Shown here piece by piece: positions 1-64,000 of a DNA stretch of 64,000 bases. The stretch covers positions 1,504,141 to 1,568,140 of the forward strand of contig NC_003413.1 in NCBI RefSeq assembly GCF_000007305.1, read 5' to 3'. Within the stretch, counting starts at the first letter, position 1. Every line of letters starts with the position of its first letter. The notes below the pieces were generated by a model. It made no database searches and was not told where the DNA came from. It saw only the letters and a program-made list of their open reading frames with translations. This stretch comes from Pyrococcus furiosus DSM 3638. GTDB taxonomy: Archaea > Methanobacteriota_B > Thermococci > Thermococcales > Thermococcaceae. A program made the position numbers and the translations under genes.

Positions 1-1179
1 ATCTAAGATTTCCTGCTCTATGTTAAGAACTAGGTTCATATAGCTCTTTTCTATCTTCCCAATTAACCTTGCTATAGAACCTAACACATTTAAAGATAAC
101 AAGTACCTCCTATTCAGGTTGAAGAGACTGTCCTTAACAAGGAGAGCATCTATAATTTCCCCATATTCATACCTATTTTTCCAGAGCCAGTGTTCAAAAA
201 GCTCCCTAAATACCCTAATTTCTTCCGAGAGTGGGTTCAATGCTGGGAGTGTTGTCCTTCTCCAAAACACCGTTGCAAGAATGTTTGGAAGGTACTCTCT
301 TAGTTCAGAGAACTCAAATTCTATTGGTTCATATAAGATAAAGGGAGTTTCCGAGTACTTTGCATAGTAATCTCTTATATCTGGTTTCGATTTCCTGGGA
401 ATAAAGTAGATAAATTCTTTCCTTTCAAACTTACCTTTGAGCCACTTAGGAAGGACATTTCTGATATTTTTGGGAGCATAGTATCTTATATCAGTGTTAT
501 TTGGGTTAAAAACTTTGAAATCGAGATCTAAAAACTCGTCTGCAAACATCCACTTGTCATCTCTTTCAACCCGCAATTCTCTTGGAAGTAACTCAGTAAA
601 CCCCTTAAAAAACTCAAAGAGGGACTTAACAATCCTCTCATTATTTTTCATGACAAATAAGTTGTATCCTTCCCTCCAATTTAGCGGATTCTTCATTATA
701 TATGGAGCACCAAAGAGAGAATACAAAAACGAGTCTTGAAGCTCAGCACTTGCATAAAGAGCTGAGCCAATGATTTTCCTAATTTCTTTAGGGGAGAGAG
801 AATACTCCTTCAAGGCCCAATATTTTGAGAAATCTTCAGTGACTATTGAATCAGCTGTTATAACTCTCATATTGCCACAAGGATATGGCTCGACACGTCC
901 TTCAACCTTTACATAACCACCACTATGTAGCCTTCCTTTTATCTCAGTCTTTTCCGTAATTCTAACAACGGCGTAGGCTTTAATCTTAGACTTGCTAATC
1001 TCACTTGGGGCTAAAGGGGACAAGAGATACTCAATGTATTTAAATGGAACATCACAGGGAGGTTTTCTTAAAATAATAAAGCCTCTTAGGGATACATAGT
1101 CCTCCCTAATCTCTGACAAAAATATTTTTACCCTTTTTTCAGGTGTCAAAGAAGGAATATATAGAAGAGGAAAAGTCAT
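1..1179 (-). CDS. Hypothetical protein with possible N-terminal OB-like segment (3' end outside window)
   Basis: An open frame of 393 codons runs leftwards off the window edge, starting at ATG 1179, six bases after the rtcB stop codon, so it is probably co-transcribed with rtcB. The N-terminal part (about residues 60-110) alternates strands and glycines in a way that resembles an OB fold (for example KGRLHSGGYVKVEGRVEPY). The rest is rich in aromatic and charged residues. I see no signal peptide, membrane segment or catalytic motif. I do not recognise the family. Being next to the RNA ligase is the only hint of function, and an RNA-related role would be a guess. Confidence 0.8.
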   Translation of the reverse strand, partial: MTFPLLYIPSLTPEKRVKIFLSEIREDYVSLRGFIILRKPPCDVPFKYIEYLLSPLAPSEISKSKIKAYAVVRITEKTEIKGRLHSGGYVKVEGRVEPYPCGNMRVITADSIVTEDFSKYWALKEYSLSPKEIRKIIGSALYASAELQDSFLYSLFGAPYIMKNPLNWREGYNLFVMKNNERIVKSLFEFFKGFTELLPRELRVERDDKWMFADEFLDLDFKVFNPNNTDIRYYAPKNIRNVLPKWLKGKFERKEFIYFIPRKSKPDIRDYYAKYSETPFILYEPIEFEFSELREYLPNILATVFWRRTTLPALNPLSEEIRVFRELFEHWLWKNRYEYGEIIDALLVKDSLFNLNRRYLLSLNVLGSIARLIGKIEKSYMNLVLNIEQEILD

Positions 1180-1185
1180 AGAACA

Positions 1186-4098
1186 TCATCCTTTTGCCAC
1201 TCCTATTGGCCTCATTCTTGCCACTAGCTTCGCTATTCCTGCCTCACTTACAACCTTAACTACATTGTCTACATTCTTGTACGCACCTGGAGCCTCTTCT
1301 GCAACCACCCTCATACTTGCCGCCCTCACGTAAATTCCTCTCCTTAGTAGTTCATCTCTTATTCTATCTCCCCTATATTGCCTTGTTGCCGCAGCCCTAC
1401 TAAGAACTCTTCCAGCTCCGTGACATGTGCTTCCAAAAGTCTCAGCCATAGCTCCCTCAGTTCCAGCCAGAACATAGCTTGCAGTTCCCATTGAACCTGG
1501 AATTAGAACTGGTTGTCCTACATCTCTATAAATCTTCGGAATGGCCTCATGCCCAGGTGGGAAAGCCCTTGTAGCACCTTTTCTGTGGACTATAACCTTA
1601 ACTTTCTTTCCATCTACTTCATGCTCCTCTACTTTACCTATGTTGTGAGCTACATCGTATACAATTTCCATTCCCAAGTCTCCCTCTGGATCCTGTCTGA
1701 ACACCTCCTGAAAGCTCTCCCTAACCCAGTGAGTAATCATCTGCCTGTTTGCCCAGGCAAAGTTTGCAGCAGCTTTCATAGCTGAGAAGTACCTCTGTCC
1801 TTCTTCACTTTGGAATGGAACGCTAACCAACTCTCTGTCCGGCCAAGGTATGCCGTACTTTCTTATGGCTCTCTCCATTATTCTCAGGTAATCACTTGCA
1901 ACTTGATGGCCTAATCCTCTTGATCCAGTATGAACCATCACAACAACTTGTCCTTCAAACAATCCATAGGCTTTCGCTATCTCCTCATCGAATATCTTAT
2001 CCACAACTTGAACCTCAAGGAAGTGGTTTCCAGAACCTAATGAGCCAAGCTGAGGAGCTCCTCTTTGCTTAGCCCTCTGGCTAACTGCATCTGGGTCAGC
2101 TCCTTCCATTCTCCCTCCTTCTTCCAATCTCTCAAGATCCCTCTCCCATCCATATCCTTGATCAACCGCCCACTTTGCTCCATCAACTAAGACGTCATCA
2201 ATCTGAGTCCAGTGAAGCCTGACCTTACCCTGACTACCAACGCCGGAGGGAACATTCTTAAATAAAGTGTCAACTAACTGTTTTATCTTTGGCCTTACGT
2301 CTTTCTCTGTAAGATTTGTTCTAATTAACCTCACCCCACAGTTGTGGACAACTATCCCATTTGCTATGAAATTATGAGCCTCATGGTAAACTCCGATATC
2401 ATAGAACCGATCGTATTCTGGCTTTATGCGTTCAACTTTAACGACCTTTTCTGCAACAAAGCCTCCTTCATATCCTCTCTCTTTTGCAAACTCCTCAAAA
2501 GTTAGAAAGTTCTTTGGAACTCTTGGATTTCTTTCCCCTTCATAAATTGTCCTCTCAACAAAGCGTCTATTAACTATGTCCTTGACGGCCTTATATGCTC
2601 TATCTATGTTTCCAGTTTCTTCATATATCTTCTTGGATATCTCCATTGCTTTTCTTCTCTCTTTTTTCACACTCTCCTTGAACTTAAGGTAAGCATAGGC
2701 AATAAGACCCTTTGCTTTCTTCTTGGGATCATACTCATAGTTAATTTTACCCAGGAAGTTTCTGATGTTCTCCTCTCCTACAATAGACAGGCGATAAGTG
2801 ACACTTTTCTTTGAATTAACTTTGTAAATCGTAGTCTTTACTCCAAACTCCTCAAGGATTCTTGAAATATCATATAAGAACTCTTTTAGATTTTCTTCAA
2901 GTGCTACGTCTTTAGCCTGGGTTAAGTGTATTGGAAGTGGTGTAGTGCCTTTAAATTCAACAATGCTACCATCTGCACCAAAGAATCCAGCCAAGAAGTT
3001 TCTTTTTACCCAGAGAGGAGCTTCCATTATCCAAACTGGAATGCGATAAGCCTTCTTAGTTTTCTCACCACGAGGCATTCCTAGTTTTTCAAGTAAGAGA
3101 GCAAAACTTCTTGAGGAAACTCTTAACTCAGCTAAAACAGTTTTGCCACTATATTCACCACTTTCAGTCTTTATCCTGTAGTTCTTTTCTCGGACATAGA
3201 GATTTGCTTTAATACCTAGTGATTCAAGATCTTTCTTAAGTTCTCTAAGTGTTTCCTCTCTTCCATAGAATGCTAAGACTAACCTACCCCCCATCTCTCC
3301 TAGATGACCATCTCCCAGGGCAAAACCAAGAATCCTTGCAAGAGTTCCGATCTTTGGATCTTCCCAGCGAAGTGGTAGGAGGTTTCTTTCTTTAAGGAAC
3401 TTTATCACCTGTGGATCTTCACCTTCAAAAGCGCTTTCGTCTATTATGATTCCCTTCTTTTCTTCGTATGGGACTCCCTCAAAGGGATACACTATAACAT
3501 AGTCTCCTTCTTTAATGTTCTTGAGATAGACATAACCCTGAGGAGTAAGAACGGGGTGATCTTCACTTCCCTCTATTAATGTCCCAGTCTCAGTAACTAT
3601 CCTTATTGCCGTTTCATCCTTTTCAATGTTCCTTTCAGCAACAAAGGCTACTCTAGAGAAGTCGTTGTGCCCTTCCTCGATATTATAAAGCCTCAGCCTC
3701 TGAAGCTTGAACTTTTCAGGCATCTCCTCGATTTTTAGCCAATAACCATGCTCTGTTAGGACTTTAGTCCCTGGAGCAAGACAGTTAATGTCGTAGCCGA
3801 TTCCTCCAGGGCTTATGACTCCTTCTTTAATATCGAAGGCCGCTACACCACCAATTGGGAACCCATAACCCTGATGACCGTCTGGCATTACGATAGAGTA
3901 CTTATATATCCCAGGAAGCATTGCAACATTTGCAGCTTGCTCTAATGTCCTGTCCTGCCTCATCTTTTCAATCAATACATCATCTGCATAGACTCTACCG
4001 GGCACTTTCATTCGCTTATCGAACTTTGGAATTTCCCATCTGATTTTGTCAATCCTCTTTAGGGGTACTGCCACATTCACCACCCTTAGAATAATCAC
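1186..4098 (-). CDS. rtcB: tRNA-splicing ligase RtcB precursor with intein
   Basis: RtcB is the GTP- and Mn-dependent ligase that joins tRNA exon halves and repairs RNA with 2',3'-cyclic phosphate or 3'-phosphate ends. The 970-codon frame splits into an N-extein (residues 1-105), an intein (106-586) and a C-extein (587-970, 384 residues). The exteins join at GYDIN/CGVRL, which restores the RtcB metal-binding Asp-x-x-Cys. Downstream motifs include [17 protein letters not shown] and STCHGAGR, the last carrying the histidine expected to be guanylylated. The upstream ATG at 4098 adds eight residues compared with the usual RtcB N terminus. The GTG at 4074, preceded by AAGGGTGGTG, is the more likely start. 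Spliced length is about 481 residues, normal for the family. Confidence 0.97.
2341..3783 (-). mobile_element. Intein with LAGLIDADG homing endonuclease inside RtcB
   Basis: This is a 481-residue protein intron. It begins with Cys (CLAPGTKVL, block A) and ends with the splice motif GIVVHN, followed by Cys of the C-extein. Block B reads GSEDHPVLT (precursor residues 177-185). Two dodecapeptide motifs, [13 protein letters not shown] (near 255-267) and [13 protein letters not shown] (near 367-379), show a DOD-type homing endonuclease that looks intact. Insertion is immediately before the extein cysteine that should bind the catalytic metal, so the unspliced protein cannot form the RtcB active site. 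The element is a selfish gene that copies into intein-free rtcB alleles. Confidence 0.95.
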
Positions 4099-4215
4099 AA
4101 AAATTACTTAAAAGGTCAGCGGTTTGATGCATAATTCTTAATTAATGTTACTTTTTCGATAATATTAAAAAGGGTATATAAAGCCTAAATTAAGGCAAAA
4201 AACAAATATTGTCGG

Positions 4216-4250
4216 CGAAATTTTTATAAACCAAAGTTACTTAAAAGTAG
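4216..4250 (+). promoter_or_regulatory. Promoter of inositol-1-phosphate synthase gene with candidate operator
   Basis: A BRE-like CGAAA (4216-4220) abuts the TATA box TTTTTATAAA (4221-4230). An imperfect palindrome, TTTATAAAC (4224-4232) / CAAA / GTTACTTAAA, straddles the TATA box and the bases just after it. That is where a repressor would block transcription factor binding. The heat-shock regulator Phr of Pyrococcus binds TTTA...TAAA-type sites in this position. Assigning this site to Phr is inference. A second TATA-like stretch, CTATAAAAG, lies at 4282-4290. Confidence 0.5.
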
Positions 4251-4341
4251 ATTGGCCTTTGTAGGTCATTCTGACTTTTGTCTATAAAAGTTAATAAAAA
4301 GAAATTCACACCAATTTTAGCAAAACAGGAGGTGAGGACTG

Positions 4342-5493
4342 ATGGTTAGGGTAGCAATTATAGGCCAGGGATACGTTGCAAGCATTTTTGCAGTTGGGTT
4401 GGAAAGAATAAAGGAAGGCGAGCTTGGATACTACGGCATTCCGCTTGCAAACGAGCTGCCAATAAAGGTTGAAGACATAAAGATAGTGGCTTCCTATGAT
4501 GTGGACAAGACAAAGATTGGCCTACCATTGTCAGAGATTGTCCAAAGATACTGGAAAGGAAACGTTCCAGAAAGCCTACAAGAAGTATTTGTAAGGAAAG
4601 GAATTCATCTCGGAAGCCTAAGGAACCTTCCAATAGAGGCCACTGGGCTCGAAGATGAGATGACATTGAAGGAGGCAATAGAGAGACTCGTTGAGGAGTG
4701 GAAAGAAAAGAAGGTGGATGTAATTATAAACGTTCCAACTACGGAAGCCTTCACACCTTTTGGAAAGTTAGAGGAACTCGAGAAGGCAATAAAAGATAAC
4801 AACAAAGAAAGGCTAACCGCTACACAAGCCTATGCATATGCAGCTGCCCAATATGCAAAGGAAGTTGGAGGAGCAGCGTTTGTAAACGCAATACCAACCT
4901 TAATAGCTAATGACCCAGCATTCGTTGAGCTAGCAAAGGAAAGCAACCTAGTAATATTTGGTGACGATGGAGCTACTGGAGCCACACCATTAACTGCTGA
5001 TATCCTAGGACACTTAGCCCAGAGAAACAGGCACGTACTCGACATAGTTCAGTTTAACATTGGAGGTAACACAGACTTCTTGGCCTTAACTGACAAAGAG
5101 AGAAACAAGAGTAAGGAGTACACCAAGTCAAGTGTAGTTGAAGACATTCTAGGTTATGATGCACCACACTTCATAAAGCCAACGGGTTATCTTGAGCCTC
5201 TAGGAGACAAGAAGTTCATCGCAATGCACATTGAATACATAAGCTTCAACGGAGCTAGAGACGAGCTGATTATTGCAGGAAGAATAAACGACAGCCCAGC
5301 ATTGGCAGGATTACTCGTCGATTTGGCAAGATTAGGAAAGATTGCAGTTGACAAAAAAGAGTTTGGAACAGTATATCCAGTTAACGCATTCTACATGAAG
5401 AACCCAGGACCAAAAGAGGCAAAGAACATCCCAAGGATAATAGCCTACGAGAAGCTTAGGCAGTGGGCTGGGCTACCCCCAAGATACCTCTGA
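4342..5493 (+). CDS. ino1: myo-Inositol-1-phosphate synthase
   Basis: The enzyme converts glucose 6-phosphate to L-myo-inositol 1-phosphate with bound NAD. This is the first committed step to di-myo-inositol phosphate, the solute Pyrococcus accumulates at supraoptimal temperature, and to archaeal inositol lipids. The N terminus has a Rossmann fold (VAIIGQGYVASIFAVG). Family motifs include NVPTTEAF, DDGATGATPLTAD and FNIGGNTDFLAL, followed by SxVVEDILGYDAPH. At 383 residues it is the short archaeal form. The ATG sits nine bases after a strong AGGAGGTGA. It is transcribed alone from the promoter just upstream. Confidence 0.93.
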   Translation: MVRVAIIGQGYVASIFAVGLERIKEGELGYYGIPLANELPIKVEDIKIVASYDVDKTKIGLPLSEIVQRYWKGNVPESLQEVFVRKGIHLGSLRNLPIEATGLEDEMTLKEAIERLVEEWKEKKVDVIINVPTTEAFTPFGKLEELEKAIKDNNKERLTATQAYAYAAAQYAKEVGGAAFVNAIPTLIANDPAFVELAKESNLVIFGDDGATGATPLTADILGHLAQRNRHVLDIVQFNIGGNTDFLALTDKERNKSKEYTKSSVVEDILGYDAPHFIKPTGYLEPLGDKKFIAMHIEYISFNGARDELIIAGRINDSPALAGLLVDLARLGKIAVDKKEFGTVYPVNAFYMKNPGPKEAKNIPRIIAYEKLRQWAGLPPRYL

Positions 5494-5536
5494 TCTTTCC
5501 ATTATATTTTTAAATAAGAGCTGCTATTACTAATAC

Positions 5537-6877
5537 GTGAAGAAAGTTAAGATATTTAGTATAGTTCTTCCATTGATATACACTTCCTTCATGTTATACG
5601 TGACCTATAAAGTTTATAACGGATTAAGGTATAGAAGTTTAGATCTCGGAATATTTACACAGTCTCTTTACTCACTAAGCGAGGGTAAACTGTTTTACAA
5701 CACTGTTGAATTTCAGCTTTATGAAGTACACACTCATTTTGGTGTTCATTTTCAGCCGATTCTTTTCCTTCTTACCCCATTATTTTTGATAAAAAGAGAT
5801 GCATACACACTAATAATAATCCAAACGCTCGCCCTAGGTACTTCAGTGTACCTTGCATATAAATTAGCTGTCAAAGAACTCGGGGAAAAGAAAGGGTTTG
5901 CTTTGGCAATTCTCTATTCCTGCAACTCTTCTTTAATAAGCATTAACGTCTTTGAGTTTCATCCCGTATCCTTAGCTGTTCCTCTCTTTCTCCTGGCATA
6001 TAAGTTCCTTAGAGAGGAAAGTCCTTTGTTTTATGTTATTTCGACGCTAATTTTATTAACGAAGGAAGACGCTTTTCTTGGAGTGTTAAGTATTACAGCG
6101 TGGAAAATACTCAAAGAAGGACTTTCAGTTGAAACGCTCAAGAAAAACAAAAAGATTATCCTTTTCACAATCCTTACACTACTCTATGGGATATTTACGA
6201 TTAAAGTTGTTATACCTAAGTTCGGAGGAGAATACATATACAGCAACTTATACATGGAACCAAGACTAGATCGGAGAAAGCTCACATACTTTCTCCTTTT
6301 CAACTTGACGTTTGCCCTACTCCCACTGTTAAACTTTTTTGCCATCCTTTCCCTACTTCCACCCTGGCTTGAATGTTTGCTGGCCTCCAGAGAGAGTCAA
6401 ACAATGTTTGGCTTTCACTATCCATACATGCTTGTCCCATTGTCATTTGTTATATCCCTTGATGTAGCCAAAAAATTGGACTGGAAAATCCTCAGAAACT
6501 TGGCAATCCTCGGAGTAATATCTTCACTCATAACTTTGCCAATAACAAATCATCTACCAAAAGAGCAAAATCCTTTAGTATATCCGACCGTTATAACCCC
6601 AATCCCAGGAAAAGAAGCATCCTGGGAAGCTATAAAAATCACCAGAGAATTAGAAGGGCCAATTTACACCCAACCAGAATTCTATCCAGCCTTAGCAACT
6701 AGGTTAGATGTGTATGTCTACCCCAAAAATGTAAAGCCCAAAATTATACTGGTTAACCTTAACACGTACTACGGAAGAAGAGCCTTAGAAAGAATTAAGG
6801 CCTTCAGAGTTAATTTGAGTGAATACAAAAAGGTATTTGAAAAAGACGGAGTACTCATAATGGTTAGAAAGGATTAA
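5537..6877 (+). CDS. DUF2079 family integral membrane protein
   Basis: The 446-residue protein has about ten hydrophobic segments. It carries the DUF2079 signature near the N terminus: RSLDLGIFTQSLYSLSEGKLFYNT, then VHTHFGVHFQPILFLLTPLF after a short loop. This arrangement resembles GT-C membrane glycosyltransferases that use lipid-linked sugars, so a sugar-transfer role is possible but unproven. The start is GTG at 5537. An AT-rich TATA-like stretch (TATTTTTAAATA) ends about 22-25 bases upstream, which suggests a leaderless transcript. The C-terminal third (after about residue 340) is soluble. Confidence 0.85.
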   Translation: MKKVKIFSIVLPLIYTSFMLYVTYKVYNGLRYRSLDLGIFTQSLYSLSEGKLFYNTVEFQLYEVHTHFGVHFQPILFLLTPLFLIKRDAYTLIIIQTLALGTSVYLAYKLAVKELGEKKGFALAILYSCNSSLISINVFEFHPVSLAVPLFLLAYKFLREESPLFYVISTLILLTKEDAFLGVLSITAWKILKEGLSVETLKKNKKIILFTILTLLYGIFTIKVVIPKFGGEYIYSNLYMEPRLDRRKLTYFLLFNLTFALLPLLNFFAILSLLPPWLECLLASRESQTMFGFHYPYMLVPLSFVISLDVAKKLDWKILRNLAILGVISSLITLPITNHLPKEQNPLVYPTVITPIPGKEASWEAIKITRELEGPIYTQPEFYPALATRLDVYVYPKNVKPKIILVNLNTYYGRRALERIKAFRVNLSEYKKVFEKDGVLIMVRKD

Positions 6878-6890
6878 AAGGAGAATATAC

Positions 6891-7652
6891 TTGTGGGTAT
6901 CCATGATCTTATACTTTATCGGAACTGGGGGAAGTGAAGGAATACCCACTCACCTATGCGAATGTGAAACATGTAGTGAAGCAAGAAGATTAAAATTCGC
7001 TCAGAGAAGGCCCTCAACCCTAGCAGTGATTGGTGAAGAGGGCGAGGTTATTCTTTTTGACGTTGGGACAGACATTAGAGAATTCCTAAACGTCCCCCTT
7101 GATGCAATATTCCTTACTCATTGGCATCACGACCACATCTATGGCCTTTACAAACTTAGGTGGATAGCCAGGGAAACAAAGCTTTACGCTCCAGAAGGAC
7201 ATGCAGACGCACTAATATTGCAAGATCCAAAGAATCTAAGGCCAATAACTATCAAGGCGAATGAGAAAATAAAGATCGGAAAGATAACAGTAACTAGTGT
7301 AAGACTAAACCACCAGGTCGAAACCTTAGGATATGTAATTGAAGAAAACGGGAAAAGTGTTGCTATATTATACGATACAAAGGGATTACCCTCTGAAACG
7401 AGAGAATATCTTCTGAAAATATCCCCAGTAAGGACAGCAATTGTTGATGCAACTTATCCCCCTGGGTTCATGGATCCATATCATAATAATGTTGACGAAG
7501 CGGTTGAAATGTCGATTGACATAGCTGAAAGAGTTGTCCTAAGTCACATCTCTCATAAGAATTTGCCCTTCCTAAAACTTGTAAAGTATACGAGGAAAAA
7601 ATGGGGAGGAAAAGTTCTCGTAGCTTATGATAATATGGTATTTTATGTATAA
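6891..7652 (+). CDS. Metallo-beta-lactamase fold hydrolase, PhnP/RNase Z-like
   Basis: A 253-residue MBL-fold phosphodiesterase candidate. The zinc-binding motif HWHHDH follows FLT, and later ligands appear as NHQ, YDTKG and the final LSHISH. The N terminus has two cysteine pairs, HLCECETC, a pattern seen in PhnP-like and related archaeal members that bind an extra zinc. PhnP acts on cyclic phosphodiesters. The substrate here is unknown. It follows the DUF2079 gene by 13 bases. An AAGGAG (6877-6882) fits a TTG start at 6891. An ATG at 6903 would give a protein four residues shorter. Confidence 0.85.
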   Translation: MWVSMILYFIGTGGSEGIPTHLCECETCSEARRLKFAQRRPSTLAVIGEEGEVILFDVGTDIREFLNVPLDAIFLTHWHHDHIYGLYKLRWIARETKLYAPEGHADALILQDPKNLRPITIKANEKIKIGKITVTSVRLNHQVETLGYVIEENGKSVAILYDTKGLPSETREYLLKISPVRTAIVDATYPPGFMDPYHNNVDEAVEMSIDIAERVVLSHISHKNLPFLKLVKYTRKKWGGKVLVAYDNMVFYV

Positions 7653-7700
7653 CTCGACATAAAATCCCTAAAAATCTCAAAGCTCCCAATGGCCATTTAC

Positions 7701-7763
7701 TTAAAGTCTCAGTTTATAGCTTTTAAAGTAAAAATGCTTCCCCTCAAGCACTAACTCCTCCAT
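7701..7763 (-). pseudogene. Stub of a second copy of the gene at 7768-8430
   Basis: Only the ribosome-binding site and the first codons survive. The reading frame is MEELVLEGKHFYFKSYKLRL then stop, compared with MEELVFGGKHFTVRVF at the start of the intact neighbour. About 45 bases, including the GAGGTGATGTT(A)ATGGAGGAG start region, are nearly identical to 8398-8445. The stub begins five bases after the stop of the intact gene. It therefore looks like the remnant of a tandem duplication that lost its body. Confidence 0.6.
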
Positions 7764-7767
7764 AACA

Positions 7768-8430
7768 TCACCTCGAAGATTTACTATCCCCAGAAAAGAT
7801 TTCCCGATATAGCTTCTTGACATTTTTGTGCCTCTTCCATAACGCATCATAAAGCTCCTCATCGGTTGGGCTAAGTCCCTCCTTTATAAAGAGTTCATCG
7901 AGTATTGGCCCGTATTTTGTCAGGTACTCATAGCTCAGCTTCAAAGCATCCTCCACAAACTCCTTCAAAGGAACCGAAATCGTCCCCCTATACCTCCCCT
8001 CAAACTCAGGACACTCGTTGTATCTAAAGATGTCATCATTGTAGTAATGTAAGTTCACGGTATTGTTCACGAGTTCGAAGGTGTAATCCCCCATGTATAC
8101 GCCCAAGCTTGACCAGAATAACCTCGTCTTTTCCCCCACGGGAAAACCACGCTCCCTAGCATGCCTCCTAATGTCCCCAACCATATAACCACCCTGCTCC
8201 TCCGTATCAAACAAGAAAAACTCACAACAATCAAGCAAATCCTGAACAGTGACATATGGGTCTAAATCAATTGGTGAAAGAACTTTTCTTCCTTCCTCAA
8301 TTTTGCACGTGCCAGCAATTAACTCCCCATCAACGAGGATAATACCAAAAAAAGGAAAAGCATAATCAACAGGCCGATTAGTAAAAACCCTCACAGTAAA
8401 ATGCTTCCCCCCAAACACCAACTCCTCCAT
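7768..8430 (-). CDS. Hypothetical acidic protein, possible immunity protein
   Basis: A 220-residue soluble protein rich in Asp, Glu and aromatic residues, with no signal peptide or membrane segment. I do not recognise the family. The start ATG at 8430 is five bases after GGAGGTGA; further in-frame starts up to 8439 lie inside that ribosome-binding site. It follows the small ORF at 8449-8739 by 18 bases on the same strand, and the beginning of a second copy lies directly downstream. Toxin-like gene, then acidic partner, then duplicated partner is the layout of polymorphic toxin-immunity loci. The immunity role is inferred from this context only. Confidence 0.75.
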   Translation of the reverse strand: MEELVFGGKHFTVRVFTNRPVDYAFPFFGIILVDGELIAGTCKIEEGRKVLSPIDLDPYVTVQDLLDCCEFFLFDTEEQGGYMVGDIRRHARERGFPVGEKTRLFWSSLGVYMGDYTFELVNNTVNLHYYNDDIFRYNECPEFEGRYRGTISVPLKEFVEDALKLSYEYLTKYGPILDELFIKEGLSPTDEELYDALWKRHKNVKKLYREIFSGDSKSSR

Positions 8431-8448
8431 TAACATCACCTCCTCAAA

Positions 8449-8739
8449 TCACCTATAGACAACAACTTTCGGACCATTTGGATACATTGTTATTAAGCCA
8501 CATGTCTTACCCTTACAGGCAAAGATATACGTTACAGAGTCTATTCCAGATTTAGAGATACCTACATCGGAAAGCTTAACATCTAGAACAACTCTGCCAT
8601 TCCTGAATTGTCTCCTGTATTTATCGAGTTTTAAAGCTTTCTGAAGGACGTCACTTGCAAACTCCGCAACTTCTTCCTCGTCCTTAAAGACCTTGGGCAT
8701 TTCCAGGGTTTTGCCGTTAATGGTAATCCTCTGACCCAT
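8449..8739 (-). CDS. Hypothetical protein, possible toxin C-terminal domain
   Basis: A 96-residue frame. Its C-terminal half, TYIFACKGKTCGLITMYPNG and then PKVVVYR, has the strand pattern and terminal tip seen at the ends of many bacterial toxin RNase domains. This is a resemblance by eye. It is in the same reading frame as the region upstream and is separated from it by one TGA (8743-8745) and one codon. There is no ribosome-binding site before ATG 8739. It may therefore be the last domain of the broken gene at 8743-9766, cut off by a nonsense mutation, and not a free-standing gene. Confidence 0.6.
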   Translation of the reverse strand: MGQRITINGKTLEMPKVFKDEEEVAEFASDVLQKALKLDKYRRQFRNGRVVLDVKLSDVGISKSGIDSVTYIFACKGKTCGLITMYPNGPKVVVYR

Positions 8740-8742
8740 TGG

Positions 8743-9766
8743 TCAGAAGGATGTCTTATGTTTGACCTCTGCATCATAACCCCAGATGTGTCTGAGGAGC
8801 GAATGTATTAATCCCACCCTCTCGTTGCCCTTTGGAACAACTACTGTAAATCCGTTGGCCTCTCCTATTTTATATGCCGGGCCCCAAGGACTACTTACAA
8901 TCTTAAACCTCCGTGCAAAGTACTTCTCGGCTTTTTCAATGCCCTCGTTTAAAGCTTTTAAACTTACACCATGCTTTACAGTGTTCTCTATTGCTTCCTT
9001 ACAAGATTATCAAGGGCTTCTGCAGCCTCGTCTCCAAACTTGACTATGTCATCAAAGATGCTCGAGAATCTCTCCAGAACTTCGTCTGCATAATTTATGA
9101 TTTTAGTTTTCTTGAGAATGTCATATATCTTCTTGGTTACTCCAAACTTGCGACCAGCTTTCTCAACAATCTTTATAGTTTCATCTCCAGGGAGAGCTAG
9201 ACCTACTACAAAGAACGTTCCCGAGCCTAGGCATTGAATTGAATCAAATCCATAATTCCTACAAGTTTTATATGTATCATAAGCATCCCAAATTGTCCAA
9301 CAACTACGATCACTCCAATTATTCCTGGAATTGCCTGGGGTCTTATTTCTCCTTGTCCTTCTCTTGTTAAGGAGAGTGTTGAGGTAGGAGTTAGCTTAAT
9401 CCAAGAGCTCATGAAAACTCCATTTCCAGACGTGATGCGGAGTTTTACATATATGGGCTCCTTTATATTAAGGACAACAGCAACTCTTTTTCCCCAAGGC
9501 TTCAAATAACCCAAGTTAACGGTTTCTACTGTTGTCTTTCCATCCTTACTAATAAGAACTGTTCCCACTCCAGAGAGACAGTTTGGTGGAACATCCCATG
9601 TGACTATGGCAATATTATCCTTTTGCTCGACTCCTACAAGATAAATTGGATATACCCTGGAGTTCAAGCCAAAAATTGGGATTTCTGACCAGGGGAGCTC
9701 TGTTGCTTCTGCTAGAGGTAATACTAAAAGGATTAATAATACACTAATTACTTTGTATATCTTCAT
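8743..9766 (-). pseudogene. Frameshifted secreted protein gene, toxin-like
   Basis: The frame starting at ATG 9766 encodes a signal peptide (MKIYKVISVLLILLVLPLAEA), a strand-rich region and a glycine/isoleucine stretch, then stops at 9227. Homology-like sequence continues in a second frame (WDAYDTYKTCRNYGFDSIQC, then GLALPGDE and helices) until a TAG, and in a third frame (KEAIENTVKHGV to GYDAEVKHKTSF) up to TGA 8743. Restoring one base near 9290-9292 (an A run) and one near 8999-9001 gives a continuous protein of about 341 residues. Both lesions are single-base losses in short homopolymers, so sequencing error cannot be excluded. The middle part resembles the linker or pre-toxin regions of polymorphic toxins. 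Confidence 0.7.
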
Positions 9767-9889
9767 TTATCATCATCAGAAGATAGTAAAAAAAGTTATG
9801 AAAATATAAGTTTTTCTGAACATAATTGTTAGTAACTAAAAGTTTGAATACTATAATTATAAATATAACCCATTAGTAAAGCGAAAATG

Positions 9890-9990
9890 AGATAAAAATA
9901 GGGGTCAAGATAATAATGCCCGACGAGTACTTGGGTTGCGATGACGTCGGGACCCCCAGGGGGCCGACAGCTTAAATGGCCCCCGAAAAA
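9890..9990 (+). ncRNA. Candidate GC-rich structured noncoding RNA
   Basis: In an AT-rich gap lies a GC-rich block with two perfect 7-bp stems. CCCGACG (9919-9925) pairs with CGTCGGG (9945-9951), and GGGGGCC (9959-9965) pairs with GGCCCCC (9978-9984). Loops are 19 and 12 bases. The first loop ends in GCGATGA, like a C box or kink-turn element, but no convincing D box or ACA box follows. A TATA-like GATAAAAAT near 9891-9899 would place a transcript start close to 9918. GC-rich islands are a known marker of structured RNAs in Pyrococcus. The class of this one is unknown, and the strand is inferred from the promoter-like sequence. Confidence 0.5.
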
Positions 9991-10023
9991 TCTTTAATTA
10001 CATATCTCAACTAAGCAAAAATC

Positions 10024-10809
10024 ATGATGGAACAGGTAATAAAAGACGTGAGGGAATTCGGCGAAAAAACTGGAATTATAAACAAGAGAGTACTTGTACT
10101 GTATTCTGGCGGAATAGACTCAAGTGTCACTCTCTACGTCTTAAAGAAGGCTGGGTTTAAAGTTTCTGCCCTAACTTTTTTCCATAAGTGGAGCTGGCCA
10201 GAGGTTTTGAGGTGGGGGATGAAATTTACAAAATCCCTTAATGTAGAACATTATCTCATTGACATTACCGATGCTCTATTAAGAAGGGCCGTTGGAAGAA
10301 AAGGACCAATCTGCATACACTGCAAAAAGGTAATGCTAGAAAACGCCAAATGGTTTGCACTCAACAACAACTTTTCCTATCTAGCAAAGGGTGATAATGC
10401 AAATGATAAAATAATTGGAACCCTTCTGGACCAATGCCCAGGAGACATAAGACTCTGCGAAATTCCAAAGATTGGAATTCCTATATTTAGACCACTAGTA
10501 AAATACAAGGCTGATTTTATTCAGAAACTTGCAGACGAAGCTAAGATAAAGCCCTACAGAATGTATGAGCATGGAAGGAGAAGACAGTGGCGAGAAGGAT
10601 GTCCTCTCCAATACATTGACGAAGAGGAAAGAATAACTCCAGAGCTCATGGATTTAGCATTTAGGGTAAATTATGAAGTGAGCAAAATAGCAAGAAAGAG
10701 AAAAGTGAGGATTAGTGTAAGAGTTCCCAGCTTTGAGGTTATGTGTTGGGATTGCAATGATGAGGTAATAGAAGAGGTAAGAAAAGCTCTTGCTAGTATG
10801 GGAACATAA
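10024..10809 (+). CDS. PP-loop superfamily ATP-dependent enzyme
   Basis: A 261-residue N-type ATP pyrophosphatase-fold protein. The PP-loop SGGIDSS (about residues 29-35) binds ATP. Conserved family pieces include AKGDNANDK, GCPLQYIDEEE and the cysteine pairs CIHCKK and CWDCN, which could bind zinc or an Fe-S cluster. It resembles the ExsB/QueC and LarE-like group that activates a substrate by adenylation, but no motif fixes the substrate. A TTTAATTA element about 30 bases upstream suggests a leaderless start at 10024. Its 3' end overlaps the convergent pdaD by 17 bases. Confidence 0.85.
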   Translation: MMEQVIKDVREFGEKTGIINKRVLVLYSGGIDSSVTLYVLKKAGFKVSALTFFHKWSWPEVLRWGMKFTKSLNVEHYLIDITDALLRRAVGRKGPICIHCKKVMLENAKWFALNNNFSYLAKGDNANDKIIGTLLDQCPGDIRLCEIPKIGIPIFRPLVKYKADFIQKLADEAKIKPYRMYEHGRRRQWREGCPLQYIDEEERITPELMDLAFRVNYEVSKIARKRKVRISVRVPSFEVMCWDCNDEVIEEVRKALASMGT

Positions 10810-11269
10810 CTACTGCAGCAACTGCAGCCGCTGGCTTGTCCTTAACCGTTATTTCAGCGGAGACTATCTTTATTTCCTTGAGTTTCCATCCTCTAACCCT
10901 AAAACCTTCCTCAACCATCTTCTTAACCATTTCCTCAGCCTCTTCCTTCTTGCAGTATCCTGAATATTCATAGATTAGCCCACCTTCATTGCCTTCGCTA
11001 AGCCCAATACCTAAAGCTGCGCTTATCGTTGAACCTGGCTCATCGCTCTCTATGTGGGTGTAGACTGTTGGTAACAACATCCCTATAGGAATGTTCTTTG
11101 GCAACTCATCCAGCCACTCTATATGAGCCGGTATAACACTGCTGAGCTTTACTAGGTTCACATTTCCAATTCCCATCTTTAATAGAGCATTATCGAAAGC
11201 ATTAAGCTTTGTCCCGCCTTCAGCTGCCGCTGCAAGCATTATGGCCTTTTTAGGAGTTATCCAGCTCAT
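10793..11269 (-). CDS. pdaD: Pyruvoyl-dependent arginine decarboxylase
   Basis: The enzyme decarboxylates arginine to agmatine, the first step of archaeal polyamine synthesis. The proenzyme of 158 residues cuts itself between the two serines of LVKLSSVIPAH (Ser43-Ser44). Ser44 then becomes the pyruvoyl cofactor of the large subunit. The glycine-rich EPGSTISAALGIGL and the GNEGGLIYEYSG region with its conserved Glu are family features. Length and start (MSWITPKKA) match archaeal members. It is transcribed divergently from the DUF998 gene and overlaps the PP-loop gene at its 3' end. Confidence 0.95.
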   Translation of the reverse strand: MSWITPKKAIMLAAAAEGGTKLNAFDNALLKMGIGNVNLVKLSSVIPAHIEWLDELPKNIPIGMLLPTVYTHIESDEPGSTISAALGIGLSEGNEGGLIYEYSGYCKKEEAEEMVKKMVEEGFRVRGWKLKEIKIVSAEITVKDKPAAAVAAVVMFPY

Positions 11270-11408
11270 TCTTCTCCCTCCTATATTCTCTCGCTAAACG
11301 GATACCAAATTTATTATCTTTTAAAGTTTTCGTAAGTAGGAGAAGTTTAATCTGCGGTGTTTTGTAGGAGAGATAAAGATTTAACCAAAGTTTAACAAAG
11401 TAAAGATC

Positions 11409-11936
11409 ATGAAGCACCTTAAATGGTTAGGATTCATTGGTGGTATTGTCTATTGGCTTTTTGTATCTTGGAGTATTCACTATAATCCATGGTTCTCATT
11501 CTTTGAAAATGTCCTTAGTGACCTAGGAGATCCTGCAAAAGCTACCCCTCCAAGGATATATAATTACGGATTGATAGTAACATCTCCATTTGTTTTAGCA
11601 TTTTCAATATACCTCATATCAACTGCAGAAAATAAAATTCAGACCGTTGGAGGAGCATACCTAAGTATATCCTCGCTGTTTCTAGCTCTCATAGGAATCT
11701 TTCACGGAGGAACAAGACCTCATGTTTTTGTCTCGACATATTTCTTTGTACAGTTCTTTCTTGGAATGTTAATCTATGGGTTAGGGAGCAAGACAGATAT
11801 ACGCTTAACTTCCATTATAATATTTATCCTTGCCCTCCTGGGAATTTTCATCCCCTGGCCCTCTGTAGCATTAGAAGAGACTTACGAAATAGTCTTAATA
11901 ATGTTGTTTACACTCTTCGTAGCAGTAAGAGGATGA
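11409..11936 (+). CDS. DUF998 family membrane protein
   Basis: A 175-residue protein with five or six membrane helices. Features typical of DUF998 are the N-terminal helix followed by SFFENVLSDLGDP, the YNYGLIVTSPF segment and the central GIFHGGTRPHVFVSTYFF. Function is not known for the family. The ATG at 11409 follows AT-rich promoter-like sequence (GATTTAACC, AGTTTAAC). The last bases overlap a small reading frame on the other strand. Confidence 0.8.
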   Translation: MKHLKWLGFIGGIVYWLFVSWSIHYNPWFSFFENVLSDLGDPAKATPPRIYNYGLIVTSPFVLAFSIYLISTAENKIQTVGGAYLSISSLFLALIGIFHGGTRPHVFVSTYFFVQFFLGMLIYGLGSKTDIRLTSIIIFILALLGIFIPWPSVALEETYEIVLIMLFTLFVAVRG

Positions 11937-12021
11937 TTATTCCACCAATCATCCCAAGGATAAGAGGAATTATGTGGGGATTGCTTTCGGAGCATTCTGT
12001 ACATCTTTGAATACTCCACAT
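11908..12021 (-). CDS. Small membrane-anchored tail fragment
   Basis: A 37-residue frame, MWSIQRCTECSESNPHIIPL and then a hydrophobic helix ending in LLLLRRV. The hydrophobic segment followed by arginines looks like the C-terminal anchor of a secreted archaeal protein. The ATG overlaps the stop of the upstream frame (TAATG). I read it as the tail of the truncated gene at 12021-12185, joined to it by a frameshift. It could also be an independent small membrane protein. Confidence 0.4.
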   Translation of the reverse strand: MWSIQRCTECSESNPHIIPLILGMIGGIIILLLLRRV

Positions 12022-12185
12022 TAATTCCCCCAGGTAAACTCTGGATTGTAGGTAATTAAAGCTCTGAGAAGCCATCCATCATAGGAAAGTACTAGAATTT
12101 CAGAGAACTCTTTAATCTGAGTCTTTTTAAACTTGAATCCCCCAACTTCAATATTATCAAAAAGAGACTTTTTAAAGATATAAGA
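12021..12185 (-). pseudogene. N-terminally truncated gene fragment
   Basis: An open frame of about 55 codons (VTSSYIFKKSLFDNIEVGGF through LSYDGWLLRALITYNPEFTW to stop) has no ATG, GTG or TTG start before an in-frame stop. Its beginning runs into the promoter region of the divergent gene at 12212. Protein-like composition and the membrane tail that follows suggest the remains of a surface protein whose N-terminal part has been lost. Confidence 0.45.
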
Positions 12186-12211
12186 GGACGTAACTTTAAG
12201 AGGGAATCAAA

Positions 12212-12610
12212 ATGCTGAACACGATAGTGCTAATTAGAACGGACAATTTTGACAAGGCATTAACAGCATTAGCTGACCTTGTTAGGTATGGAGGAATGAA
12301 AATAAGAGGAACTCCAAGGATAATACCCCCAGCTTTATCCGATTGGGCATTTGAGCAGATAGTAGGTGAAAAGCCCAAGAAAAAGGTCAAAGCTCACGTT
12401 GTTGCTCAAATTGATTTGCCTGCATCAAAGGCAATAGGAAGAATAAGGGATATTCATCCCCCAGCCCACATAATTGTGATTCCAGTCGGAAGTCCCGTCC
12501 ACAAGGAGCTCCTTAGACTGTGGGGAACATTTAAAGAGCTAAAGGGATTTCACCCACCAAAGGAGATCAAGAGACTAGAAAACATTGAAAATGAGGAAGA
12601 TTTAGAGTGA
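12212..12610 (+). CDS. DUF356 family protein
   Basis: A 132-residue soluble protein that I recognise as DUF356, an archaeal family without assigned function. Typical segments are the first strand NTIVLIRTDNFDKALTAL, RGTPRIIPPALSDWAFEQI, then IDLPASKAIGRIRDIHPPAH and VIPVGSPVHKEL. The tail is acidic. AGAGGG lies seven bases before the ATG, and a TATA-like TTTTTAAAGATATA lies at about 12169-12182. The last nine bases overlap the convergent DUF402 gene. Confidence 0.8.
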   Translation: MLNTIVLIRTDNFDKALTALADLVRYGGMKIRGTPRIIPPALSDWAFEQIVGEKPKKKVKAHVVAQIDLPASKAIGRIRDIHPPAHIIVIPVGSPVHKELLRLWGTFKELKGFHPPKEIKRLENIENEEDLE

Positions 12611-13099
12611 ATACTCCCAAACAATTTTAGGGGGGAATTTTCCTCTTTTTATTTGACCTATAATTCTTTCTGCAGTATCATAAGCCTTGAGTAACTTTTC
12701 TCTAGAGATTATCCCATAATTAAAAGCCATCTCTAGTTCATCTTCGTCAAGCAAATAATATTCTCCCTCTGGGAATATAAAAATATCCAAGAATAAATCC
12801 AGAATCTCAACTGTGTTTCCTTCTCTCCTTGTATAGTCTAAAACATCCACATATAAACCTTTAAAATTGCCACTGGGATCATAAATTTTCAAAACGTCAA
12901 AATCTCGCCCAATAAAGGCAAAATATACCATCTTGTATCCGTTATTAATAACTTCAACTCCATTAACCCTTAGAGGAGCCAACATGCCAGTGAATTCTGA
13001 TTTTGCCACTATAACGTCACCGAAGTCTTCAATTACTTCATCTTCTCTCATAATAACTCTGTTTGGGAACCTCCTATATACCAGACGAATTTTTCTCAT
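12602..13099 (-). CDS. DUF402 domain protein, possible nucleotide phosphatase or RNA-binding
   Basis: A 165-residue DUF402 protein. Members of this fold include a bacterial nucleoside tri/diphosphatase and the FAU-1 RNA-binding RNase-like proteins of Pyrococcus. Here only the DUF402 barrel is present: YKMVYFAFIGRDFDVLKIYD, then GLYVDVLDYTRREGNTVEIL DLFLDIFIFP with the conserved acidic residues and YYLLDEDEL. The start ATG is preceded by GGTGGG. It lies 23 bases downstream of glyS on the same strand and may be co-transcribed with it. Confidence 0.8.
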   Translation of the reverse strand: MRKIRLVYRRFPNRVIMREDEVIEDFGDVIVAKSEFTGMLAPLRVNGVEVINNGYKMVYFAFIGRDFDVLKIYDPSGNFKGLYVDVLDYTRREGNTVEILDLFLDIFIFPEGEYYLLDEDELEMAFNYGIISREKLLKAYDTAERIIGQIKRGKFPPKIVWEYSL

Positions 13100-13122
13100 T
13101 TTCCCACCAAAAAATATTGGAT

Positions 13123-14829
13123 TTAGCCAAAAATCAACTCCTTTAATTTTCTTGGCACTTCCTCGATCTTAACCCTTATCTGCTCCCTGGTGTCCCTATC
13201 CCTTATTGTGACTGTGCCATCTTCTGGCGTTTGATTATCCACAGTCACACAGTAGGGCGTTCCGATTTCATCATAGCGCATATATCTCTTTCCTATACTG
13301 TCCTTTTCGTCGTAAACTACGATAAATCCTTCCTTCTGCAAGTTCCTATAAATTTCATAAGCTATTGTTGTCAAAGGCTCCTTTGCAACTAAAGGCAGAA
13401 CTGCTACTTCAATTGGGGCCATGTCCTTCTTTATCTTTAAGTAAACTCTCCCATCCTCGTCAACAGTTAGTGAGTTCTCAAGGAGGAGATAGAATGGCCT
13501 GTCAATTCCAAAACTTGGCTCAAGAACATGGGGAACAATTTTTTCTCCTTGGATTTTCTCCTCTACTTCTTTTATTATAAGGTCTTCCTTCTCAAGCTCA
13601 TGCCCCTCAATGATAACCTTTCCATTTGCATTAAGCTCTTCAACTAACTTACGTAGCTCTTCCTGGGACATTGATTTAAGCTTCTCATTTATCTCCTTCA
13701 CTTTCTCCTTTAACTTTGGCCCAACCTTCTTCATGTTCAATGTTACGTTTAACTTTTTCACTATCTTCGGCTTGTCATAGTGAATCATTACGGTCAAATC
13801 TGCTCCACTCATTTTCATGTGCCTACTTAAGTCATAATCAGTTCTGTAAGCTAAACCAACGCACTCTACCCATCCAAATCTCTCACTGTATATCTCAGCA
13901 TCCCAGGTGTCGGCAGAGTAGTGGGCCCTCTCTTCTGGGAGTTGTTGCCTAAACCTTATTTTGTCCTCAGGAATTCCTATGTCGAGCAGGATTCTCTTTA
14001 TCATAACCATGTAATATGCAAAGAAGGTGTTCATGACGTAGCCTTTTTTCACTGCCTCCTCAGCTGTTAATTCAATCATTCCCAGGTCTTTCAGTTGGTG
14101 TTCTATTGGATATAACCTCAGAACTTCATCCTTAACCTCATCAAAGTGAGGATGCTCAGTTTCGTTAGGATTGAAAAATATCTCCACCTCAGCCTGGGTG
14201 AATTCTCTAAGCCTAATCATTCCCTGTCTTGGCGATATTTCATTCCTATATGCCTTCCCTATCTGGAAAACTCCAAAGGGTAGCTTGTTTCTAGCAAATG
14301 CATTTAACCTCTTAAAGTTCACAAATATCCCCTGGGCCGTTTCTGGCCTTAAATATGCTTTCTTATCCTTATAAGGCCCTATGTATGTTTCGAACATCAA
14401 ATTGAAATACCAAACGTCACTCAGCTCTCCTCCACACTCAGGACATCTTATGTTGTGCTCTCTAATTATCTTCGTCATCTCCTCAGCACTCTTTCCTTCA
14501 ACGTCAATTCCTAGAGTTTCCTCTATAAGGTGATCAGCCCTAAACCTTGCCCCACACTTCTTACACTCTACCAACGGATCCACAAACTTCTCAACGTGGC
14601 CACTGGCTATGAACACCTGCTCTGGGGTTATATCTGGAGTCTCAATCTCAAAGAACCCTTCCCTAATAAAGGCCTCTCTAATCTTTTTCTCTATTTTCCT
14701 TTTTATTGTCGCTCCTAGTGGCCCATAATCGTAAAATCCTCTCGCCCCTCCATATATCTCAAAGCTTCCCCAGGCAAACCCTCTCCTTCTCATTAAATCC
14801 TGAAGGTACTCATATTTATCGAACTTCAT
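13123..14829 (-). CDS. glyS: Glycyl-tRNA synthetase
   Basis: This is a class II aminoacyl-tRNA synthetase of the alpha2 (archaeal/eukaryotic) type that charges tRNA-Gly. Motif 1 region FYDYGPLGATIKRKIE, motif 2 FRNEISPRQGMIRLREFTQ (preceded by GVFQIGKAY) and motif 3 EPSFGIDRPFY are present. A zinc-ribbon-like pair CKKCGARF and CPECGGEL lies in the insertion near residues 85-145. The C-terminal anticodon-binding domain contains APIEVAVLPL. I take ATG 14829 (MKFDKYEYLQDLMRRRG, 568 residues). An upstream in-frame ATG at 14883 would add 18 residues that overlap the divergent gene's promoter. Confidence 0.95.
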   Translation of the reverse strand: MKFDKYEYLQDLMRRRGFAWGSFEIYGGARGFYDYGPLGATIKRKIEKKIREAFIREGFFEIETPDITPEQVFIASGHVEKFVDPLVECKKCGARFRADHLIEETLGIDVEGKSAEEMTKIIREHNIRCPECGGELSDVWYFNLMFETYIGPYKDKKAYLRPETAQGIFVNFKRLNAFARNKLPFGVFQIGKAYRNEISPRQGMIRLREFTQAEVEIFFNPNETEHPHFDEVKDEVLRLYPIEHQLKDLGMIELTAEEAVKKGYVMNTFFAYYMVMIKRILLDIGIPEDKIRFRQQLPEERAHYSADTWDAEIYSERFGWVECVGLAYRTDYDLSRHMKMSGADLTVMIHYDKPKIVKKLNVTLNMKKVGPKLKEKVKEINEKLKSMSQEELRKLVEELNANGKVIIEGHELEKEDLIIKEVEEKIQGEKIVPHVLEPSFGIDRPFYLLLENSLTVDEDGRVYLKIKKDMAPIEVAVLPLVAKEPLTTIAYEIYRNLQKEGFIVVYDEKDSIGKRYMRYDEIGTPYCVTVDNQTPEDGTVTIRDRDTREQIRVKIEEVPRKLKELIFG

Positions 14830-14892
14830 AACTCTACCCCTATCTGAAAAAATGCTAACACCTAAAAAGCTTTGTCTATACATGTTGACAAG

Positions 14893-16152
14893 ATGATAAG
14901 ACTCAAACTCCCAAACTCATACTTTGAAGAGCATGATGACATAATAAGGCTAGTTTGGAGAAGGACTTTAATAGCGGACTATGAAAAGAAAGAACTTGAA
15001 AGGGCAATAAAGAGAAAATTCAGGATTTCTCCAGAAATAAAAGTCGAAGAGGGCTACCTAATCATAAACACTGACAATGAAGAAGTTGAGAAATTTGTAG
15101 CATTCTTTATTCAAAACTACCTTGGAGATAGATTAAGGAATAGATTTACCAGAAGGAAAATCGTATACATACACGAAGGAATGAATGTTCCCTTGCTAGG
15201 CTACAACGCATTTGGATTAATAGACAGGGGAACTAATTTAATTCAGGTTAGAGGCTCCACTGGATGCAACTTAAGTTGTATATTTTGTTCTGTAGACGAG
15301 GGGCCTTATTCGAGAACGAGAAACTTAGACTTTGTTGTTGACGTTGATTATTTAATGAAATGGTTTGATTGGGTTGCAAAGGAGAAAGGAAAGGGACTGG
15401 AGGCTCATCTAGACGCTCAAGGTGAACCACTCCTTTATCCCTATATAGTGGAGCTCGTCCAAGAGCTAAGATCTCATCCTCACGTCTCTGTAATATCAAT
15501 GCAGAGCAATGGTGTTCTCTTGGATGAGAAGCTTGTAGAGGAGCTCGCAGAAGCTGGTTTAGATAGAGTAAACTTATCAATTCACTCTTTAGATCCAGAA
15601 AAGGCAAAGATGCTAATGGGGATGAAAAATTACGACTTAAATCATGTTCTAGAAATGGCCGAAGCTTTGGTTAATGCTGGAATAGATGTCCTAATAGCTC
15701 CAGTAATAATATTTGGAATTAATGATAACGAAGCTGAAGCTTTTATTGAGTTTGCTAGAAGGATAGGGGCTGGAAAAAGATGGCCCGCCCTGGGCTTTCA
15801 AAACTACGTCCCTTATAAGTTCGGAAGAAATCCTGTTATAGCAAAACCAGTCCCCTTCAAAGAATTCTATGAGTGGCTAAGAATGCTTGAGGAGAAAACG
15901 GGAATGAGACCTTTAGTTCTAAAGCCTCATCATTTCGGCATGCATCCTAGGCCTTTCATTCCCTTAGCCTTTAAGAGGGGAGAAGTAGTTAAAGCTGAAG
16001 TCGTCCTTCCTGGGAGGATGGAGGGAGAAATGCTCGCCAAAGCTAGGAATAGGTTAATTCAAGTAATTAACACTCAGGCAAAGGTTGGAGACAAGATAAA
16101 GGTCAGAATTGTGAGGACAAGGCATGGAATTTATGTCGGAACGCAGGTTTAG
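14893..16152 (+). CDS. Radical SAM protein with C-terminal TRAM-like domain
   Basis: A 419-residue radical SAM enzyme. The cluster motif is Cys125-x3-Cys129-x2-Cys132 (GCNLSCIFC). It is followed by the glycine-rich AQGEPLLYP, by VSIMQSNGVLLDE and by the Asn/Ser-rich RVNLSIHSLDPEKA. The final 40 residues (RLIQVINTQAKVGDKIKVRI, ending GIYVGTQV) look like a TRAM RNA-binding domain, so an RNA-modification role is plausible. An additional N-terminal domain of about 100 residues precedes the barrel. ATG 14893 is preferred; an upstream TTG at 14872 would add seven residues. Confidence 0.85.
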   Translation: MIRLKLPNSYFEEHDDIIRLVWRRTLIADYEKKELERAIKRKFRISPEIKVEEGYLIINTDNEEVEKFVAFFIQNYLGDRLRNRFTRRKIVYIHEGMNVPLLGYNAFGLIDRGTNLIQVRGSTGCNLSCIFCSVDEGPYSRTRNLDFVVDVDYLMKWFDWVAKEKGKGLEAHLDAQGEPLLYPYIVELVQELRSHPHVSVISMQSNGVLLDEKLVEELAEAGLDRVNLSIHSLDPEKAKMLMGMKNYDLNHVLEMAEALVNAGIDVLIAPVIIFGINDNEAEAFIEFARRIGAGKRWPALGFQNYVPYKFGRNPVIAKPVPFKEFYEWLRMLEEKTGMRPLVLKPHHFGMHPRPFIPLAFKRGEVVKAEVVLPGRMEGEMLAKARNRLIQVINTQAKVGDKIKVRIVRTRHGIYVGTQV

Positions 16153-16187
16153 ATTTATAAGCCGGAATTCTAATTATATAATGGCGG

Positions 16188-16256
16188 GCTTATGATGAAC
16201 TTTCCCTACGGCCTGAGCGTCACGCGATGAGGAATACAGCCAGGGCTGATGAAGGT
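16188..16256 (+). ncRNA. C/D box sRNA (2'-O-methylation guide)
   Basis: All four boxes are present with archaeal spacing: C ATGATGA (16192-16198), D' CTGA (16213-16216), C' GCGATGA (16224-16230) and D CTGA (16246-16249). Guides are 14 and 15 bases, and the D'-C' gap is 7. By the fifth-base rule, the D' guide would methylate U in GCCGU and the D guide would methylate G in CCCUG of a complementary target. A TATA box (AATTATATAAT, about 16172-16182) lies just upstream. The D box ends 15 bases before the next gene's ATG. Confidence 0.85.
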
Positions 16257-16264
16257 GATTTAAA

Positions 16265-16957
16265 ATGCCTATTGCCCTCATTTCTGATATTCACTCGAAC
16301 TTGGAAGCCCTAAAAGCCGTTTGGAAAGAAATTAAAGACGTTGATTTTGTGGTTTGTCTTGGTGATTTAGTAGGCTATGGAGCAAGTCCAAACGAGGTTG
16401 TTGAGTTCATTAGAGAAAAATCCAAGAAAAAGAACATCCTATGCATTAGGGGCAACCACGATAATGCCATTGCATTTGGAATTGATTGGGGTTTTAATCC
16501 CTATGCCAGGGAAGCGGTGAGATGGCATCAGAGGGTTATGACTATAGAAAACCTAGAATTTTTAAGAAAATTACCCGTAAAGTTGTTTTTTGAATACGAA
16601 GGAAGAAGTTACCACATGGTTCACGGCTCTCCAAGGGCGCCTCTCGACGAATACTTATTCCCATGGCTCCCAGATTCCGAATTTTCCGATTGTTTAAAGT
16701 ATATAAAAGAAGATGACCTGCTTGTAGGACATACTCATATTCCAATGCTTAAAATAATTGGAAGGAGGAGAGTTATAAACCCAGGTGGAGTGGGGCAGCC
16801 GAGAGATGGAGATTGGAGGGCTAGCTATGCAATAATCTATGAAAATGGAGAAGTGGAGTTCTTTAGAGTTGAATACGACGTTGAAACTGCAGCAAGAAAA
16901 ATTATAAAAGCAGGGTTACCACCATTTTTAGCCGAAAGATTATTCGAGGGAGTTTAG
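16265..16957 (+). CDS. Calcineurin-like metallophosphoesterase
   Basis: A 230-residue phosphoesterase of the YfcE/MJ0936 type with a two-metal site. The motifs in order are SDIHSN (residues 7-12), CLGDLVGYG, RGNHDNA, MVHGSP and VGHTHIPM. Members hydrolyse small phosphodiesters such as cAMP or model substrates; the natural substrate is unknown. GGTGAT lies just before the ATG and directly follows the C/D sRNA, so the sRNA may be part of, or share a promoter with, this mRNA. The end overlaps the convergent wecB by 18 bases. Confidence 0.9.
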   Translation: MPIALISDIHSNLEALKAVWKEIKDVDFVVCLGDLVGYGASPNEVVEFIREKSKKKNILCIRGNHDNAIAFGIDWGFNPYAREAVRWHQRVMTIENLEFLRKLPVKLFFEYEGRSYHMVHGSPRAPLDEYLFPWLPDSEFSDCLKYIKEDDLLVGHTHIPMLKIIGRRRVINPGGVGQPRDGDWRASYAIIYENGEVEFFRVEYDVETAARKIIKAGLPPFLAERLFEGV

Positions 16958-18082
16958 AAAGTTGGAGGATCTAACTTTTAACTTTCCTTTAGCCTTTAAT
17001 TCCAACAAAATCTCCACTATTCTCTTTCCAGCATTTCCGTCTCCAAAAGGATTCTTTGCTGAGGCCATCTTTTCATAGAATTCCTCATCTTCAAGAAGCT
17101 TTGTTACATAGTAAAGGACCCTCTCTTTTTCTAATCCAACTAAAATATTTCCTCCAGCTTTAACTGTCTCAGGCCTCTCTGTGTTGTATCTTAGTGTCAG
17201 GCAGGGGACACCTAGTATTATGGCCTCCTCCTGAATTCCTCCCGAGTCCGTCATTATTATCTTTGCATTTTTCTCGAGCTTCAAAAAATCTAGATATCCC
17301 AGGGGTTTAGTTATTATTATGTTCTCCTTGTTGAGCTTGTTGATCAACCCAAATTCTTCAAGCCTCTTTTTAGTCCTGGGATGCATTGGATAAACAACTG
17401 TAAGCGGAAGAGAAGTTAAAATATCAACTAATTTTTCAAGCTTTTCCCTGTAATCAACGTTCTCTTTTCTATGTGCAGTCACCAATATGTATTCTTTCTC
17501 TTTAAGCCCCAATTCTTTGAGAATTTTGCTTTTTCTTTCTGCAATTTCAGAATTCTGAAGAACGGCATCGACTATTGTATTTCCCACAACGTACACATTC
17601 TCAACTATTCCCTCTTTCTCAAGATTTTTCTTGGCTTCCTCTGTTGGAGCAAATAGAACTTCACTTGCATGATCAGCCAATATCCTGTTAATTTCCTCTG
17701 GCATAGTCCTATCAAAACTCCTCAATCCAGCTTCTACGTGAGCAACAGGAATTAACAGCTTCACGCTCGCCAAAGCTCCTGCCAGCACAGTGTTTGTATC
17801 ACCCTGGACTATTGAGACATCAGGCTTCTCTTCCATCAAAACTTTTTCTATTTTAATCATTGCAATTCCTGTTTGCTCGGCCTGAGTACCAGAACCCACT
17901 TCTAGGTGATAATCTATCTCTGGCAATTCTAGCTCTTCAAGAAATATTTTGCTCATCTCGTAATCATAATGTTGACCTGTGTGAATTAGCAGTGGCTCAA
18001 CGTTCTTCTCTAAAAAACCCCTTATTACGGGAGAGAGTTTTATTATCTCAGGTCTCGTACCAAAAATTATAGCTGGCCTCAT
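16940..18082 (-). CDS. wecB: UDP-N-acetylglucosamine 2-epimerase (non-hydrolysing)
   Basis: The enzyme interconverts UDP-GlcNAc and UDP-ManNAc. The 380-residue protein has the GT-B-like epimerase motifs GTRPEIIKLSPVI, HTGQHYDYEMS, VQGDTNTVLAGALAS, HVEAGLRS with PEEINR, and the C-terminal nucleotide site TDSGGIQEEA. Its start overlaps the stop of wecC by four bases, so the two form an operon making UDP-ManNAcA for surface glycans. Confidence 0.95.
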   Translation of the reverse strand: MRPAIIFGTRPEIIKLSPVIRGFLEKNVEPLLIHTGQHYDYEMSKIFLEELELPEIDYHLEVGSGTQAEQTGIAMIKIEKVLMEEKPDVSIVQGDTNTVLAGALASVKLLIPVAHVEAGLRSFDRTMPEEINRILADHASEVLFAPTEEAKKNLEKEGIVENVYVVGNTIVDAVLQNSEIAERKSKILKELGLKEKEYILVTAHRKENVDYREKLEKLVDILTSLPLTVVYPMHPRTKKRLEEFGLINKLNKENIIITKPLGYLDFLKLEKNAKIIMTDSGGIQEEAIILGVPCLTLRYNTERPETVKAGGNILVGLEKERVLYYVTKLLEDEEFYEKMASAKNPFGDGNAGKRIVEILLELKAKGKLKVRSSNFLNSLE

Positions 18083-19335
18083 ACGTCCCCTCTCCCCACT
18101 CCCTTAAATATGAAGCCTTTTGGAGGATTGCTAACTATTCCCCTTCCATCGATCAATATTTTGTGTCTCATTAACCTCCCTATTTCTTCCCAATTTAACT
18201 CCTTGAATTCTGGGTGGTCTGTAGCTATAACTACTGCATCGGCCTCCACAATTGCATCTTCTAAGCTCTTATGCGTTCCTCCCACGTATGGATCATATGT
18301 TCTAACTTCAAGGACTCTATCCCTTATAAGCTTCACAAAGGTCAATGCGGGAGAGTTCCTTATGTCATCTGTTCCTCCTTTATAAGCTAGACCTAGGACT
18401 GTCACAACTGCCTCCCTCTCCTCAACTCCCCCTTCTTCTAGGGCTTCAAAAAGCAGAGTTGCTACAAACTTTGGCATGCTTTCATTTATTTTCCTAGCCA
18501 ACCTTATTAGCCCAAATTCTTTTTTAGCGTTGGACAACAATAGGTAGGGATCCTTCGGCAAGCAGTGACCTCCAACCCCTATCCCTGGGAAGTGAATATT
18601 TACTCTTGGATGAGTATTTGCAATTCTTATTGCCTCAAAGATGTTTACACCATATTGATGAGCAAGAAGTGCAAACTCGTTTGCAAGGGCGATATTTACA
18701 TCTCTGTAAGTGTTCTCCATGAGCTTTATCATTTCGGCTGTAGTTGCATCTGTAGCATATATCTCCCCTTTCACAAAGGATTTATACAACTTCACGGCTA
18801 GTTCAGTAGCTTTTTCACTAACTCCTCCTATCACCCTAGAATTGTAAACCAGCTCATAGAATATTCTACCTGGCATTACCCTCTCTGGGGCATGGGCCAT
18901 GTAAAAGTCCACACCTTCTCTAAACCCAGTCAAACTTTCAAGAAGCTTAGCCATTTTTATTGTAGTCCCAGGGGGCACAGTGCTTTCTATAATTACTAGA
19001 GCCCCCCTATCAATTACTTCCGCAACAGATCTTATTGCGTTCTCCAAGTAAATTAAATTTGGCTTATTTCCCTCTAATGGGGTTTGGACACATATAATGA
19101 ATGCATTTGCTCCTCTAAGTTTTTCAACCTTTGTAGTTGCCTTGAGCCTTTCTTCCTTAACGACTTTATTCAGCTTTTCTTCAATACCAGGCTCAACTAT
19201 GTGAGCTTTACCCGAATTTATTCTATCAACAACATCCTTCTTTACATCAAACCCAATCACTTCATATCCCGCTTCAGCAAACATTATTGCAGTGGGAAGC
19301 CCTATGTAACCTAATCCTATAACCGCGATTTTCAT
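18079..19335 (-). CDS. wecC: UDP-N-acetyl-D-mannosaminuronate dehydrogenase
   Basis: This UDP-sugar dehydrogenase oxidises UDP-ManNAc to UDP-ManNAcA with two NAD molecules. The N-terminal Rossmann fold is IAVIGLGYIGLPTA. The middle domain has ESTVPPGTT, APERVMPG and GxVGGHCLPKDP, with Cys as the catalytic nucleophile. The C-terminal UDP-binding domain includes GLAYKGGTDDIRNSPA. I use ATG 19335 (418 residues), because the longer frame to 19383 adds 16 residues unlike the family. It precedes wecB in a two-gene operon. Confidence 0.94.
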   Translation of the reverse strand: MKIAVIGLGYIGLPTAIMFAEAGYEVIGFDVKKDVVDRINSGKAHIVEPGIEEKLNKVVKEERLKATTKVEKLRGANAFIICVQTPLEGNKPNLIYLENAIRSVAEVIDRGALVIIESTVPPGTTIKMAKLLESLTGFREGVDFYMAHAPERVMPGRIFYELVYNSRVIGGVSEKATELAVKLYKSFVKGEIYATDATTAEMIKLMENTYRDVNIALANEFALLAHQYGVNIFEAIRIANTHPRVNIHFPGIGVGGHCLPKDPYLLLSNAKKEFGLIRLARKINESMPKFVATLLFEALEEGGVEEREAVVTVLGLAYKGGTDDIRNSPALTFVKLIRDRVLEVRTYDPYVGGTHKSLEDAIVEADAVVIATDHPEFKELNWEEIGRLMRHKILIDGRGIVSNPPKGFIFKGVGRGDV

Positions 19336-19579
19336 TCTAACCCCCAGCTTATCAAATAGAACACAAAATTTAAGGATTCTCATGAAACAACAAAATTCTG
19401 ATAATATCTCTGCTTTTACAAAGTTCAGGACTTAAGTCGGAATTTTTGAAAAAATAAGAGATTAAAAGCACAAAGAAACAAAAAGAAATTATGTGAAAGC
19501 TTAAAAAATCAAGAAGGAAACATTATCATCTAAAAACCCTTTTAACGCTCTACAGCCCCATAAATTATGGTTGAGTAAA

Positions 19580-20674
19580 ATGAAGGTGTGGATAGATATA
19601 ATGAATGCCCCTCATGCTCATTTTTTCAAAGGTGTAATTAGGGAATTGGAAAAGAGAGGATTTGACGTGCTAGTCACAACTAGGGAATTTGATGGTCTAA
19701 CTCAAATACTTGACATGCTTGGGATAGAATACATAGTAATTGGAAAGCATGGAGGAGCCACACTCGAGGGAAAACTGCTAGCTAGCGCTGAAAGAGTATA
19801 CAAGCTCTCAAAGCTAATTATAGAGGAAAAACCAGATATTGCAATTTATAAGAACAATCCTGAGGCTCCTAGAATTGCATTTGGTCTTAGGATTCCCTCC
19901 ATAGGATTCGTTGATAATGAAACTGCAGTTCCTCAAAACAAGCTCATGTTCCCATTCACAACTAGACTCCTTTATCCTTCCCCAATTAGTGTCTATGATC
20001 TGCTAAAATGCGGAGCTGATTTAGATTCCCTAAGACCCGTAAATGGAATAGCCGAGATAGCTAACGTTTACGGTTTTATTCCAAGTGAAGATCCTCTAAA
20101 GGAGCTTGGCCTTAAGAAATACTCATATATAGTTATGAGACCAGAGCCAATTAAGGCTAATTACTTTAATGGGGATAAAGAGAGAAGCATTTTGGAAGAT
20201 ATAATACCTCTTCTTCCAGATATCCCAATCGTTCTCTTCCCAAGGACAGAAGAACAAGGGAGAATATTTGAAAAATTTGATAATGTGATAATTCCCTCAA
20301 AAGTTCTAGATACGCACAGCCTCCTTTACTATGCAAAGTTGATGATTGGAGCTGGAGGAACTATGAATAGAGAAGCATTGGTTTTAGGAACTCCAGCAAT
20401 TTCAACTTATCCTGGGAAGCTATTGGCAGTGACCAAGTGGCTAATTAAGAAAGGAGTACTTTTCCACTCAACAAACCCCATAGAAGTTGCAACAAAGACC
20501 TGGGAAATAATTAGGAAAAACACAACCTACAGGAGGTTCATAAGAGAAACAATGGCATCAATGGAAAACCCTGTCGATGCAATACTAGATGAGGTAGAAA
20601 AAGTTCTAGAGTCCAGCGAGCTTGGGAGTTATGAAGGCCTCTATAAAAGCAGCTATAAGGAGAAGAACTATTGA
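19580..20674 (+). CDS. DUF354 family protein, glycosyltransferase-like
   Basis: A 364-residue DUF354 protein. The fold is GT-B-like, with similarity of layout to UDP-sugar transferases: MKVWIDIMNAPHAHFFKGVI at the start, DNETAVPQNKLMFPFTTRLL in the middle and the acceptor-nucleotide region MIGAGGTMNREALVLGTPAIS. A sugar-nucleotide-dependent role fits the divergent wecC/wecB neighbours, but the substrate is unknown. ATG 19580 is preferred over an in-frame TTG nine bases upstream. The 3' end overlaps the convergent SpoIIM-like gene by 69 bases, which is unusually long here. Confidence 0.8.
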   Translation: MKVWIDIMNAPHAHFFKGVIRELEKRGFDVLVTTREFDGLTQILDMLGIEYIVIGKHGGATLEGKLLASAERVYKLSKLIIEEKPDIAIYKNNPEAPRIAFGLRIPSIGFVDNETAVPQNKLMFPFTTRLLYPSPISVYDLLKCGADLDSLRPVNGIAEIANVYGFIPSEDPLKELGLKKYSYIVMRPEPIKANYFNGDKERSILEDIIPLLPDIPIVLFPRTEEQGRIFEKFDNVIIPSKVLDTHSLLYYAKLMIGAGGTMNREALVLGTPAISTYPGKLLAVTKWLIKKGVLFHSTNPIEVATKTWEIIRKNTTYRRFIRETMASMENPVDAILDEVEKVLESSELGSYEGLYKSSYKEKNY

Positions 20675-21163
20675 GATTCCCAGGATCCGTAGCATTTTTT
20701 TAAATCCTATTTGAACTCTTGCCCCGAAGCTACCCTTTCCGTGTAGAATTTCTGAAAACCAGAGAATACCCGCTGTTCCAGCCAAAGCTAGGGCAGGAAT
20801 TTCTATTATCCCGTGAGGAACTATCGAAAGCAAAACCTTTGTTATTGGGAGTGAACGAGATACATGGACAACTACAACCCCAACTACTAAACCATTAAAG
20901 AACATTATCAGAAGTGGCACTATACCAAATGCTATTCCCAGAAGTGCAGAAAGAATAGCCACTCTGGTGTTGTTTAGGAATATAAACACAAACATCTTGA
21001 ATGGAGAGTTTAATAGGAAGTTATTTCCCCCACCCAAAATCTCTTTAATTCCTCTAACAGCTTCCTCACTTACCTTTGGATTGTAGTAGCCAATGAGTGC
21101 CCCAACAAAGGTTCCAAATAGAAATACAGAAATTAGAATTACAAAGACTTTTTTAACATTCAT
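20606..21163 (-). CDS. SpoIIM/DUF95 family membrane protein
   Basis: A 185-residue integral membrane protein with about five helices. The DUF95 signature is the run ILxNNTRVAILSALLGIAFG, followed by PLLIMFFNGLVVGVV and PHGIIEIPALALAGTAG. Archaeal members have no defined function; the bacterial relative acts in sporulation engulfment. Its ATG overlaps the stop codon of the preceding LplA-C-like gene (ATGA), so the two are translated together. Confidence 0.85.
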   Translation of the reverse strand: MNVKKVFVILISVFLFGTFVGALIGYYNPKVSEEAVRGIKEILGGGNNFLLNSPFKMFVFIFLNNTRVAILSALLGIAFGIVPLLIMFFNGLVVGVVVVHVSRSLPITKVLLSIVPHGIIEIPALALAGTAGILWFSEILHGKGSFGARVQIGFKKMLRILGISIVLLLIAAFIEAFITPKLAGL

Positions 21164-21441
21164 TTTTTGCCCTCCAATGCCTTTTTAAGGGCCAGCTTAA
21201 AATCCTCTACATTTACATAGGGAGTTTCAACATCATGCCTTCTAGAGAAGAAGTCCTCAATAATTCCTTCAAGCTCAGACACAGGCCTGCCTTCCATCTC
21301 CTTTTCCAACTGAAAAATAGCTTCTTCAGGATATACGAAGAAGTCACCAGTTATTAGAACTTTCCTCGCAATTCCATCCTCTTCCTCTATCTCTATTCTT
21401 ATCAATCCTTTCTTTGCCTTATGCTCCCCAATGAGTTTCAT
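21160..21441 (-). CDS. Lipoate-protein ligase C-terminal domain-like protein
   Basis: A 93-residue protein resembling the accessory C-terminal domain of lipoate-protein ligase A, which in archaea is often a separate subunit (LplB/CTD). Visible segments are GEHKAKKGLIRIEIEEEDG, VLITGDFFVYPEEAIFQLE and EMEGRPVSELEGIIEDFF. The catalytic LplA-N partner is not in this window. ATG 21441 follows GGGAGG at good spacing; the longer frame adds nine residues. It forms a two-gene unit with the SpoIIM-like gene. Confidence 0.75.
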   Translation of the reverse strand: MKLIGEHKAKKGLIRIEIEEEDGIARKVLITGDFFVYPEEAIFQLEKEMEGRPVSELEGIIEDFFSRRHDVETPYVNVEDFKLALKKALEGKK

Positions 21442-21521
21442 ATATCCTCCCCTCCCAATTCTATGCACTCACGCTTATTAAACTTTTTTGCTACTAGGAG
21501 AGGTACTATGAATGAACTTAA

Positions 21522-24045
<2,524 letters not shown>

Positions 24046-24049
<4 letters not shown>

Positions 24050-25050
24050 TTAATTACCTCCTCAATTTTTAACCCTTCTCTGCTGATTTCAGTTATCATA
24101 GGAGTTCCCCCTGCAATTCTTATAGCTGTAGCAACTTCTCTCTGCTTGTTCGGTGCCAAGGCATACATACAACCTCCTCCCCCAGCCCCAGTTATCTTAG
24201 CTCCTAGGGCTCCCGCAACCCTAGCCGCGTACACTAGTTCACTCAACTTTTTAGTTGAAACACCCAAAGCATCTAAAAGACCGTGATTAATGTTCATCAA
24301 AACCCCAAGCCTTTCAAATTTTTCCTCCTTATCAACATTTGAAAGTATTACATCCTTGGCTTTCTCGACAACTTTTCCCATAGCCTCTAATATGGGAACA
24401 ATCAACTCGGGCATCTCCTCATATCTTTTCCTAACCATTGCAACTAACTCCTTAGTTGGACCTGAGGAGCCCGTGTATCCAACAACTATTGGAAGCTCCA
24501 TGAAGGGAAGGTGTTCAAATTTACCCTTTTCATAGAATATAAACCCCCCTATTGCAGAGACCGTTGGGTCTATACCACTTGACGCACCTTGAACAAGTAA
24601 TTCAGTCTTGTGACCCATCTTAGCTATTTCCTCCTTACTTAGCTCAAGTCCTAGTAACTTTGATACAGCCCCAATTGTGGCTACTGCCACGGCAGCAGAA
24701 GAGCCCAATCCAGCACCAACTGGAATTTGAGAAGTTATGCTAACCTTAATACCAACATTTTTCTTATCTGCCTCCTCTAAAACTAAATTTATTGCCTCTC
24801 TAACATAGCTCAAAACTTCAGCTGCTTTTCCATAATCTGTCTCGAAATATATCTCATTTTCAGAAAATGAAACCGTAAGTCCAGGAACTTTAATGTCATG
24901 AGCTTCAATTCTTATTTTTTTCTCCCGAATTAGCTCAGCCTCCACAAAAGTTCGTAAATCAATGGCAGCAGCTATCGCTGGCTTTCCGTAAACTACGCTA
25001 TGCTCTCCAAAAAGAATAACTTTTGCGGGAGCTGAGGCTATAACTTTCAT
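24046..25050 (-). CDS. mvk: Mevalonate kinase
   Basis: The enzyme phosphorylates mevalonate to mevalonate 5-phosphate for isoprenoid lipid synthesis. It is a GHMP kinase of 334 residues with [19 protein letters not shown] at the N terminus, the ATP loop [15 protein letters not shown], and the third motif [14 protein letters not shown]. Coupled downstream to isopentenyl phosphate kinase and ten bases after the MEMO gene, it forms the tail of the ribosomal-protein array. Confidence 0.95.
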
Positions 25051-25060
25051 CTTAACCCCC

Positions 25061-25939
25061 TCAAGCCTTCCTCATTACTATGCTAGCGTATCCCACTATT
25101 GCATCTGTGCTCCGACTAACTTCAAAGCTCGTAGTGTAGTGAAGAAGCTCTGCTTCAATTGCCCCAGCAAGCTTAGAGTAGACTATTCCAACTCCTACTC
25201 CACCTGGGCCGCACATGGTATGATTCATAGCATTTATTTCCTCAAACATTCCCTCTACATCAAAGTCAAGTATCCTTCTAATTACTCTCATATCCCACTC
25301 CTTTACTAGGTTGGGTAATTCATCAGCTCTAGCCCTGAACGGAACGTAGCCATAAAATTCTCCATAGTGCATAAAGTCAGTGCTTGCTATAACCACAATA
25401 TCTCTTCCAAGCTCCTGGGAAGCCTCGTAAATTGCTTTTCCTAGTGCATAAGATACTTCTTCATCTTGTATTCCTAGGGTTATTGGAACTATCTTAACAT
25501 CTTTTCCGGAAAGTTCTGCCAAATACTGTATAAATGGAAGTTGGACTTCTATGGAGTGCTCGTATTTGTGAGCTAAGTCATCTAAATCTGCTATCTCGGA
25601 AAGTTCAGTGATTCTCCTTGCCAGCTTTTCATCAACCTTTATTCTCCCTAGCGGAGTTTCCCACTCACCTTTTGGATAGACAGCGATGGGCGAACCAAGT
25701 CCAGTATGATTTGGGCCAAGTATCACAAAGACCTCTGGAAGACCATCCTCATATATGGCCTTGTATGTTCTAGAAGCGGTGTAGCCTGAGAATATGTAGC
25801 CCGCATGAGGAGCAACACCTGCGGTGATTCTCCTTGAGTTTCCTTCCTCCCCTAAATCAGTGAAGAACCTTTTGAGCATTTCCACAAGCTCTGCATCATC
25901 TGGATAAAACTGCCCTGCAACAACAGCACGCCTTATCAT
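25061..25939 (-). CDS. MEMO1 family protein
   Basis: A 292-residue homologue of eukaryotic MEMO1 that shares the fold of class III extradiol dioxygenases. Visible blocks are [47 protein letters not shown]-like [18 protein letters not shown] and CGPGGVGVG. Histidines matching metal ligands in the dioxygenases are present. In archaea the gene often sits beside AMMECR1 or radical SAM partners; here it lies between a threonine-synthase paralogue and mevalonate kinase. ATG 25939 follows GGTGA at five bases. Confidence 0.9.
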
Positions 25940-25986
25940 CTTTCTCACCAAAAAATATTGTTATGCGAGATATTTTAACGATTTCT

Positions 25987-27024
25987 TCAGAAGGAACTGT
26001 GAAGTTTAAGACCACTTCCGGTAAGTGGGACTACGAAGGATTTTCCCTCATCTTCAAAAAATTTAAGGGCCGCGTATGCTACCGCTGACGTAGGTTCAAC
26101 GATAAATCCCATTCTATAGAGCTCAGTAAGAGCTTGCCTAGTCACCCTTTCCCCAATACTTATGCACGACCCATTTGACTCTTTAATAATCCGAAACATC
26201 TCCTCTTTCCTGGGTGGATTAGGTATAGCTATTCCATCAGCCAAGACGTTTGCCTCACTATTACTCCTTTTACACAAACTTTCAAATCCTTTAGCTTGAA
26301 CAGCTATCATTTTGGGGAGCCTAGATATCTCCCCCATTTCAAACAACTCCTTAAATCCCTTCCATATTCCTATGAAGAGCGTTCCACTTCCTGTTGGAAC
26401 TACAACATATTCAGGCACTCCCACCTGCTCATAGATTTCATATGCCACTGTTTTTGTCCCCTCGAGAAAATATGGATTCAACCAGTGGGAGAGATAAGGA
26501 ATGTTGTTTTCCCTTGAGTACTTAACGGCTTCTTCATGAACTTTCATTCTATCTCCTTCAACTATATGAAGCTCTGCTCCAAATGAAGATAACAAAGAGA
26601 GTTTTTCCTTTCTAGTATTAGATGAGACAAAAATGTGAGTTCTAATGTTGGAGAACGCTGAGTATACTGCCATGCTAATAGCAGCATTCCCAGAACTATC
26701 TATCACAATCTCCTTAATTTTTAACTCTTTAAGTTTTGCAACAGTTACATAAGTTCCTCTGTCCTTAAAAGACCCCGTGGGATGAAGATACTCCAACTTA
26801 AATATGACATTTTTAACTTTACTAACAGGTGTTACAGGAGGATGGAGATAGGGGAGAAATCTCTCATTGACAGGCAGATAGGGCAAATATCTTCTCATGT
26901 CAAAATATCTTCTCTGTGGAGCAAAGGATGAATACTTTCTTTCAACCAACAGAGTTCCTTCACACTCGCACTGAATTCTCAAATCTTCTTCATAAACTCT
27001 ATTGCATTTTGTACATCTCAACAA
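25987..27024 (-). CDS. Threonine synthase-like PLP-dependent enzyme
   Basis: A fold-type II PLP enzyme of 345 residues. An N-terminal zinc-ribbon-like pair (CTKCNR and CECEG) precedes the catalytic domain. The PLP lysine is Lys87 in TGSFKDRG. The phosphate-binding loop is GSGTLFIG and the substrate loop DSSGNAAIS. The family includes threonine synthase and cysteate synthase; this ribosomal-operon version is probably a paralogue and its substrate is not certain. The likely start is TTG 27024, five bases after GGTGGAT. Confidence 0.8.
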   Translation of the reverse strand: MLRCTKCNRVYEEDLRIQCECEGTLLVERKYSSFAPQRRYFDMRRYLPYLPVNERFLPYLHPPVTPVSKVKNVIFKLEYLHPTGSFKDRGTYVTVAKLKELKIKEIVIDSSGNAAISMAVYSAFSNIRTHIFVSSNTRKEKLSLLSSFGAELHIVEGDRMKVHEEAVKYSRENNIPYLSHWLNPYFLEGTKTVAYEIYEQVGVPEYVVVPTGSGTLFIGIWKGFKELFEMGEISRLPKMIAVQAKGFESLCKRSNSEANVLADGIAIPNPPRKEEMFRIIKESNGSCISIGERVTRQALTELYRMGFIVEPTSAVAYAALKFFEDEGKSFVVPLTGSGLKLHSSF

Positions 27025-27065
27025 TTAAATCCACCAAGAAACAAAAGTAAAGAAAAAATAAAAAT

Positions 27066-27674
27066 TTACCTTCTCACGATCTTCATCTCGAATTCTTCAA
27101 CGGGTATCTTGAAGTCTTCCCTGCTCTGTATCTCTCCTCTGTTGTAGAGAATTTCTCTTGCGAGTATCCAATAAATTAAGGCCAAAGCTTTTCTTCCCTT
27201 GTTATTTGTAGGAATTGCAAGGTCAACATAGCTTAATAGATTTTCAGTATCTACTAGAGCCACTATTGGGATACCAATTTCAACGGCTTCTCTCATAGCT
27301 TGGTGATCAGCTCTTGGGTCTGTAACAATTAGAACATCTGGCTCAAAGAAGTTTTTAACTGCTGGGTTGGTCATCGTTCCTGGAAGAAATCTTCCTGGAA
27401 TCGCTCTAGCTCCGGTAACTTCACCAAACTTCTTGACTGGTTTTTGGCCATAGAGTCTAACACTCACTGCAAGTATGCTCTGAGGCTCAAATTTTGCTAG
27501 GAACTTTCCAGCAACCTTTAGCCTTTCATCAGTCTTCCTGACGTCTAAAACGTATAGTCCATCTTGCCTTACCCTGTAGATAAACTTCTTCATGTCTTTG
27601 GTTTTTTGCTGTGTTCCTATGTGCACTCCAGCAGCCAAATACTGGTCGAGTGGAACTAGATACTCATCAGCCAT
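27066..27674 (-). CDS. rps2: 30S ribosomal protein S2
   Basis: A small-subunit protein of 202 residues, with [20 protein letters not shown] at the N terminus and the conserved [22 protein letters not shown] and [16 protein letters not shown]. It binds the neck region of 16S rRNA. It lies 13 bases downstream of the enolase-like gene, a gene order (RNA polymerase small subunits, enolase, S2) widely kept in archaea. Confidence 0.97.
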
Positions 27675-27687
27675 TTCTCAACACCCC

Positions 27688-28707
27688 CTATTCTTCAAAC
27701 GTTATTATCCTACCTCTTTCACCCAACTCTTCAGCAATTCTATTCAATTCATTTATTTTTTCAACAGAGTTCATGTGGATCAGCATGGCAGGACATCTCA
27801 AACCCAGGGCAAGGTGTGGTAGAGTTTCATCTGCAGGCTCATATTTACTTTCGGACAAAATTGGGGTTATTTTTTCTGCTTTCACATCATTCACGAAGTT
27901 GTATAGATCAGTGAGCGTTCCCAGGTTTATAGGTTTTATTGATAATGCGTTATAGTACTTCCTGTCGAGTATGTTATACTTCCTGTACAGGTACTCCCCG
28001 TCTATAAATACCCCATGGGTGCCAGCTATCAGCTCTAGAAATAGCTCTGGAGTTCCAATGGGCTTTATGTAAGCAATATTGTAGTCCTCAACAATTTCTA
28101 GAACCTTTTCGGTTTCCAGCTCTTTTCTCATTGTAATACCAAGGCTAACCTCCAAACCTAATTCCAAACCAACTTGCTCGGAAGCCTTTGATAGCTCTTC
28201 TAAGGAGAGGGAAAAATCTAGTAGGCGAACAACGGCATCTATGATATCAGTGACTTCCAGGAGGTCTCTCACTATCACGTGATATTCAAAATTTTCATCA
28301 GCTCCAAATGTAACTACTGGCACTGGGAGTTCGGTTGTGAATGTACCTCCTATATAAGAGTACAAGGAGATATTCCTAGAATTCGCGGCAGCCTTTGCCA
28401 CAGCTACGGAAACTGCCAGTGCTGTATTTGCTCCTATATGGCTAAAGTTATCAGTACCATCAATTTCCCAAAGGTAGCTATCAATAAGCTCTTGATCAAT
28501 TGCATCAAACCCTATCAACTCTGGGCCAATTATTTCATCAACTTCACTGACAGCTCTCCTTGCCTCAGCTATATAGAGGGCAGGATTTTCATCAATGGGA
28601 GCAGCGAACCTACCAAAACTTTCATCAGTAACAACGTCAACTTCTACAGAGTATTGTCCTCCCCTTAAAACGACAATTCTCCCAATTATATCTTGAATAA
28701 TGCTCAT
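27688..28707 (-). CDS. Enolase-like protein, probably not a glycolytic enolase
   Basis: A 339-residue homologue of enolase, about 90 residues shorter than true enolases (about 430). Weak versions of enolase blocks remain: IIGRIVVLRGG for the start, EIDGTDNFSHIGANTALAVS for LDGTxNKxxLGANAILGVS, and SIKPINLGTLTD for KxNQIGT. The catalytic segments with the metal-binding Asp/Glu, the SHRSGET loop and the general-base lysine region are missing or changed. It sits between rpoK and rps2, the position of genuine enolase in other archaea. It may be a degenerate paralogue with a structural role. Confidence 0.85.
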   Translation of the reverse strand: MSIIQDIIGRIVVLRGGQYSVEVDVVTDESFGRFAAPIDENPALYIAEARRAVSEVDEIIGPELIGFDAIDQELIDSYLWEIDGTDNFSHIGANTALAVSVAVAKAAANSRNISLYSYIGGTFTTELPVPVVTFGADENFEYHVIVRDLLEVTDIIDAVVRLLDFSLSLEELSKASEQVGLELGLEVSLGITMRKELETEKVLEIVEDYNIAYIKPIGTPELFLELIAGTHGVFIDGEYLYRKYNILDRKYYNALSIKPINLGTLTDLYNFVNDVKAEKITPILSESKYEPADETLPHLALGLRCPAMLIHMNSVEKINELNRIAEELGERGRIITFEE

Positions 28708-28713
28708 CTTCCA

Positions 28714-28887
28714 TCAGCTCGGTCTGATTACTGTTATTGGGATTACACCCTTTTCAAACTCCAAGATAGCTGCTTCAAGCGGTGTTATTCCCGGAGGCAC
28801 GTCTATGAGGACGGGTGCTCCCATGGAAATTTGAAGGGCTCTTGCTCCTATAATCCTAGCTTTCTCAAACCTCGTATACTTGAACAT
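28714..28887 (-). CDS. rpoK: DNA-directed RNA polymerase subunit K
   Basis: A 57-residue RpoK, homologue of eukaryotic Rpb6 and bacterial omega, which helps assemble the clamp. The frame begins [20 protein letters not shown], followed by SMGAP and [20 protein letters not shown], and ends PITVIRPS. The signature [15 protein letters not shown] is the Rpb6 core. AAGGTGA lies upstream of ATG 28887 at standard spacing. It lies between tRNA-Pro and the enolase-like gene. Confidence 0.95.
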
Positions 28888-28911
28888 GTACTCATCACCT
28901 TTGCGATATTT

Positions 28912-28988
28912 TGGTGGGGCCGCCGGGATTTGAACCCGGGTCTCCGGCGCCCCAGGCCGGGAGGATAGCCAAGCTACCCCACGGCCCC
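28912..28988 (-). tRNA. tRNA-Pro (anticodon GGG)
   Basis: The minus strand folds as a cloverleaf: acceptor GGGGCCG pairs with CGGCCCC, the T arm contains GGTTCAAATCC and the anticodon stem is CCGGC/GCCGG around loop CTGGGGC, giving anticodon GGG. The 3' CCA is encoded (28914-28912). The gene lies between rpoN and rpoK in the ribosomal-protein array. Confidence 0.95.
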
Positions 28989-29014
28989 ACTTAAATAAAG
29001 AAAGGGTGGTTTTT

Positions 29015-29212
29015 TCAATACACTCTGTAATGCATTATGTCATCAATTAGCTCTACATGACTTAGGAGCATTCTCCTACAGCAGTACCTTTCTAAACCCA
29101 AATCGTCAAGGACCTTTTCGGGATCTTCCCCAGCTTCTACCCTTCTTTTAAACTCATAGTATTTATCTCCAATCACCTTACCACATGTGAAACATCTAAC
29201 AGGTACAATCAC
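29015..29212 (-). CDS. rpoN: DNA-directed RNA polymerase subunit N
   Basis: RpoN is the homologue of eukaryotic Rpb10, a small zinc protein that joins RpoD/RpoL to the large subunits. The 65 residues start [20 protein letters not shown] if GTG 29212 is used. Zinc ligands are CxxC near the N terminus and the CC pair in [11 protein letters not shown]. An in-frame ATG at 29227 would add five residues, but the family starts at MIxPVRC. Confidence 0.95.
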
Positions 29213-29271
29213 GGGACTTGCCCCCATCCGTTTTCGATAATAAAAGAGTTTTTAAAATTAACGGAAAGAGT

Positions 29272-29679
29272 TCAACGATAACTCTTCTGTCTCTTAGCTC
29301 TTGGACCCTTTGTAGATCTGTTTGGCTTGTGAGGTTCAGTTCTTCTTGGATCTCCTACAAGCATCGTTCTATCGTACTTCATGAATTTCTCCTTAAGGCT
29401 CATGTCCCCAGTCCACTCTACAAGAGCTCTCGCAATTGCCATTCTTGCTGCTTCGGCTTGTCCCATGAATCCTCCGCCTTCTACCTTAACATCTATGTCA
29501 ACGCTGTTCCAAATCTCTTCTCCTGCAAGGATTAAAGGTTCTAAGATTGTAAATCTTGCAATCTCTGGCTCGATAATCTCAACAGGCTTACCGTTAATCC
29601 TAACTCTTCCCTTCCCCTCTCTAATAACAGCTCTAGCAATAGCAGTCTTTCTCTTTCCAGTAGTTTGAATGATCCTCAT
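29272..29679 (-). CDS. rps9: 30S ribosomal protein S9
   Basis: A 135-residue S9 protein, with [20 protein letters not shown] at the N terminus, [20 protein letters not shown] in the centre and the basic tail [20 protein letters not shown], which reaches toward the P-site tRNA. It follows rpl13 by 11 bases in the ribosomal-protein array. Confidence 0.97.
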
Positions 29680-29690
29680 TATTCACCACC

Positions 29691-30119
29691 TCAGAACTTT
29701 CCTCCCAGGAATTTTGCAACCTCACCAACGGTAACATACTTTGGTCTTGAAAGCCTTGACACATGAGCCTCAATAATAGTCTCAAGCTCCTTACCTTGGA
29801 ACTCCTTGGGAATTCCCACATAAACCTTAAGCCTCTTAAAGGCCTTCCTTCCCCTGTCGGTCTTCCATGGGAGCATGCCTCTTATTGTTCTTCTCACAAT
29901 TTCGTCGCTCCTCTTGGGATAGAATGGTCCTCTCCTGGGGTTTGTTAATGTCCTTAATTCTGTCCTTTGCTTGTACTTCTTAAAGATTACATCTCTGTTT
30001 CCAGTGATTACAGCCTTTTCAGCATTAACTATGACAACTTCTTCACCCTCAAGGAGCATCTTTGCAACCTTTGATGCCAATCTTCCAAGTATTAAACCTT
30101 CAGCGTTAATAATCCTCAT
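29691..30119 (-). CDS. rpl13: 50S ribosomal protein L13
   Basis: A 142-residue large-subunit protein with the archaeal/eukaryal L13 start [20 protein letters not shown], then [16 protein letters not shown] and [20 protein letters not shown]. Six bases separate it from L18e upstream and 11 from S9 downstream, so these are one transcript. Confidence 0.97.
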
Positions 30120-30125
30120 GGCCCA

Positions 30126-30488
30126 TCACTCCATTATTCTTACTCCACTTCCAGTCGGATTTCTTTCAATGAGCTCTTCAATTGTTATAGCCTCCCCACC
30201 AGCCTCAATGATCTTTCTTCTAGCTGTTTCGCTGAACTTCCAAGCTGCAACGATAACTTTCTTTTCTAGCTTTCCAGCTCCAAGAACGCTTCCTGGAACA
30301 ACGATCATTTCTCCGTCGTTGGCATATCTGTTGATCTTACTTACATTAACTTCTGCCCTCTGCCTTCTAGGTCTTTCTAACCTCCAAGCTACGTCTTTCC
30401 ATATCTTGACTCCATATTCATTTGACTTTTTCCTAAGGTATCTAATGAGCCTCCTAAGATTTGGATCAGTTGGACCTGTTCTCTTCAT
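30126..30488 (-). CDS. rpl18e: 50S ribosomal protein L18e
   Basis: A 120-residue archaeal/eukaryal ribosomal protein L18e. It starts [20 protein letters not shown] and contains [20 protein letters not shown] and [20 protein letters not shown]. It is the first ORF after tRNA-Leu in the array. A GC-rich stretch between the tRNA and its ATG (30489-30556) may be tRNA trailer plus leader. Confidence 0.96.
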
Positions 30489-30556
30489 AAATGCATTCCC
30501 CCTATCTTTTTATCTCGCCGCAGGGAAACCGACAAGGGCGGGGTGAGCGTAAATAC

Positions 30557-30644
30557 TGGTGCGGGGGCGGGGATTTGAACCCCGGAACCCCTACGGGACG
30601 GGACCCTGAATCCCGCGCCTTTGACCAGGCTCGGCAACCCCCGC
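30557..30644 (-). tRNA. tRNA-Leu (anticodon CAG)
   Basis: The 88-base minus-strand cloverleaf has acceptor GCGGGGG/CCCCCGC, an anticodon stem CGGGA/TCCCG around TTCAGGG (anticodon CAG) and a long variable arm typical of leucine tRNAs. The encoded CCA ends at 30557. It separates rpoD from rpl18e. Confidence 0.95.
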
Positions 30645-30649
30645 AGGGA

Positions 30650-31435
30650 TCAAGAGGTCAATTTTTGAAGTTCACTTATAAACCTATCGGCCTTTCTCAT
30701 CAAGATTTTAAGAGCTATGGATACTATTTCCTCTACGGGGAGCTCTCCGTTTGTTTCAACTGTAAATATGTAAGTATTTGGCACTATCTCCTCCCAGATT
30801 TCCTTACCTTCATACTCTTCGAAATCCTTTGGTATGTAGAAAGGTTTTATTGTTGTCACTAGTACTTCTTCCTCAGTTTCTTCCACAGGAAGACCCCTTT
30901 TCTTTGCAAGTTTTTTCAGCTCCTTCCATTCGGGGATTGACTTGCTGATATGAACGATAGTGTAGTACTTGTAATACACAAATCCAGGTTGCCACTTAGC
31001 ATGATCCTTTCCTCTACCAAGCTTGGCATAGGCATTAAATACAAGTCTTTGTCCCTCAGCGAGCTTTACAATTGGAATGTTTGGATTTACAGGTTTTACA
31101 TCCGGATCATCACTCTTTAAATCACCTGAATATACAATCCCTGGGCCTTCAGCTTCTAGAGAGAGAGTTACCGTGTAATCATCAAGTTCTAATGCGTCCA
31201 ACTCAAACCTATCAACTGGAGTAGTTAGTGGAATCATTGCTAATCTGTGGGCAATGATTTCATCAAAAAGTGCTGAGTCGTTTTCATAAAATTCTACTTC
31301 ATCAACTGCAAATGTTGGGACTTCCCCTAAAATTGTCCTTCTTAGTGCATTTGCAAACGAAACATGAACCCCCTTTAAGACAAACTTAATAGAATCTTCC
31401 TTTTTTTCAAGAATCTGAACTTCAATTCCGGCCAT
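30650..31435 (-). CDS. rpoD: DNA-directed RNA polymerase subunit D
   Basis: RpoD is the homologue of eukaryotic Rpb3 and of bacterial alpha N-terminal domain, and nucleates polymerase assembly. The 261 residues contain the alpha motif [20 protein letters not shown] and [12 protein letters not shown]. There is no cysteine in the whole protein, so the [4Fe-4S] cluster found in RpoD of some archaea is absent. The last bases lie five bases from the tRNA-Leu 5' end. Confidence 0.96.
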
Positions 31436-31468
31436 TTCCCCTCCTCCACAAAAATAAAGTTGAAAAGA

Positions 31469-31882
31469 TCAGACACGCCTACCTCTTCTACCACCCTTTG
31501 GCCTAGTACCATCGTGTGGTATTGGAGTAACATCCTCAACTCTACCTATTTTCAAGCCTGCTCTAGCCAAAGCTCTAATTGCTGCCTGTGCCCCAGGTCC
31601 AGGAGTCTTGCTCTTGCTTCCTCCTGGGGCTCTAACTCTAATGTGAACGCCTACAATTCCCTTTTCAAGGGCCTCTTCTGCTGCTCTCCTTGCCGCAAGC
31701 ATTGCAGCGTATGGAGAAGGCTCATCTCTGTCAGCTTTAACTACCATACCACCGCTCCATCTGCTTATTGTTTCAGCACCTGTTATGTCAGTAATATGAA
31801 TAATCGTGTTGTTGAAGCTTGAATAGATGTGAGCAATTCCCCACTTCTCCTTCTTCTTAATGTTAACTTGCTCCTCGCTCAT
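31469..31882 (-). CDS. rps11: 30S ribosomal protein S11
   Basis: A 137-residue S11 protein with [40 protein letters not shown] and the rRNA-binding C terminus [20 protein letters not shown]. The start overlaps the stop of rps4 by four bases. The gene order S13, S4, S11, RpoD is the conserved alpha-operon core. Confidence 0.97.
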
Positions 31883-32421
31883 GCCTCACCACCTTGCTTA
31901 GCCTTTTCTATCATCATTCTCTCCGGGTGCTGTGGGTTAGCAAACGGAGATGTTCTCGCGTATGTTATTGTGTCTTCCTCTTCCTTAAGGACGAGATAGC
32001 TTGGAGACCTTATTATCTGGCCATTAACTTCAATGTGCCCGTGAACGATAAGCTGTCTTGCTTGCCTCATGGTTCTAGCAAGTCCCTTCTTGTATACGAT
32101 AGTTTGAAGTCTTCTCTCTAGAATGTCCTCAATTGTTAGTGAGAGGACATCATCAAGAACTGCATCCTCTGGAAGTAAACCAAGTCTCTTAAGCCTAGCA
32201 AGCAATTGCTCTCTCTCAATTTCAGCTTGCTTACCTCTCGCAGCAAGCAACCTTCTTGCCCTTCTTCTGAAGTTCTTAAGTTGTGTTTCGTGCTTCCAAA
32301 GCTCCTTCTTGTTCTTGAGCTCGTACTTATCCATAAGGACTCTTTCTCTATCAAGCCTCTCCTTAATCCACGGATGTGGTGGAGTTTCATACTTCTTCCT
32401 TTGCCTCTTAGGATCACCCAT
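31879..32421 (-). CDS. rps4: 30S ribosomal protein S4
   Basis: A 180-residue primary 16S rRNA-binding protein of the archaeal/eukaryal S9e type. It begins [18 protein letters not shown] and carries the S4 RNA-binding domain [20 protein letters not shown] followed by [20 protein letters not shown]. It lies 18 bases after rps13 and overlaps rps11. Confidence 0.97.
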
Positions 32422-32439
32422 ATCTTACACCTCCCATCC

Positions 32440-32886
32440 TCACTTCTTCTTCCTGCTAACACCGACAGTTTGACCTCTTCTGAAGTTAGACCTAGTTCTC
32501 TGTCCTCTAACTGGGAGACCAAGCTCGTGTCTAATTCCACGGTATGCCCTAATTCTCCTGAGTCTCATGATATCCTCTCTGATTGCCATGTCAAGTTTTG
32601 CAGTGATGAGATGTAGATCCCTACCAGTCTCATAGTCCTTAGGCCTGTTAACTGCCCACCTAGGAATTCCATGAGCTACGGGGTCAGCTAGTATTTCTTC
32701 AATTTTCTTTACTTGCTCATCAGTCAAGTATCCTGCCTTCATAAATGGGTCTAACCCTGCAACTCTGCAGACCATTGTAGCGAAGTTTATTCCTATTCCT
32801 TTAATAGCAGTGAGCGCCCATCTTAACTGCTTATTTCCGTCTAAATCAACTCCCGCCACACGAACTATATGCCTAAAGTTAGCCAT
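32440..32886 (-). CDS. rps13: 30S ribosomal protein S13
   Basis: A 148-residue S13 protein, with [20 protein letters not shown], the helix-two-turn-helix region and the basic tail [21 protein letters not shown] take ATG 32886, preceded by GGGGTGA; the longer frame to 32967 runs into the tRNA-Ser gene and is not real. It is the first protein gene after tRNA-Ser in the ribosomal array. Confidence 0.97.
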
Positions 32887-32923
32887 TTTATCACCCCTAC
32901 ACTTGTGTCGGAAAGATTTATTC

Positions 32924-33010
32924 TGGCGCCGGGACGGGGATTTGAACCCCGGCGGGCAAACGCCCACGGGCTCTCAAGGCCCGCGCCCTACCAGGCTAGG
33001 CTATCCCGGC
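32924..33010 (-). tRNA. tRNA-Ser (anticodon TGA)
   Basis: The 87-base minus-strand gene has acceptor GCCGGGA/TCCCGGC, discriminator G, an encoded CCA (32926-32924), an anticodon stem CGGGC/GCCCG around CTTGAGA (anticodon TGA) and a long variable arm, which together fit a serine tRNA. Its first 15 bases also encode the end of the upstream methyltransferase gene. Confidence 0.95.
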
Positions 33011-33583
33011 ATACACCCTATATCCCGAACCTTTGGCTAACTCAACTACTTCGGTGAAGGTGTCCTCCATGAGGGATTTAATAAATTTTGCCCCCAATTT
33101 AGTCTTAACTACTATCTGAAGCATGCCGCCATCGTGAAGGTATTTAGGAGCATTTATAACTATTTCCCTCAAAATTTCCTTTCCTGCATGAATTGGGGGA
33201 TTGGTAATTATAGAGTGGAATTTTTCTCCCTTAACGGGCTCGTAAAGATTTCCCCATCTAACCTCGGCATTAGTGACATTGTTAATTTTTAAATTTTTTC
33301 TTGCGATTGATACAGCCCTCCTGTTTATATCAGACATGACAACGTACTCAACAAATCGAGAGGCCACAATACCTATAGGCCCATAACCACATCCTAGATC
33401 AAAAACTCTCCAGTTAGGCCTTAGAACCATACTCTCTATTAAGAGTTCAGTCCCCCTATCAAGCTTTCCAAAGGAAAAAACACCGCTGGCAGTTATAAAC
33501 TTAAAACAATACCCTCTAATGCAGACTTCAATTGTTTTTGTCTTTAACGGCCCACCAGGAGTTTCTGAATAGTAGTGGCTCAC
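32996..33583 (-). CDS. SAM-dependent methyltransferase, RsmC/small-MTase type
   Basis: A 195-residue methyltransferase with the SAM site VFDLGCGYGPIGIVASRFV and the catalytic NPPIH motif, the type used for exocyclic amino groups of guanine in rRNA. The likely start is GTG 33583 (MSHYYSETPGGPLKTKTIEV); a TATA box TTTATAAGC lies 30 bases upstream, so the mRNA is probably leaderless. The longer frame to 33634 overlaps that promoter. The stop codon lies inside tRNA-Ser, so transcription continues into the tRNA. Confidence 0.88.
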   Translation of the reverse strand: MSHYYSETPGGPLKTKTIEVCIRGYCFKFITASGVFSFGKLDRGTELLIESMVLRPNWRVFDLGCGYGPIGIVASRFVEYVVMSDINRRAVSIARKNLKINNVTNAEVRWGNLYEPVKGEKFHSIITNPPIHAGKEILREIVINAPKYLHDGGMLQIVVKTKLGAKFIKSLMEDTFTEVVELAKGSGYRVYAGIA

Positions 33584-33677
33584 ATCCAAAAATATTTGTG
33601 AGAAGCTTATAAATGTGGGGGCCCACTTCTCCACAACAGTTAAAAATATTAAAATTTATAAAAACTTAGTGAAACAT

Positions 33678-34178
33678 ATGAATTCTAGATCTATGAATCT
33701 TAAAGCAATGCTCATAATAGGAATAACAATTCTTTTTCTTGGTTGTTTAGCTCAAAAAGAACAGGAAGCGTCCAAAGAGGGAATACTTCGCATAGGAGTC
33801 AAAATAGAAGAGAAAGAAGGCAACAAAGTTCTAACAAAGATTTTCATAAAAAATGTGGGAAATTCCACAGTCAGAGTAGCTAAGCCAATATACTTTGTTA
33901 CCTTAAAGTTTGAGCTCTATAAGGGAAATGAGAGTATGAAATTCAGAGGTCCCGTACCAACTTACCTTCCCCTAACTAAAGAGGAAACAAAAGTTCTTAA
34001 ACCTAGGGAAACCTTAGAAGCAGAATACATTGTTGACCTCTGCTGGTGGAATGTCACTAAAGGAGAATATACCCTCGCTGTTATTTATGATACAATAGAA
34101 ACAAAGAGCCAAGGTGTAGATTTCGTCAGGCAAAGACTAGTCATAAAACAGAACGTCACGGCAAAAGAAACATGTTAA
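33678..34178 (+). CDS. Putative lipoprotein
   Basis: A 166-residue secreted protein. The N terminus is a short basic region, a hydrophobic helix (LKAMLIIGITILFLG) and a lipobox-like LFLGC followed by a charged linker, so it is probably lipid-anchored outside the cell. The body looks like an immunoglobulin-like strand domain (TKIFIKNVGNSTVRVAKPIY). I do not recognise a family. TTTATAAAA at 33655-33663 is about 15 bases before ATG 33678, and a second ATG at 33693 is also possible. Confidence 0.75.
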   Translation: MNSRSMNLKAMLIIGITILFLGCLAQKEQEASKEGILRIGVKIEEKEGNKVLTKIFIKNVGNSTVRVAKPIYFVTLKFELYKGNESMKFRGPVPTYLPLTKEETKVLKPRETLEAEYIVDLCWWNVTKGEYTLAVIYDTIETKSQGVDFVRQRLVIKQNVTAKETC

Positions 34179-34528
34179 CCTAATTTAAAGCTTTTCATTG
34201 CCATAAAGTATTGGTGTTCGCGAATAAGTTCATTTAATAACTCCTCAAGTCTCCAAGTTAGAGAGATAGGGGTAGTTACTGCAAATATAACGTTATTAAA
34301 AGCTGTCTTAACTGTTTTGATTATCTTCTTTATCTCTTCGGATGAAGCACCATGGATGATTATGAACCTTTGAAAATGCCAATCGCATCTACCTTCAAGT
34401 GAATCCCTTTGAATAATCTCCTCGACTACTAAATCTTTGCAATATTCGGGGATACATACTACATCTCCAACTAGCTCTCTTAGTTTTTCAACCTCACTGT
34501 CAGAAAACCCAATTGCAAGTATCCTCAT
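34175..34528 (-). CDS. DUF3783-like protein
   Basis: A 117-residue soluble protein beginning MRILAIGFSDSEVEKLRELV. It has the shape of DUF3783 proteins, with a response-regulator-like first strand and the segment IIIHGASSEEIKKIIKTVK, and ends in a helix (LLNELIREHQYFMAMKS). Function is unknown. It ends with a four-base overlap with the convergent lipoprotein gene and diverges from the ABC transporter genes. Confidence 0.65.
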   Translation of the reverse strand: MRILAIGFSDSEVEKLRELVGDVVCIPEYCKDLVVEEIIQRDSLEGRCDWHFQRFIIIHGASSEEIKKIIKTVKTAFNNVIFAVTTPISLTWRLEELLNELIREHQYFMAMKSFKLG

Positions 34529-34596
34529 GAAGCTATCTTTGTACAATCACCATTTAACTTTTTTGACTCGGGTAGATGGATATCTTAACCAACAAA

Positions 34597-34605
34597 TTTT
34601 TATAG
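34597..34605 (+). promoter_or_regulatory. TATA box of the ABC exporter operon
   Basis: TTTTTATAG ends 25 bases before the ATG at 34630, which predicts a leaderless first gene. Confidence 0.55.
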
Positions 34606-34629
34606 TAGCGAGAAAATATATCATGATGT

Positions 34630-36375
34630 ATGTCCAGCTCACTATCCCAGTTAAGGAGACTGCTTGGGTACCTAAGAAACCACAAACTGGAATTCTTAAC
34701 TGGCATTATATTAGTTGTATTCATGTCCTATGCAAGCAGTGTAATCCCCATCCTTATAAAAGAGGCAATAGACAAGGGGATCTCAACTAAAAACTATGAA
34801 TTTGCCCTAAGATATAGTCTCATAATTTTGGGAGTTGCCGTTTTGCAAGGAGCTTTTAGCTTCACTGCACGTTATTTACTTGTAAAATCCGCGCAACACG
34901 CTGTTTATGACCTTAGAATGGATGCCTTTAGAGCCATACAGAGGCATAACATTGAGTTCTTTGACAAAACGTATTCTGGGCAACTAATAAGTAGAATAAC
35001 TAACGATACAGAGAGAATAACGAGATTCCTATCCTTTAGAATTAGGATGTTCGTTTACTCTATGTTCCTCATAGCAATGTCCCTTTACTATATGAGCAGA
35101 ATGAGTGGAATCTTATCAGCTGTAGCCTTTGTAACAATTATCATTGTTGTCCTAATAAACACAACATATGCAAAAAAAGTAAGGCCAATTTATGACAAGG
35201 TAAGGCATCAAACGGGAGTCATAGCTTCAGTAGCAACGGCCTCAATATCTGGTATAAAGACAATTAAGGCCCTAGCCGCTGAAAGATTTATTCAGGGGAA
35301 ATTCTCAAATGAAAATGAGAAATTATACAAGTTCAACATAGATGCCACAAGGATAACGGCAATCTATGGAAATGCGTCATTTCTTGTTTTAGGGCTTGCA
35401 ATGGGAACTATGGTTTATTATGGAGGAAAAGGAATAATTGAAGGATTACTAACAGTGGGAGAACTTGCAGCTTTCTTGACATATATGCTAACATTAATGT
35501 GGCCACTGAGAGCTTTAGGATTTACAATAGGGGACATACAAAGGAGTTTAGCTGCAGCCTCCAGGCTCTTTGAGATAATTGATAGTGCACCAAAGTCTAT
35601 CGATCCTCCAGATGCTGTAGAGATAAAGAATCCTAAAGGAAAAATCGAGTTCAAGGATGTCTGGTTTACTTATCACACTGGGAAAACAGTGCTAAAAGGA
35701 ATAAATCTGACAATAAACTCAGGAGAGAAAGTTCTAATAACTGGACCTCCTGGGTCTGGTAAAAGTACAATCCTTAAACTTATTGCCAGATTTTACGAGC
35801 CCACCAAGGGGCAGATACTAATTGATGACATTGACATAAGGAAAATAAAAACAGAAAACTTGAGAAAAATCGTTGCCTACGTTCCCCAAGAGCCCTTCAT
35901 ATTTAACAGAACCATTAGAGAAAACATTGCATTGGCAAAGCCTCATGCCGAAATAAATGAAATTATTAAGGCTGCAAAAATAGCCAAAATCCACGACTTT
36001 ATATCTACTCTTCCAAACGGTTACGAGACCATAGTTGGAGAAAAAGGAGTTACGCTCTCAGGCGGCCAGAGACAGAGAATTGCTTTAGCGAGAGCATTAC
36101 TTTTAGAACCCAAGATTATACTTCTTGATGATCCCGTGTCGAACTTAGATGCCAAAACAGAAAAAGAGCTTGTTGAGGATCTAAAGGATATTCTTAAGGA
36201 CAAGACCGCAATAATAGTCTCCCAACGTCTTTCTTTGGCAAAGATAGTTGATAGAGTTGTTGTTATGAAAGATGGAAACATCGTTGAGGAAGGCTCCCCC
36301 GAAGAATTGGCAAAGAAAGGAGGACTGTTCAGCGAGATGCTAGCAAGTATGAAGGGTGAGAAAAATGGAGAGTAA
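34630..36375 (+). CDS. ABC exporter half-transporter, degenerate ATPase subunit
   Basis: A 581-residue ABC half-transporter with an N-terminal six-helix exporter domain (1-320) and an ATPase domain. Walker A is GPPGSGKST (372-380) and the signature is LSGGQ (476-480). The catalytic Glu after Walker B is Asp501 (ILLDD) and the switch His is Gln532 (IIVSQRLS). These changes mark the non-hydrolysing site half of a heterodimeric exporter such as TM287/288. It overlaps the next gene, which keeps the catalytic residues. The substrate is unknown: lipids, drugs or peptides are possible. Confidence 0.92.
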   Translation: MSSSLSQLRRLLGYLRNHKLEFLTGIILVVFMSYASSVIPILIKEAIDKGISTKNYEFALRYSLIILGVAVLQGAFSFTARYLLVKSAQHAVYDLRMDAFRAIQRHNIEFFDKTYSGQLISRITNDTERITRFLSFRIRMFVYSMFLIAMSLYYMSRMSGILSAVAFVTIIIVVLINTTYAKKVRPIYDKVRHQTGVIASVATASISGIKTIKALAAERFIQGKFSNENEKLYKFNIDATRITAIYGNASFLVLGLAMGTMVYYGGKGIIEGLLTVGELAAFLTYMLTLMWPLRALGFTIGDIQRSLAAASRLFEIIDSAPKSIDPPDAVEIKNPKGKIEFKDVWFTYHTGKTVLKGINLTINSGEKVLITGPPGSGKSTILKLIARFYEPTKGQILIDDIDIRKIKTENLRKIVAYVPQEPFIFNRTIRENIALAKPHAEINEIIKAAKIAKIHDFISTLPNGYETIVGEKGVTLSGGQRQRIALARALLLEPKIILLDDPVSNLDAKTEKELVEDLKDILKDKTAIIVSQRLSLAKIVDRVVVMKDGNIVEEGSPEELAKKGGLFSEMLASMKGEKNGE

Positions 36376-38101
36376 CTCAACACTTTTTCTCATCAAAAGA
36401 TTCATCGGAGAAGTAACTAGGCAGAAGAAAATACTTGGAATAATACTCCTTTCAATAATAGGATTAACGTTAACAAACTTAGCTTCTCCCTACATTTTAA
36501 GAATTATAATTGACGAATACCTTGTCCCTAGGAAGCTGGAAGGCCTGGGGTTTATTACAGCACTGTACCTTTTAACGTTGATAGGCCAGTGGGCGTTTAT
36601 GACTCTCCAAACCTACTACATTGAGGTATTTGGTCAAAGAGTGCTGAGAGAGTTAAGGAGTAAATTGCATGAAAAAATGTTAATCTCCAACCTTGATTTT
36701 TTTAAGAACAAATCTACGGGAGATTTAGTTTCTAGAATAATAAATGATACTAATATGGTAAATGATGTCTTGGTTTCAGGACTTTTGAGCGGGGTTAGTA
36801 GCATTCTAAGCCTGTCTGGAATAATCATAGCGATGTTCCTACTAGATGTTAGACTGACACTCGTAACATTGACAAGCGTCCCATTAATGGTAGCTATAGC
36901 CCTTTACTTTGGAGGAAAGATGAGAAGAGCTTATAGGGAGACGAGAGAGAAAATAGCAAGGATATCAACCATAGTAGAAGAAAGCGTTGCTGGTATTGAA
37001 ACCATAAAGGCATTTGGAAAAGAAAGGGATGTAGAGAAGGACTTTTCCCTCGCATCAATAGAAACTATAAAGGCTTACCTCAGAGTTGCTGTATATATGG
37101 GTATCTTCTGGCCTCTAATGAACATAACTAGCCTACTTTCAGTTATAATTGTCATAGCCTACGGAGGATATTTAGCGTATAAGGGAGCCGTAAGCATAGG
37201 TGTTGTAGTTGCCTTCATTCAGTATGCCCAGAGATTTAGAGGACCAATTAATAACGTCGTAAGTATGTATGACAGCTTACAGTCTGCATTAGCGGCATTA
37301 GAGAGAATATATGAAATTTTAGACGATGAAAACGTTGAAGATTACAAAGGAATTAACGTTGAAAGATTAACTGGAGAAATAAAATTTGAAAACGTGTGGT
37401 TTGAATACGAAAAAGGAATACCCGTATTAAAGAACATTAACCTCCATATTTCACCTGGAAGCAAAGTTGCAATAGTTGGAAAGACTGGAGCAGGAAAAAC
37501 AACTATGATTAACCTAATTTTAAGATTCTACGATCCTAATCAGGGAAGAATTCTCTACGACGGCATTGAAGGAAGAAAAATAAGTAGAGAAAGCCTTAGG
37601 AAGAGGATTGGATATGTCCCCCAAGAGACGTATCTCTTCCCAGGAACCATTATGGAAAATATTCTAATAGGAAATCCGGAAGCAAAAGAAGAAGATGTAG
37701 TTAGGATATGCAAAGAGCTTGGAATCCATGATTTCATAATGAAACTTCCCAATGGGTATGAAACTACGGCAGGAGAAGCTGGAAAGTTGTTGTCAGTAGG
37801 AGAGAGACAACTAATTTCCATAGCAAGGGCTCTCCTAAAAGATCCAGATATTGTTATTCTAGATGAGGCCCTCTCTAGTGTAGATCCTAAAACCGAAAGT
37901 CTTGTACAACGGGCAATGTTAAAGCTTATGGAGGGAAGAACAAGCATAATAATTGCCCATCGCTTGACAATAACGCAGTATGCAGACAAAATTGTAGTTC
38001 TCGAGGATGGAAAAATCGTGGAAGAGGGTAGCCCTCAAGAGTTACTTGAGAAAAGAGGATACTTCTACACCTTATACACCACCCAGGTTGAGGAAATCTA
38101 A
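36365..38101 (+). CDS. ABC exporter half-transporter, catalytically competent subunit
   Basis: A 578-residue partner of the preceding gene with the same domain order. Walker A is GKTGAGKTT (372-380), Walker B is VILDE with Glu501, and the switch is His532 (IIAHRLT). Its own signature is LSVGE instead of LSGGQ. In the heterodimer this weakened signature faces the degenerate Walker site of the partner, while the intact LSGGQ of the partner completes this subunit's active site. ATG 36365 follows GGTGAG and lies inside the previous gene, which indicates translational coupling. Confidence 0.92.
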   Translation: MESNSTLFLIKRFIGEVTRQKKILGIILLSIIGLTLTNLASPYILRIIIDEYLVPRKLEGLGFITALYLLTLIGQWAFMTLQTYYIEVFGQRVLRELRSKLHEKMLISNLDFFKNKSTGDLVSRIINDTNMVNDVLVSGLLSGVSSILSLSGIIIAMFLLDVRLTLVTLTSVPLMVAIALYFGGKMRRAYRETREKIARISTIVEESVAGIETIKAFGKERDVEKDFSLASIETIKAYLRVAVYMGIFWPLMNITSLLSVIIVIAYGGYLAYKGAVSIGVVVAFIQYAQRFRGPINNVVSMYDSLQSALAALERIYEILDDENVEDYKGINVERLTGEIKFENVWFEYEKGIPVLKNINLHISPGSKVAIVGKTGAGKTTMINLILRFYDPNQGRILYDGIEGRKISRESLRKRIGYVPQETYLFPGTIMENILIGNPEAKEEDVVRICKELGIHDFIMKLPNGYETTAGEAGKLLSVGERQLISIARALLKDPDIVILDEALSSVDPKTESLVQRAMLKLMEGRTSIIIAHRLTITQYADKIVVLEDGKIVEEGSPQELLEKRGYFYTLYTTQVEEI

Positions 38102-38661
38102 AACTTGTTAAAGGAAACAACTTCTTCAATACTTTTCCTCTTTAGCTTTGGCTTCGGATCATCTGGGTATCCTACTGGGAGTATTACCTGAAGCCTCCAT
38201 TCCCTGGGAACTTGAAGAAGTTCTTCTATTGGCCGTGTATTTGGAGGAGTGTAGGTAACTGTTCCAAGTTCTACCTCTTCTAAGGCTAAAAGGAAGTATC
38301 CCACAGCAATCCAAACTGATTGAAGCCAATAAGGAGCTTTCGTATATCCAAATACCAATACTAAATACGGAGCCTCTGTTAGAAAAGGTTTTTCTGGAGT
38401 GAATTCATTCTCCACTAACCATTCTTTCAACTCCCCCTTAATTCTCTCATAGAATTTTTCCTCCTCTACTTCACATACTTCTCTTATTCTGGCCTTTAAT
38501 TCCGGATTGTCAATTACTACAAATTTCCAAGGTTGAGCGTTCATTCCACTAGGAGCTTCTTTGGCTGTCTCAATCGCCTTGAAAACTAATTCAATTGGAG
38601 GTCTATCCTTCGAAAATTTCCTCACTGTTTTTCTTCGCTTTGCAAGCTCTAGTACCCTCAT
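38098..38661 (-). CDS. Nitroreductase family protein
   Basis: A 187-residue FMN-dependent nitroreductase-like protein. The start RRKTVRKFSKDRPP, the segment APSGMNAQPWKFVVIDN and the C-terminal VILPVGYPDDPKPKLKRKS are family hallmarks. These enzymes use NAD(P)H to reduce flavin and then quinones, nitro compounds or metals. The substrate is unknown. It overlaps the end of the ABC operon by four bases on the opposite strand and is divergent from the histidine operon. Confidence 0.88.
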   Translation of the reverse strand: MRVLELAKRRKTVRKFSKDRPPIELVFKAIETAKEAPSGMNAQPWKFVVIDNPELKARIREVCEVEEEKFYERIKGELKEWLVENEFTPEKPFLTEAPYLVLVFGYTKAPYWLQSVWIAVGYFLLALEEVELGTVTYTPPNTRPIEELLQVPREWRLQVILPVGYPDDPKPKLKRKSIEEVVSFNKF

Positions 38662-38741
38662 GGGAGTAGCTTGAGATATTGTAAAATATAAACCTTACCA
38701 AACGTAAAATTTCTTGTCAAAAATTCATAAAAGCAACCATT

Positions 38742-38753
38742 AAATTTATTAAG
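38742..38753 (+). promoter_or_regulatory. Likely promoter of the histidine operon
   Basis: AAATTTATTAAG resembles a Thermococcales TATA box; a start of transcription about 25 bases on, near 38778, would leave the leader ATG at 38783 almost at the mRNA 5' end. A second TATA-like TTCATAAAAG lies at 38724-38733. Confidence 0.45.
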
Positions 38754-38782
38754 GTACTAAAGAAGTCTAAGTGGTTTTGACC

Positions 38783-38821
38783 ATGCTAGCCTTTGCATAC
38801 CTACACCTTCATCATCATTGA
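38783..38821 (+). CDS. Candidate histidine-operon leader peptide
   Basis: A 12-codon frame reads MLAFAYLHLHHH and then TGA. Four of the last five residues are histidine, as in bacterial his leader peptides, and it lies between the promoter and the first his gene. The bases 38803-38811 (ACACCTTCA), which include the first His codon and the start of the His run, are complementary over nine pairs (one G-U) to 38849-38857 (TGGAGGTGT), the ribosome-binding site of hisZ. A ribosome delayed at the His codons would keep that site open. The peptide and the mechanism are inferred from sequence only. Confidence 0.6.
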   Translation: MLAFAYLHLHHH

Positions 38822-38862
38822 TCTCTATTCTCTCTTCACTTGGTTAGTTGGAGGTGTTTTCT

Positions 38863-39744
38863 ATGTGGGCTAAGAGAAGCATGGAGGAGTATATTAAAAT
38901 TGCTGAAATTGCAAACAAGCTTCGCTCGATTTTTCAACTCTGGGGATATAAAGAAGTGGTATTTCCAATTATCGAGGAATACTCACCTGAAATTAGAAAA
39001 GGAACAAAATTTGCCTATAATAACTTGTTCTATCTAATCTCCCCAGACGTCACATCAAGAATAATAAAACAGTTCAAAGACGGAAATGCAAAGGTATTCT
39101 ACATAGCAGAGGTCCTAAATGGTGATGTTAAGGGAGAATGGCAGGCTGGAATAGAGTTCATTGGAGGAAAAGGTCTGGGAATGTATCTTGAAGCTCTTTC
39201 GATAGCAATAACATCCCTAGAAAGTCTTGGAATTACAGAATTCTACATCGACATTGGAAGCATTGAGGTTTGGAAAGAACTAAGCGGAGAATACTGGCCC
39301 AAAATAAAAGAAGCCCTAATAAAGCGAAACTTTGAGATAATAGAAAATATTCCAATTCCCAAGGACAAAAAAGACAAGATGTGGGAGTTATTTAATTTTA
39401 GGGGAAGAAGAAGTGGAATAGAAAAATTAGACACTATAGTTGATTCCATAGAGGATCCAAGGGTGTTTATAGACCTAGGAACTGTTCGTCCACTTCCCTA
39501 CTATACCGACATAATATTCGAAATATACTCTCCCCAGGTAGGAAAACCAATAGGGGGAGGAGGAGAATATGAGGTTAGAGGAAAGCAGGCGATTGGCTTC
39601 GTTTTCTACTTAAATAGGTTGCTAAGTCTTTACAGACCGAAAGATAGGGCAAGAAAAGTTATTTCTGAAATAGATCCTAAGAAAGCATATTCCACAGCTA
39701 GAGAAATGGTGAGACTAGGAATTCCAGTGGAGGTGAGGTTATGA
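38863..39744 (+). CDS. hisZ: ATP phosphoribosyltransferase regulatory subunit HisZ
   Basis: A 293-residue relative of histidyl-tRNA synthetase that lacks the anticodon-binding domain. HisZ pairs with short-form HisG to make active, histidine-inhibited ATP phosphoribosyltransferase. Class II-type segments are present: [30 protein letters not shown]-like motif 2 and the glycine-rich [12 protein letters not shown] near the C terminus. The adjacent hisG is the short form, which needs HisZ. ATG 38863 follows GGAGGTG by six bases; an in-frame TTG at 38848 lies within the ribosome-binding region. Confidence 0.9.
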
Positions 39745-40355
39745 GGTTTGTTTTACCAAAGGGAAGGCTTTACCAAGATTCGATAAAAGTACTAGAACTC
39801 GCTGGAATAAAAGTTCCAAAGAGAGACGAAAGAGCTCTAATCTGGGGGGATGGAAATAACGAATTCCTTTTAGCTAGAGCGTTTGACGTTCCCGTTTATG
39901 TTGAACATGGAATTGATATAGGAATAGCGGGGAGTGATGTAGTAGAAGAGAGAGGAAGTGACGTGTTTATCCCCCTGGAACTACCTTTCGGAAAATGCAG
40001 GTTAAGTATAGCTGTCCCCAAGGAGAAAGTTGTAGACCCAGAAAATATGGATGGTTACAAGATTGCAACAAAATATCCCAACATAACAAAGAGGTACTTT
40101 GAAAATCTCAATATTGAAGTTGAAGTGATAAAACTCCACGGAAGTATAGAGCTAGCTCCAAGAATAGGAATAGCTGATGCAATAGTTGACATAGTGGAAA
40201 CAGGAAATACATTAAGATCAAATGGACTCGTTGAAGTTGCAAAGATAATGGATGTTTCAGCGCTCCTCTTAGTAAATCGCATTTCTCAAAAGATGTTCTT
40301 TGAAGAAATTAATTCTTTCATAACAAAAATTAGGAGGTCTGTTTATGGACATTGA
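39741..40355 (+). CDS. hisG: ATP phosphoribosyltransferase catalytic subunit, short form
   Basis: This enzyme condenses ATP and PRPP to phosphoribosyl-ATP, the first step of histidine synthesis. The 204-residue length identifies the short form that lacks the C-terminal regulatory domain. Motifs are [20 protein letters not shown], the [14 protein letters not shown] region and the PRPP loop [20 protein letters not shown]. It overlaps hisZ (ATGA) and hisD. Confidence 0.95.
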
Positions 40356-41472
40356 AGAATACGTCAGGGAGATTTTGAAAGATATCCGGGAAAGAGGATT
40401 AGAGGCAATAAGAGAGTACTCAAAAAAATTCGACGGATATGAAGGCCCATTTGAAGTCTCAAAGGAGGAGTTTAAGGAAGCTGAAGAAAGAATTCCAGAA
40501 AGGGATAAAGAAATTATAAAGAGAACTCTCAAGAGAATTGAGAAATACCATAGAAAACAACTAAAGCAGGACATTTTATACATCGAGAATGGCTCTCTCT
40601 ATGGGCTAATATACAAGCCACTCAAGAGAATAGGGATATATGTCCCAGGTGGGAAACCGCTGCCTTCAACTCTAATGATGGTAGGAGTCCCCGCAAGGGT
40701 CGCTGGAGTTAAGGAAATCGTTGTAACAAACCCACCCAAAGATGGGAAAGTAAATCCATACATCCTGTACATAGCAAAACTCCTCAAGATTGAAGAAGTA
40801 TACAAGCTCGGAGGAATTCAGGCAATAGCTGCCATGGCTTATGGTATTGGAATGAAAAAGGTCCAAAAGATCTTTGGGCCTGGGAATAAGTTTGTCAATG
40901 AAGCAAAGAGACAAGTTTTTGGAATTGTCGGGATAGACAGTTTGGCTGGCCCTTCTGAAATAGCAGTAATTGCAGATGAAAGTGCGGATAAAGATTTCGT
41001 TCTTTACGATTTGTTAAGCCAATTAGAACACGGAAAAGATAGCAAGGCATGGTTATTGACGACGTCAAAAGAACTAGCAGATTACTGTAATAGAGAGGGA
41101 ATAACAGTTATCGTGTGTAGCTCTCTTGAGGAATGCTGTAAGAAAGCTAATGAAATAGCTCCAGAACACCTTGAGATAATAACTAGAGAACCCCTAAAAT
41201 TGGTAGACTTAATTGAAAATGCAGGTGCGATATACCTAGGGCTATACACACCAGTTCCTGCAGCTGACTACTTCTTAGGAGTTAATCACGTTCTCCCAAC
41301 GGGAGGTGCGGCAAAATTCATGGGTGTTCTCACAGTTTGGGACTTCATGAAGCCAATAAGCATTGCAATGGTTAGTAGAGAGGAGTTTATCTCTGAAAGA
41401 GAGCTGGGAATAAGATTAGCTGAAATAGAAGGAATAGAACTCCACAAAAAGAGCTTGGAGGTTAGAAAATGA
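40345..41472 (+). CDS. hisD: Histidinol dehydrogenase
   Basis: This zinc enzyme oxidises histidinol to histidine in two NAD-dependent steps, the end of the pathway. The 375 residues include [20 protein letters not shown], the signature [15 protein letters not shown], and the catalytic EQLEHG-like [11 protein letters not shown] and [12 protein letters not shown] segments. It overlaps hisG by 11 bases, with GGAGG before the ATG. A 66-base gap separates its stop from the GTG chosen for hisB. Confidence 0.95.
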
Positions 41473-41538
41473 GAAAGAAGGCTAATCATTGTGAAATCAA
41501 CTGTGTAATTAAAGATACCTTTTATTGGGGTGAAGAAA

Positions 41539-42069
41539 GTGAGGAGAACTACAAAAGAAACGGATATAATTGTAGAAATCGGGAAAAAAGGAGAAATAAA
41601 GACAAATGACTTAATCCTAGATCACATGCTTACTGCCTTTGCATTTTATCTAGGAAAGGACATGAGGATCACGGCAACGTATGACTTGAGGCACCACTTA
41701 TGGGAAGATATTGGAATAACCCTTGGAGAAGCGCTTAGAGAGAATCTTCCAGAAAAGTTCACAAGGTTTGGGAATGCAATAATGCCAATGGACGATGCTC
41801 TTGTCTTAGTTTCAGTGGACATTTCAAATAGACCCTATGCAAATGTGGATGTAAACATAAAAGATGCAGAAGAAGGATTCGCAGTTTCTCTCCTAAAAGA
41901 ATTTGTTTGGGGGCTCGCTCGCGGACTTAGAGCTACGATCCACATAAAACAACTAAGCGGTGAAAATGCCCACCATATAGTAGAGGCCGCATTTAAGGGG
42001 CTTGGAATGGCTCTGAGAGTAGCAACTAAAGAGAGTGAGAGAGTTGAAAGCACAAAGGGGGTATTGTAA
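41539..42069 (+). CDS. hisB: Imidazoleglycerol-phosphate dehydratase
   Basis: This Mn enzyme removes water from imidazoleglycerol phosphate. The 176-residue monofunctional form (no phosphatase domain) has the metal-binding DHMLTAFAFYLG, DLRHHLWEDIGITLGEAL and GENAHHIVEAAFKGLG. GTG 41539 follows GGGGTGA by five bases and gives MRRTTKETDI; a GTG at 41530 lies inside that site. The stop overlaps the hisH start (TAATG). Confidence 0.95.
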   Translation: MRRTTKETDIIVEIGKKGEIKTNDLILDHMLTAFAFYLGKDMRITATYDLRHHLWEDIGITLGEALRENLPEKFTRFGNAIMPMDDALVLVSVDISNRPYANVDVNIKDAEEGFAVSLLKEFVWGLARGLRATIHIKQLSGENAHHIVEAAFKGLGMALRVATKESERVESTKGVL

Positions 42070-42653
42070 TGGATAGAATTGCAATAGTCGACCTAGGAAT
42101 TGGTAATCTAGCAAACGTAAAGAAGGCCCTAAAAGGATATATAACTAGCGATCCTTACGAGATAGAGAAAGCAGACAAAATTGTTCTTCCCGGGGTTGGC
42201 AATTTCGGGGCCGTGGTGGACAAACTCGCCCCAATAAAAGATATAATCATTGAGGGAATAAACGAGGGAAAGCCCTTCCTGGGAATATGTCTTGGAATGC
42301 AACTTCTTTTCGAGGAAAGTGAAGAAAGCCCAGGAAAAGAGGGACTTGGAATATTCAAAGGAAAAGTTGTGAAACTAAAAAATGTAAGAACCCCACATAT
42401 TGGCTGGAACCAGGTGTGGATAAAGAAGGAATGCAAGCTCTTTGAGGGGCTAAAGAATGGCAGCTATTTTTACTTTGTTCACTCCTATCATGCCGTCCCA
42501 CAAGACCCCGATATAATAGCAACAACTACAGACTATGAAAATGCAGAGTTTGTCTCCTCAGTATGCTTTGAAAACATATTTGGCGTCCAGTTCCACCCAG
42601 AAAAGAGTAGCAAAAATGGTCTTATACTCCTAAGAAACTTTAGGAGGTTATAA
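42069..42653 (+). CDS. hisH: Imidazole glycerol phosphate synthase glutaminase subunit
   Basis: This class I glutamine amidotransferase feeds ammonia to HisF. The nucleophile Cys lies in GICLGMQLLFEESEE, and the His-Glu pair in VQFHPEKSS. The oxyanion loop is VLPGVGNFG. At 194 residues it has normal length. It starts on the hisB stop and ends one base before hisA. Confidence 0.95.
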   Translation: MDRIAIVDLGIGNLANVKKALKGYITSDPYEIEKADKIVLPGVGNFGAVVDKLAPIKDIIIEGINEGKPFLGICLGMQLLFEESEESPGKEGLGIFKGKVVKLKNVRTPHIGWNQVWIKKECKLFEGLKNGSYFYFVHSYHAVPQDPDIIATTTDYENAEFVSSVCFENIFGVQFHPEKSSKNGLILLRNFRRL

Positions 42654-42654
42654 A

Positions 42655-43377
42655 ATGAAGTTTAGAATTTACCCAGCCATTGATATAATGGATGGAAAAG
42701 TAGTAAGGTTGTATAAAGGAAAGAAGGACGAAGTAAAGGTGTATGGAGATCCACTGAAGTTTGCAGAGAAATTTTCAGAATACGTGGATAAAATCCACAT
42801 AGTGGATCTGGATGGGGCATTCTCCGGCAAACCCCAAAATCTTGACATTGTAGAGAAGATAATTAGAGATGTTGGAGTAAGAGTGCAGATAGGGGGAGGA
42901 TTTAGAGATTATGAGTCGATCAAGAAGGCGTACGACATAGGAGTTGAGAATGTAATTATAGGAACAAAAGCCCTTGATATCTCTTTTTTGGAAAGAATAA
43001 CCTCAGAATTCGAGGGAATAACAGTCAGCTTGGACTCCAAAGGGGGAAAGATTTTCACCAAAGGTTGGATAGAGGAAGAGAGCCTTCTTGTAGAGGATGC
43101 ATACAAAATGCTCCGAAAATTCGTTAATAGGTTTGTATACACAGTCATAGATAGAGACGGTACCCTCCTGGGAATAGAGAAAATCAAAAGGTTCTGGGGA
43201 GATGAAGAATTTATTTATGCAGGAGGAGTGGCAACACCTACCGATATAATTCAGCTGGCTGAAATAGGGTTTTCTGGCGTTATTATTGGGAAGGCTTTGT
43301 ATGAAGGAACTATCTCTCTTGAAGAAGCTTTGGAGGTTGCTAAAAGTGTTGGCAAGAAGAATTATAGCAGCTCTTGA
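42655..43377 (+). CDS. hisA: ProFAR isomerase
   Basis: HisA is an (beta-alpha)8-barrel isomerase that opens the ribose of ProFAR by an Amadori rearrangement. The first catalytic Asp lies in [13 protein letters not shown], and the second in [12 protein letters not shown]. Phosphate sites [11 protein letters not shown] and AGGVATPTD are present. The 240-residue frame overlaps hisF by 32 bases. Confidence 0.94.
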
Positions 43378-44101
43378 CATAAAAGATGGTAGGGTTGTTA
43401 AAGGAATAAAATTCAAGAACATTAGAGATGCTGGAGATCCAATAGAACTAGCTAAAAGGTATGAGAGCGAAGGAATTGACGAGATAGTCTTTCTAGATAT
43501 TACTGCCTCCTACGAAAAAAGGAAAATCCTTCTCGACTTGGTAGAAAGAGTAGCAGAGGAAATCTACGTTCCTTTTACGGTGGGAGGAGGTATAAGAACA
43601 GTTGAAGAGGCAAGAGAAATAATTAGACGAGGGGCCGACAAGATATTTATCAATACAGCCGCCGTGGAAAATCCCTCCTTAATTAAAGAGATCGCTGACC
43701 TCATAGGCTCAGCAAACTTAGTTGTTGCTATAGATGCCAAGTGGAACGGAAAATTCTGGGAAGTTTATACACACGGGGGAAGAAAGCCCAGGGGAATGGA
43801 CGCTGTTGAGTGGGCCAAAAGAGTAGAAGAACTGGGAGCAGGTGAAATTCTCCTCACGAGCATGGACACCGATGGAACAAAGCAGGGATTTGACATTCCA
43901 CTAACAAAAGCAGTTGTTGATGCCGTAAATATTCCCGTTATAGCCTCTGGAGGGGCTGGAAAACCAGAACACTTTTTAGAAGTATTTAGGATAGGTTCTG
44001 ATGCTGCATTAGCGGCATCAATTTTCCACTATGGTGAATATACGGTAAGGGAACTGAAGATGTTTCTTGCCAAAAATGGAATTCCAGTTAGACTTGATTA
44101 G
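43346..44101 (+). CDS. hisF: Imidazole glycerol phosphate synthase cyclase subunit
   Basis: This barrel partner of HisH converts PRFAR and ammonia to imidazoleglycerol phosphate and [20 protein letters not shown] carries the first catalytic Asp, and [13 protein letters not shown] the second; [12 protein letters not shown] and [12 protein letters not shown] bind phosphates. I choose GTG 43346 ([15 protein letters not shown], 251 residues) after GGAGG; the longer frame from 43286 would add 20 residues inside hisA. Confidence 0.95.
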
Positions 44102-44111
44102 AGGTGAGCAT

Positions 44112-44741
44112 ATGGAAATTGAAAAGTTATTGGAGCAAGTAAACTGGGAAAAGAACAATGGGATTGTCCCCGTCATAGTTCAGGATGAAAAAGGAGAAGT
44201 TCTTACACTTGCATATATGAACAAAGAAGCCCTTAGAAAAACTCTTGAAACGGGAATTGCCCACTACTACTCACGTTCCAAGGGTAGAATTAGAATGAAA
44301 GGAGAAGTTAGTGGGAATATACAGACAGTTAAAGAGATAAAAATTGATTGTGACAATGACGCCCTCTTGCTAATAGTTTCTCCAAAAGGACCTGCCTGTC
44401 ACACTGGAAACTATTCATGCTTTTATAGAAAGCTTGGAGAACCAGAGAGAGTGCTCCCAATAGATTATTCTCTTTCAATTCTAAAGGAGCTCGAAGAGAT
44501 AATAAAAAGAAGGAAAGAAACCCCCGTTGAAGGTTCATATACGTCCAAACTTTTTAAGGAAGGGAGAGAAAAGATCTACAAAAAATTTGGAGAAGAAGCT
44601 ATAGAAGTCCTCGTTGCTGAGAAAAGGGAAAGGATAATCTACGAAGTTGCAGACTTATTATATCACCTTCTAGTGCTCCTTACATATAATGACATTTCTC
44701 TAGGAGAGGTTATGAACGAGTTAAGGAGGCGGAGAAAGTGA
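44112..44741 (+). CDS. hisIE: Phosphoribosyl-AMP cyclohydrolase / phosphoribosyl-ATP pyrophosphatase
   Basis: A bifunctional fusion for steps two and three of the pathway. The N-terminal HisI domain (1-115) has ARxYSRSK-like AHYYSRSKGRIRMKGEVSGN, with metal ligands DCDNDA and CHTGNYSCFY. The C-terminal HisE domain (about 120-209) is helical with SYTSKLFKEGREKIYKKFGE and the EE...E..D pyrophosphatase pattern. ATG 44112 follows GAGGTGA. Confidence 0.95.
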   Translation: MEIEKLLEQVNWEKNNGIVPVIVQDEKGEVLTLAYMNKEALRKTLETGIAHYYSRSKGRIRMKGEVSGNIQTVKEIKIDCDNDALLLIVSPKGPACHTGNYSCFYRKLGEPERVLPIDYSLSILKELEEIIKRRKETPVEGSYTSKLFKEGREKIYKKFGEEAIEVLVAEKRERIIYEVADLLYHLLVLLTYNDISLGEVMNELRRRRK

Positions 44742-45754
44742 TCTGGGAAGAAATTCTAAACTTCGAGCCCTATAGAGCCGTAGAAGGAAACTACAGAATA
44801 TGGCTTGATAAAAATGAAAGTCCCTATGACCTCCCTCCCCAACTTAAAGAGGAGATATTAGAAGAACTCAAGAGAATAGAGTTTAATAGATATCCTCACA
44901 TAACCTCAGACCCTCTAAGAGAGGCCCTCGCAGAATTCTACGGACTAAAAAAAGAAAACATAGCCGTTGGGAATGGTAGTGACGAACTAATAAATTATCT
45001 TGTGAAGATGTTCAAGGGAAAGTACATAGTCGTTACCTCCCCCACTTTTGGCATGTATTCATTTTTTGCGAAGCTTCATGGAATTCCAGTGAAAGACATT
45101 CCCCTAAAGGAGGACTTCACAATTGATGGAGAGAGAATTGCAGAAGAAGGAAAAGCAGCATCAGCAATTTTCATAGCCTCACCAAACAACCCTACGGGAA
45201 ACTCTCAACCAGAAAATGAAGTCCTCAAAGTTCTAGACTCTGGGAGAGTAGTTATACTTGATGAAGCCTATTCTGAGTTTTCGGGAAAAAGCTTCATACC
45301 AAAAATCAGTGAGTATGAAAATTTAGTAATTCTAAGGACGTTTTCAAAGGCGTTTGGACTTGCTGGAATTAGATGTGGATATATGATAGCAAATGAAAAG
45401 ATTATAGATGCTTTATACAGAATACTCCCTCCATACAATCTTAATTCCTTGACAATGACAGTGGCTATAAAGATGTTAGAACACTATGATATTGTCAAGA
45501 GAAGAATTAAACTTATTGTAAAGGAACGAGAAAGAATTAGAAGAGAATTTATAGAATACTCCTATCCGAGTGAAGCTAACTTTCTTCTTATGAAGCTCGA
45601 TGCATACGATTATCTTCTAAAGAAGGGGATTGTCGTGAGAAAGTTATCTGGAAGGCTAGAGGGTCACATTAGGGTAACAATAGGAAAAAAATGGGAAAAT
45701 GATGAGCTGATTAAAGCCCTAAAAGAATTCCTGGAGGAGTGCAGATGTGGATAG
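44738..45754 (+). CDS. hisC: Histidinol-phosphate aminotransferase
   Basis: This PLP-dependent class I/II aminotransferase converts imidazoleacetol phosphate to histidinol phosphate. Motifs are DKNESPYDLP, the cofactor loop GNGSDELI, the ASPNNPTGN loop, DEAYSEFSG and the Schiff-base lysine in RTFSKAFGLAGIRCGY. The 338 residues start at GTG 44738, overlapping the hisIE stop. Confidence 0.95.
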   Translation: MIWEEILNFEPYRAVEGNYRIWLDKNESPYDLPPQLKEEILEELKRIEFNRYPHITSDPLREALAEFYGLKKENIAVGNGSDELINYLVKMFKGKYIVVTSPTFGMYSFFAKLHGIPVKDIPLKEDFTIDGERIAEEGKAASAIFIASPNNPTGNSQPENEVLKVLDSGRVVILDEAYSEFSGKSFIPKISEYENLVILRTFSKAFGLAGIRCGYMIANEKIIDALYRILPPYNLNSLTMTVAIKMLEHYDIVKRRIKLIVKERERIRREFIEYSYPSEANFLLMKLDAYDYLLKKGIVVRKLSGRLEGHIRVTIGKKWENDELIKALKEFLEECRCG

Positions 45755-46461
45755 TCTTTGATGTAGATGGTGTACTCATAGACACTAGCGAGAGTTATGA
45801 TATGGCAACAAAGCTCACAGTAGAGTACTTTCTTTCCCACCTGGGAATTAAGAAGGAAGTTTCTTTAGAGATAATAAGGGACATGAGAAAGAAAGGAGTA
45901 TTTTCGGATGATTTTGAACTCAGTGAAGCATTAATTTTAATGTATCTTTCAGGAGAAGACCTTCCAAAAGGAGAAGGAGTTGAATATTTAAGGCAGAAGT
46001 TAGGAATTGTACTAGATAGAAAAGACATCGAAAGGGTGTTTAATACGTTTTATCTTGGCGAAATATATCCTAACAGCATTTTCAAGTTTGAAGGACTTTG
46101 GAGAAAAGAGAAGAGAATTGTTGATATCGAATTATTAAAGAAGGCAAAAGAAACTTATAAGCTGGGGATAGTTACTGGAAGAGATTCCCTAGAGATGAAG
46201 CTTGCAGAGGAAATTATCCGCTTTAAATTCGACAAAGTTGTTACAAGAGATATGTTTGAAAAACCTGACCCCCGGGCCTTATATGAAGTTACACAAGGGG
46301 AGGAAGCCATCTACATAGGAGACAGCAAAGTTGATGAAGAGCTGGTCGAGAGGTATAGGAGAACATTCAAAGGCAACGTTACCTACCTCATGGTCGGGAG
46401 AGATGTCAATGATGTCAACGAAGCATTGAAAAAGATACTTTTCCAATCATATATAAGGTGA
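45745..46461 (+). CDS. HAD-family phosphatase, probable histidinol-phosphatase
   Basis: A 238-residue HAD hydrolase with the nucleophile motif FDVDGVLIDTS, motif II GIVTGRDS, a lysine in FEKPDPRAL and motif IV YIGDSKVDEEL. Histidinol-phosphate phosphatase is the only step not otherwise encoded in this operon. As I recall, a HAD-type histidinol phosphatase has been described in Thermococcus. Position therefore argues that this enzyme supplies that step. ATG 45745 follows GGAGGAG and lies inside the end of hisC. Confidence 0.82.
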   Translation: MWIVFDVDGVLIDTSESYDMATKLTVEYFLSHLGIKKEVSLEIIRDMRKKGVFSDDFELSEALILMYLSGEDLPKGEGVEYLRQKLGIVLDRKDIERVFNTFYLGEIYPNSIFKFEGLWRKEKRIVDIELLKKAKETYKLGIVTGRDSLEMKLAEEIIRFKFDKVVTRDMFEKPDPRALYEVTQGEEAIYIGDSKVDEELVERYRRTFKGNVTYLMVGRDVNDVNEALKKILFQSYIR

Positions 46462-46465
46462 TTTT

Positions 46466-46795
46466 ATGGAGTTATATGACGTTTCAGAATTTTGGAAGTT
46501 TGATATGAGAGTTGGAAAGGTAATAAAGGCAGAAAAGTTAAAGAGAACTAGGAAATTGATAAAGTTGGTTGTTGATTTTGGAAAAGAAACGAGAACAATA
46601 GTAACTGGAATAGCAGATCAATATAACCCCAAAGATTTAGAAGGGAAGAAATTTATTTTTGTTCTAAACTTAAAACCAAAAGAATTCTCTGGAGTTAAAA
46701 GTGAAGGAATGCTAATAGTGGCAGAAGAAGAAAATGGAAAAGTTTACTTACTTCCTGTTCCAGAAGAAGTTCCGGTAGGAACAAAAGTTTGGTAG
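46466..46795 (+). CDS. tRNA-binding (EMAP II/CsaA-like) domain protein
   Basis: A 109-residue OB-fold tRNA-binding domain standing alone. It has the core DMRVGKVIKAEKLKRTRKLI, TIVTGIADQYNPKDLEGKKF and LNLKPKEFSGVKSEGMLIVA. Such proteins act as the separate beta subunit of methionyl-tRNA synthetase or as CsaA-like chaperones; in Pyrococcus the MetRS-associated role is plausible. GGTGAT precedes the ATG four bases after the HAD gene, so it is the last gene of the histidine transcript. Confidence 0.85.
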   Translation: MELYDVSEFWKFDMRVGKVIKAEKLKRTRKLIKLVVDFGKETRTIVTGIADQYNPKDLEGKKFIFVLNLKPKEFSGVKSEGMLIVAEEENGKVYLLPVPEEVPVGTKVW

Positions 46796-46856
46796 AGATC
46801 AGCACTTAAGATCCTCATCATCCCTTCAGAGCTGCGCGGGTTCATCATCTTTACCA
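46795..46856 (-). ncRNA. C/D box sRNA (2'-O-methylation guide)
   Basis: The minus strand has a textbook arrangement: C ATGATGA (46848-46842), 12-base guide, D' CTGA (46829-46826), 4-base gap, C' ATGATGA (46821-46815), 12-base guide, D CTGA (46802-46799). Flanks GGTA and TACC can close a terminal stem. The fifth-base rule predicts methylation of G in AGCUG (D' guide) and U in CACUU (D guide) of the targets. A TATA box 20-30 bases upstream (46872-46882) is shared with the divergent gene at 46910. The 3' flank touches the stop codon of the convergent tRNA-binding gene. Confidence 0.9.
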
Positions 46857-46871
46857 CAAGATCTGAAAGCA

Positions 46872-46882
46872 TTTTTATATTT
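46872..46882. promoter_or_regulatory. TATA element shared by a divergent sRNA and protein gene
   Basis: TTTTTATATTTTT reads as a TATA box in both directions. Leftward it is correctly placed for the C/D sRNA ending near 46856; rightward for the small membrane protein at 46910. Confidence 0.5.
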
Positions 46883-46909
46883 TTATGTGCTAAGTTGAAT
46901 TGGTGTTGT

Positions 46910-47272
46910 ATGATGAAAAAAGTTCTTGGTGCAATAGCATTAATTTTTGTAGTTGCAGGAGCATATGGAATAATGCACTATGCAAACGAAGAAAGATACT
47001 ATTCCCTTAGAGCAACTTTCAGGATGGCAGGAGTAGGATACAAGGGATATGAGCTGAGAGATGGAACTTTAGTGTTTAAATTTGAAAGAAAAGGAGATGT
47101 TTTTGCCCAAGTAATTGTTTCAAAAGAGTACACAACAAGTGAGAAAATTCCCATAAAAGATGTAAAGAAAGTAATTATGGAAATAACAACCAATGGAACA
47201 ACGAAAGTTTATGAGGCTAAGTTTGTGGGACGTGAAGGAGAAAAAATGATATATGAAGCTATAGAAAGATAG
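46910..47272 (+). CDS. Small membrane-anchored hypothetical protein
   Basis: A 120-residue protein with an N-terminal hydrophobic helix (VLGAIALIFVVAGAYGIMHY) that is a signal anchor, then an extracellular strand-rich domain (ELRDGTLVFKFERKGDVFAQ). No family recognised. ATG 46910 or 46913 follows GGTG; the longer frame from 46895 lies within the leader. It is directly followed, one base away, by the stop of the convergent gene at 47273. Confidence 0.7.
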   Translation: MMKKVLGAIALIFVVAGAYGIMHYANEERYYSLRATFRMAGVGYKGYELRDGTLVFKFERKGDVFAQVIVSKEYTTSEKIPIKDVKKVIMEITTNGTTKVYEAKFVGREGEKMIYEAIER

Positions 47273-49003
47273 CTACCTTTTAATTTTTACCTTCTTGAAG
47301 ATAATAACTATCATCCCTCCCCCAACCACCAGTACTATTGAGAGGACTGTCCAAAGAGCACTTCCCTTTTCTGCTCTAAATCCATGTACTTCATATGCTT
47401 TAATTGAGAGGGGGTATTGAGATGGATATATAACAATGTAACCGTCGAGTGTTGAAACTACCGCAGAGTTCGTTGCATTTCCTATATATTTAGAATCTCT
47501 AATTAAGATAAGCGTTGAGTTTTCTAAGAAAACCTTCCCATCGACAAGTCTAGGTTCAGGAATATCAGCAAAGAGAAGCTTTCTAAGGTAGGAAACACCA
47601 TTTCTATACATTTCAGAATCAACAAGTCCAACTTTTTCTAAAGCCCAAAGAACTTTCGAAGTAGATGTTATACCAGCTACAGACCCCTGAGTGTATGGAA
47701 ATGCTCCTGTCTTATATTGTCTTTCTTGAAGTATTTTCAGGGTTATATTAAACTCCTCACTCATGTTGAATTCTTTAAACAGAATTAAGGCATATGCAAA
47801 ATAGTATGTGGGTATTTTATAATAGATTGGAGCTCCTGACTCATCTTTTGCACTAACCATCCATGTTAGATTAGCCTTCAAGTACTCTATGGAGGAGGTA
47901 TAATTGTAAGGGACATCCAACATCTTAAAGACTAAAATAACATATTCGGTATTGAAAAAGTCTTCCCATTTCCCATTTTCCTGAATGGAAAGGAGGTATT
48001 TAATCTCGTTGCTATAATCCAACCCAAGATAAGCTTTAATTCTTGCAACTTCAGCAATTTGCCATGGAAGTAACCCAGTTATATTTGAGGGCAATTCAGG
48101 GGAAACACCGCAGTGGAGATAATAATCTGCAAGCACAACTTTCTCCCATTCAAATTGAGGAGTTACTTTCTTGAGGTAGGGACATGCTACCGACGTAAGA
48201 TTTCTAAATTCATTAATTTTGGAAACATCAATCAAATCCAAAACTCTATATCTTAAAACTCCCCAAAAGCCAAAGTTTTGAAGAGCAAGTAGTTTCTCCT
48301 TATACTTTTCTTTCCCAGTTGCATATAGAGCCATTGCAACTTCCATGGGGCTATTATAGTCTCTTACAGGCAAGTTTACACTCTCTCCTAAGTAGGAAAG
48401 AGCAAATGCTTTGTAAACCTCCAATTCTTCATTAATCCCTAATTTCTCGAGTGACTTTCTATCTTCAAGTGCCATTAACCCAAATATTTTTTCAATATCA
48501 GTGTGAGGAGTATTAGAGAGGAGCCACTCCCTAGCTCGTCTCACAGCCTCTTTAACTTGCTCTCTAATGTCAATATATCCTTGTGAGGGAAGGCCCAAGT
48601 ATTCCTTTAAGGCAATGTAAGATAAGGCAGTGTCAAAGTAACTATCCCAGGATCCATCAGATTTTTGAGTGTAGATCAACCAGTATGCTGCATTTGTAAT
48701 TGTGAGATAATATCTCCCGCGGGCAAGGTTTTCACACCTCATCAGCGCCATCATTGCCATTGCAGTATACTTAGGCTCATGCTTTTCTCCATATGCATAA
48801 CCCCAAGAGTCAAAAGGTGTTTTAATTTGCATTAACCATTCACAACCCTCTAAAGCTCTTGCATATTCGCCTACCTTATATAATGCTATTACCGAAAAGG
48901 CTGTATCTGGAGTAGTAGGTTTGTAGACGTAGAGATATTCTCCAGCTTTCACTGGAGATAAGAGTAAAGTAATGATAATTACCCCTAAGAATACCTTTTT
49001 CAC
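47273..49003 (-). CDS. Secreted alpha/alpha-toroid protein with C-terminal membrane anchor
   Basis: A 576-residue exported protein. A signal peptide (KVFLGVIIITLLLSPVKA) starts it and a membrane helix followed by lysines (VLSIVLVVGGGMIVIIFKKV) ends it. The body has repeats of the prenyltransferase/squalene-cyclase toroid type, such as YTQKSDGSWDSYFDTALSYI and SIQENGKWEDFFNTEYVILV. Toroid domains outside enzymes bind proteins or glycans. No catalytic DxDD is visible, so cyclase activity is unlikely. GTG 49003 follows GGGAGGTGA. Confidence 0.75.
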   Translation of the reverse strand: MKKVFLGVIIITLLLSPVKAGEYLYVYKPTTPDTAFSVIALYKVGEYARALEGCEWLMQIKTPFDSWGYAYGEKHEPKYTAMAMMALMRCENLARGRYYLTITNAAYWLIYTQKSDGSWDSYFDTALSYIALKEYLGLPSQGYIDIREQVKEAVRRAREWLLSNTPHTDIEKIFGLMALEDRKSLEKLGINEELEVYKAFALSYLGESVNLPVRDYNSPMEVAMALYATGKEKYKEKLLALQNFGFWGVLRYRVLDLIDVSKINEFRNLTSVACPYLKKVTPQFEWEKVVLADYYLHCGVSPELPSNITGLLPWQIAEVARIKAYLGLDYSNEIKYLLSIQENGKWEDFFNTEYVILVFKMLDVPYNYTSSIEYLKANLTWMVSAKDESGAPIYYKIPTYYFAYALILFKEFNMSEEFNITLKILQERQYKTGAFPYTQGSVAGITSTSKVLWALEKVGLVDSEMYRNGVSYLRKLLFADIPEPRLVDGKVFLENSTLILIRDSKYIGNATNSAVVSTLDGYIVIYPSQYPLSIKAYEVHGFRAEKGSALWTVLSIVLVVGGGMIVIIFKKVKIKR

Positions 49004-49050
49004 AAAAATTCACCTCCCTAAAACAAAAAAGAAAGAATAGTTAAAAGGCT

Positions 49051-51292
<2,242 letters not shown>

Positions 51293-52150
51293 TCACATAA
51301 AAATCCCAATTAGGATAACTCCCACAAATGCAAGTATAATAGAAATGAAGATTCTTTCAGTTATCTCTTCTTTCAGAATAAATGCTGCAAGTATAGTGGC
51401 CATAATTGGACTAGACTCTGTTATGGGAGTTGCAATGCTTGAAGTAACAAGTCTTATCGCCATGACAAAAAGATACTGCCCAATAACGGTTCCAAGAAAA
51501 GTTATGATAACAATCCAGACATAATCTCTTATGCTAATTCTCTTTACCTCTTTTAAGACAGAAGGTACAAAAAATATAGCTCCAATACTCCCGCCTATTA
51601 TACGTAGCCCCGTAATAAGAAGAGGGGACTCGTTTTCAACAAGCCAATCTGTCAAGAGAACAGCAACAGTCCACAAGGCCTCTGCCCCAAAGATCCAAAG
51701 AACGCCCTCAAACGAAGTCTTTGACTCTCTATTCCCGCTTTCACTAAGCAGGATTATAACAGCAAGAACTATGAGAAAGGCTCCAAGAAAAATTCCGGAA
51801 TTTAAAGGTCTTCCAAGAAAATAATGAGCAAGTATCATCGTAAGTATAGGATGAGGAGTGACCAATATACTTGCCCTTGACACTCCAACTTCCTTCATTC
51901 CTTTTAGGAACATAAAATCAGCCACTGTAAAACCTAAAACACCTGAAGCTATAACGATCAGCCACCACAAAATTGGTTTGTTAGGAAATGGAAGTACAAG
52001 GAACATCCCCAAATAAACCAGCCCACTTATCAATAACCTAACAATATTTAAGGATAAAGGACTAATCCTTTCCATTATCATTTTTGAGAGAACTGAAGAC
52101 AATGCCCAGGAAAATGCTGCCCCTAAAGCTAATAATATTCCTGCTATCAC
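51293..52150 (-). CDS. EamA/DMT family transporter
   Basis: A 285-residue membrane protein with ten helices in two repeats of five, the drug/metabolite transporter (EamA) layout. Each repeat begins with a helix of the GILLALGAAFSWALSSVLSK and GVLWIFGAEALWTVAVLLTD type, and the second ends in PITESSPIMATILAAFILKE, the repeat signature. Substrate unknown. The start is GTG 52150. It diverges from the DUF434 gene. Confidence 0.88.
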   Translation of the reverse strand: MIAGILLALGAAFSWALSSVLSKMIMERISPLSLNIVRLLISGLVYLGMFLVLPFPNKPILWWLIVIASGVLGFTVADFMFLKGMKEVGVSRASILVTPHPILTMILAHYFLGRPLNSGIFLGAFLIVLAVIILLSESGNRESKTSFEGVLWIFGAEALWTVAVLLTDWLVENESPLLITGLRIIGGSIGAIFFVPSVLKEVKRISIRDYVWIVIITFLGTVIGQYLFVMAIRLVTSSIATPITESSPIMATILAAFILKEEITERIFISIILAFVGVILIGIFM

Positions 52151-52208
52151 AAAACCACAGTGTAAAAGAATATTTTAAAAGTATTTTGTCCAAACTTACT
52201 AGAGGAAA

Positions 52209-52877
52209 ATGGGGAGAGTGTATGAGGCATATAAAGATTTAAAATACTTGCTCAATAGGGGTTATAGGAAGTCCAAAGCTTTGGAATTTGTATGCAATCA
52301 TTACCTTCTTCCTTCAAATGCAAGACATCTTTTGGCGAGATGCGTATTTCCCACAAAATGGATTGAAGAGACAAAACGAAAACTCGCTTCAAAGAATGAG
52401 ATTACTGGAAAAGAAATCGGGATAGATGGCTTCAATGTTTTAATTACCCTAGATTCTGTAATTAGGGGAGAAGCTTTTAGATGTGAGGATGGAATAGTTA
52501 GAGATATCAGATACATAAAAAACTACAAATTTGACCAGAATACCCTCAACCTAATAAGAATTATCGCAGATACTCTATCCACTCTGGCCCCAGAAAAAGT
52601 TATCATTTTCTATGGTAAGTCAACGTCAAAAAGTGGGAGAATAGCAGAGCTAACAAAAAAGGAGTTAGAAAAAAGAAGAATTAAGGGAGAAGTTAAGGTC
52701 GTTAAAAGCCCCGATTTTGAGTTGAAAAAATTTGATATTGTTGCAACTGGAGACGTAGGAATTATTGAAAAAGTTAAGAAAATTTTTGATATTCCTGCAT
52801 ATTCTGCAACCCTCCTTGGGATACAAATTCCAGACTTTAAGGATGTCTTGAAGATTTTCGACGAAAAACTTAAATAA
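52209..52877 (+). CDS. DUF434 family protein
   Basis: A 222-residue soluble protein. The N-terminal half matches DUF434 (YEAYKDLKYLLNRGYRKSKA, then HYLLPSNARHLLARCVF), followed by a second conserved part with IGIDGFNVLITLDSVIRGEA and DGIVRDIR. The acidic IGIDGFN strand suggests a PIN-like or nuclease-related fold, but this is a visual guess. The ATG follows AGAGG closely. Confidence 0.78.
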   Translation: MGRVYEAYKDLKYLLNRGYRKSKALEFVCNHYLLPSNARHLLARCVFPTKWIEETKRKLASKNEITGKEIGIDGFNVLITLDSVIRGEAFRCEDGIVRDIRYIKNYKFDQNTLNLIRIIADTLSTLAPEKVIIFYGKSTSKSGRIAELTKKELEKRRIKGEVKVVKSPDFELKKFDIVATGDVGIIEKVKKIFDIPAYSATLLGIQIPDFKDVLKIFDEKLK

Positions 52878-52897
52878 GTTAGGGAGAAGTCGATGAC

Positions 52898-53038
52898 ATG
52901 CTCAATGTAAAGCCCAAACTCCTACTATATGAAGCAAAGTTAAAAGATTACATTGAAGAAGAATGGTCTCAAGAAGAACACCATGAAAAGCCGGTTGTAA
53001 GGTTCATCGGAAGTGTAAAGAGAGCTCAGCCTTCATGA
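52898..53038 (+). CDS. Small hypothetical protein
   Basis: A 46-residue frame, MLNVKPKLLLYEAKLKDYIE, then EEWSQEEHHEKPVVRFIGSV and a short tail. Charged, soluble, no family recognised. GGGAG is 11 bases before the ATG, somewhat far. It lies 20 bases after the DUF434 gene and overlaps the convergent methylase by 35 bases. It is too short for length alone to prove that it is coding. Confidence 0.45.
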   Translation: MLNVKPKLLLYEAKLKDYIEEEWSQEEHHEKPVVRFIGSVKRAQPS

Positions 53039-53609
53039 CGTATAACTCCTCAAAAAACAATTTTTCCTTAGCCACAATCGCAGTTTTGAACCCAAGTTCA
53101 TCAAATAACTTTCTTACGTTAATTTTAGTGAGTGAGCTATATAAAAGGAGAACTCTTCCCCCAGGAAGAAGAAAATCTTTCACGTGTTTTGCAAAGCGTT
53201 CAATTACTTCTCCACCAGTTTTACCCCCAATTAGGGCTAAATCTATAGGGTCTCTAATTTCTTCATCTTCTCCTGGGAGATATGGAGGGTTGAAAACTAT
53301 TAGAGAGAATCTGCCCCTAATGTTCTCAAATAAATCGCTCTTTACAAAGATCACATTTTTTACGTCATTATTGACTGCATTTTTCCAAGCAATATCAACG
53401 GCTCTTTCATTTATGTCAACGCCGACAACAAATTTCGCTTTTTTTGCCGCTAAAAGTGCTAAGATACCACTTCCCGTCCCCATATCCAGTACAATGTCCT
53501 CATCCCTAACTTCCTTTAGAAGAACCTCAGCCAAAAGGAAAGAATCTTCCGCTGGCTCATAAACCTCCTCTGATATTTCAATTTTCAAACCCATATACTC
53601 CATTCTCAT
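53004..53609 (-). CDS. HemK/PrmC-like protein glutamine methyltransferase
   Basis: A 201-residue class I methyltransferase. The start VYEPAEDSFLLAEVLL, the SAM site VLDMGTGSGILALLAA and the catalytic NPPYLPG place it in the HemK/Mtq2 group, which methylates the glutamine of the GGQ motif in release factors. ATG 53609 is the longest start; ATG 53594, three bases after GGAG, is equally likely. It is the gene downstream of tRNA-Asp on the same strand. Confidence 0.88.
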   Translation of the reverse strand: MRMEYMGLKIEISEEVYEPAEDSFLLAEVLLKEVRDEDIVLDMGTGSGILALLAAKKAKFVVGVDINERAVDIAWKNAVNNDVKNVIFVKSDLFENIRGRFSLIVFNPPYLPGEDEEIRDPIDLALIGGKTGGEVIERFAKHVKDFLLPGGRVLLLYSSLTKINVRKLFDELGFKTAIVAKEKLFFEELYVMKAELSLHFR

Positions 53610-53634
53610 AGGAACAAAATAGAAAGAAGAATTT

Positions 53635-53712
53635 TGGCGCCCGGGCCGGGATTTGAACCCGGGTCGCGGGAGTGACAGTCCCGCATGATAGGCCGGGCTA
53701 CACCACCCGGGC
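53635..53712 (-). tRNA. tRNA-Asp (anticodon GTC)
   Basis: The 78-base minus-strand gene has acceptor GCCCGGG/CCCGGGC, discriminator G, an encoded CCA, T arm GGTTCAAATCC and an anticodon stem CGGGA/TCCCG around CTGTCAC (anticodon GTC). It follows 5S rRNA by about 10 bases and is probably co-transcribed with it. A T-rich stretch after the CCA may terminate transcription. Confidence 0.95.
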
Positions 53713-53721
53713 GCAAATGTT

Positions 53722-53847
53722 AGTGGCCGGCGGCGTCCCCGGCTTCCCGCCCCCTCTCGGAGGGCAGTACAACCGGGATCGCTGGGGGGCTTAACTTCCG
53801 GGTTCGAAATGAGACCGGGTGTGGCCCCCCGCTATGGCCGCCGTACC
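53722..53847 (-). rRNA. 5S ribosomal RNA
   Basis: The minus strand holds the 5S consensus: GGCGGCCATAGCGGGG near the 5' end, CACCCGGTCTCATTTCGAAC then CCGGAAGTTAAG in the middle, and GACGCCGCCGGCC at the 3' end. The ends are estimated to within a few bases. It is unlinked to 16S and 23S genes in this window and is paired with tRNA-Asp. Confidence 0.95.
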
Positions 53848-53869
53848 ACTACCAACTCCCCACAAACAC

Positions 53870-53878
53870 TTTAAAAAC
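53870..53878 (-). promoter_or_regulatory. Promoter of 5S rRNA-tRNA-Asp unit
   Basis: GTTTTTAAA on the minus strand is a TATA box whose spacing places the transcription start near 53847, the estimated 5S 5' end. Confidence 0.65.
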
Positions 53879-53891
53879 TTTACGGTTTACC

Positions 53892-54338
53892 TCAGACAAT
53901 AGTTCCTAGAAGCTTTTCGAATTCTTTAAGAACCTCTAGCTGATCCCTAGTTTCTACAGCACTTGGCTTCAAGGTCCTAACTTCCAAAAGTGCTTCTTTT
54001 AAAGGGAGCTTATACTTATACATTAACCAAGCCACAACCACAGTTCCACTTCTTCCACTCCCTCCATAGCAATGTACTAGAACTTTCTTTCCTTCTTTCA
54101 CCTTTTCATCAATCCACTTCACGATGTATTTTAATTCTTCAATGCTAGGTGCTGTAAAATCAGGTATTGGAACGTGTAAAACCTCAACTTCCCTTTTAAC
54201 TTTTTCTAGATCATATTCCAACTCAAATTCTTCAACCAACACAACGAAAGCATCAAACTCCTTAACTAACTCCCCAATCTCATCTTCATATGGCATTCTA
54301 GAAAACGCCACATAATCGTCAACAAAGCGAACCTCCAT
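53892..54338 (-). CDS. Dual-specificity-type protein phosphatase
   Basis: A 148-residue cysteine phosphatase. The P-loop is HCYGGSGRSG (Cys-x5-Arg) after VLV, with a likely general-acid Asp in VPIPDFTAPS. Short archaeal enzymes of this type dephosphorylate protein tyrosine or serine and sometimes RNA 5' ends. ATG 54338 follows CAGGTGAT; the longer frame to 54380 adds 14 residues. It diverges from the racemase-family gene. Confidence 0.88.
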   Translation of the reverse strand: MEVRFVDDYVAFSRMPYEDEIGELVKEFDAFVVLVEEFELEYDLEKVKREVEVLHVPIPDFTAPSIEELKYIVKWIDEKVKEGKKVLVHCYGGSGRSGTVVVAWLMYKYKLPLKEALLEVRTLKPSAVETRDQLEVLKEFEKLLGTIV

Positions 54339-54408
54339 TATATCACCTGAGAGTTTTTTCACAAAAACGTTCTTAAGCATTTAGATTCCCCCTATTTCGG
54401 TGAGAGTA

Positions 54409-55095
54409 GTGAAGAAAATAGGACTAATTGGAGGAATGACTCCCGAATCTACGTGCTATTACTACAGAAAATACATTGAAATAAGCAGAAAGAAATTCAG
54501 AAAATATGAGTATCCCGAGCTTCTTATTTACTCCATAAACTTTCGGGACTTCTTTATGAATCCAGAGGGATGGGAAGGAAGAAAAAGAATCCTAATAAAC
54601 GCTGCTAAAGCTTTGGAGAGGGCTGGAGCTGAATTAATTGCTCTTACAGCAAACACTCCCCATATAGTTTTTGATGATATCCAAAAAGAGATAAGCGTTC
54701 CAATGGTCAGCATAATTGATGCCGTTGCAGAAGAAATTCTAAGCCATGGCCTAAAGAAAGTTCTATTGCTGGAGACTAAAACGACTATGAGCTCCGGCTT
54801 TTATGTAAATGCACTTAAAAATAAGGGCCTAGAAGTTGTTGTTCCAAACGAAGAAGAGCAAGAGGAACTCAATAGGATAATTTTCGAGGAGCTTGCATTT
54901 GAGAATTTGAAGAGCAAGAGATGGATAATAGATTTAATAGAAAGGTATGCAAAAGAAGAAGGGGTTGAGGGAGTAATTCTTGGATGTACTGAACTACCTC
55001 TGGCTGTCAAGCGGGGTGACGTGAGTATAGAAGTCTTTGATTCAGCGGAAATCCATATCAAAAAATTAATTGAAGTTGCCTCTCAAAGCATTTAA
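54409..55095 (+). CDS. Aspartate/glutamate racemase family protein
   Basis: A 228-residue two-domain protein of the aspartate racemase superfamily, beginning KKIGLIGGMTPESTCYYYRK. Racemases use two cysteines. The second is present (GCTELPL), but the first, expected in CNTxH, is Ala81 (TANTPH). A standard two-base racemase mechanism is therefore doubtful; related broad-specificity enzymes carry Thr there. GTG 54409, four bases after GGTGAG, is chosen over GTG 54400. The end overlaps birA by 30 bases. Confidence 0.85.
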   Translation: MKKIGLIGGMTPESTCYYYRKYIEISRKKFRKYEYPELLIYSINFRDFFMNPEGWEGRKRILINAAKALERAGAELIALTANTPHIVFDDIQKEISVPMVSIIDAVAEEILSHGLKKVLLLETKTTMSSGFYVNALKNKGLEVVVPNEEEQEELNRIIFEELAFENLKSKRWIIDLIERYAKEEGVEGVILGCTELPLAVKRGDVSIEVFDSAEIHIKKLIEVASQSI

Positions 55096-55803
55096 CATGT
55101 TTGATAAGAGGTCCTTAGAGAACTTTAGTAAATCTACTTCCCTCCCAAGTTCTTTTTTCAGTGATGTTGCTAATGGGTAAGTAACATCATTATTAACGTT
55201 TATCCCAACACCTATAATAACATACTCAACTATGTCAAGCTCTCCTTTGGCTTCTATTAGTATTCCTCCTATCTTTTTCCCATTTACAAAAATTTCACCT
55301 TTATCGTTTGCATTTCCTTCAATTCCTAATTTTTTCAAAGTATTAAGGATTGCAGAAGAAAGTATGGGAGCCAAATTCTTAACATCTACTAGTTTAATTT
55401 TTGGCCTTAATATTATAGAAAAATACAATCCTCCTGGTTTTGACTCCCATTTTTTCTTCAACTTTCCTCTTCCCTGGGTCTGTTCTTCAGCTATAATCAC
55501 TGTAAAACTTTTTTCACCTTTTTCGGCTAATTTTTTAGCTACTTCCATCGTAGAGGTCGTCTTTTTGAGATAATATGATTGGACGTCAATTTCCCAGGGA
55601 TAAGGTTTTTTCGGCTCATAAACTAGCTTATATCCCTTTTTATCGGCGATTATTCCATACCCTAGCTCCTTTAATTCCCTAATGTGTTTCCAAATGGCAA
55701 CTCTAGATACTCCTAATTTTGAGGCTAAATAGTCTCCCGAAACCGTTTCTCCTTTTCTCAACTCCTCAAGTATTTTCCTTTTTGGTGCACTATCCTTCAA
55801 CAT
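55066..55803 (-). CDS. birA: Biotin protein ligase with DNA-binding domain
   Basis: A 245-residue BirA that attaches biotin to acetyl/propionyl-CoA carboxylase carrier protein and, through an N-terminal winged helix (about 10-60, with VSRVAIWKHIRELKELGYGI), should repress biotin genes. The ligase domain has EEQTQGRGKLKKKWESKPGG, FSIILRP and VNGKKIGGILIEAKGE. ATG 55803 is used. It is divergent from bioY, and a palindrome between them is a good candidate for its operator. Confidence 0.93.
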   Translation of the reverse strand: MLKDSAPKRKILEELRKGETVSGDYLASKLGVSRVAIWKHIRELKELGYGIIADKKGYKLVYEPKKPYPWEIDVQSYYLKKTTSTMEVAKKLAEKGEKSFTVIIAEEQTQGRGKLKKKWESKPGGLYFSIILRPKIKLVDVKNLAPILSSAILNTLKKLGIEGNANDKGEIFVNGKKIGGILIEAKGELDIVEYVIIGVGINVNNDVTYPLATSLKKELGREVDLLKFSKDLLSNMLNALRGNFN

Positions 55804-55847
55804 CTTCAATGATATTCCCAAAATGCTTCAAAAATTTCATCCTTGTG

Positions 55848-55875
55848 GTTAACCAAAATATATTTAAAGGTTAAC
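55848..55875. promoter_or_regulatory. Candidate BirA operator over the bioY promoter
   Basis: A perfect inverted repeat GTTAACC-N14-GGTTAAC encloses the TATA-like ATATATTTAAA. Arm sequence and spacing resemble known BirA operators (arms about 14-15 bases apart). It lies between birA and bioY and ends 23 bases before the bioY ATG, so bound BirA would block bioY and might also affect birA. Confidence 0.75.
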
Positions 55876-55898
55876 GAAATTGTAACGTGGGTGGTCAT

Positions 55899-56414
55899 AT
55901 GAGAGCTAGGGATATTGCATTATCAGGAGTATTTGCGGCATTAACAGCAGTTGGCGCCCAGATTTCTGTGCCTCTCGGCCCAGTACCGTTTACATTTCAA
56001 GTCCTCATGGTATTCCTCTCCGGATTAGTTTTAGGAGCGAAGCTTGGAGCTCTTAGTCAAGCTATCTACCTATTGCTAGGAGCGCTTGGATTACCAGTCT
56101 TTGCCAGGTTTAGTGGAGGAATAATCCACATCTATGGACCGACTGGAGGGTATCTACTTGCCTTTCCGATAGCAGCCTTTATTTCAGGCTATTTCTCAGA
56201 AAAAGCTAAGACCTTCTGGGGAAAACTGGGAGGGTGTCTTTTAGGATTAAGCGTAATTTATATTCTCGGATGGGCAAGATTGGGAATGTGGCTTGGTATG
56301 GACTTTAAGAAAGCATTTTATCTAGGAGTGGCACCTTTCATTGTTTTCGATATTATAAAGGCTCTAATGGCACTTGTAATTTCTGACAAAATAAAGAAGG
56401 CTCTTAGAGGATGA
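55899..56414 (+). CDS. bioY: Biotin transporter BioY
   Basis: A 171-residue ECF-type substrate-binding membrane protein with six helices that imports biotin. Family features are ISVPLGPVPFTFQVLMVFLS near the N terminus, LGAKLGALSQAIYLLLGALG and FARFSGGIIHIYGPTGGYLL. ATG 55899 follows GGTGGT. No biotin biosynthesis gene is nearby, so the cell may depend on uptake, using ECF ATPases encoded elsewhere. Confidence 0.95.
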   Translation: MRARDIALSGVFAALTAVGAQISVPLGPVPFTFQVLMVFLSGLVLGAKLGALSQAIYLLLGALGLPVFARFSGGIIHIYGPTGGYLLAFPIAAFISGYFSEKAKTFWGKLGGCLLGLSVIYILGWARLGMWLGMDFKKAFYLGVAPFIVFDIIKALMALVISDKIKKALRG

Positions 56415-56475
56415 CTCTTCTTTACATTTTTAAACCTTAATCTTGAACAAAGTAAACTAAACTATAGATGCACAA

Positions 56476-56568
56476 AAATTTTTTCGAATAAATTGACATT
56501 TAACCTAAATTTTTTCGACGTTTATGAAAATTCAAGAAATTTGTTCGACAAGACAAAAAATTTGCCGA
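56476..56568 (+). promoter_or_regulatory. Phased direct repeats upstream of the lysine operon
   Basis: Four copies of a motif AAATTTKTTCGA occur at 56476-56487, 56507-56518, 56537-56548 and, shortened, 56558-56568 (AAATTTGCCGA). Their starts are 31, 30 and 21 bases apart, close to whole helical turns, so they face the same side of the DNA. The TATA box follows directly. This is what a cooperative regulator such as an Lrp-type protein would bind; the regulator is not identified. Confidence 0.65.
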
Positions 56569-56571
56569 AAA

Positions 56572-56581
56572 TTTTAAATAC
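56572..56581 (+). promoter_or_regulatory. TATA box of the lysine operon
   Basis: TTTTAAATAC directly after the last repeat; transcription should begin about 25 bases on, near 56600-56606, just before GGGTGGTG. Confidence 0.55.
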
Positions 56582-56614
56582 CCATTCAGAATGATGTGAA
56601 GCGGGTGGTGTATA

Positions 56615-57718
56615 TTAAGCAGGAGAGAAATATTACTACTGGATTCAACGCTAAGAGAGGGGGAACAAACACCAGGAGTTAACTACACACCAGAACAGAG
56701 ACTTGAGATAGCTTTAGCCTTGGACGAGTTTGGCGTTGAGTTCATTGAAGTTGGGCATCCCGCAGTGAGCAGAGATGTATTCGAGGGGATAAAACTTGTA
56801 GTTCAGCAGGGACTAAAGGCAAATCTTCTTGCACATTCAAGGGCCTTAATAAGTGATGTTGACTATGTTTTGAAGGCAGGGACAGACTGGATAGGAATAT
56901 TCTTCTGCCTATCAAACCACTGCCTAACCAAGAGGTTTGGAATAACACTAGAGCAAGCATTAGATAGAATCAGTAGAGCTATAGAATATGCAAAAGACCA
57001 TGGATTAAAAGTTAGATTTACTCCAGAAGACACAACGAGAACTGAGTGGAAGAACTTAGTAGCCGCGCTTAATCTTGCAAAGGAACTAAAAGTTGATAGA
57101 GTTAGCATAGCAGATACAACTGGAAGTGCTCACCCCTTAAAATTCTACATGCTCGTTAAAAACGTCACAGAGTTTGGAATACCTGTAAACGTCCACTGTC
57201 ACAACGACCTTGGCTTAGCTCTTGCAAATGCAATTATGGGAATCGAGGCAGGTGCAACACTGGTGGATGCTACAATAAATGGATTAGGGGAAAGAGCAGG
57301 AATTGTTGATTTGGCCCAAATTGCTACAGTTCTATACTACCATTATGGCATCAAAAAGTATAAGCTAGAGATGCTTTACTACTTAAGCCAGCTACTTACC
57401 AAGATAACAGGAATAAGACCACAGCAAAACTACCCAATAGTGGGGGAGAACGCATTTACACATAAAGCTGGACTTCATGTCTCTGCTGTAATAAAAGACC
57501 CAACTTTTTATGAATTTCTGCCAGCAGAAACCTTCGGCAGGGAAAGAAGGATCTATCTAGACAGATTTGCTGGTAGGGACACAATTAGATTTTATTTGAG
57601 AAAAGCAGGTATTGAAAACGAAAATATTGTTGAAGAACTTCTAAGAAGAGTAAAAGAAAGCAGAGAACCTTATACCTGGGAAAAATTAATAGAAGAAGCT
57701 AGGAGGTTAGCAACATGA
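56615..57718 (+). CDS. Homocitrate synthase
   Basis: A DRE-TIM metallolyase that condenses 2-oxoglutarate and acetyl-CoA, the first step of the alpha-aminoadipate lysine route. The catalytic N terminus [20 protein letters not shown], the metal-binding [12 protein letters not shown] and the [10 protein letters not shown] region are present. The first ATG (56720) lies 34 codons inside and would delete the catalytic [10 protein letters not shown]. Reading upstream, the frame contains no ATG, GTG or TTG before TGA 56597; codons ATA 56612 and TTA 56615 follow GGTGGTG. The start given here is a guess. 2-Isopropylmalate synthase is the main alternative identity, but the neighbours favour homocitrate. 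Confidence 0.85.
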
Positions 57719-58857
57719 CATTAATTGAAGAAATTCTCGGTGGAAAATCTGGAGAAAGTGTTGTTAGAAGAGTGGATTTAGTATACGCTCATGATGGGAC
57801 AATGCCCTTAATAATAGAGGCATTCAACAAGGTCTTTGCCACTGTAAGAGCAAGAGCATATATCTTCTTTGACCACGTGTATCCAGCGCCTACAGTAAAG
57901 ATTGCAAACTTGCAAAAAGAGATTAGAGATTTCGCAAAAAGGCATAGAATTCCAGTAATAGAAGGTCAAGGAATTAGCCATCAACTCGTCGTTGAAATGG
58001 GATTAACAGAAAACTCAAAGATAGTTGTGGGAGCAGATTCCCATACTCCAACTCTCGGAGCACTTGGAGTTTTTGCAGTAGGGATGGGAGCAACGGATGT
58101 TGCTGTAATCTTAGGGCTAGGAAAGACATGGTTTAGAATTCCAGAGAGCGTTGGAGTAATCCTAGAGGGCAATCCTTCAAGATACGTTATGGCAACTGAT
58201 GTGATACTTCATCTCCTCTCACTACTAAAAGACTACGACATGAACTACAGGGCCGTAGAATTCTTCAACGTTCCTTTTTCCCTTGATGAGCGTCTAACGC
58301 TAACGAACTTTGTAGTGGAAGCTAATGCAAAAACGGGAATAATAGGGGAAGAGTACACAGGAGATGGGTATGTAAAAGAGCTGGAGATTGAATTAAATTC
58401 TCTCAATCCCCTTGTTGCAAAGCCGCATAATCCAGCAAACGTTGTTCCAGTGGAAGAAGTAGAGGGAACAAAGATAGATCAGGTTTTCATAGGCTCGTGC
58501 ACAAATGGGAGGTTTGAACAAATTTCCAAAGCTGCCGAGATTTTAGAGGGAGAGAAAGTAGCAGTTAGAACCATCGTAGGTCCTGCCTCTATGAATGTAT
58601 ACAAGAGAATGATAGAGGAGGGAGTAGCAAGAAAACTCATTGAAGCTGGAGCAGTTATTCTTCCCCCAGGATGCGGGCCTTGCTTAGGGAGGCATATGGG
58701 CGTAGTTGGAGATGGGGAGATAGTCCTAAGCACAACAAACAGGAACTTCAGAGGAAGAATGGGATCTCCCAATGCCCAAATTTACCTTTCTAATCCAATA
58801 ACTGCAGCTGTAAGCGCCTTGTATGGAGAGATAACGAACCCGGAGGGAGCTATATGA
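57715..58857 (+). CDS. lysT: Homoaconitase large subunit
   Basis: The large subunit of a [4Fe-4S] hydro-lyase that converts homocitrate to homoisocitrate. The 380 residues have [20 protein letters not shown], a first cluster Cys in [11 protein letters not shown] and the pair [13 protein letters not shown]. Being in a lysine operon points to homoaconitase, while isopropylmalate isomerase is the alternative. ATG overlaps the previous stop by four bases, and the next gene overlaps in the same way. Confidence 0.9.
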
Positions 58858-59348
58858 TAACAAGAGGTAGGGTATGGAAATTTGGCGATAACATTTCAAC
58901 AGATGCAATAACCCCTGGAAGGTATAATCTAACAAAAGATCCAAACGAGCTAGCAAAGATAGCATTCATTGAAGAAAGACCAGAGTTTTCCAAAGAAGTT
59001 AAACCAGGAGATGTAGTTGTTGGAGGAAAAAACTTTGGAATAGGATCATCTAGAGAATCCGCAGCCCTAGCACTAAAAGCTGCTGGAGTAGGGGGAGTAA
59101 TTGCAAAATCCTTCGGGAGAATATTCTTTAGAAACGCAGTAAACCTGGGACTTCCCCTCTTGATAGGGAATACTGACCCACTCTTAGATGGAGAAATTGT
59201 TGAGGTTAATTGGAGAAGTGGAGAGGTAAAGAAAGAAGATGGGGAAGTTCTAAAGTTTAAACCCCTTGACAGTTTTCTTCTCGCTATAGTCGAAGAAGGA
59301 GGTATTATTGAATACATTAGAAGGAGGGGAGATTTATGGATACAATAG
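58854..59348 (+). CDS. lysU: Homoaconitase small subunit
   Basis: A 164-residue swivel-domain subunit paired with LysT. It begins [20 protein letters not shown] and has the [20 protein letters not shown] substrate loop characteristic of aconitase-type small subunits. It overlaps lysT by four bases and the next small ORF by 13. Confidence 0.9.
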
Positions 59349-59449
59349 CAGTCATTTGGGAGACTCTAAAAAACTTAGATGAGGATATAGAGGATCTTTG
59401 GAACGAAGAAATTAGAGTAAGCACTATATTAACTCGCTTTGATATGTAA
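59336..59449 (+). CDS. Small ORF in the lysine operon
   Basis: A 37-residue frame, [20 protein letters not shown], then [18 protein letters not shown] strong AGGAGGGGA lies seven bases before its ATG, which supports translation. It is highly acidic and probably helical; no family recognised. In other Pyrococcus lysine clusters the homoisocitrate dehydrogenase gene occupies the slot between lysU and lysW, as I recall. This ORF does not resemble that enzyme, so it is not an obvious fragment of it. Confidence 0.6.
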
Positions 59450-59541
59450 TATTTGAAACAAAATATTGATTTTCAGAACTATATGATACGAAATTATTAC
59501 AAATACATTGTATTTGAAACCAAAGCCAGGAGGTGGTTGGA

Positions 59542-59709
59542 ATGAGTGTAGTTGAGTGTCCCGTATGTGGAGCAGAGATAGAAGTTGACGGAGTGGAGTT
59601 ACACCAGATAGTTGAGTGCCCTGTATGCGGAGCAGAGCTTGAAGTCGTTAGTTTGAACCCCCTAACACTGGAAGAGCTTCCAGAAGTTGAAGAGGACTGG
59701 GGAGAGTAG
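59542..59709 (+). CDS. lysW: Amino-group carrier protein LysW
   Basis: A 55-residue acidic carrier protein. Its C-terminal Glu (EDWGE) is linked through the gamma-carboxyl to alpha-aminoadipate so that later enzymes handle a protein-bound intermediate. A zinc site is formed by Cys6, Cys9, Cys26 and Cys29 in two near-identical VECPVCGAE units. AGGAGGTGG precedes the ATG. A 92-base AT-rich gap before it might hold an internal promoter. Confidence 0.95.
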   Translation: MSVVECPVCGAEIEVDGVELHQIVECPVCGAELEVVSLNPLTLEELPEVEEDWGE

Positions 59710-59746
59710 TTTCCCCAGCTTTTATTTTTTTATGGAGGAGAATCCT

Positions 59747-60568
59747 ATGAAGATCGGAATTACATACACAATCTTGAGAAAAGAGGAAGTAATGATTAGA
59801 GAGAGAGCCAGTGAGTTTGGAGAAGTTATAATGTTGCACGAGGACGACATGACATTTCCCGCAAAATTTGACTTAGACGTTGTTATAATTAGGAATATAA
59901 GCCATTTTAAGGCCCTATACCTAGCAAAGTTGTTTGAAGATGCTGGAATTCCCGTAGTAAATCCGTTTAATATAATACTTGAAACTGGAGACAAATTACT
60001 TGCAACATTGAAACTTTCAAAGAAAGTAAAGGTTCCCAGGTGGGGAGTTGCAATAAGCGAGAATGGCGCGAAAAATTTGGGGAAAAAGCTTGGATTTCCA
60101 TTTGTATCAAAGCCTATCTATGGAAGCTGGGGTAGGTTAGTGACGAAAGTAAACGATATCGACGCCCTAGAGAGCCTACTTGAACATAAAACCTGGATGA
60201 AAAATCCCCTTTACAACATCCATTACTTTCAAGAGTTCGTAGAAAAACCTGGAAGAGACATTAGGAGTTATGTGATAGGAGGAGAATTCGTGACTGCTAT
60301 TTACAGGTATTCTGATCATTGGATTACAAACACAGCTAGGGGAGGCAAGGCTACCCCCTGTACAGATGAAGATGTCAAAGAAGTCTCAATAAAAGCTTGG
60401 GAGGCATTTGGAGATGGAGCTTTAGCAATAGACATTTTTGAAAGCCCTCAGGGGTTGTTAGTCAACGAAGTTAATCCAAATATGGAGTTTAAGAACGCAG
60501 CCAGAGTTACTGGAGTTGATATTGCTCGAAAACTCGTTGAATATGCAGTGGAGGTGGCAAAGAGATGA
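59747..60568 (+). CDS. lysX: LysW-alpha-aminoadipate ligase LysX
   Basis: A 273-residue ATP-grasp enzyme that joins the amino group of alpha-aminoadipate to the C-terminal Glu of LysW. It has KIGITYTILRKEEVMIRERA, the ATP loop KPIYGSWGRLV, and catalytic DIFESPQGLLVNEVNPNMEF. In Thermococcales the same enzyme may also act on glutamate for arginine. ATG 59747 follows GGAGGAG; the longer frame begins inside lysW. Confidence 0.93.
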   Translation: MKIGITYTILRKEEVMIRERASEFGEVIMLHEDDMTFPAKFDLDVVIIRNISHFKALYLAKLFEDAGIPVVNPFNIILETGDKLLATLKLSKKVKVPRWGVAISENGAKNLGKKLGFPFVSKPIYGSWGRLVTKVNDIDALESLLEHKTWMKNPLYNIHYFQEFVEKPGRDIRSYVIGGEFVTAIYRYSDHWITNTARGGKATPCTDEDVKEVSIKAWEAFGDGALAIDIFESPQGLLVNEVNPNMEFKNAARVTGVDIARKLVEYAVEVAKR

Positions 60569-61557
60569 TCAAGGCTGCTGTTGTTGGGGCTAGTGGATAT
60601 ATCGGAGGGGAATTAGTTAGGTTACTCGCAATGCATCCAGAAGTTGAGATTACTGCAATAACCTCAAGACAATATGCCGGAAAGAAAGTGCATAAAGTTC
60701 ATCCAAACCTTAGAGGACTTGACTTAAGATTCACAAACGACTACAATTTCGATGCAGATGTGATATTCTTGGCAGTCCCACATGGGACATCTATGAAAAT
60801 CATAGAGGAGTTCTTGGGAAGTGCTAAGATAATAGACATGAGCGCTGATTTCAGGATAAAGAAAGAGTTGTACGAAAAGTATTATGGTCCGCACGAGAAA
60901 CCCGAACTCATAGACAGATTTACTTACGGCTTACCAGAGCTTCACAGAAAAGAAATAAAAAAGGCCGAACTTGTTGCCAATCCAGGGTGTAATGCCACAG
61001 CAACGATCCTTGGACTCTATCCCTTCAAGGACTTAACTCAGGAGGCCATAGTTGACCTAAAAGTCAGCTCCTCTGCAGGAGGAAGAAGAGAGAACATTGC
61101 AAGTATTCATCCAGAAAGAAGCAACGTGGTTAGGGTATACAAGCCCTATCACCACAGGCACGAGGCAGAGGTTCTGCAGGAAACTAGAGTAAAGGCCATG
61201 TTCACAGTCCATTCTGTAGACTTAGTGAGAGGATTGTTAGCTACAATTTACTTCCGCTATGAGGGCAATGAAAGAGAACTGCTGAGAAAGCTCTTGATGT
61301 ATAAAGACGAGCCCTTTGTAAGAATCGTAACTGATAAAGGAGGATTACAAAGGTATCCTGATCCAAAGTACGTCATTGGAAGCAATTTTATCGATATAGG
61401 ATTCGCATACGACTCCGAAAACTCAAGGGTGATGGTATTCTCGGCAATAGATAACTTGATCAAGGGAGGAGCTGGACAGGCTGTTCAAAACATGAACATA
61501 ATGTTTGGACTTAAAGAAACGACTGGATTAGAGTATTATCCTGTTTATCCCGTGTGA
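60565..61557 (+). CDS. lysY: LysW-aminoadipyl phosphate reductase LysY
   Basis: A 330-residue ArgC-type NADPH-dependent reductase that converts LysW-bound aminoadipyl phosphate to the semialdehyde. A Rossmann start AAVVGASGYIGGELVRLLAM, the catalytic Cys in VANPGCNATATILGLYP and the His in YKPYHHRHEAEV are visible. It overlaps lysX by four bases. Confidence 0.94.
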   Translation: MIKAAVVGASGYIGGELVRLLAMHPEVEITAITSRQYAGKKVHKVHPNLRGLDLRFTNDYNFDADVIFLAVPHGTSMKIIEEFLGSAKIIDMSADFRIKKELYEKYYGPHEKPELIDRFTYGLPELHRKEIKKAELVANPGCNATATILGLYPFKDLTQEAIVDLKVSSSAGGRRENIASIHPERSNVVRVYKPYHHRHEAEVLQETRVKAMFTVHSVDLVRGLLATIYFRYEGNERELLRKLLMYKDEPFVRIVTDKGGLQRYPDPKYVIGSNFIDIGFAYDSENSRVMVFSAIDNLIKGGAGQAVQNMNIMFGLKETTGLEYYPVYPV

Positions 61558-61567
61558 GGTGGTAACA

Positions 61568-62317
61568 ATGAGAGTCGTGAAGATTGGAGGTTCCGTTATA
61601 TCAATGCTAGAAAATCTATGGAGAGAAAACGGAATCTCAGAAATTCTGGGAAATTCAGTTATTGTTCATGGAGGATCAAGACATGTTGATGAACTTTCCA
61701 GGAAAATGGGAGTTAAAATAGAGAAGCTAACAAGCCCCTCTGGGGTAACCTTTAGAAGAACAACAAAGGAAGTGCTTAAGGTTTATGTAGCCGCAATGAT
61801 AAGGGCCAATAAAGAAATTGTTGAATTCTTGAGAAATCAAGGAATAAACGCAATAGGCCTCACAGGACTTGACAGGGAGCTGATTATTGGAGAGAGGAAA
61901 AAGCTAATCAAAGCAGTTATCAATGGAAGAGTTGTTGCCATTAGGGATGATTATTCTGGAGTAATAAAGAAAGTGAACACTCAAATCCTAAGAGAGTATC
62001 TCAAGATTGGAACTCCAGTTATAGCTTCCATTGCCTATGACCCAATTGAGAACACTCCCCTCAACGTAGATGGTGATAAAGTTGCTTATCATGTGGCCCT
62101 CGCCATGGATGCAAAGGAGCTCTACTTCCTCTCAGACACAGCATTTATGGCTGGAGGAAAAGTAGTTTCAGAGCTCCCTGCAGATGAAATAGAGAAATAC
62201 TTAATTTTTGCAAAGGGAGGAATGAAAAAGAAGCTTCTTATGGCCAAAGAAGCGATAAACAGTGGTATTAAGAACGTTGTAATTGAAGGATTAAACGGAA
62301 GGACGGTGATATATTGA
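61568..62317 (+). CDS. lysZ: LysW-aminoadipate kinase LysZ
   Basis: A 249-residue amino-acid kinase-fold enzyme (ArgB type) that phosphorylates LysW-bound aminoadipate. [11 protein letters not shown], the substrate loop [15 protein letters not shown] and [20 protein letters not shown] are family motifs, with [10 protein letters not shown] near the ATP site. ATG 61568 follows GAGGTGG. It lies ten bases after lysY. Confidence 0.93.
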
Positions 62318-62322
62318 GGGAA

Positions 62323-63423
62323 ATGAGCTTGTACAGGAAGAGACTAAGGCTCGTAAAAGGAGAAGGAATTTACGTATGGGATTCCCAGGGAAAGAAGTAC
62401 ATAGACTTAATAGCAGGTATTGGAGTAAACGTTCTAGGACACAATCATCCCGAGTGGGTAAGTGAATTGCAGGAACAGCTAGAAAAGCTTGTAGTTGCAG
62501 GCCCAATGTTTGATCATGAGGAAAAGTACGAGATGCTTGAAGAACTTGAAAAATTTGTCACATACGAATACGTATACATAGGAAATTCAGGAACAGAAGC
62601 AGTTGAAGCTGCATTAAAGTTTGCTAGGCTTTATACCGGGAGAAAAGAGATAATAGCTATGACAAACGCTTTCCATGGAAGGACAATGGGGGCTTTAAGT
62701 GCTACTTGGAAACCAAAGTATAGAGAAGACTTCAAACCTTTAGTTCCTGGGTTTAAGCACATACCTTTCAACGATGTTGAAGCAGCAAAAGAAGCAATAA
62801 CTACGGAAACTGCAGCTGTAATATTTGAGCCAATTCAAGGAGAAGGAGGAGTTGTTCCAGCAAATGAAGAGTTCGTCAAAACACTTAGAGATCTTACTGA
62901 AGACAAAGGAGCCTTGCTAATTGCAGATGAAGTTCAGAGTGGTCTTAGGACAGGAAAATTTCTAGCTATTGAGCATTACAAAGTGGAACCAGACATTGTA
63001 ACTATGGGTAAGGGCATTGGAAATGGAGTGCCAGTAAGCTTAACATTAACAAACTTTGACGTGGAAAGAGGGAAACACGGATCAACATTTGGAGGAAATC
63101 CTCTAGCCTGTAAAGCTGTGGCCGTAACTCTAAGAATTTTGAGAAGAGAAAAACTAATCGAAAAAGCTGCTGAAAAGTTCATTGAAATAAAAGGAGAAAA
63201 TGTTGTCTTAACGAGAGGAAAAGGGCTAATGATAGGAATAGTCATGAAAAAACCCGTAGCTAAAGTGGTAGAAGAACTTCAAAATAGAGGTTATCTCGTT
63301 CACACAGCGGGGCAGCGGGTTATAAGACTTCTCCCACCTCTTATAATTAGCAAAGATGAGATAAATCAAGCAAAATCGGCCATTGAAGGTGTTATTAATG
63401 ATATCTACGGAAGAAAAAATTGA
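62323..63423 (+). CDS. lysJ: LysW-aminoadipate semialdehyde aminotransferase LysJ
   Basis: A 366-residue PLP aminotransferase of the ArgD/class III type that makes LysW-bound lysine. Motifs are [58 protein letters not shown], the Schiff-base lysine in [11 protein letters not shown], and [16 protein letters not shown] 62323 is chosen; a TTG at 62314 overlaps the lysZ stop. Confidence 0.94.
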
Positions 63424-64000
63424 GTTTCTTAAACGCCTTGTTGAAATCTATAGTCCGACGGGAAAAGAAAATGGGGTTGCTAAGTTCCTCATTAAATCCT
63501 TTGAAAATTATGGGATAGAGGCATATCTCGATGATGTAGGGAACGTAATCGCTGTAAAAAAGGGAAAGGGACCACTAATCCTATTAGCTGGCCATATGGA
63601 TACAGTTCCGGGCTATATTCCCGTCAGGATTGAGAACGGAGAGCTATGGGGCAGAGGGGCTGTCGATGCAAAAGGGCCATTAGCTACTTTCTTTTTTGCT
63701 ACAATAGAAAGTGACGCAAACATAATTTTTGCTGGGTTAGTGGATGAAGAAGGATTTTCCAAGGGGGCAAAGAACTTAGAAGTTCCAAAACCTGATTACA
63801 TAATTGTGGGAGAACCAAGTGGAACCAATGGAGTAACGATTGGATACAAAGGTAGTTTAACAGTTAAGTTTACAGAAACAGTAGAAAAAGTGCACGGCAG
63901 CATTGGAGTCGGAGCAGCTGAAAAACTAATAGAGAAATGGCTCACTATAGCCAAGTACTTCGGTGAGGGCTTTAACAGTCTGAGCGGAAGAATTGTCAAA
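63398..64000 (+). CDS. lysK: LysW-lysine hydrolase LysK (3' end outside window)
   Basis: The first 201 residues of an M20-type metallohydrolase that frees lysine (and perhaps ornithine) from LysW. It begins [20 protein letters not shown], and has the metal-binding [25 protein letters not shown] with the bridging Asp, and [11 protein letters not shown] with the catalytic Glu pair. ATG 63398 overlaps lysJ by 26 bases. The frame is open at the window edge. Confidence 0.92.

Follow-up and report, generated by a model that had tools for sequence, protein, structure and literature searches.

A conserved histidine-run leader frame precedes hisZ in Pyrococcus furiosus and its relatives and may serve attenuation of the his operon

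Results

The his operon and its upstream region

The window analyzed here, a stretch of 64,000 nucleotides from Pyrococcus furiosus DSM 3638, contains a complete his operon at 38863–46461, comprising hisZ, hisG, hisD, hisB, hisH, hisA, hisF, hisIE and hisC together with a HAD-type hydrolase (Table 1). The initial annotation had placed this operon directly 3' of a 12-codon frame in which four of the last five sense codons specify His, with no run of five T ahead of hisZ. Translation of 38783–38821 confirms the frame, the genes from hisZ through hisC and the hydrolase follow it, and no T5 run lies between leader and hisZ in the window.

The TATA-like element listed in Table 1 was picked by eye, and a promoter scan ranked the overlapping ATTAAATT at about 38739 above it. 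Judged from the position of the TATA-like element, transcription probably starts near 38768–38775, some 10 bases 5' of the leader ATG. In 43 of the 48 loci of the comparison set described below, the best TATA-like score upstream of the leader exceeds that between leader and hisZ, the two stretches being unequal in length. hisZ itself is poor in histidine, with none among its 293 residues in the window and 13 over the 48 hisZ frames, one of which is partial, and its start codon is GTG or TTG in 41 of 48 loci; both traits suit a gene that is needed during histidine shortage. At the gathering score, Rfam gave six matches in the window and none at the leader, whether to a riboswitch, a T-box or a known leader. 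C/D box RNA matches were seen at 46796–46852 (snoPyro_CD, minus strand), just past a 109-aa frame behind the his operon and on the opposite strand, and at 16188–16251 (sR19, plus strand).

Table 1. Features of the hisZ upstream region and the his operon, in window coordinates.
Feature	Position	Strand	Remark
TATA-like element TTTATTAA	38745..38752	+	Picked by eye
Leader ORF MLAFAYLHLHHH, stop codon TGA	38783..38821	+	Translation; same kind in 48 of 48 loci
Predicted 5' helix arm inside the leader ORF, including anti-SD ACACCTTCA at 38803–38811	38787..38811	+	
Putative regulatory His codon stretch	38804..38818	+	CAC at 38804; CAT at 38810, 38813 and 38816
CTNTTCT element (CTATTCT in the window)	38825..38831	+	TTCT at 38828–38831
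Predicted 3' helix arm: hisZ ribosome-binding site, start codon and first codons	38849..38872	+	
hisZ Shine-Dalgarno sequence GGAGGTG	38850..38856	+	Sequence
hisZ, ATP phosphoribosyltransferase regulatory subunit	38863..39744	+	293 aa; TIGR00443, E 2.8e-33, below its curated cut-off
hisG	39741..40355	+	TIGR00070
hisD, hisB, hisH, hisA, hisF, hisIE, hisC and HAD-type hydrolase	40345..46461	+	

Conservation of the leader frame

Within the window, an ATG frame of 8–45 codons that ends in His-His and lies within 220 bases 5' of a gene stands before one of the 62 ORFs of at least 150 aa, that one being hisZ, and arises in 0.5% of shuffles of the region. Among 94 genomes from the order of a Thermococcus relative, hisZ is present at full length in 46 and in part in one; all 47 were joined with the window to give 48 loci. 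In all 48 a short frame that begins with ATG and ends in a His run lies ahead of hisZ, against 0.32 expected from shuffles, in which 0.67% of upstream regions hold such a frame. The check that the initial annotation had suggested, a short His-ended frame kept in relatives while its other codons drift, is therefore borne out.

The leaders are 12–40 codons long and end 24–80 nt before hisZ, with TGA as the stop codon in 47 of 48. The run holds three His in 24 loci, two in 23 and four in one, and typical ends read VSYCHHH, VSYRHH, VSYYHHH, SHCHHHLF, DSLHHPF and VDYCHHRLF, with LHLHHH in the window. A leader ribosome-binding site of −6 kcal/mol or better occurs in 44 of 48 loci compared with 24% of 301 background ATGs, a comparison that takes the best ATG of each leader and so somewhat favors the leaders; in the window the site has −3.7 kcal/mol and belongs to the four weak cases.

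The body of the peptide, judged by its pattern of substitution, is no protein under selection. Over 24 close pairs, some sharing a species, changes in the N-terminal part of the leader sum to 57, 65 and 63 at the three codon positions, and codons that change the amino acid are at least as many as silent ones in 22 of the 23 pairs that differ. Such even drift is expected of a leader whose sole duty lies in its regulatory codons, and the two His are the only residues constant in all leaders. The conserved His-run leader, present at 48 of 48 loci, is as a feature of these sequences close to certain, and it is very likely to be regulatory. A degenerate leader pattern gave 33 hits in 29 of the 94 genomes, 23 of them at hisZ leaders; the 10 elsewhere we read as chance, a reversed control pattern giving six.

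Every one of the 48 loci retains the first two His codons, and in the His runs of the leaders CAT outnumbers CAC by 118 to four. The corresponding counts for hisZ are two CAT and 11 CAC, and for the operon genes of the window eight CAT and 23 CAC.

An invariant TTCT behind the His codons

Three to 12 nt past the second His codon, and always in the leader frame, all 48 loci carry TTCT. The base three positions before it is C in 47 of 48 and the base two positions before it is T in 43 of 48, which yields the element CTNTTCT. In 36 of 48 loci TTCT lies behind the leader stop codon, so it cannot be kept for the sake of the peptide. In L017–L019, L031, L041 and the window, the extra bases between stop and CTNTTCT amount to exactly one codon (CGG, CAA, AGG or TCT), so that the element stays in frame behind the stop; in L020 the leader stop is lost and the frame reads into it.

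The attenuation model proposed below does not account for the invariant TTCT. As an anti-SD strand CTNTTCT did not hold up: p was 0.1 or lower against permuted 10-mers in 21 of 48 loci, with a median of 0.16 and the good cases clustered in a few clades. Nor was a common partner over the loci found when its pairing with the upstream strand was considered. Elsewhere in the region, as read from the alignment, 11 of the 28 loci of the main group (L021–L055) have a stretch TTYT-N5-AAAA (e.g., ATTTTCATCGAAAAG) shortly 5' of the hisZ ribosome-binding site, which could be an operator or a weak hairpin.

A predicted helix that buries the hisZ start

The pairing reported in the initial annotation, ACACCTTCA at 38803–38811 with TGGAGGTGT at 38849–38857, is indeed present, with nine pairs, one of them G-U, and a loop of 37 bases. 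On its own this run is unremarkable, being reached by 16% of 2000 leader shuffles and found in four of 62 upstream regions of window ORFs of at least 150 aa. The predicted helix is, however, longer than first noted and has 20 pairs in three segments: 38787–38792 with 38867–38872 (six pairs), 38795–38799 with 38862–38866 (five pairs, including the hisZ AUG) and the nine pairs above. Leader codons 2–10 would thereby be tied to the ribosome-binding site, AUG and first codons of hisZ. The fold of 38773–38885 has −34.4 kcal/mol, with z −3.0 against 300 shuffles and a fraction of 0.007 as stable; for 38771–38880, z is −2.06 and eight of 200 shuffles are equally stable. Sequestration of the hisZ ribosome-binding site in this sequence is well supported by these calculated folds.

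We then modeled a ribosome parked on any of the His codons or on the stop, with a chosen footprint of 30 bases (−16 to +14 from the A-site). The anti-SD strand lies under the ribosome at every His codon, so that the layout fits translational attenuation. The calculated openness of the hisZ SD, in a model that omits the salt, crowding and RNA-binding proteins of a hyperthermophile, rises at 37 °C from 0.00 to 0.27–0.47 with the parked ribosome, at 75 °C from 0.05 to 0.44–0.53 and at 85 °C from 0.27 to 0.56–0.61. At 95 °C the calculated values, 0.60 without and 0.63–0.65 with the ribosome, no longer discriminate. By a coarser measure, with 90 bases taken in before the His run, accessibility goes from 0.25 to 0.39 at 37 °C, with 17% of 18 control placements as good, and from 0.27 to 0.50 at 60 °C, with none of the 18 as good.

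Pairing and stall effect in relatives

The initial annotation had suggested testing whether the complementarity persists in relatives; as such it is not conserved. Duplexes between leader end and start region average −13.49 kcal/mol for a locus's own partners and −13.43 kcal/mol for swapped ones over the 48 loci, with p 0.71 in a clade-level permutation, and so give no sign of co-evolution in a test that is blunted by how little the SD sequences vary between loci. Just seven of the 48 loci have a leader end that does better than shuffles at 5%. The window is not among them, scoring 0.24 with a segment that cuts its 5' arm. The leader end as an order-wide anti-SD is accordingly not borne out by shuffles and swaps.

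With a parked ribosome, accessibility rose above the control mean at 37 °C in 35 of 48 loci (p 0.0013) and at 60 °C in 26 of 48 (p 0.09, not significant), the loci being related in both counts. With 23 clades defined by eye on leader similarity, 17 of 22 clades show a stall effect larger than the control (Wilcoxon p 0.008), the window having no room for control blocks and so falling outside this paired test; the effects are mostly small. Averaged over the 23 clades the gain is 0.04, a large part of it due to the window, and gains of at least 0.15 occur only in the window (0.40), L025 (0.36) and L023 (0.21). Duplexes of −17.7 kcal/mol or stronger that include the SD, and often the start codon, are found in L015, L016, L023, L025, L029, L032, L033, L035–L040, L042, L043 and L048, the window duplex having −17.1 kcal/mol, yet in L033 and L038 accessibility falls by 0.10 with the parked ribosome despite these strong duplexes. 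The suggestion of translational attenuation made in the initial annotation thus stands in part: sequestration in the window and its calculated opening up to 85 °C speak for it, whereas sequestration is not conserved across the order. Neither CTNTTCT nor the second lineage described below could be seen from the single sequence on which that annotation was based. Of the models considered, translational sequestration fits this species best; for the order as a whole it is unproven.

A second lineage, trp operons and other phyla

A search for hisG in 115 genomes of the phylum led to a second lineage, in which a similar His leader precedes hisG in all six genomes with the main hisG type (G100, G102, G103, G105, G106, G108). 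These leaders end in SCTAHHH, SCAAHHH, VSSIAHHH, SCTAHHQ or SCTSYHHN, 26–28 nt before hisG, and their His run has no TTCT behind it. In six of six an inverted repeat, CGYC-loop-GGCG, begins three bases past the stop and abuts the GGAGG of hisG, and in four of six it is part of the minimum-free-energy fold; a ribosome standing at the His codons would sit over the 5' arm of this repeat. Genomes of this lineage hold two kinds of hisG (L086–L092 and L117–L124), and the His peptide is found at the first kind alone; at the other no His-run leader was seen in eight loci (L117–L124), L119 offering just 110 upstream bases. This reading covers intact genes, the broken hisG remnants of G099 and G104 being left out.

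Within the order, trpE occurs in 15 of 94 genomes, and 13 trp loci were read, G053 (split trpE) and G090 (neither trpC nor trpD in place) being set aside. No Trp-run leader was found in any of the 13; 11 contain short frames in which one or two Trp are scattered, and no such frame is common to several loci. The heptamer TGTCCAA, found close to the start of trpC in 11 of the 13 (among L072–L083 and L085), may serve a Trp-responsive regulator as its operator.

In two other phyla hisG is present in 289 of 592 genomes. Among 60 hisG loci in the matches listed, six have a His-His-ended frame, two of which were called intergenic, and no convincing case emerged; the test is a weak one, hisG often lying inside operons. 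Of the two intergenic calls, that at L146 is in fact in a coding region, and L184 has a possible His leader at no more than the level of chance. No His leader was seen by eye at two distant hisZ- or HisRS-like loci (L002, L003).

Discussion

The combination of a conserved His run, a peptide body free to drift and a predicted helix over the hisZ start enables us to propose a model in which the short frame is a leader peptide that gauges charged tRNA-His. When histidine is scarce, a ribosome would stall on the His run and cover roughly 38788–38830, keeping the leader strand off the ribosome-binding site and start codon of hisZ, so that hisZ and the later genes are translated. Conversely, with ample histidine the ribosome would finish at the TGA and leave, the leader strand would fold onto the hisZ start and the operon would be expressed at a low level. 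The analysis shows the leader, its conservation throughout the order, the predicted helix in this sequence and the calculated effect of a parked ribosome. Transcription and translation of the leader, stalling at its His codons, a response of the operon to histidine and control at the level of translation are inferences. We consider it very probable that the leader lets the ribosome sense a shortage of histidine and turn the pathway on, and probable that the output in this species is translational. The helix is weak in many relatives, and the same sensor may therefore act through another output there.

One such output, which we regard as unlikely but as the most serious competitor, is transcriptional: the position of the leader ribosome would decide whether a Rho-like factor terminates transcription before hisZ, with TTCT as a signal for pausing, cleavage or loading. 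FttA/aCPSF1 is a Rho-like factor that acts on untranslated RNA, and polarity has reportedly been observed in Thermococcus kodakarensis. The invariance of TTCT just past the His codons at all 48 loci, the lack of order-wide sequestration and gaps of up to 80 nt between stop and hisZ, which leave untranslated RNA, all agree with such a mechanism. On the other hand, there is no conserved U-tract, T5 occurring between leader and hisZ in nine of 48 loci and not in the window, and a distance of 24 nt from leader end to hisZ, as in three loci, leaves little space for termination.

The leader could also be an arrest peptide, whose end (V-S-Y-C/R/Y-H-H-H in many loci) would sense free histidine or another metabolite in the exit tunnel and stall the ribosome at the TGA. 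In the larger group of loci VS, often followed by Y, stands ahead of the His run; this and the use of TGA in 47 of 48 would be accounted for in this way. Nevertheless, the residues before the run vary by clade (SHC, SPC, DSL, VTYC, and LHL in the window), only the His pair is universal, and a small RNA hairpin explains part of what is kept there, all of which makes an arrest peptide improbable.

That hairpin, GGTGAGC-loop-GC-CATC, together with CTNTTCT might alternatively form a protein-bound RNA or DNA element to which the His codons are incidental. The retention of TTCT behind the stop in 36 of 48 loci would be consistent with this, as would some compensating changes in the hairpin, whose pair −7/−2 is C-G in 25 loci, T-G in eight, T-A in five, another standard pair in two and non-standard in eight (n = 48). 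However, the hairpin was not seen by eye in the window, L010 and L011, which keep the His run; an ATG opens the frame in every locus, with a ribosome-binding site in 44 of 48; and the second lineage has the His run with no TTCT after it. We judge this reading very improbable, more so than an arrest peptide. Finally, chance, in the form of a short frame without function that happens to hold some His codons, of the sort that arises in 0.67% of shuffled upstream regions, is refuted by the comparison of 48 loci and carries a negligible probability.

Returning to ribosome-mediated attenuation, we lean, by a modest balance of probability, toward the broader proposal that an archaeal order and a second lineage of its phylum control histidine synthesis by a leader of this kind, with CTNTTCT coupling the ribosome to an undescribed type of output, translational here and possibly termination elsewhere. 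If this is true, ribosome position can be coupled to gene output even where the heat leaves RNA hairpins on their own scarcely stable. The leader is present in all 47 hisZ-bearing genomes with only two His constant, and the question of attenuation in archaea thus becomes directly testable; some species of the order are genetically tractable.

Leader-peptide control is known in bacteria and, as far as our searches show, has not been established for archaea: no description of a His leader or a leader-peptide attenuator in archaea was found in the literature searched, in which subscription papers were largely outside coverage. A T. kodakarensis transcriptome study states that direct in vivo evidence had been lacking in archaea for any attenuator or riboswitch; his goes unmentioned in its section on long 5' UTRs, and "histidine" is absent from its main text (PMC4247193). 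Against novelty, the introduction of the uORF4u paper states that leader peptides regulate by attenuation in archaea too and cites two papers (PMC10219788). The trp operons of the order also serve amino-acid biosynthesis in the same archaea, but none of the 13 loci read has a Trp-run leader.

Leader-peptide attenuation is a textbook bacterial mechanism; in the enteric hisL attenuator the output comes from an intrinsic terminator, which has a U-tract and competes with an antiterminator. As in hisL, a short leader with a His run lies directly before a complete his operon, and ribosome position would sense charged tRNA-His; codons for the end product stand in a leader upstream of the first gene at 48 of 48 loci. 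Unlike hisL, no terminator hairpin with a U-tract was found before the first gene (T5 absent from the window and present in nine of 48 loci), the predicted helix buries a ribosome-binding site, and the two to four His codons lie at the C-terminus or close to it. One further source mentions his operon attenuation (PMC10138114). Closer to the output predicted here is the LEU element of Actinobacteria, in which leader Leu codons pair with the SD box of leuA; that element is bacterial, uses Leu and contains a conserved pseudoknot (PMC1262725), whereas here the codons are His, the pairing lies next to them, and it is strong in no more than the window and some clades. Translational attenuation of the ermC type likewise has a stalled leader ribosome that frees a sequestered ribosome-binding site, as our model does; stalling there depends on a macrolide (PMC5118997), whereas here it would presumably follow from a lack of charged tRNA.
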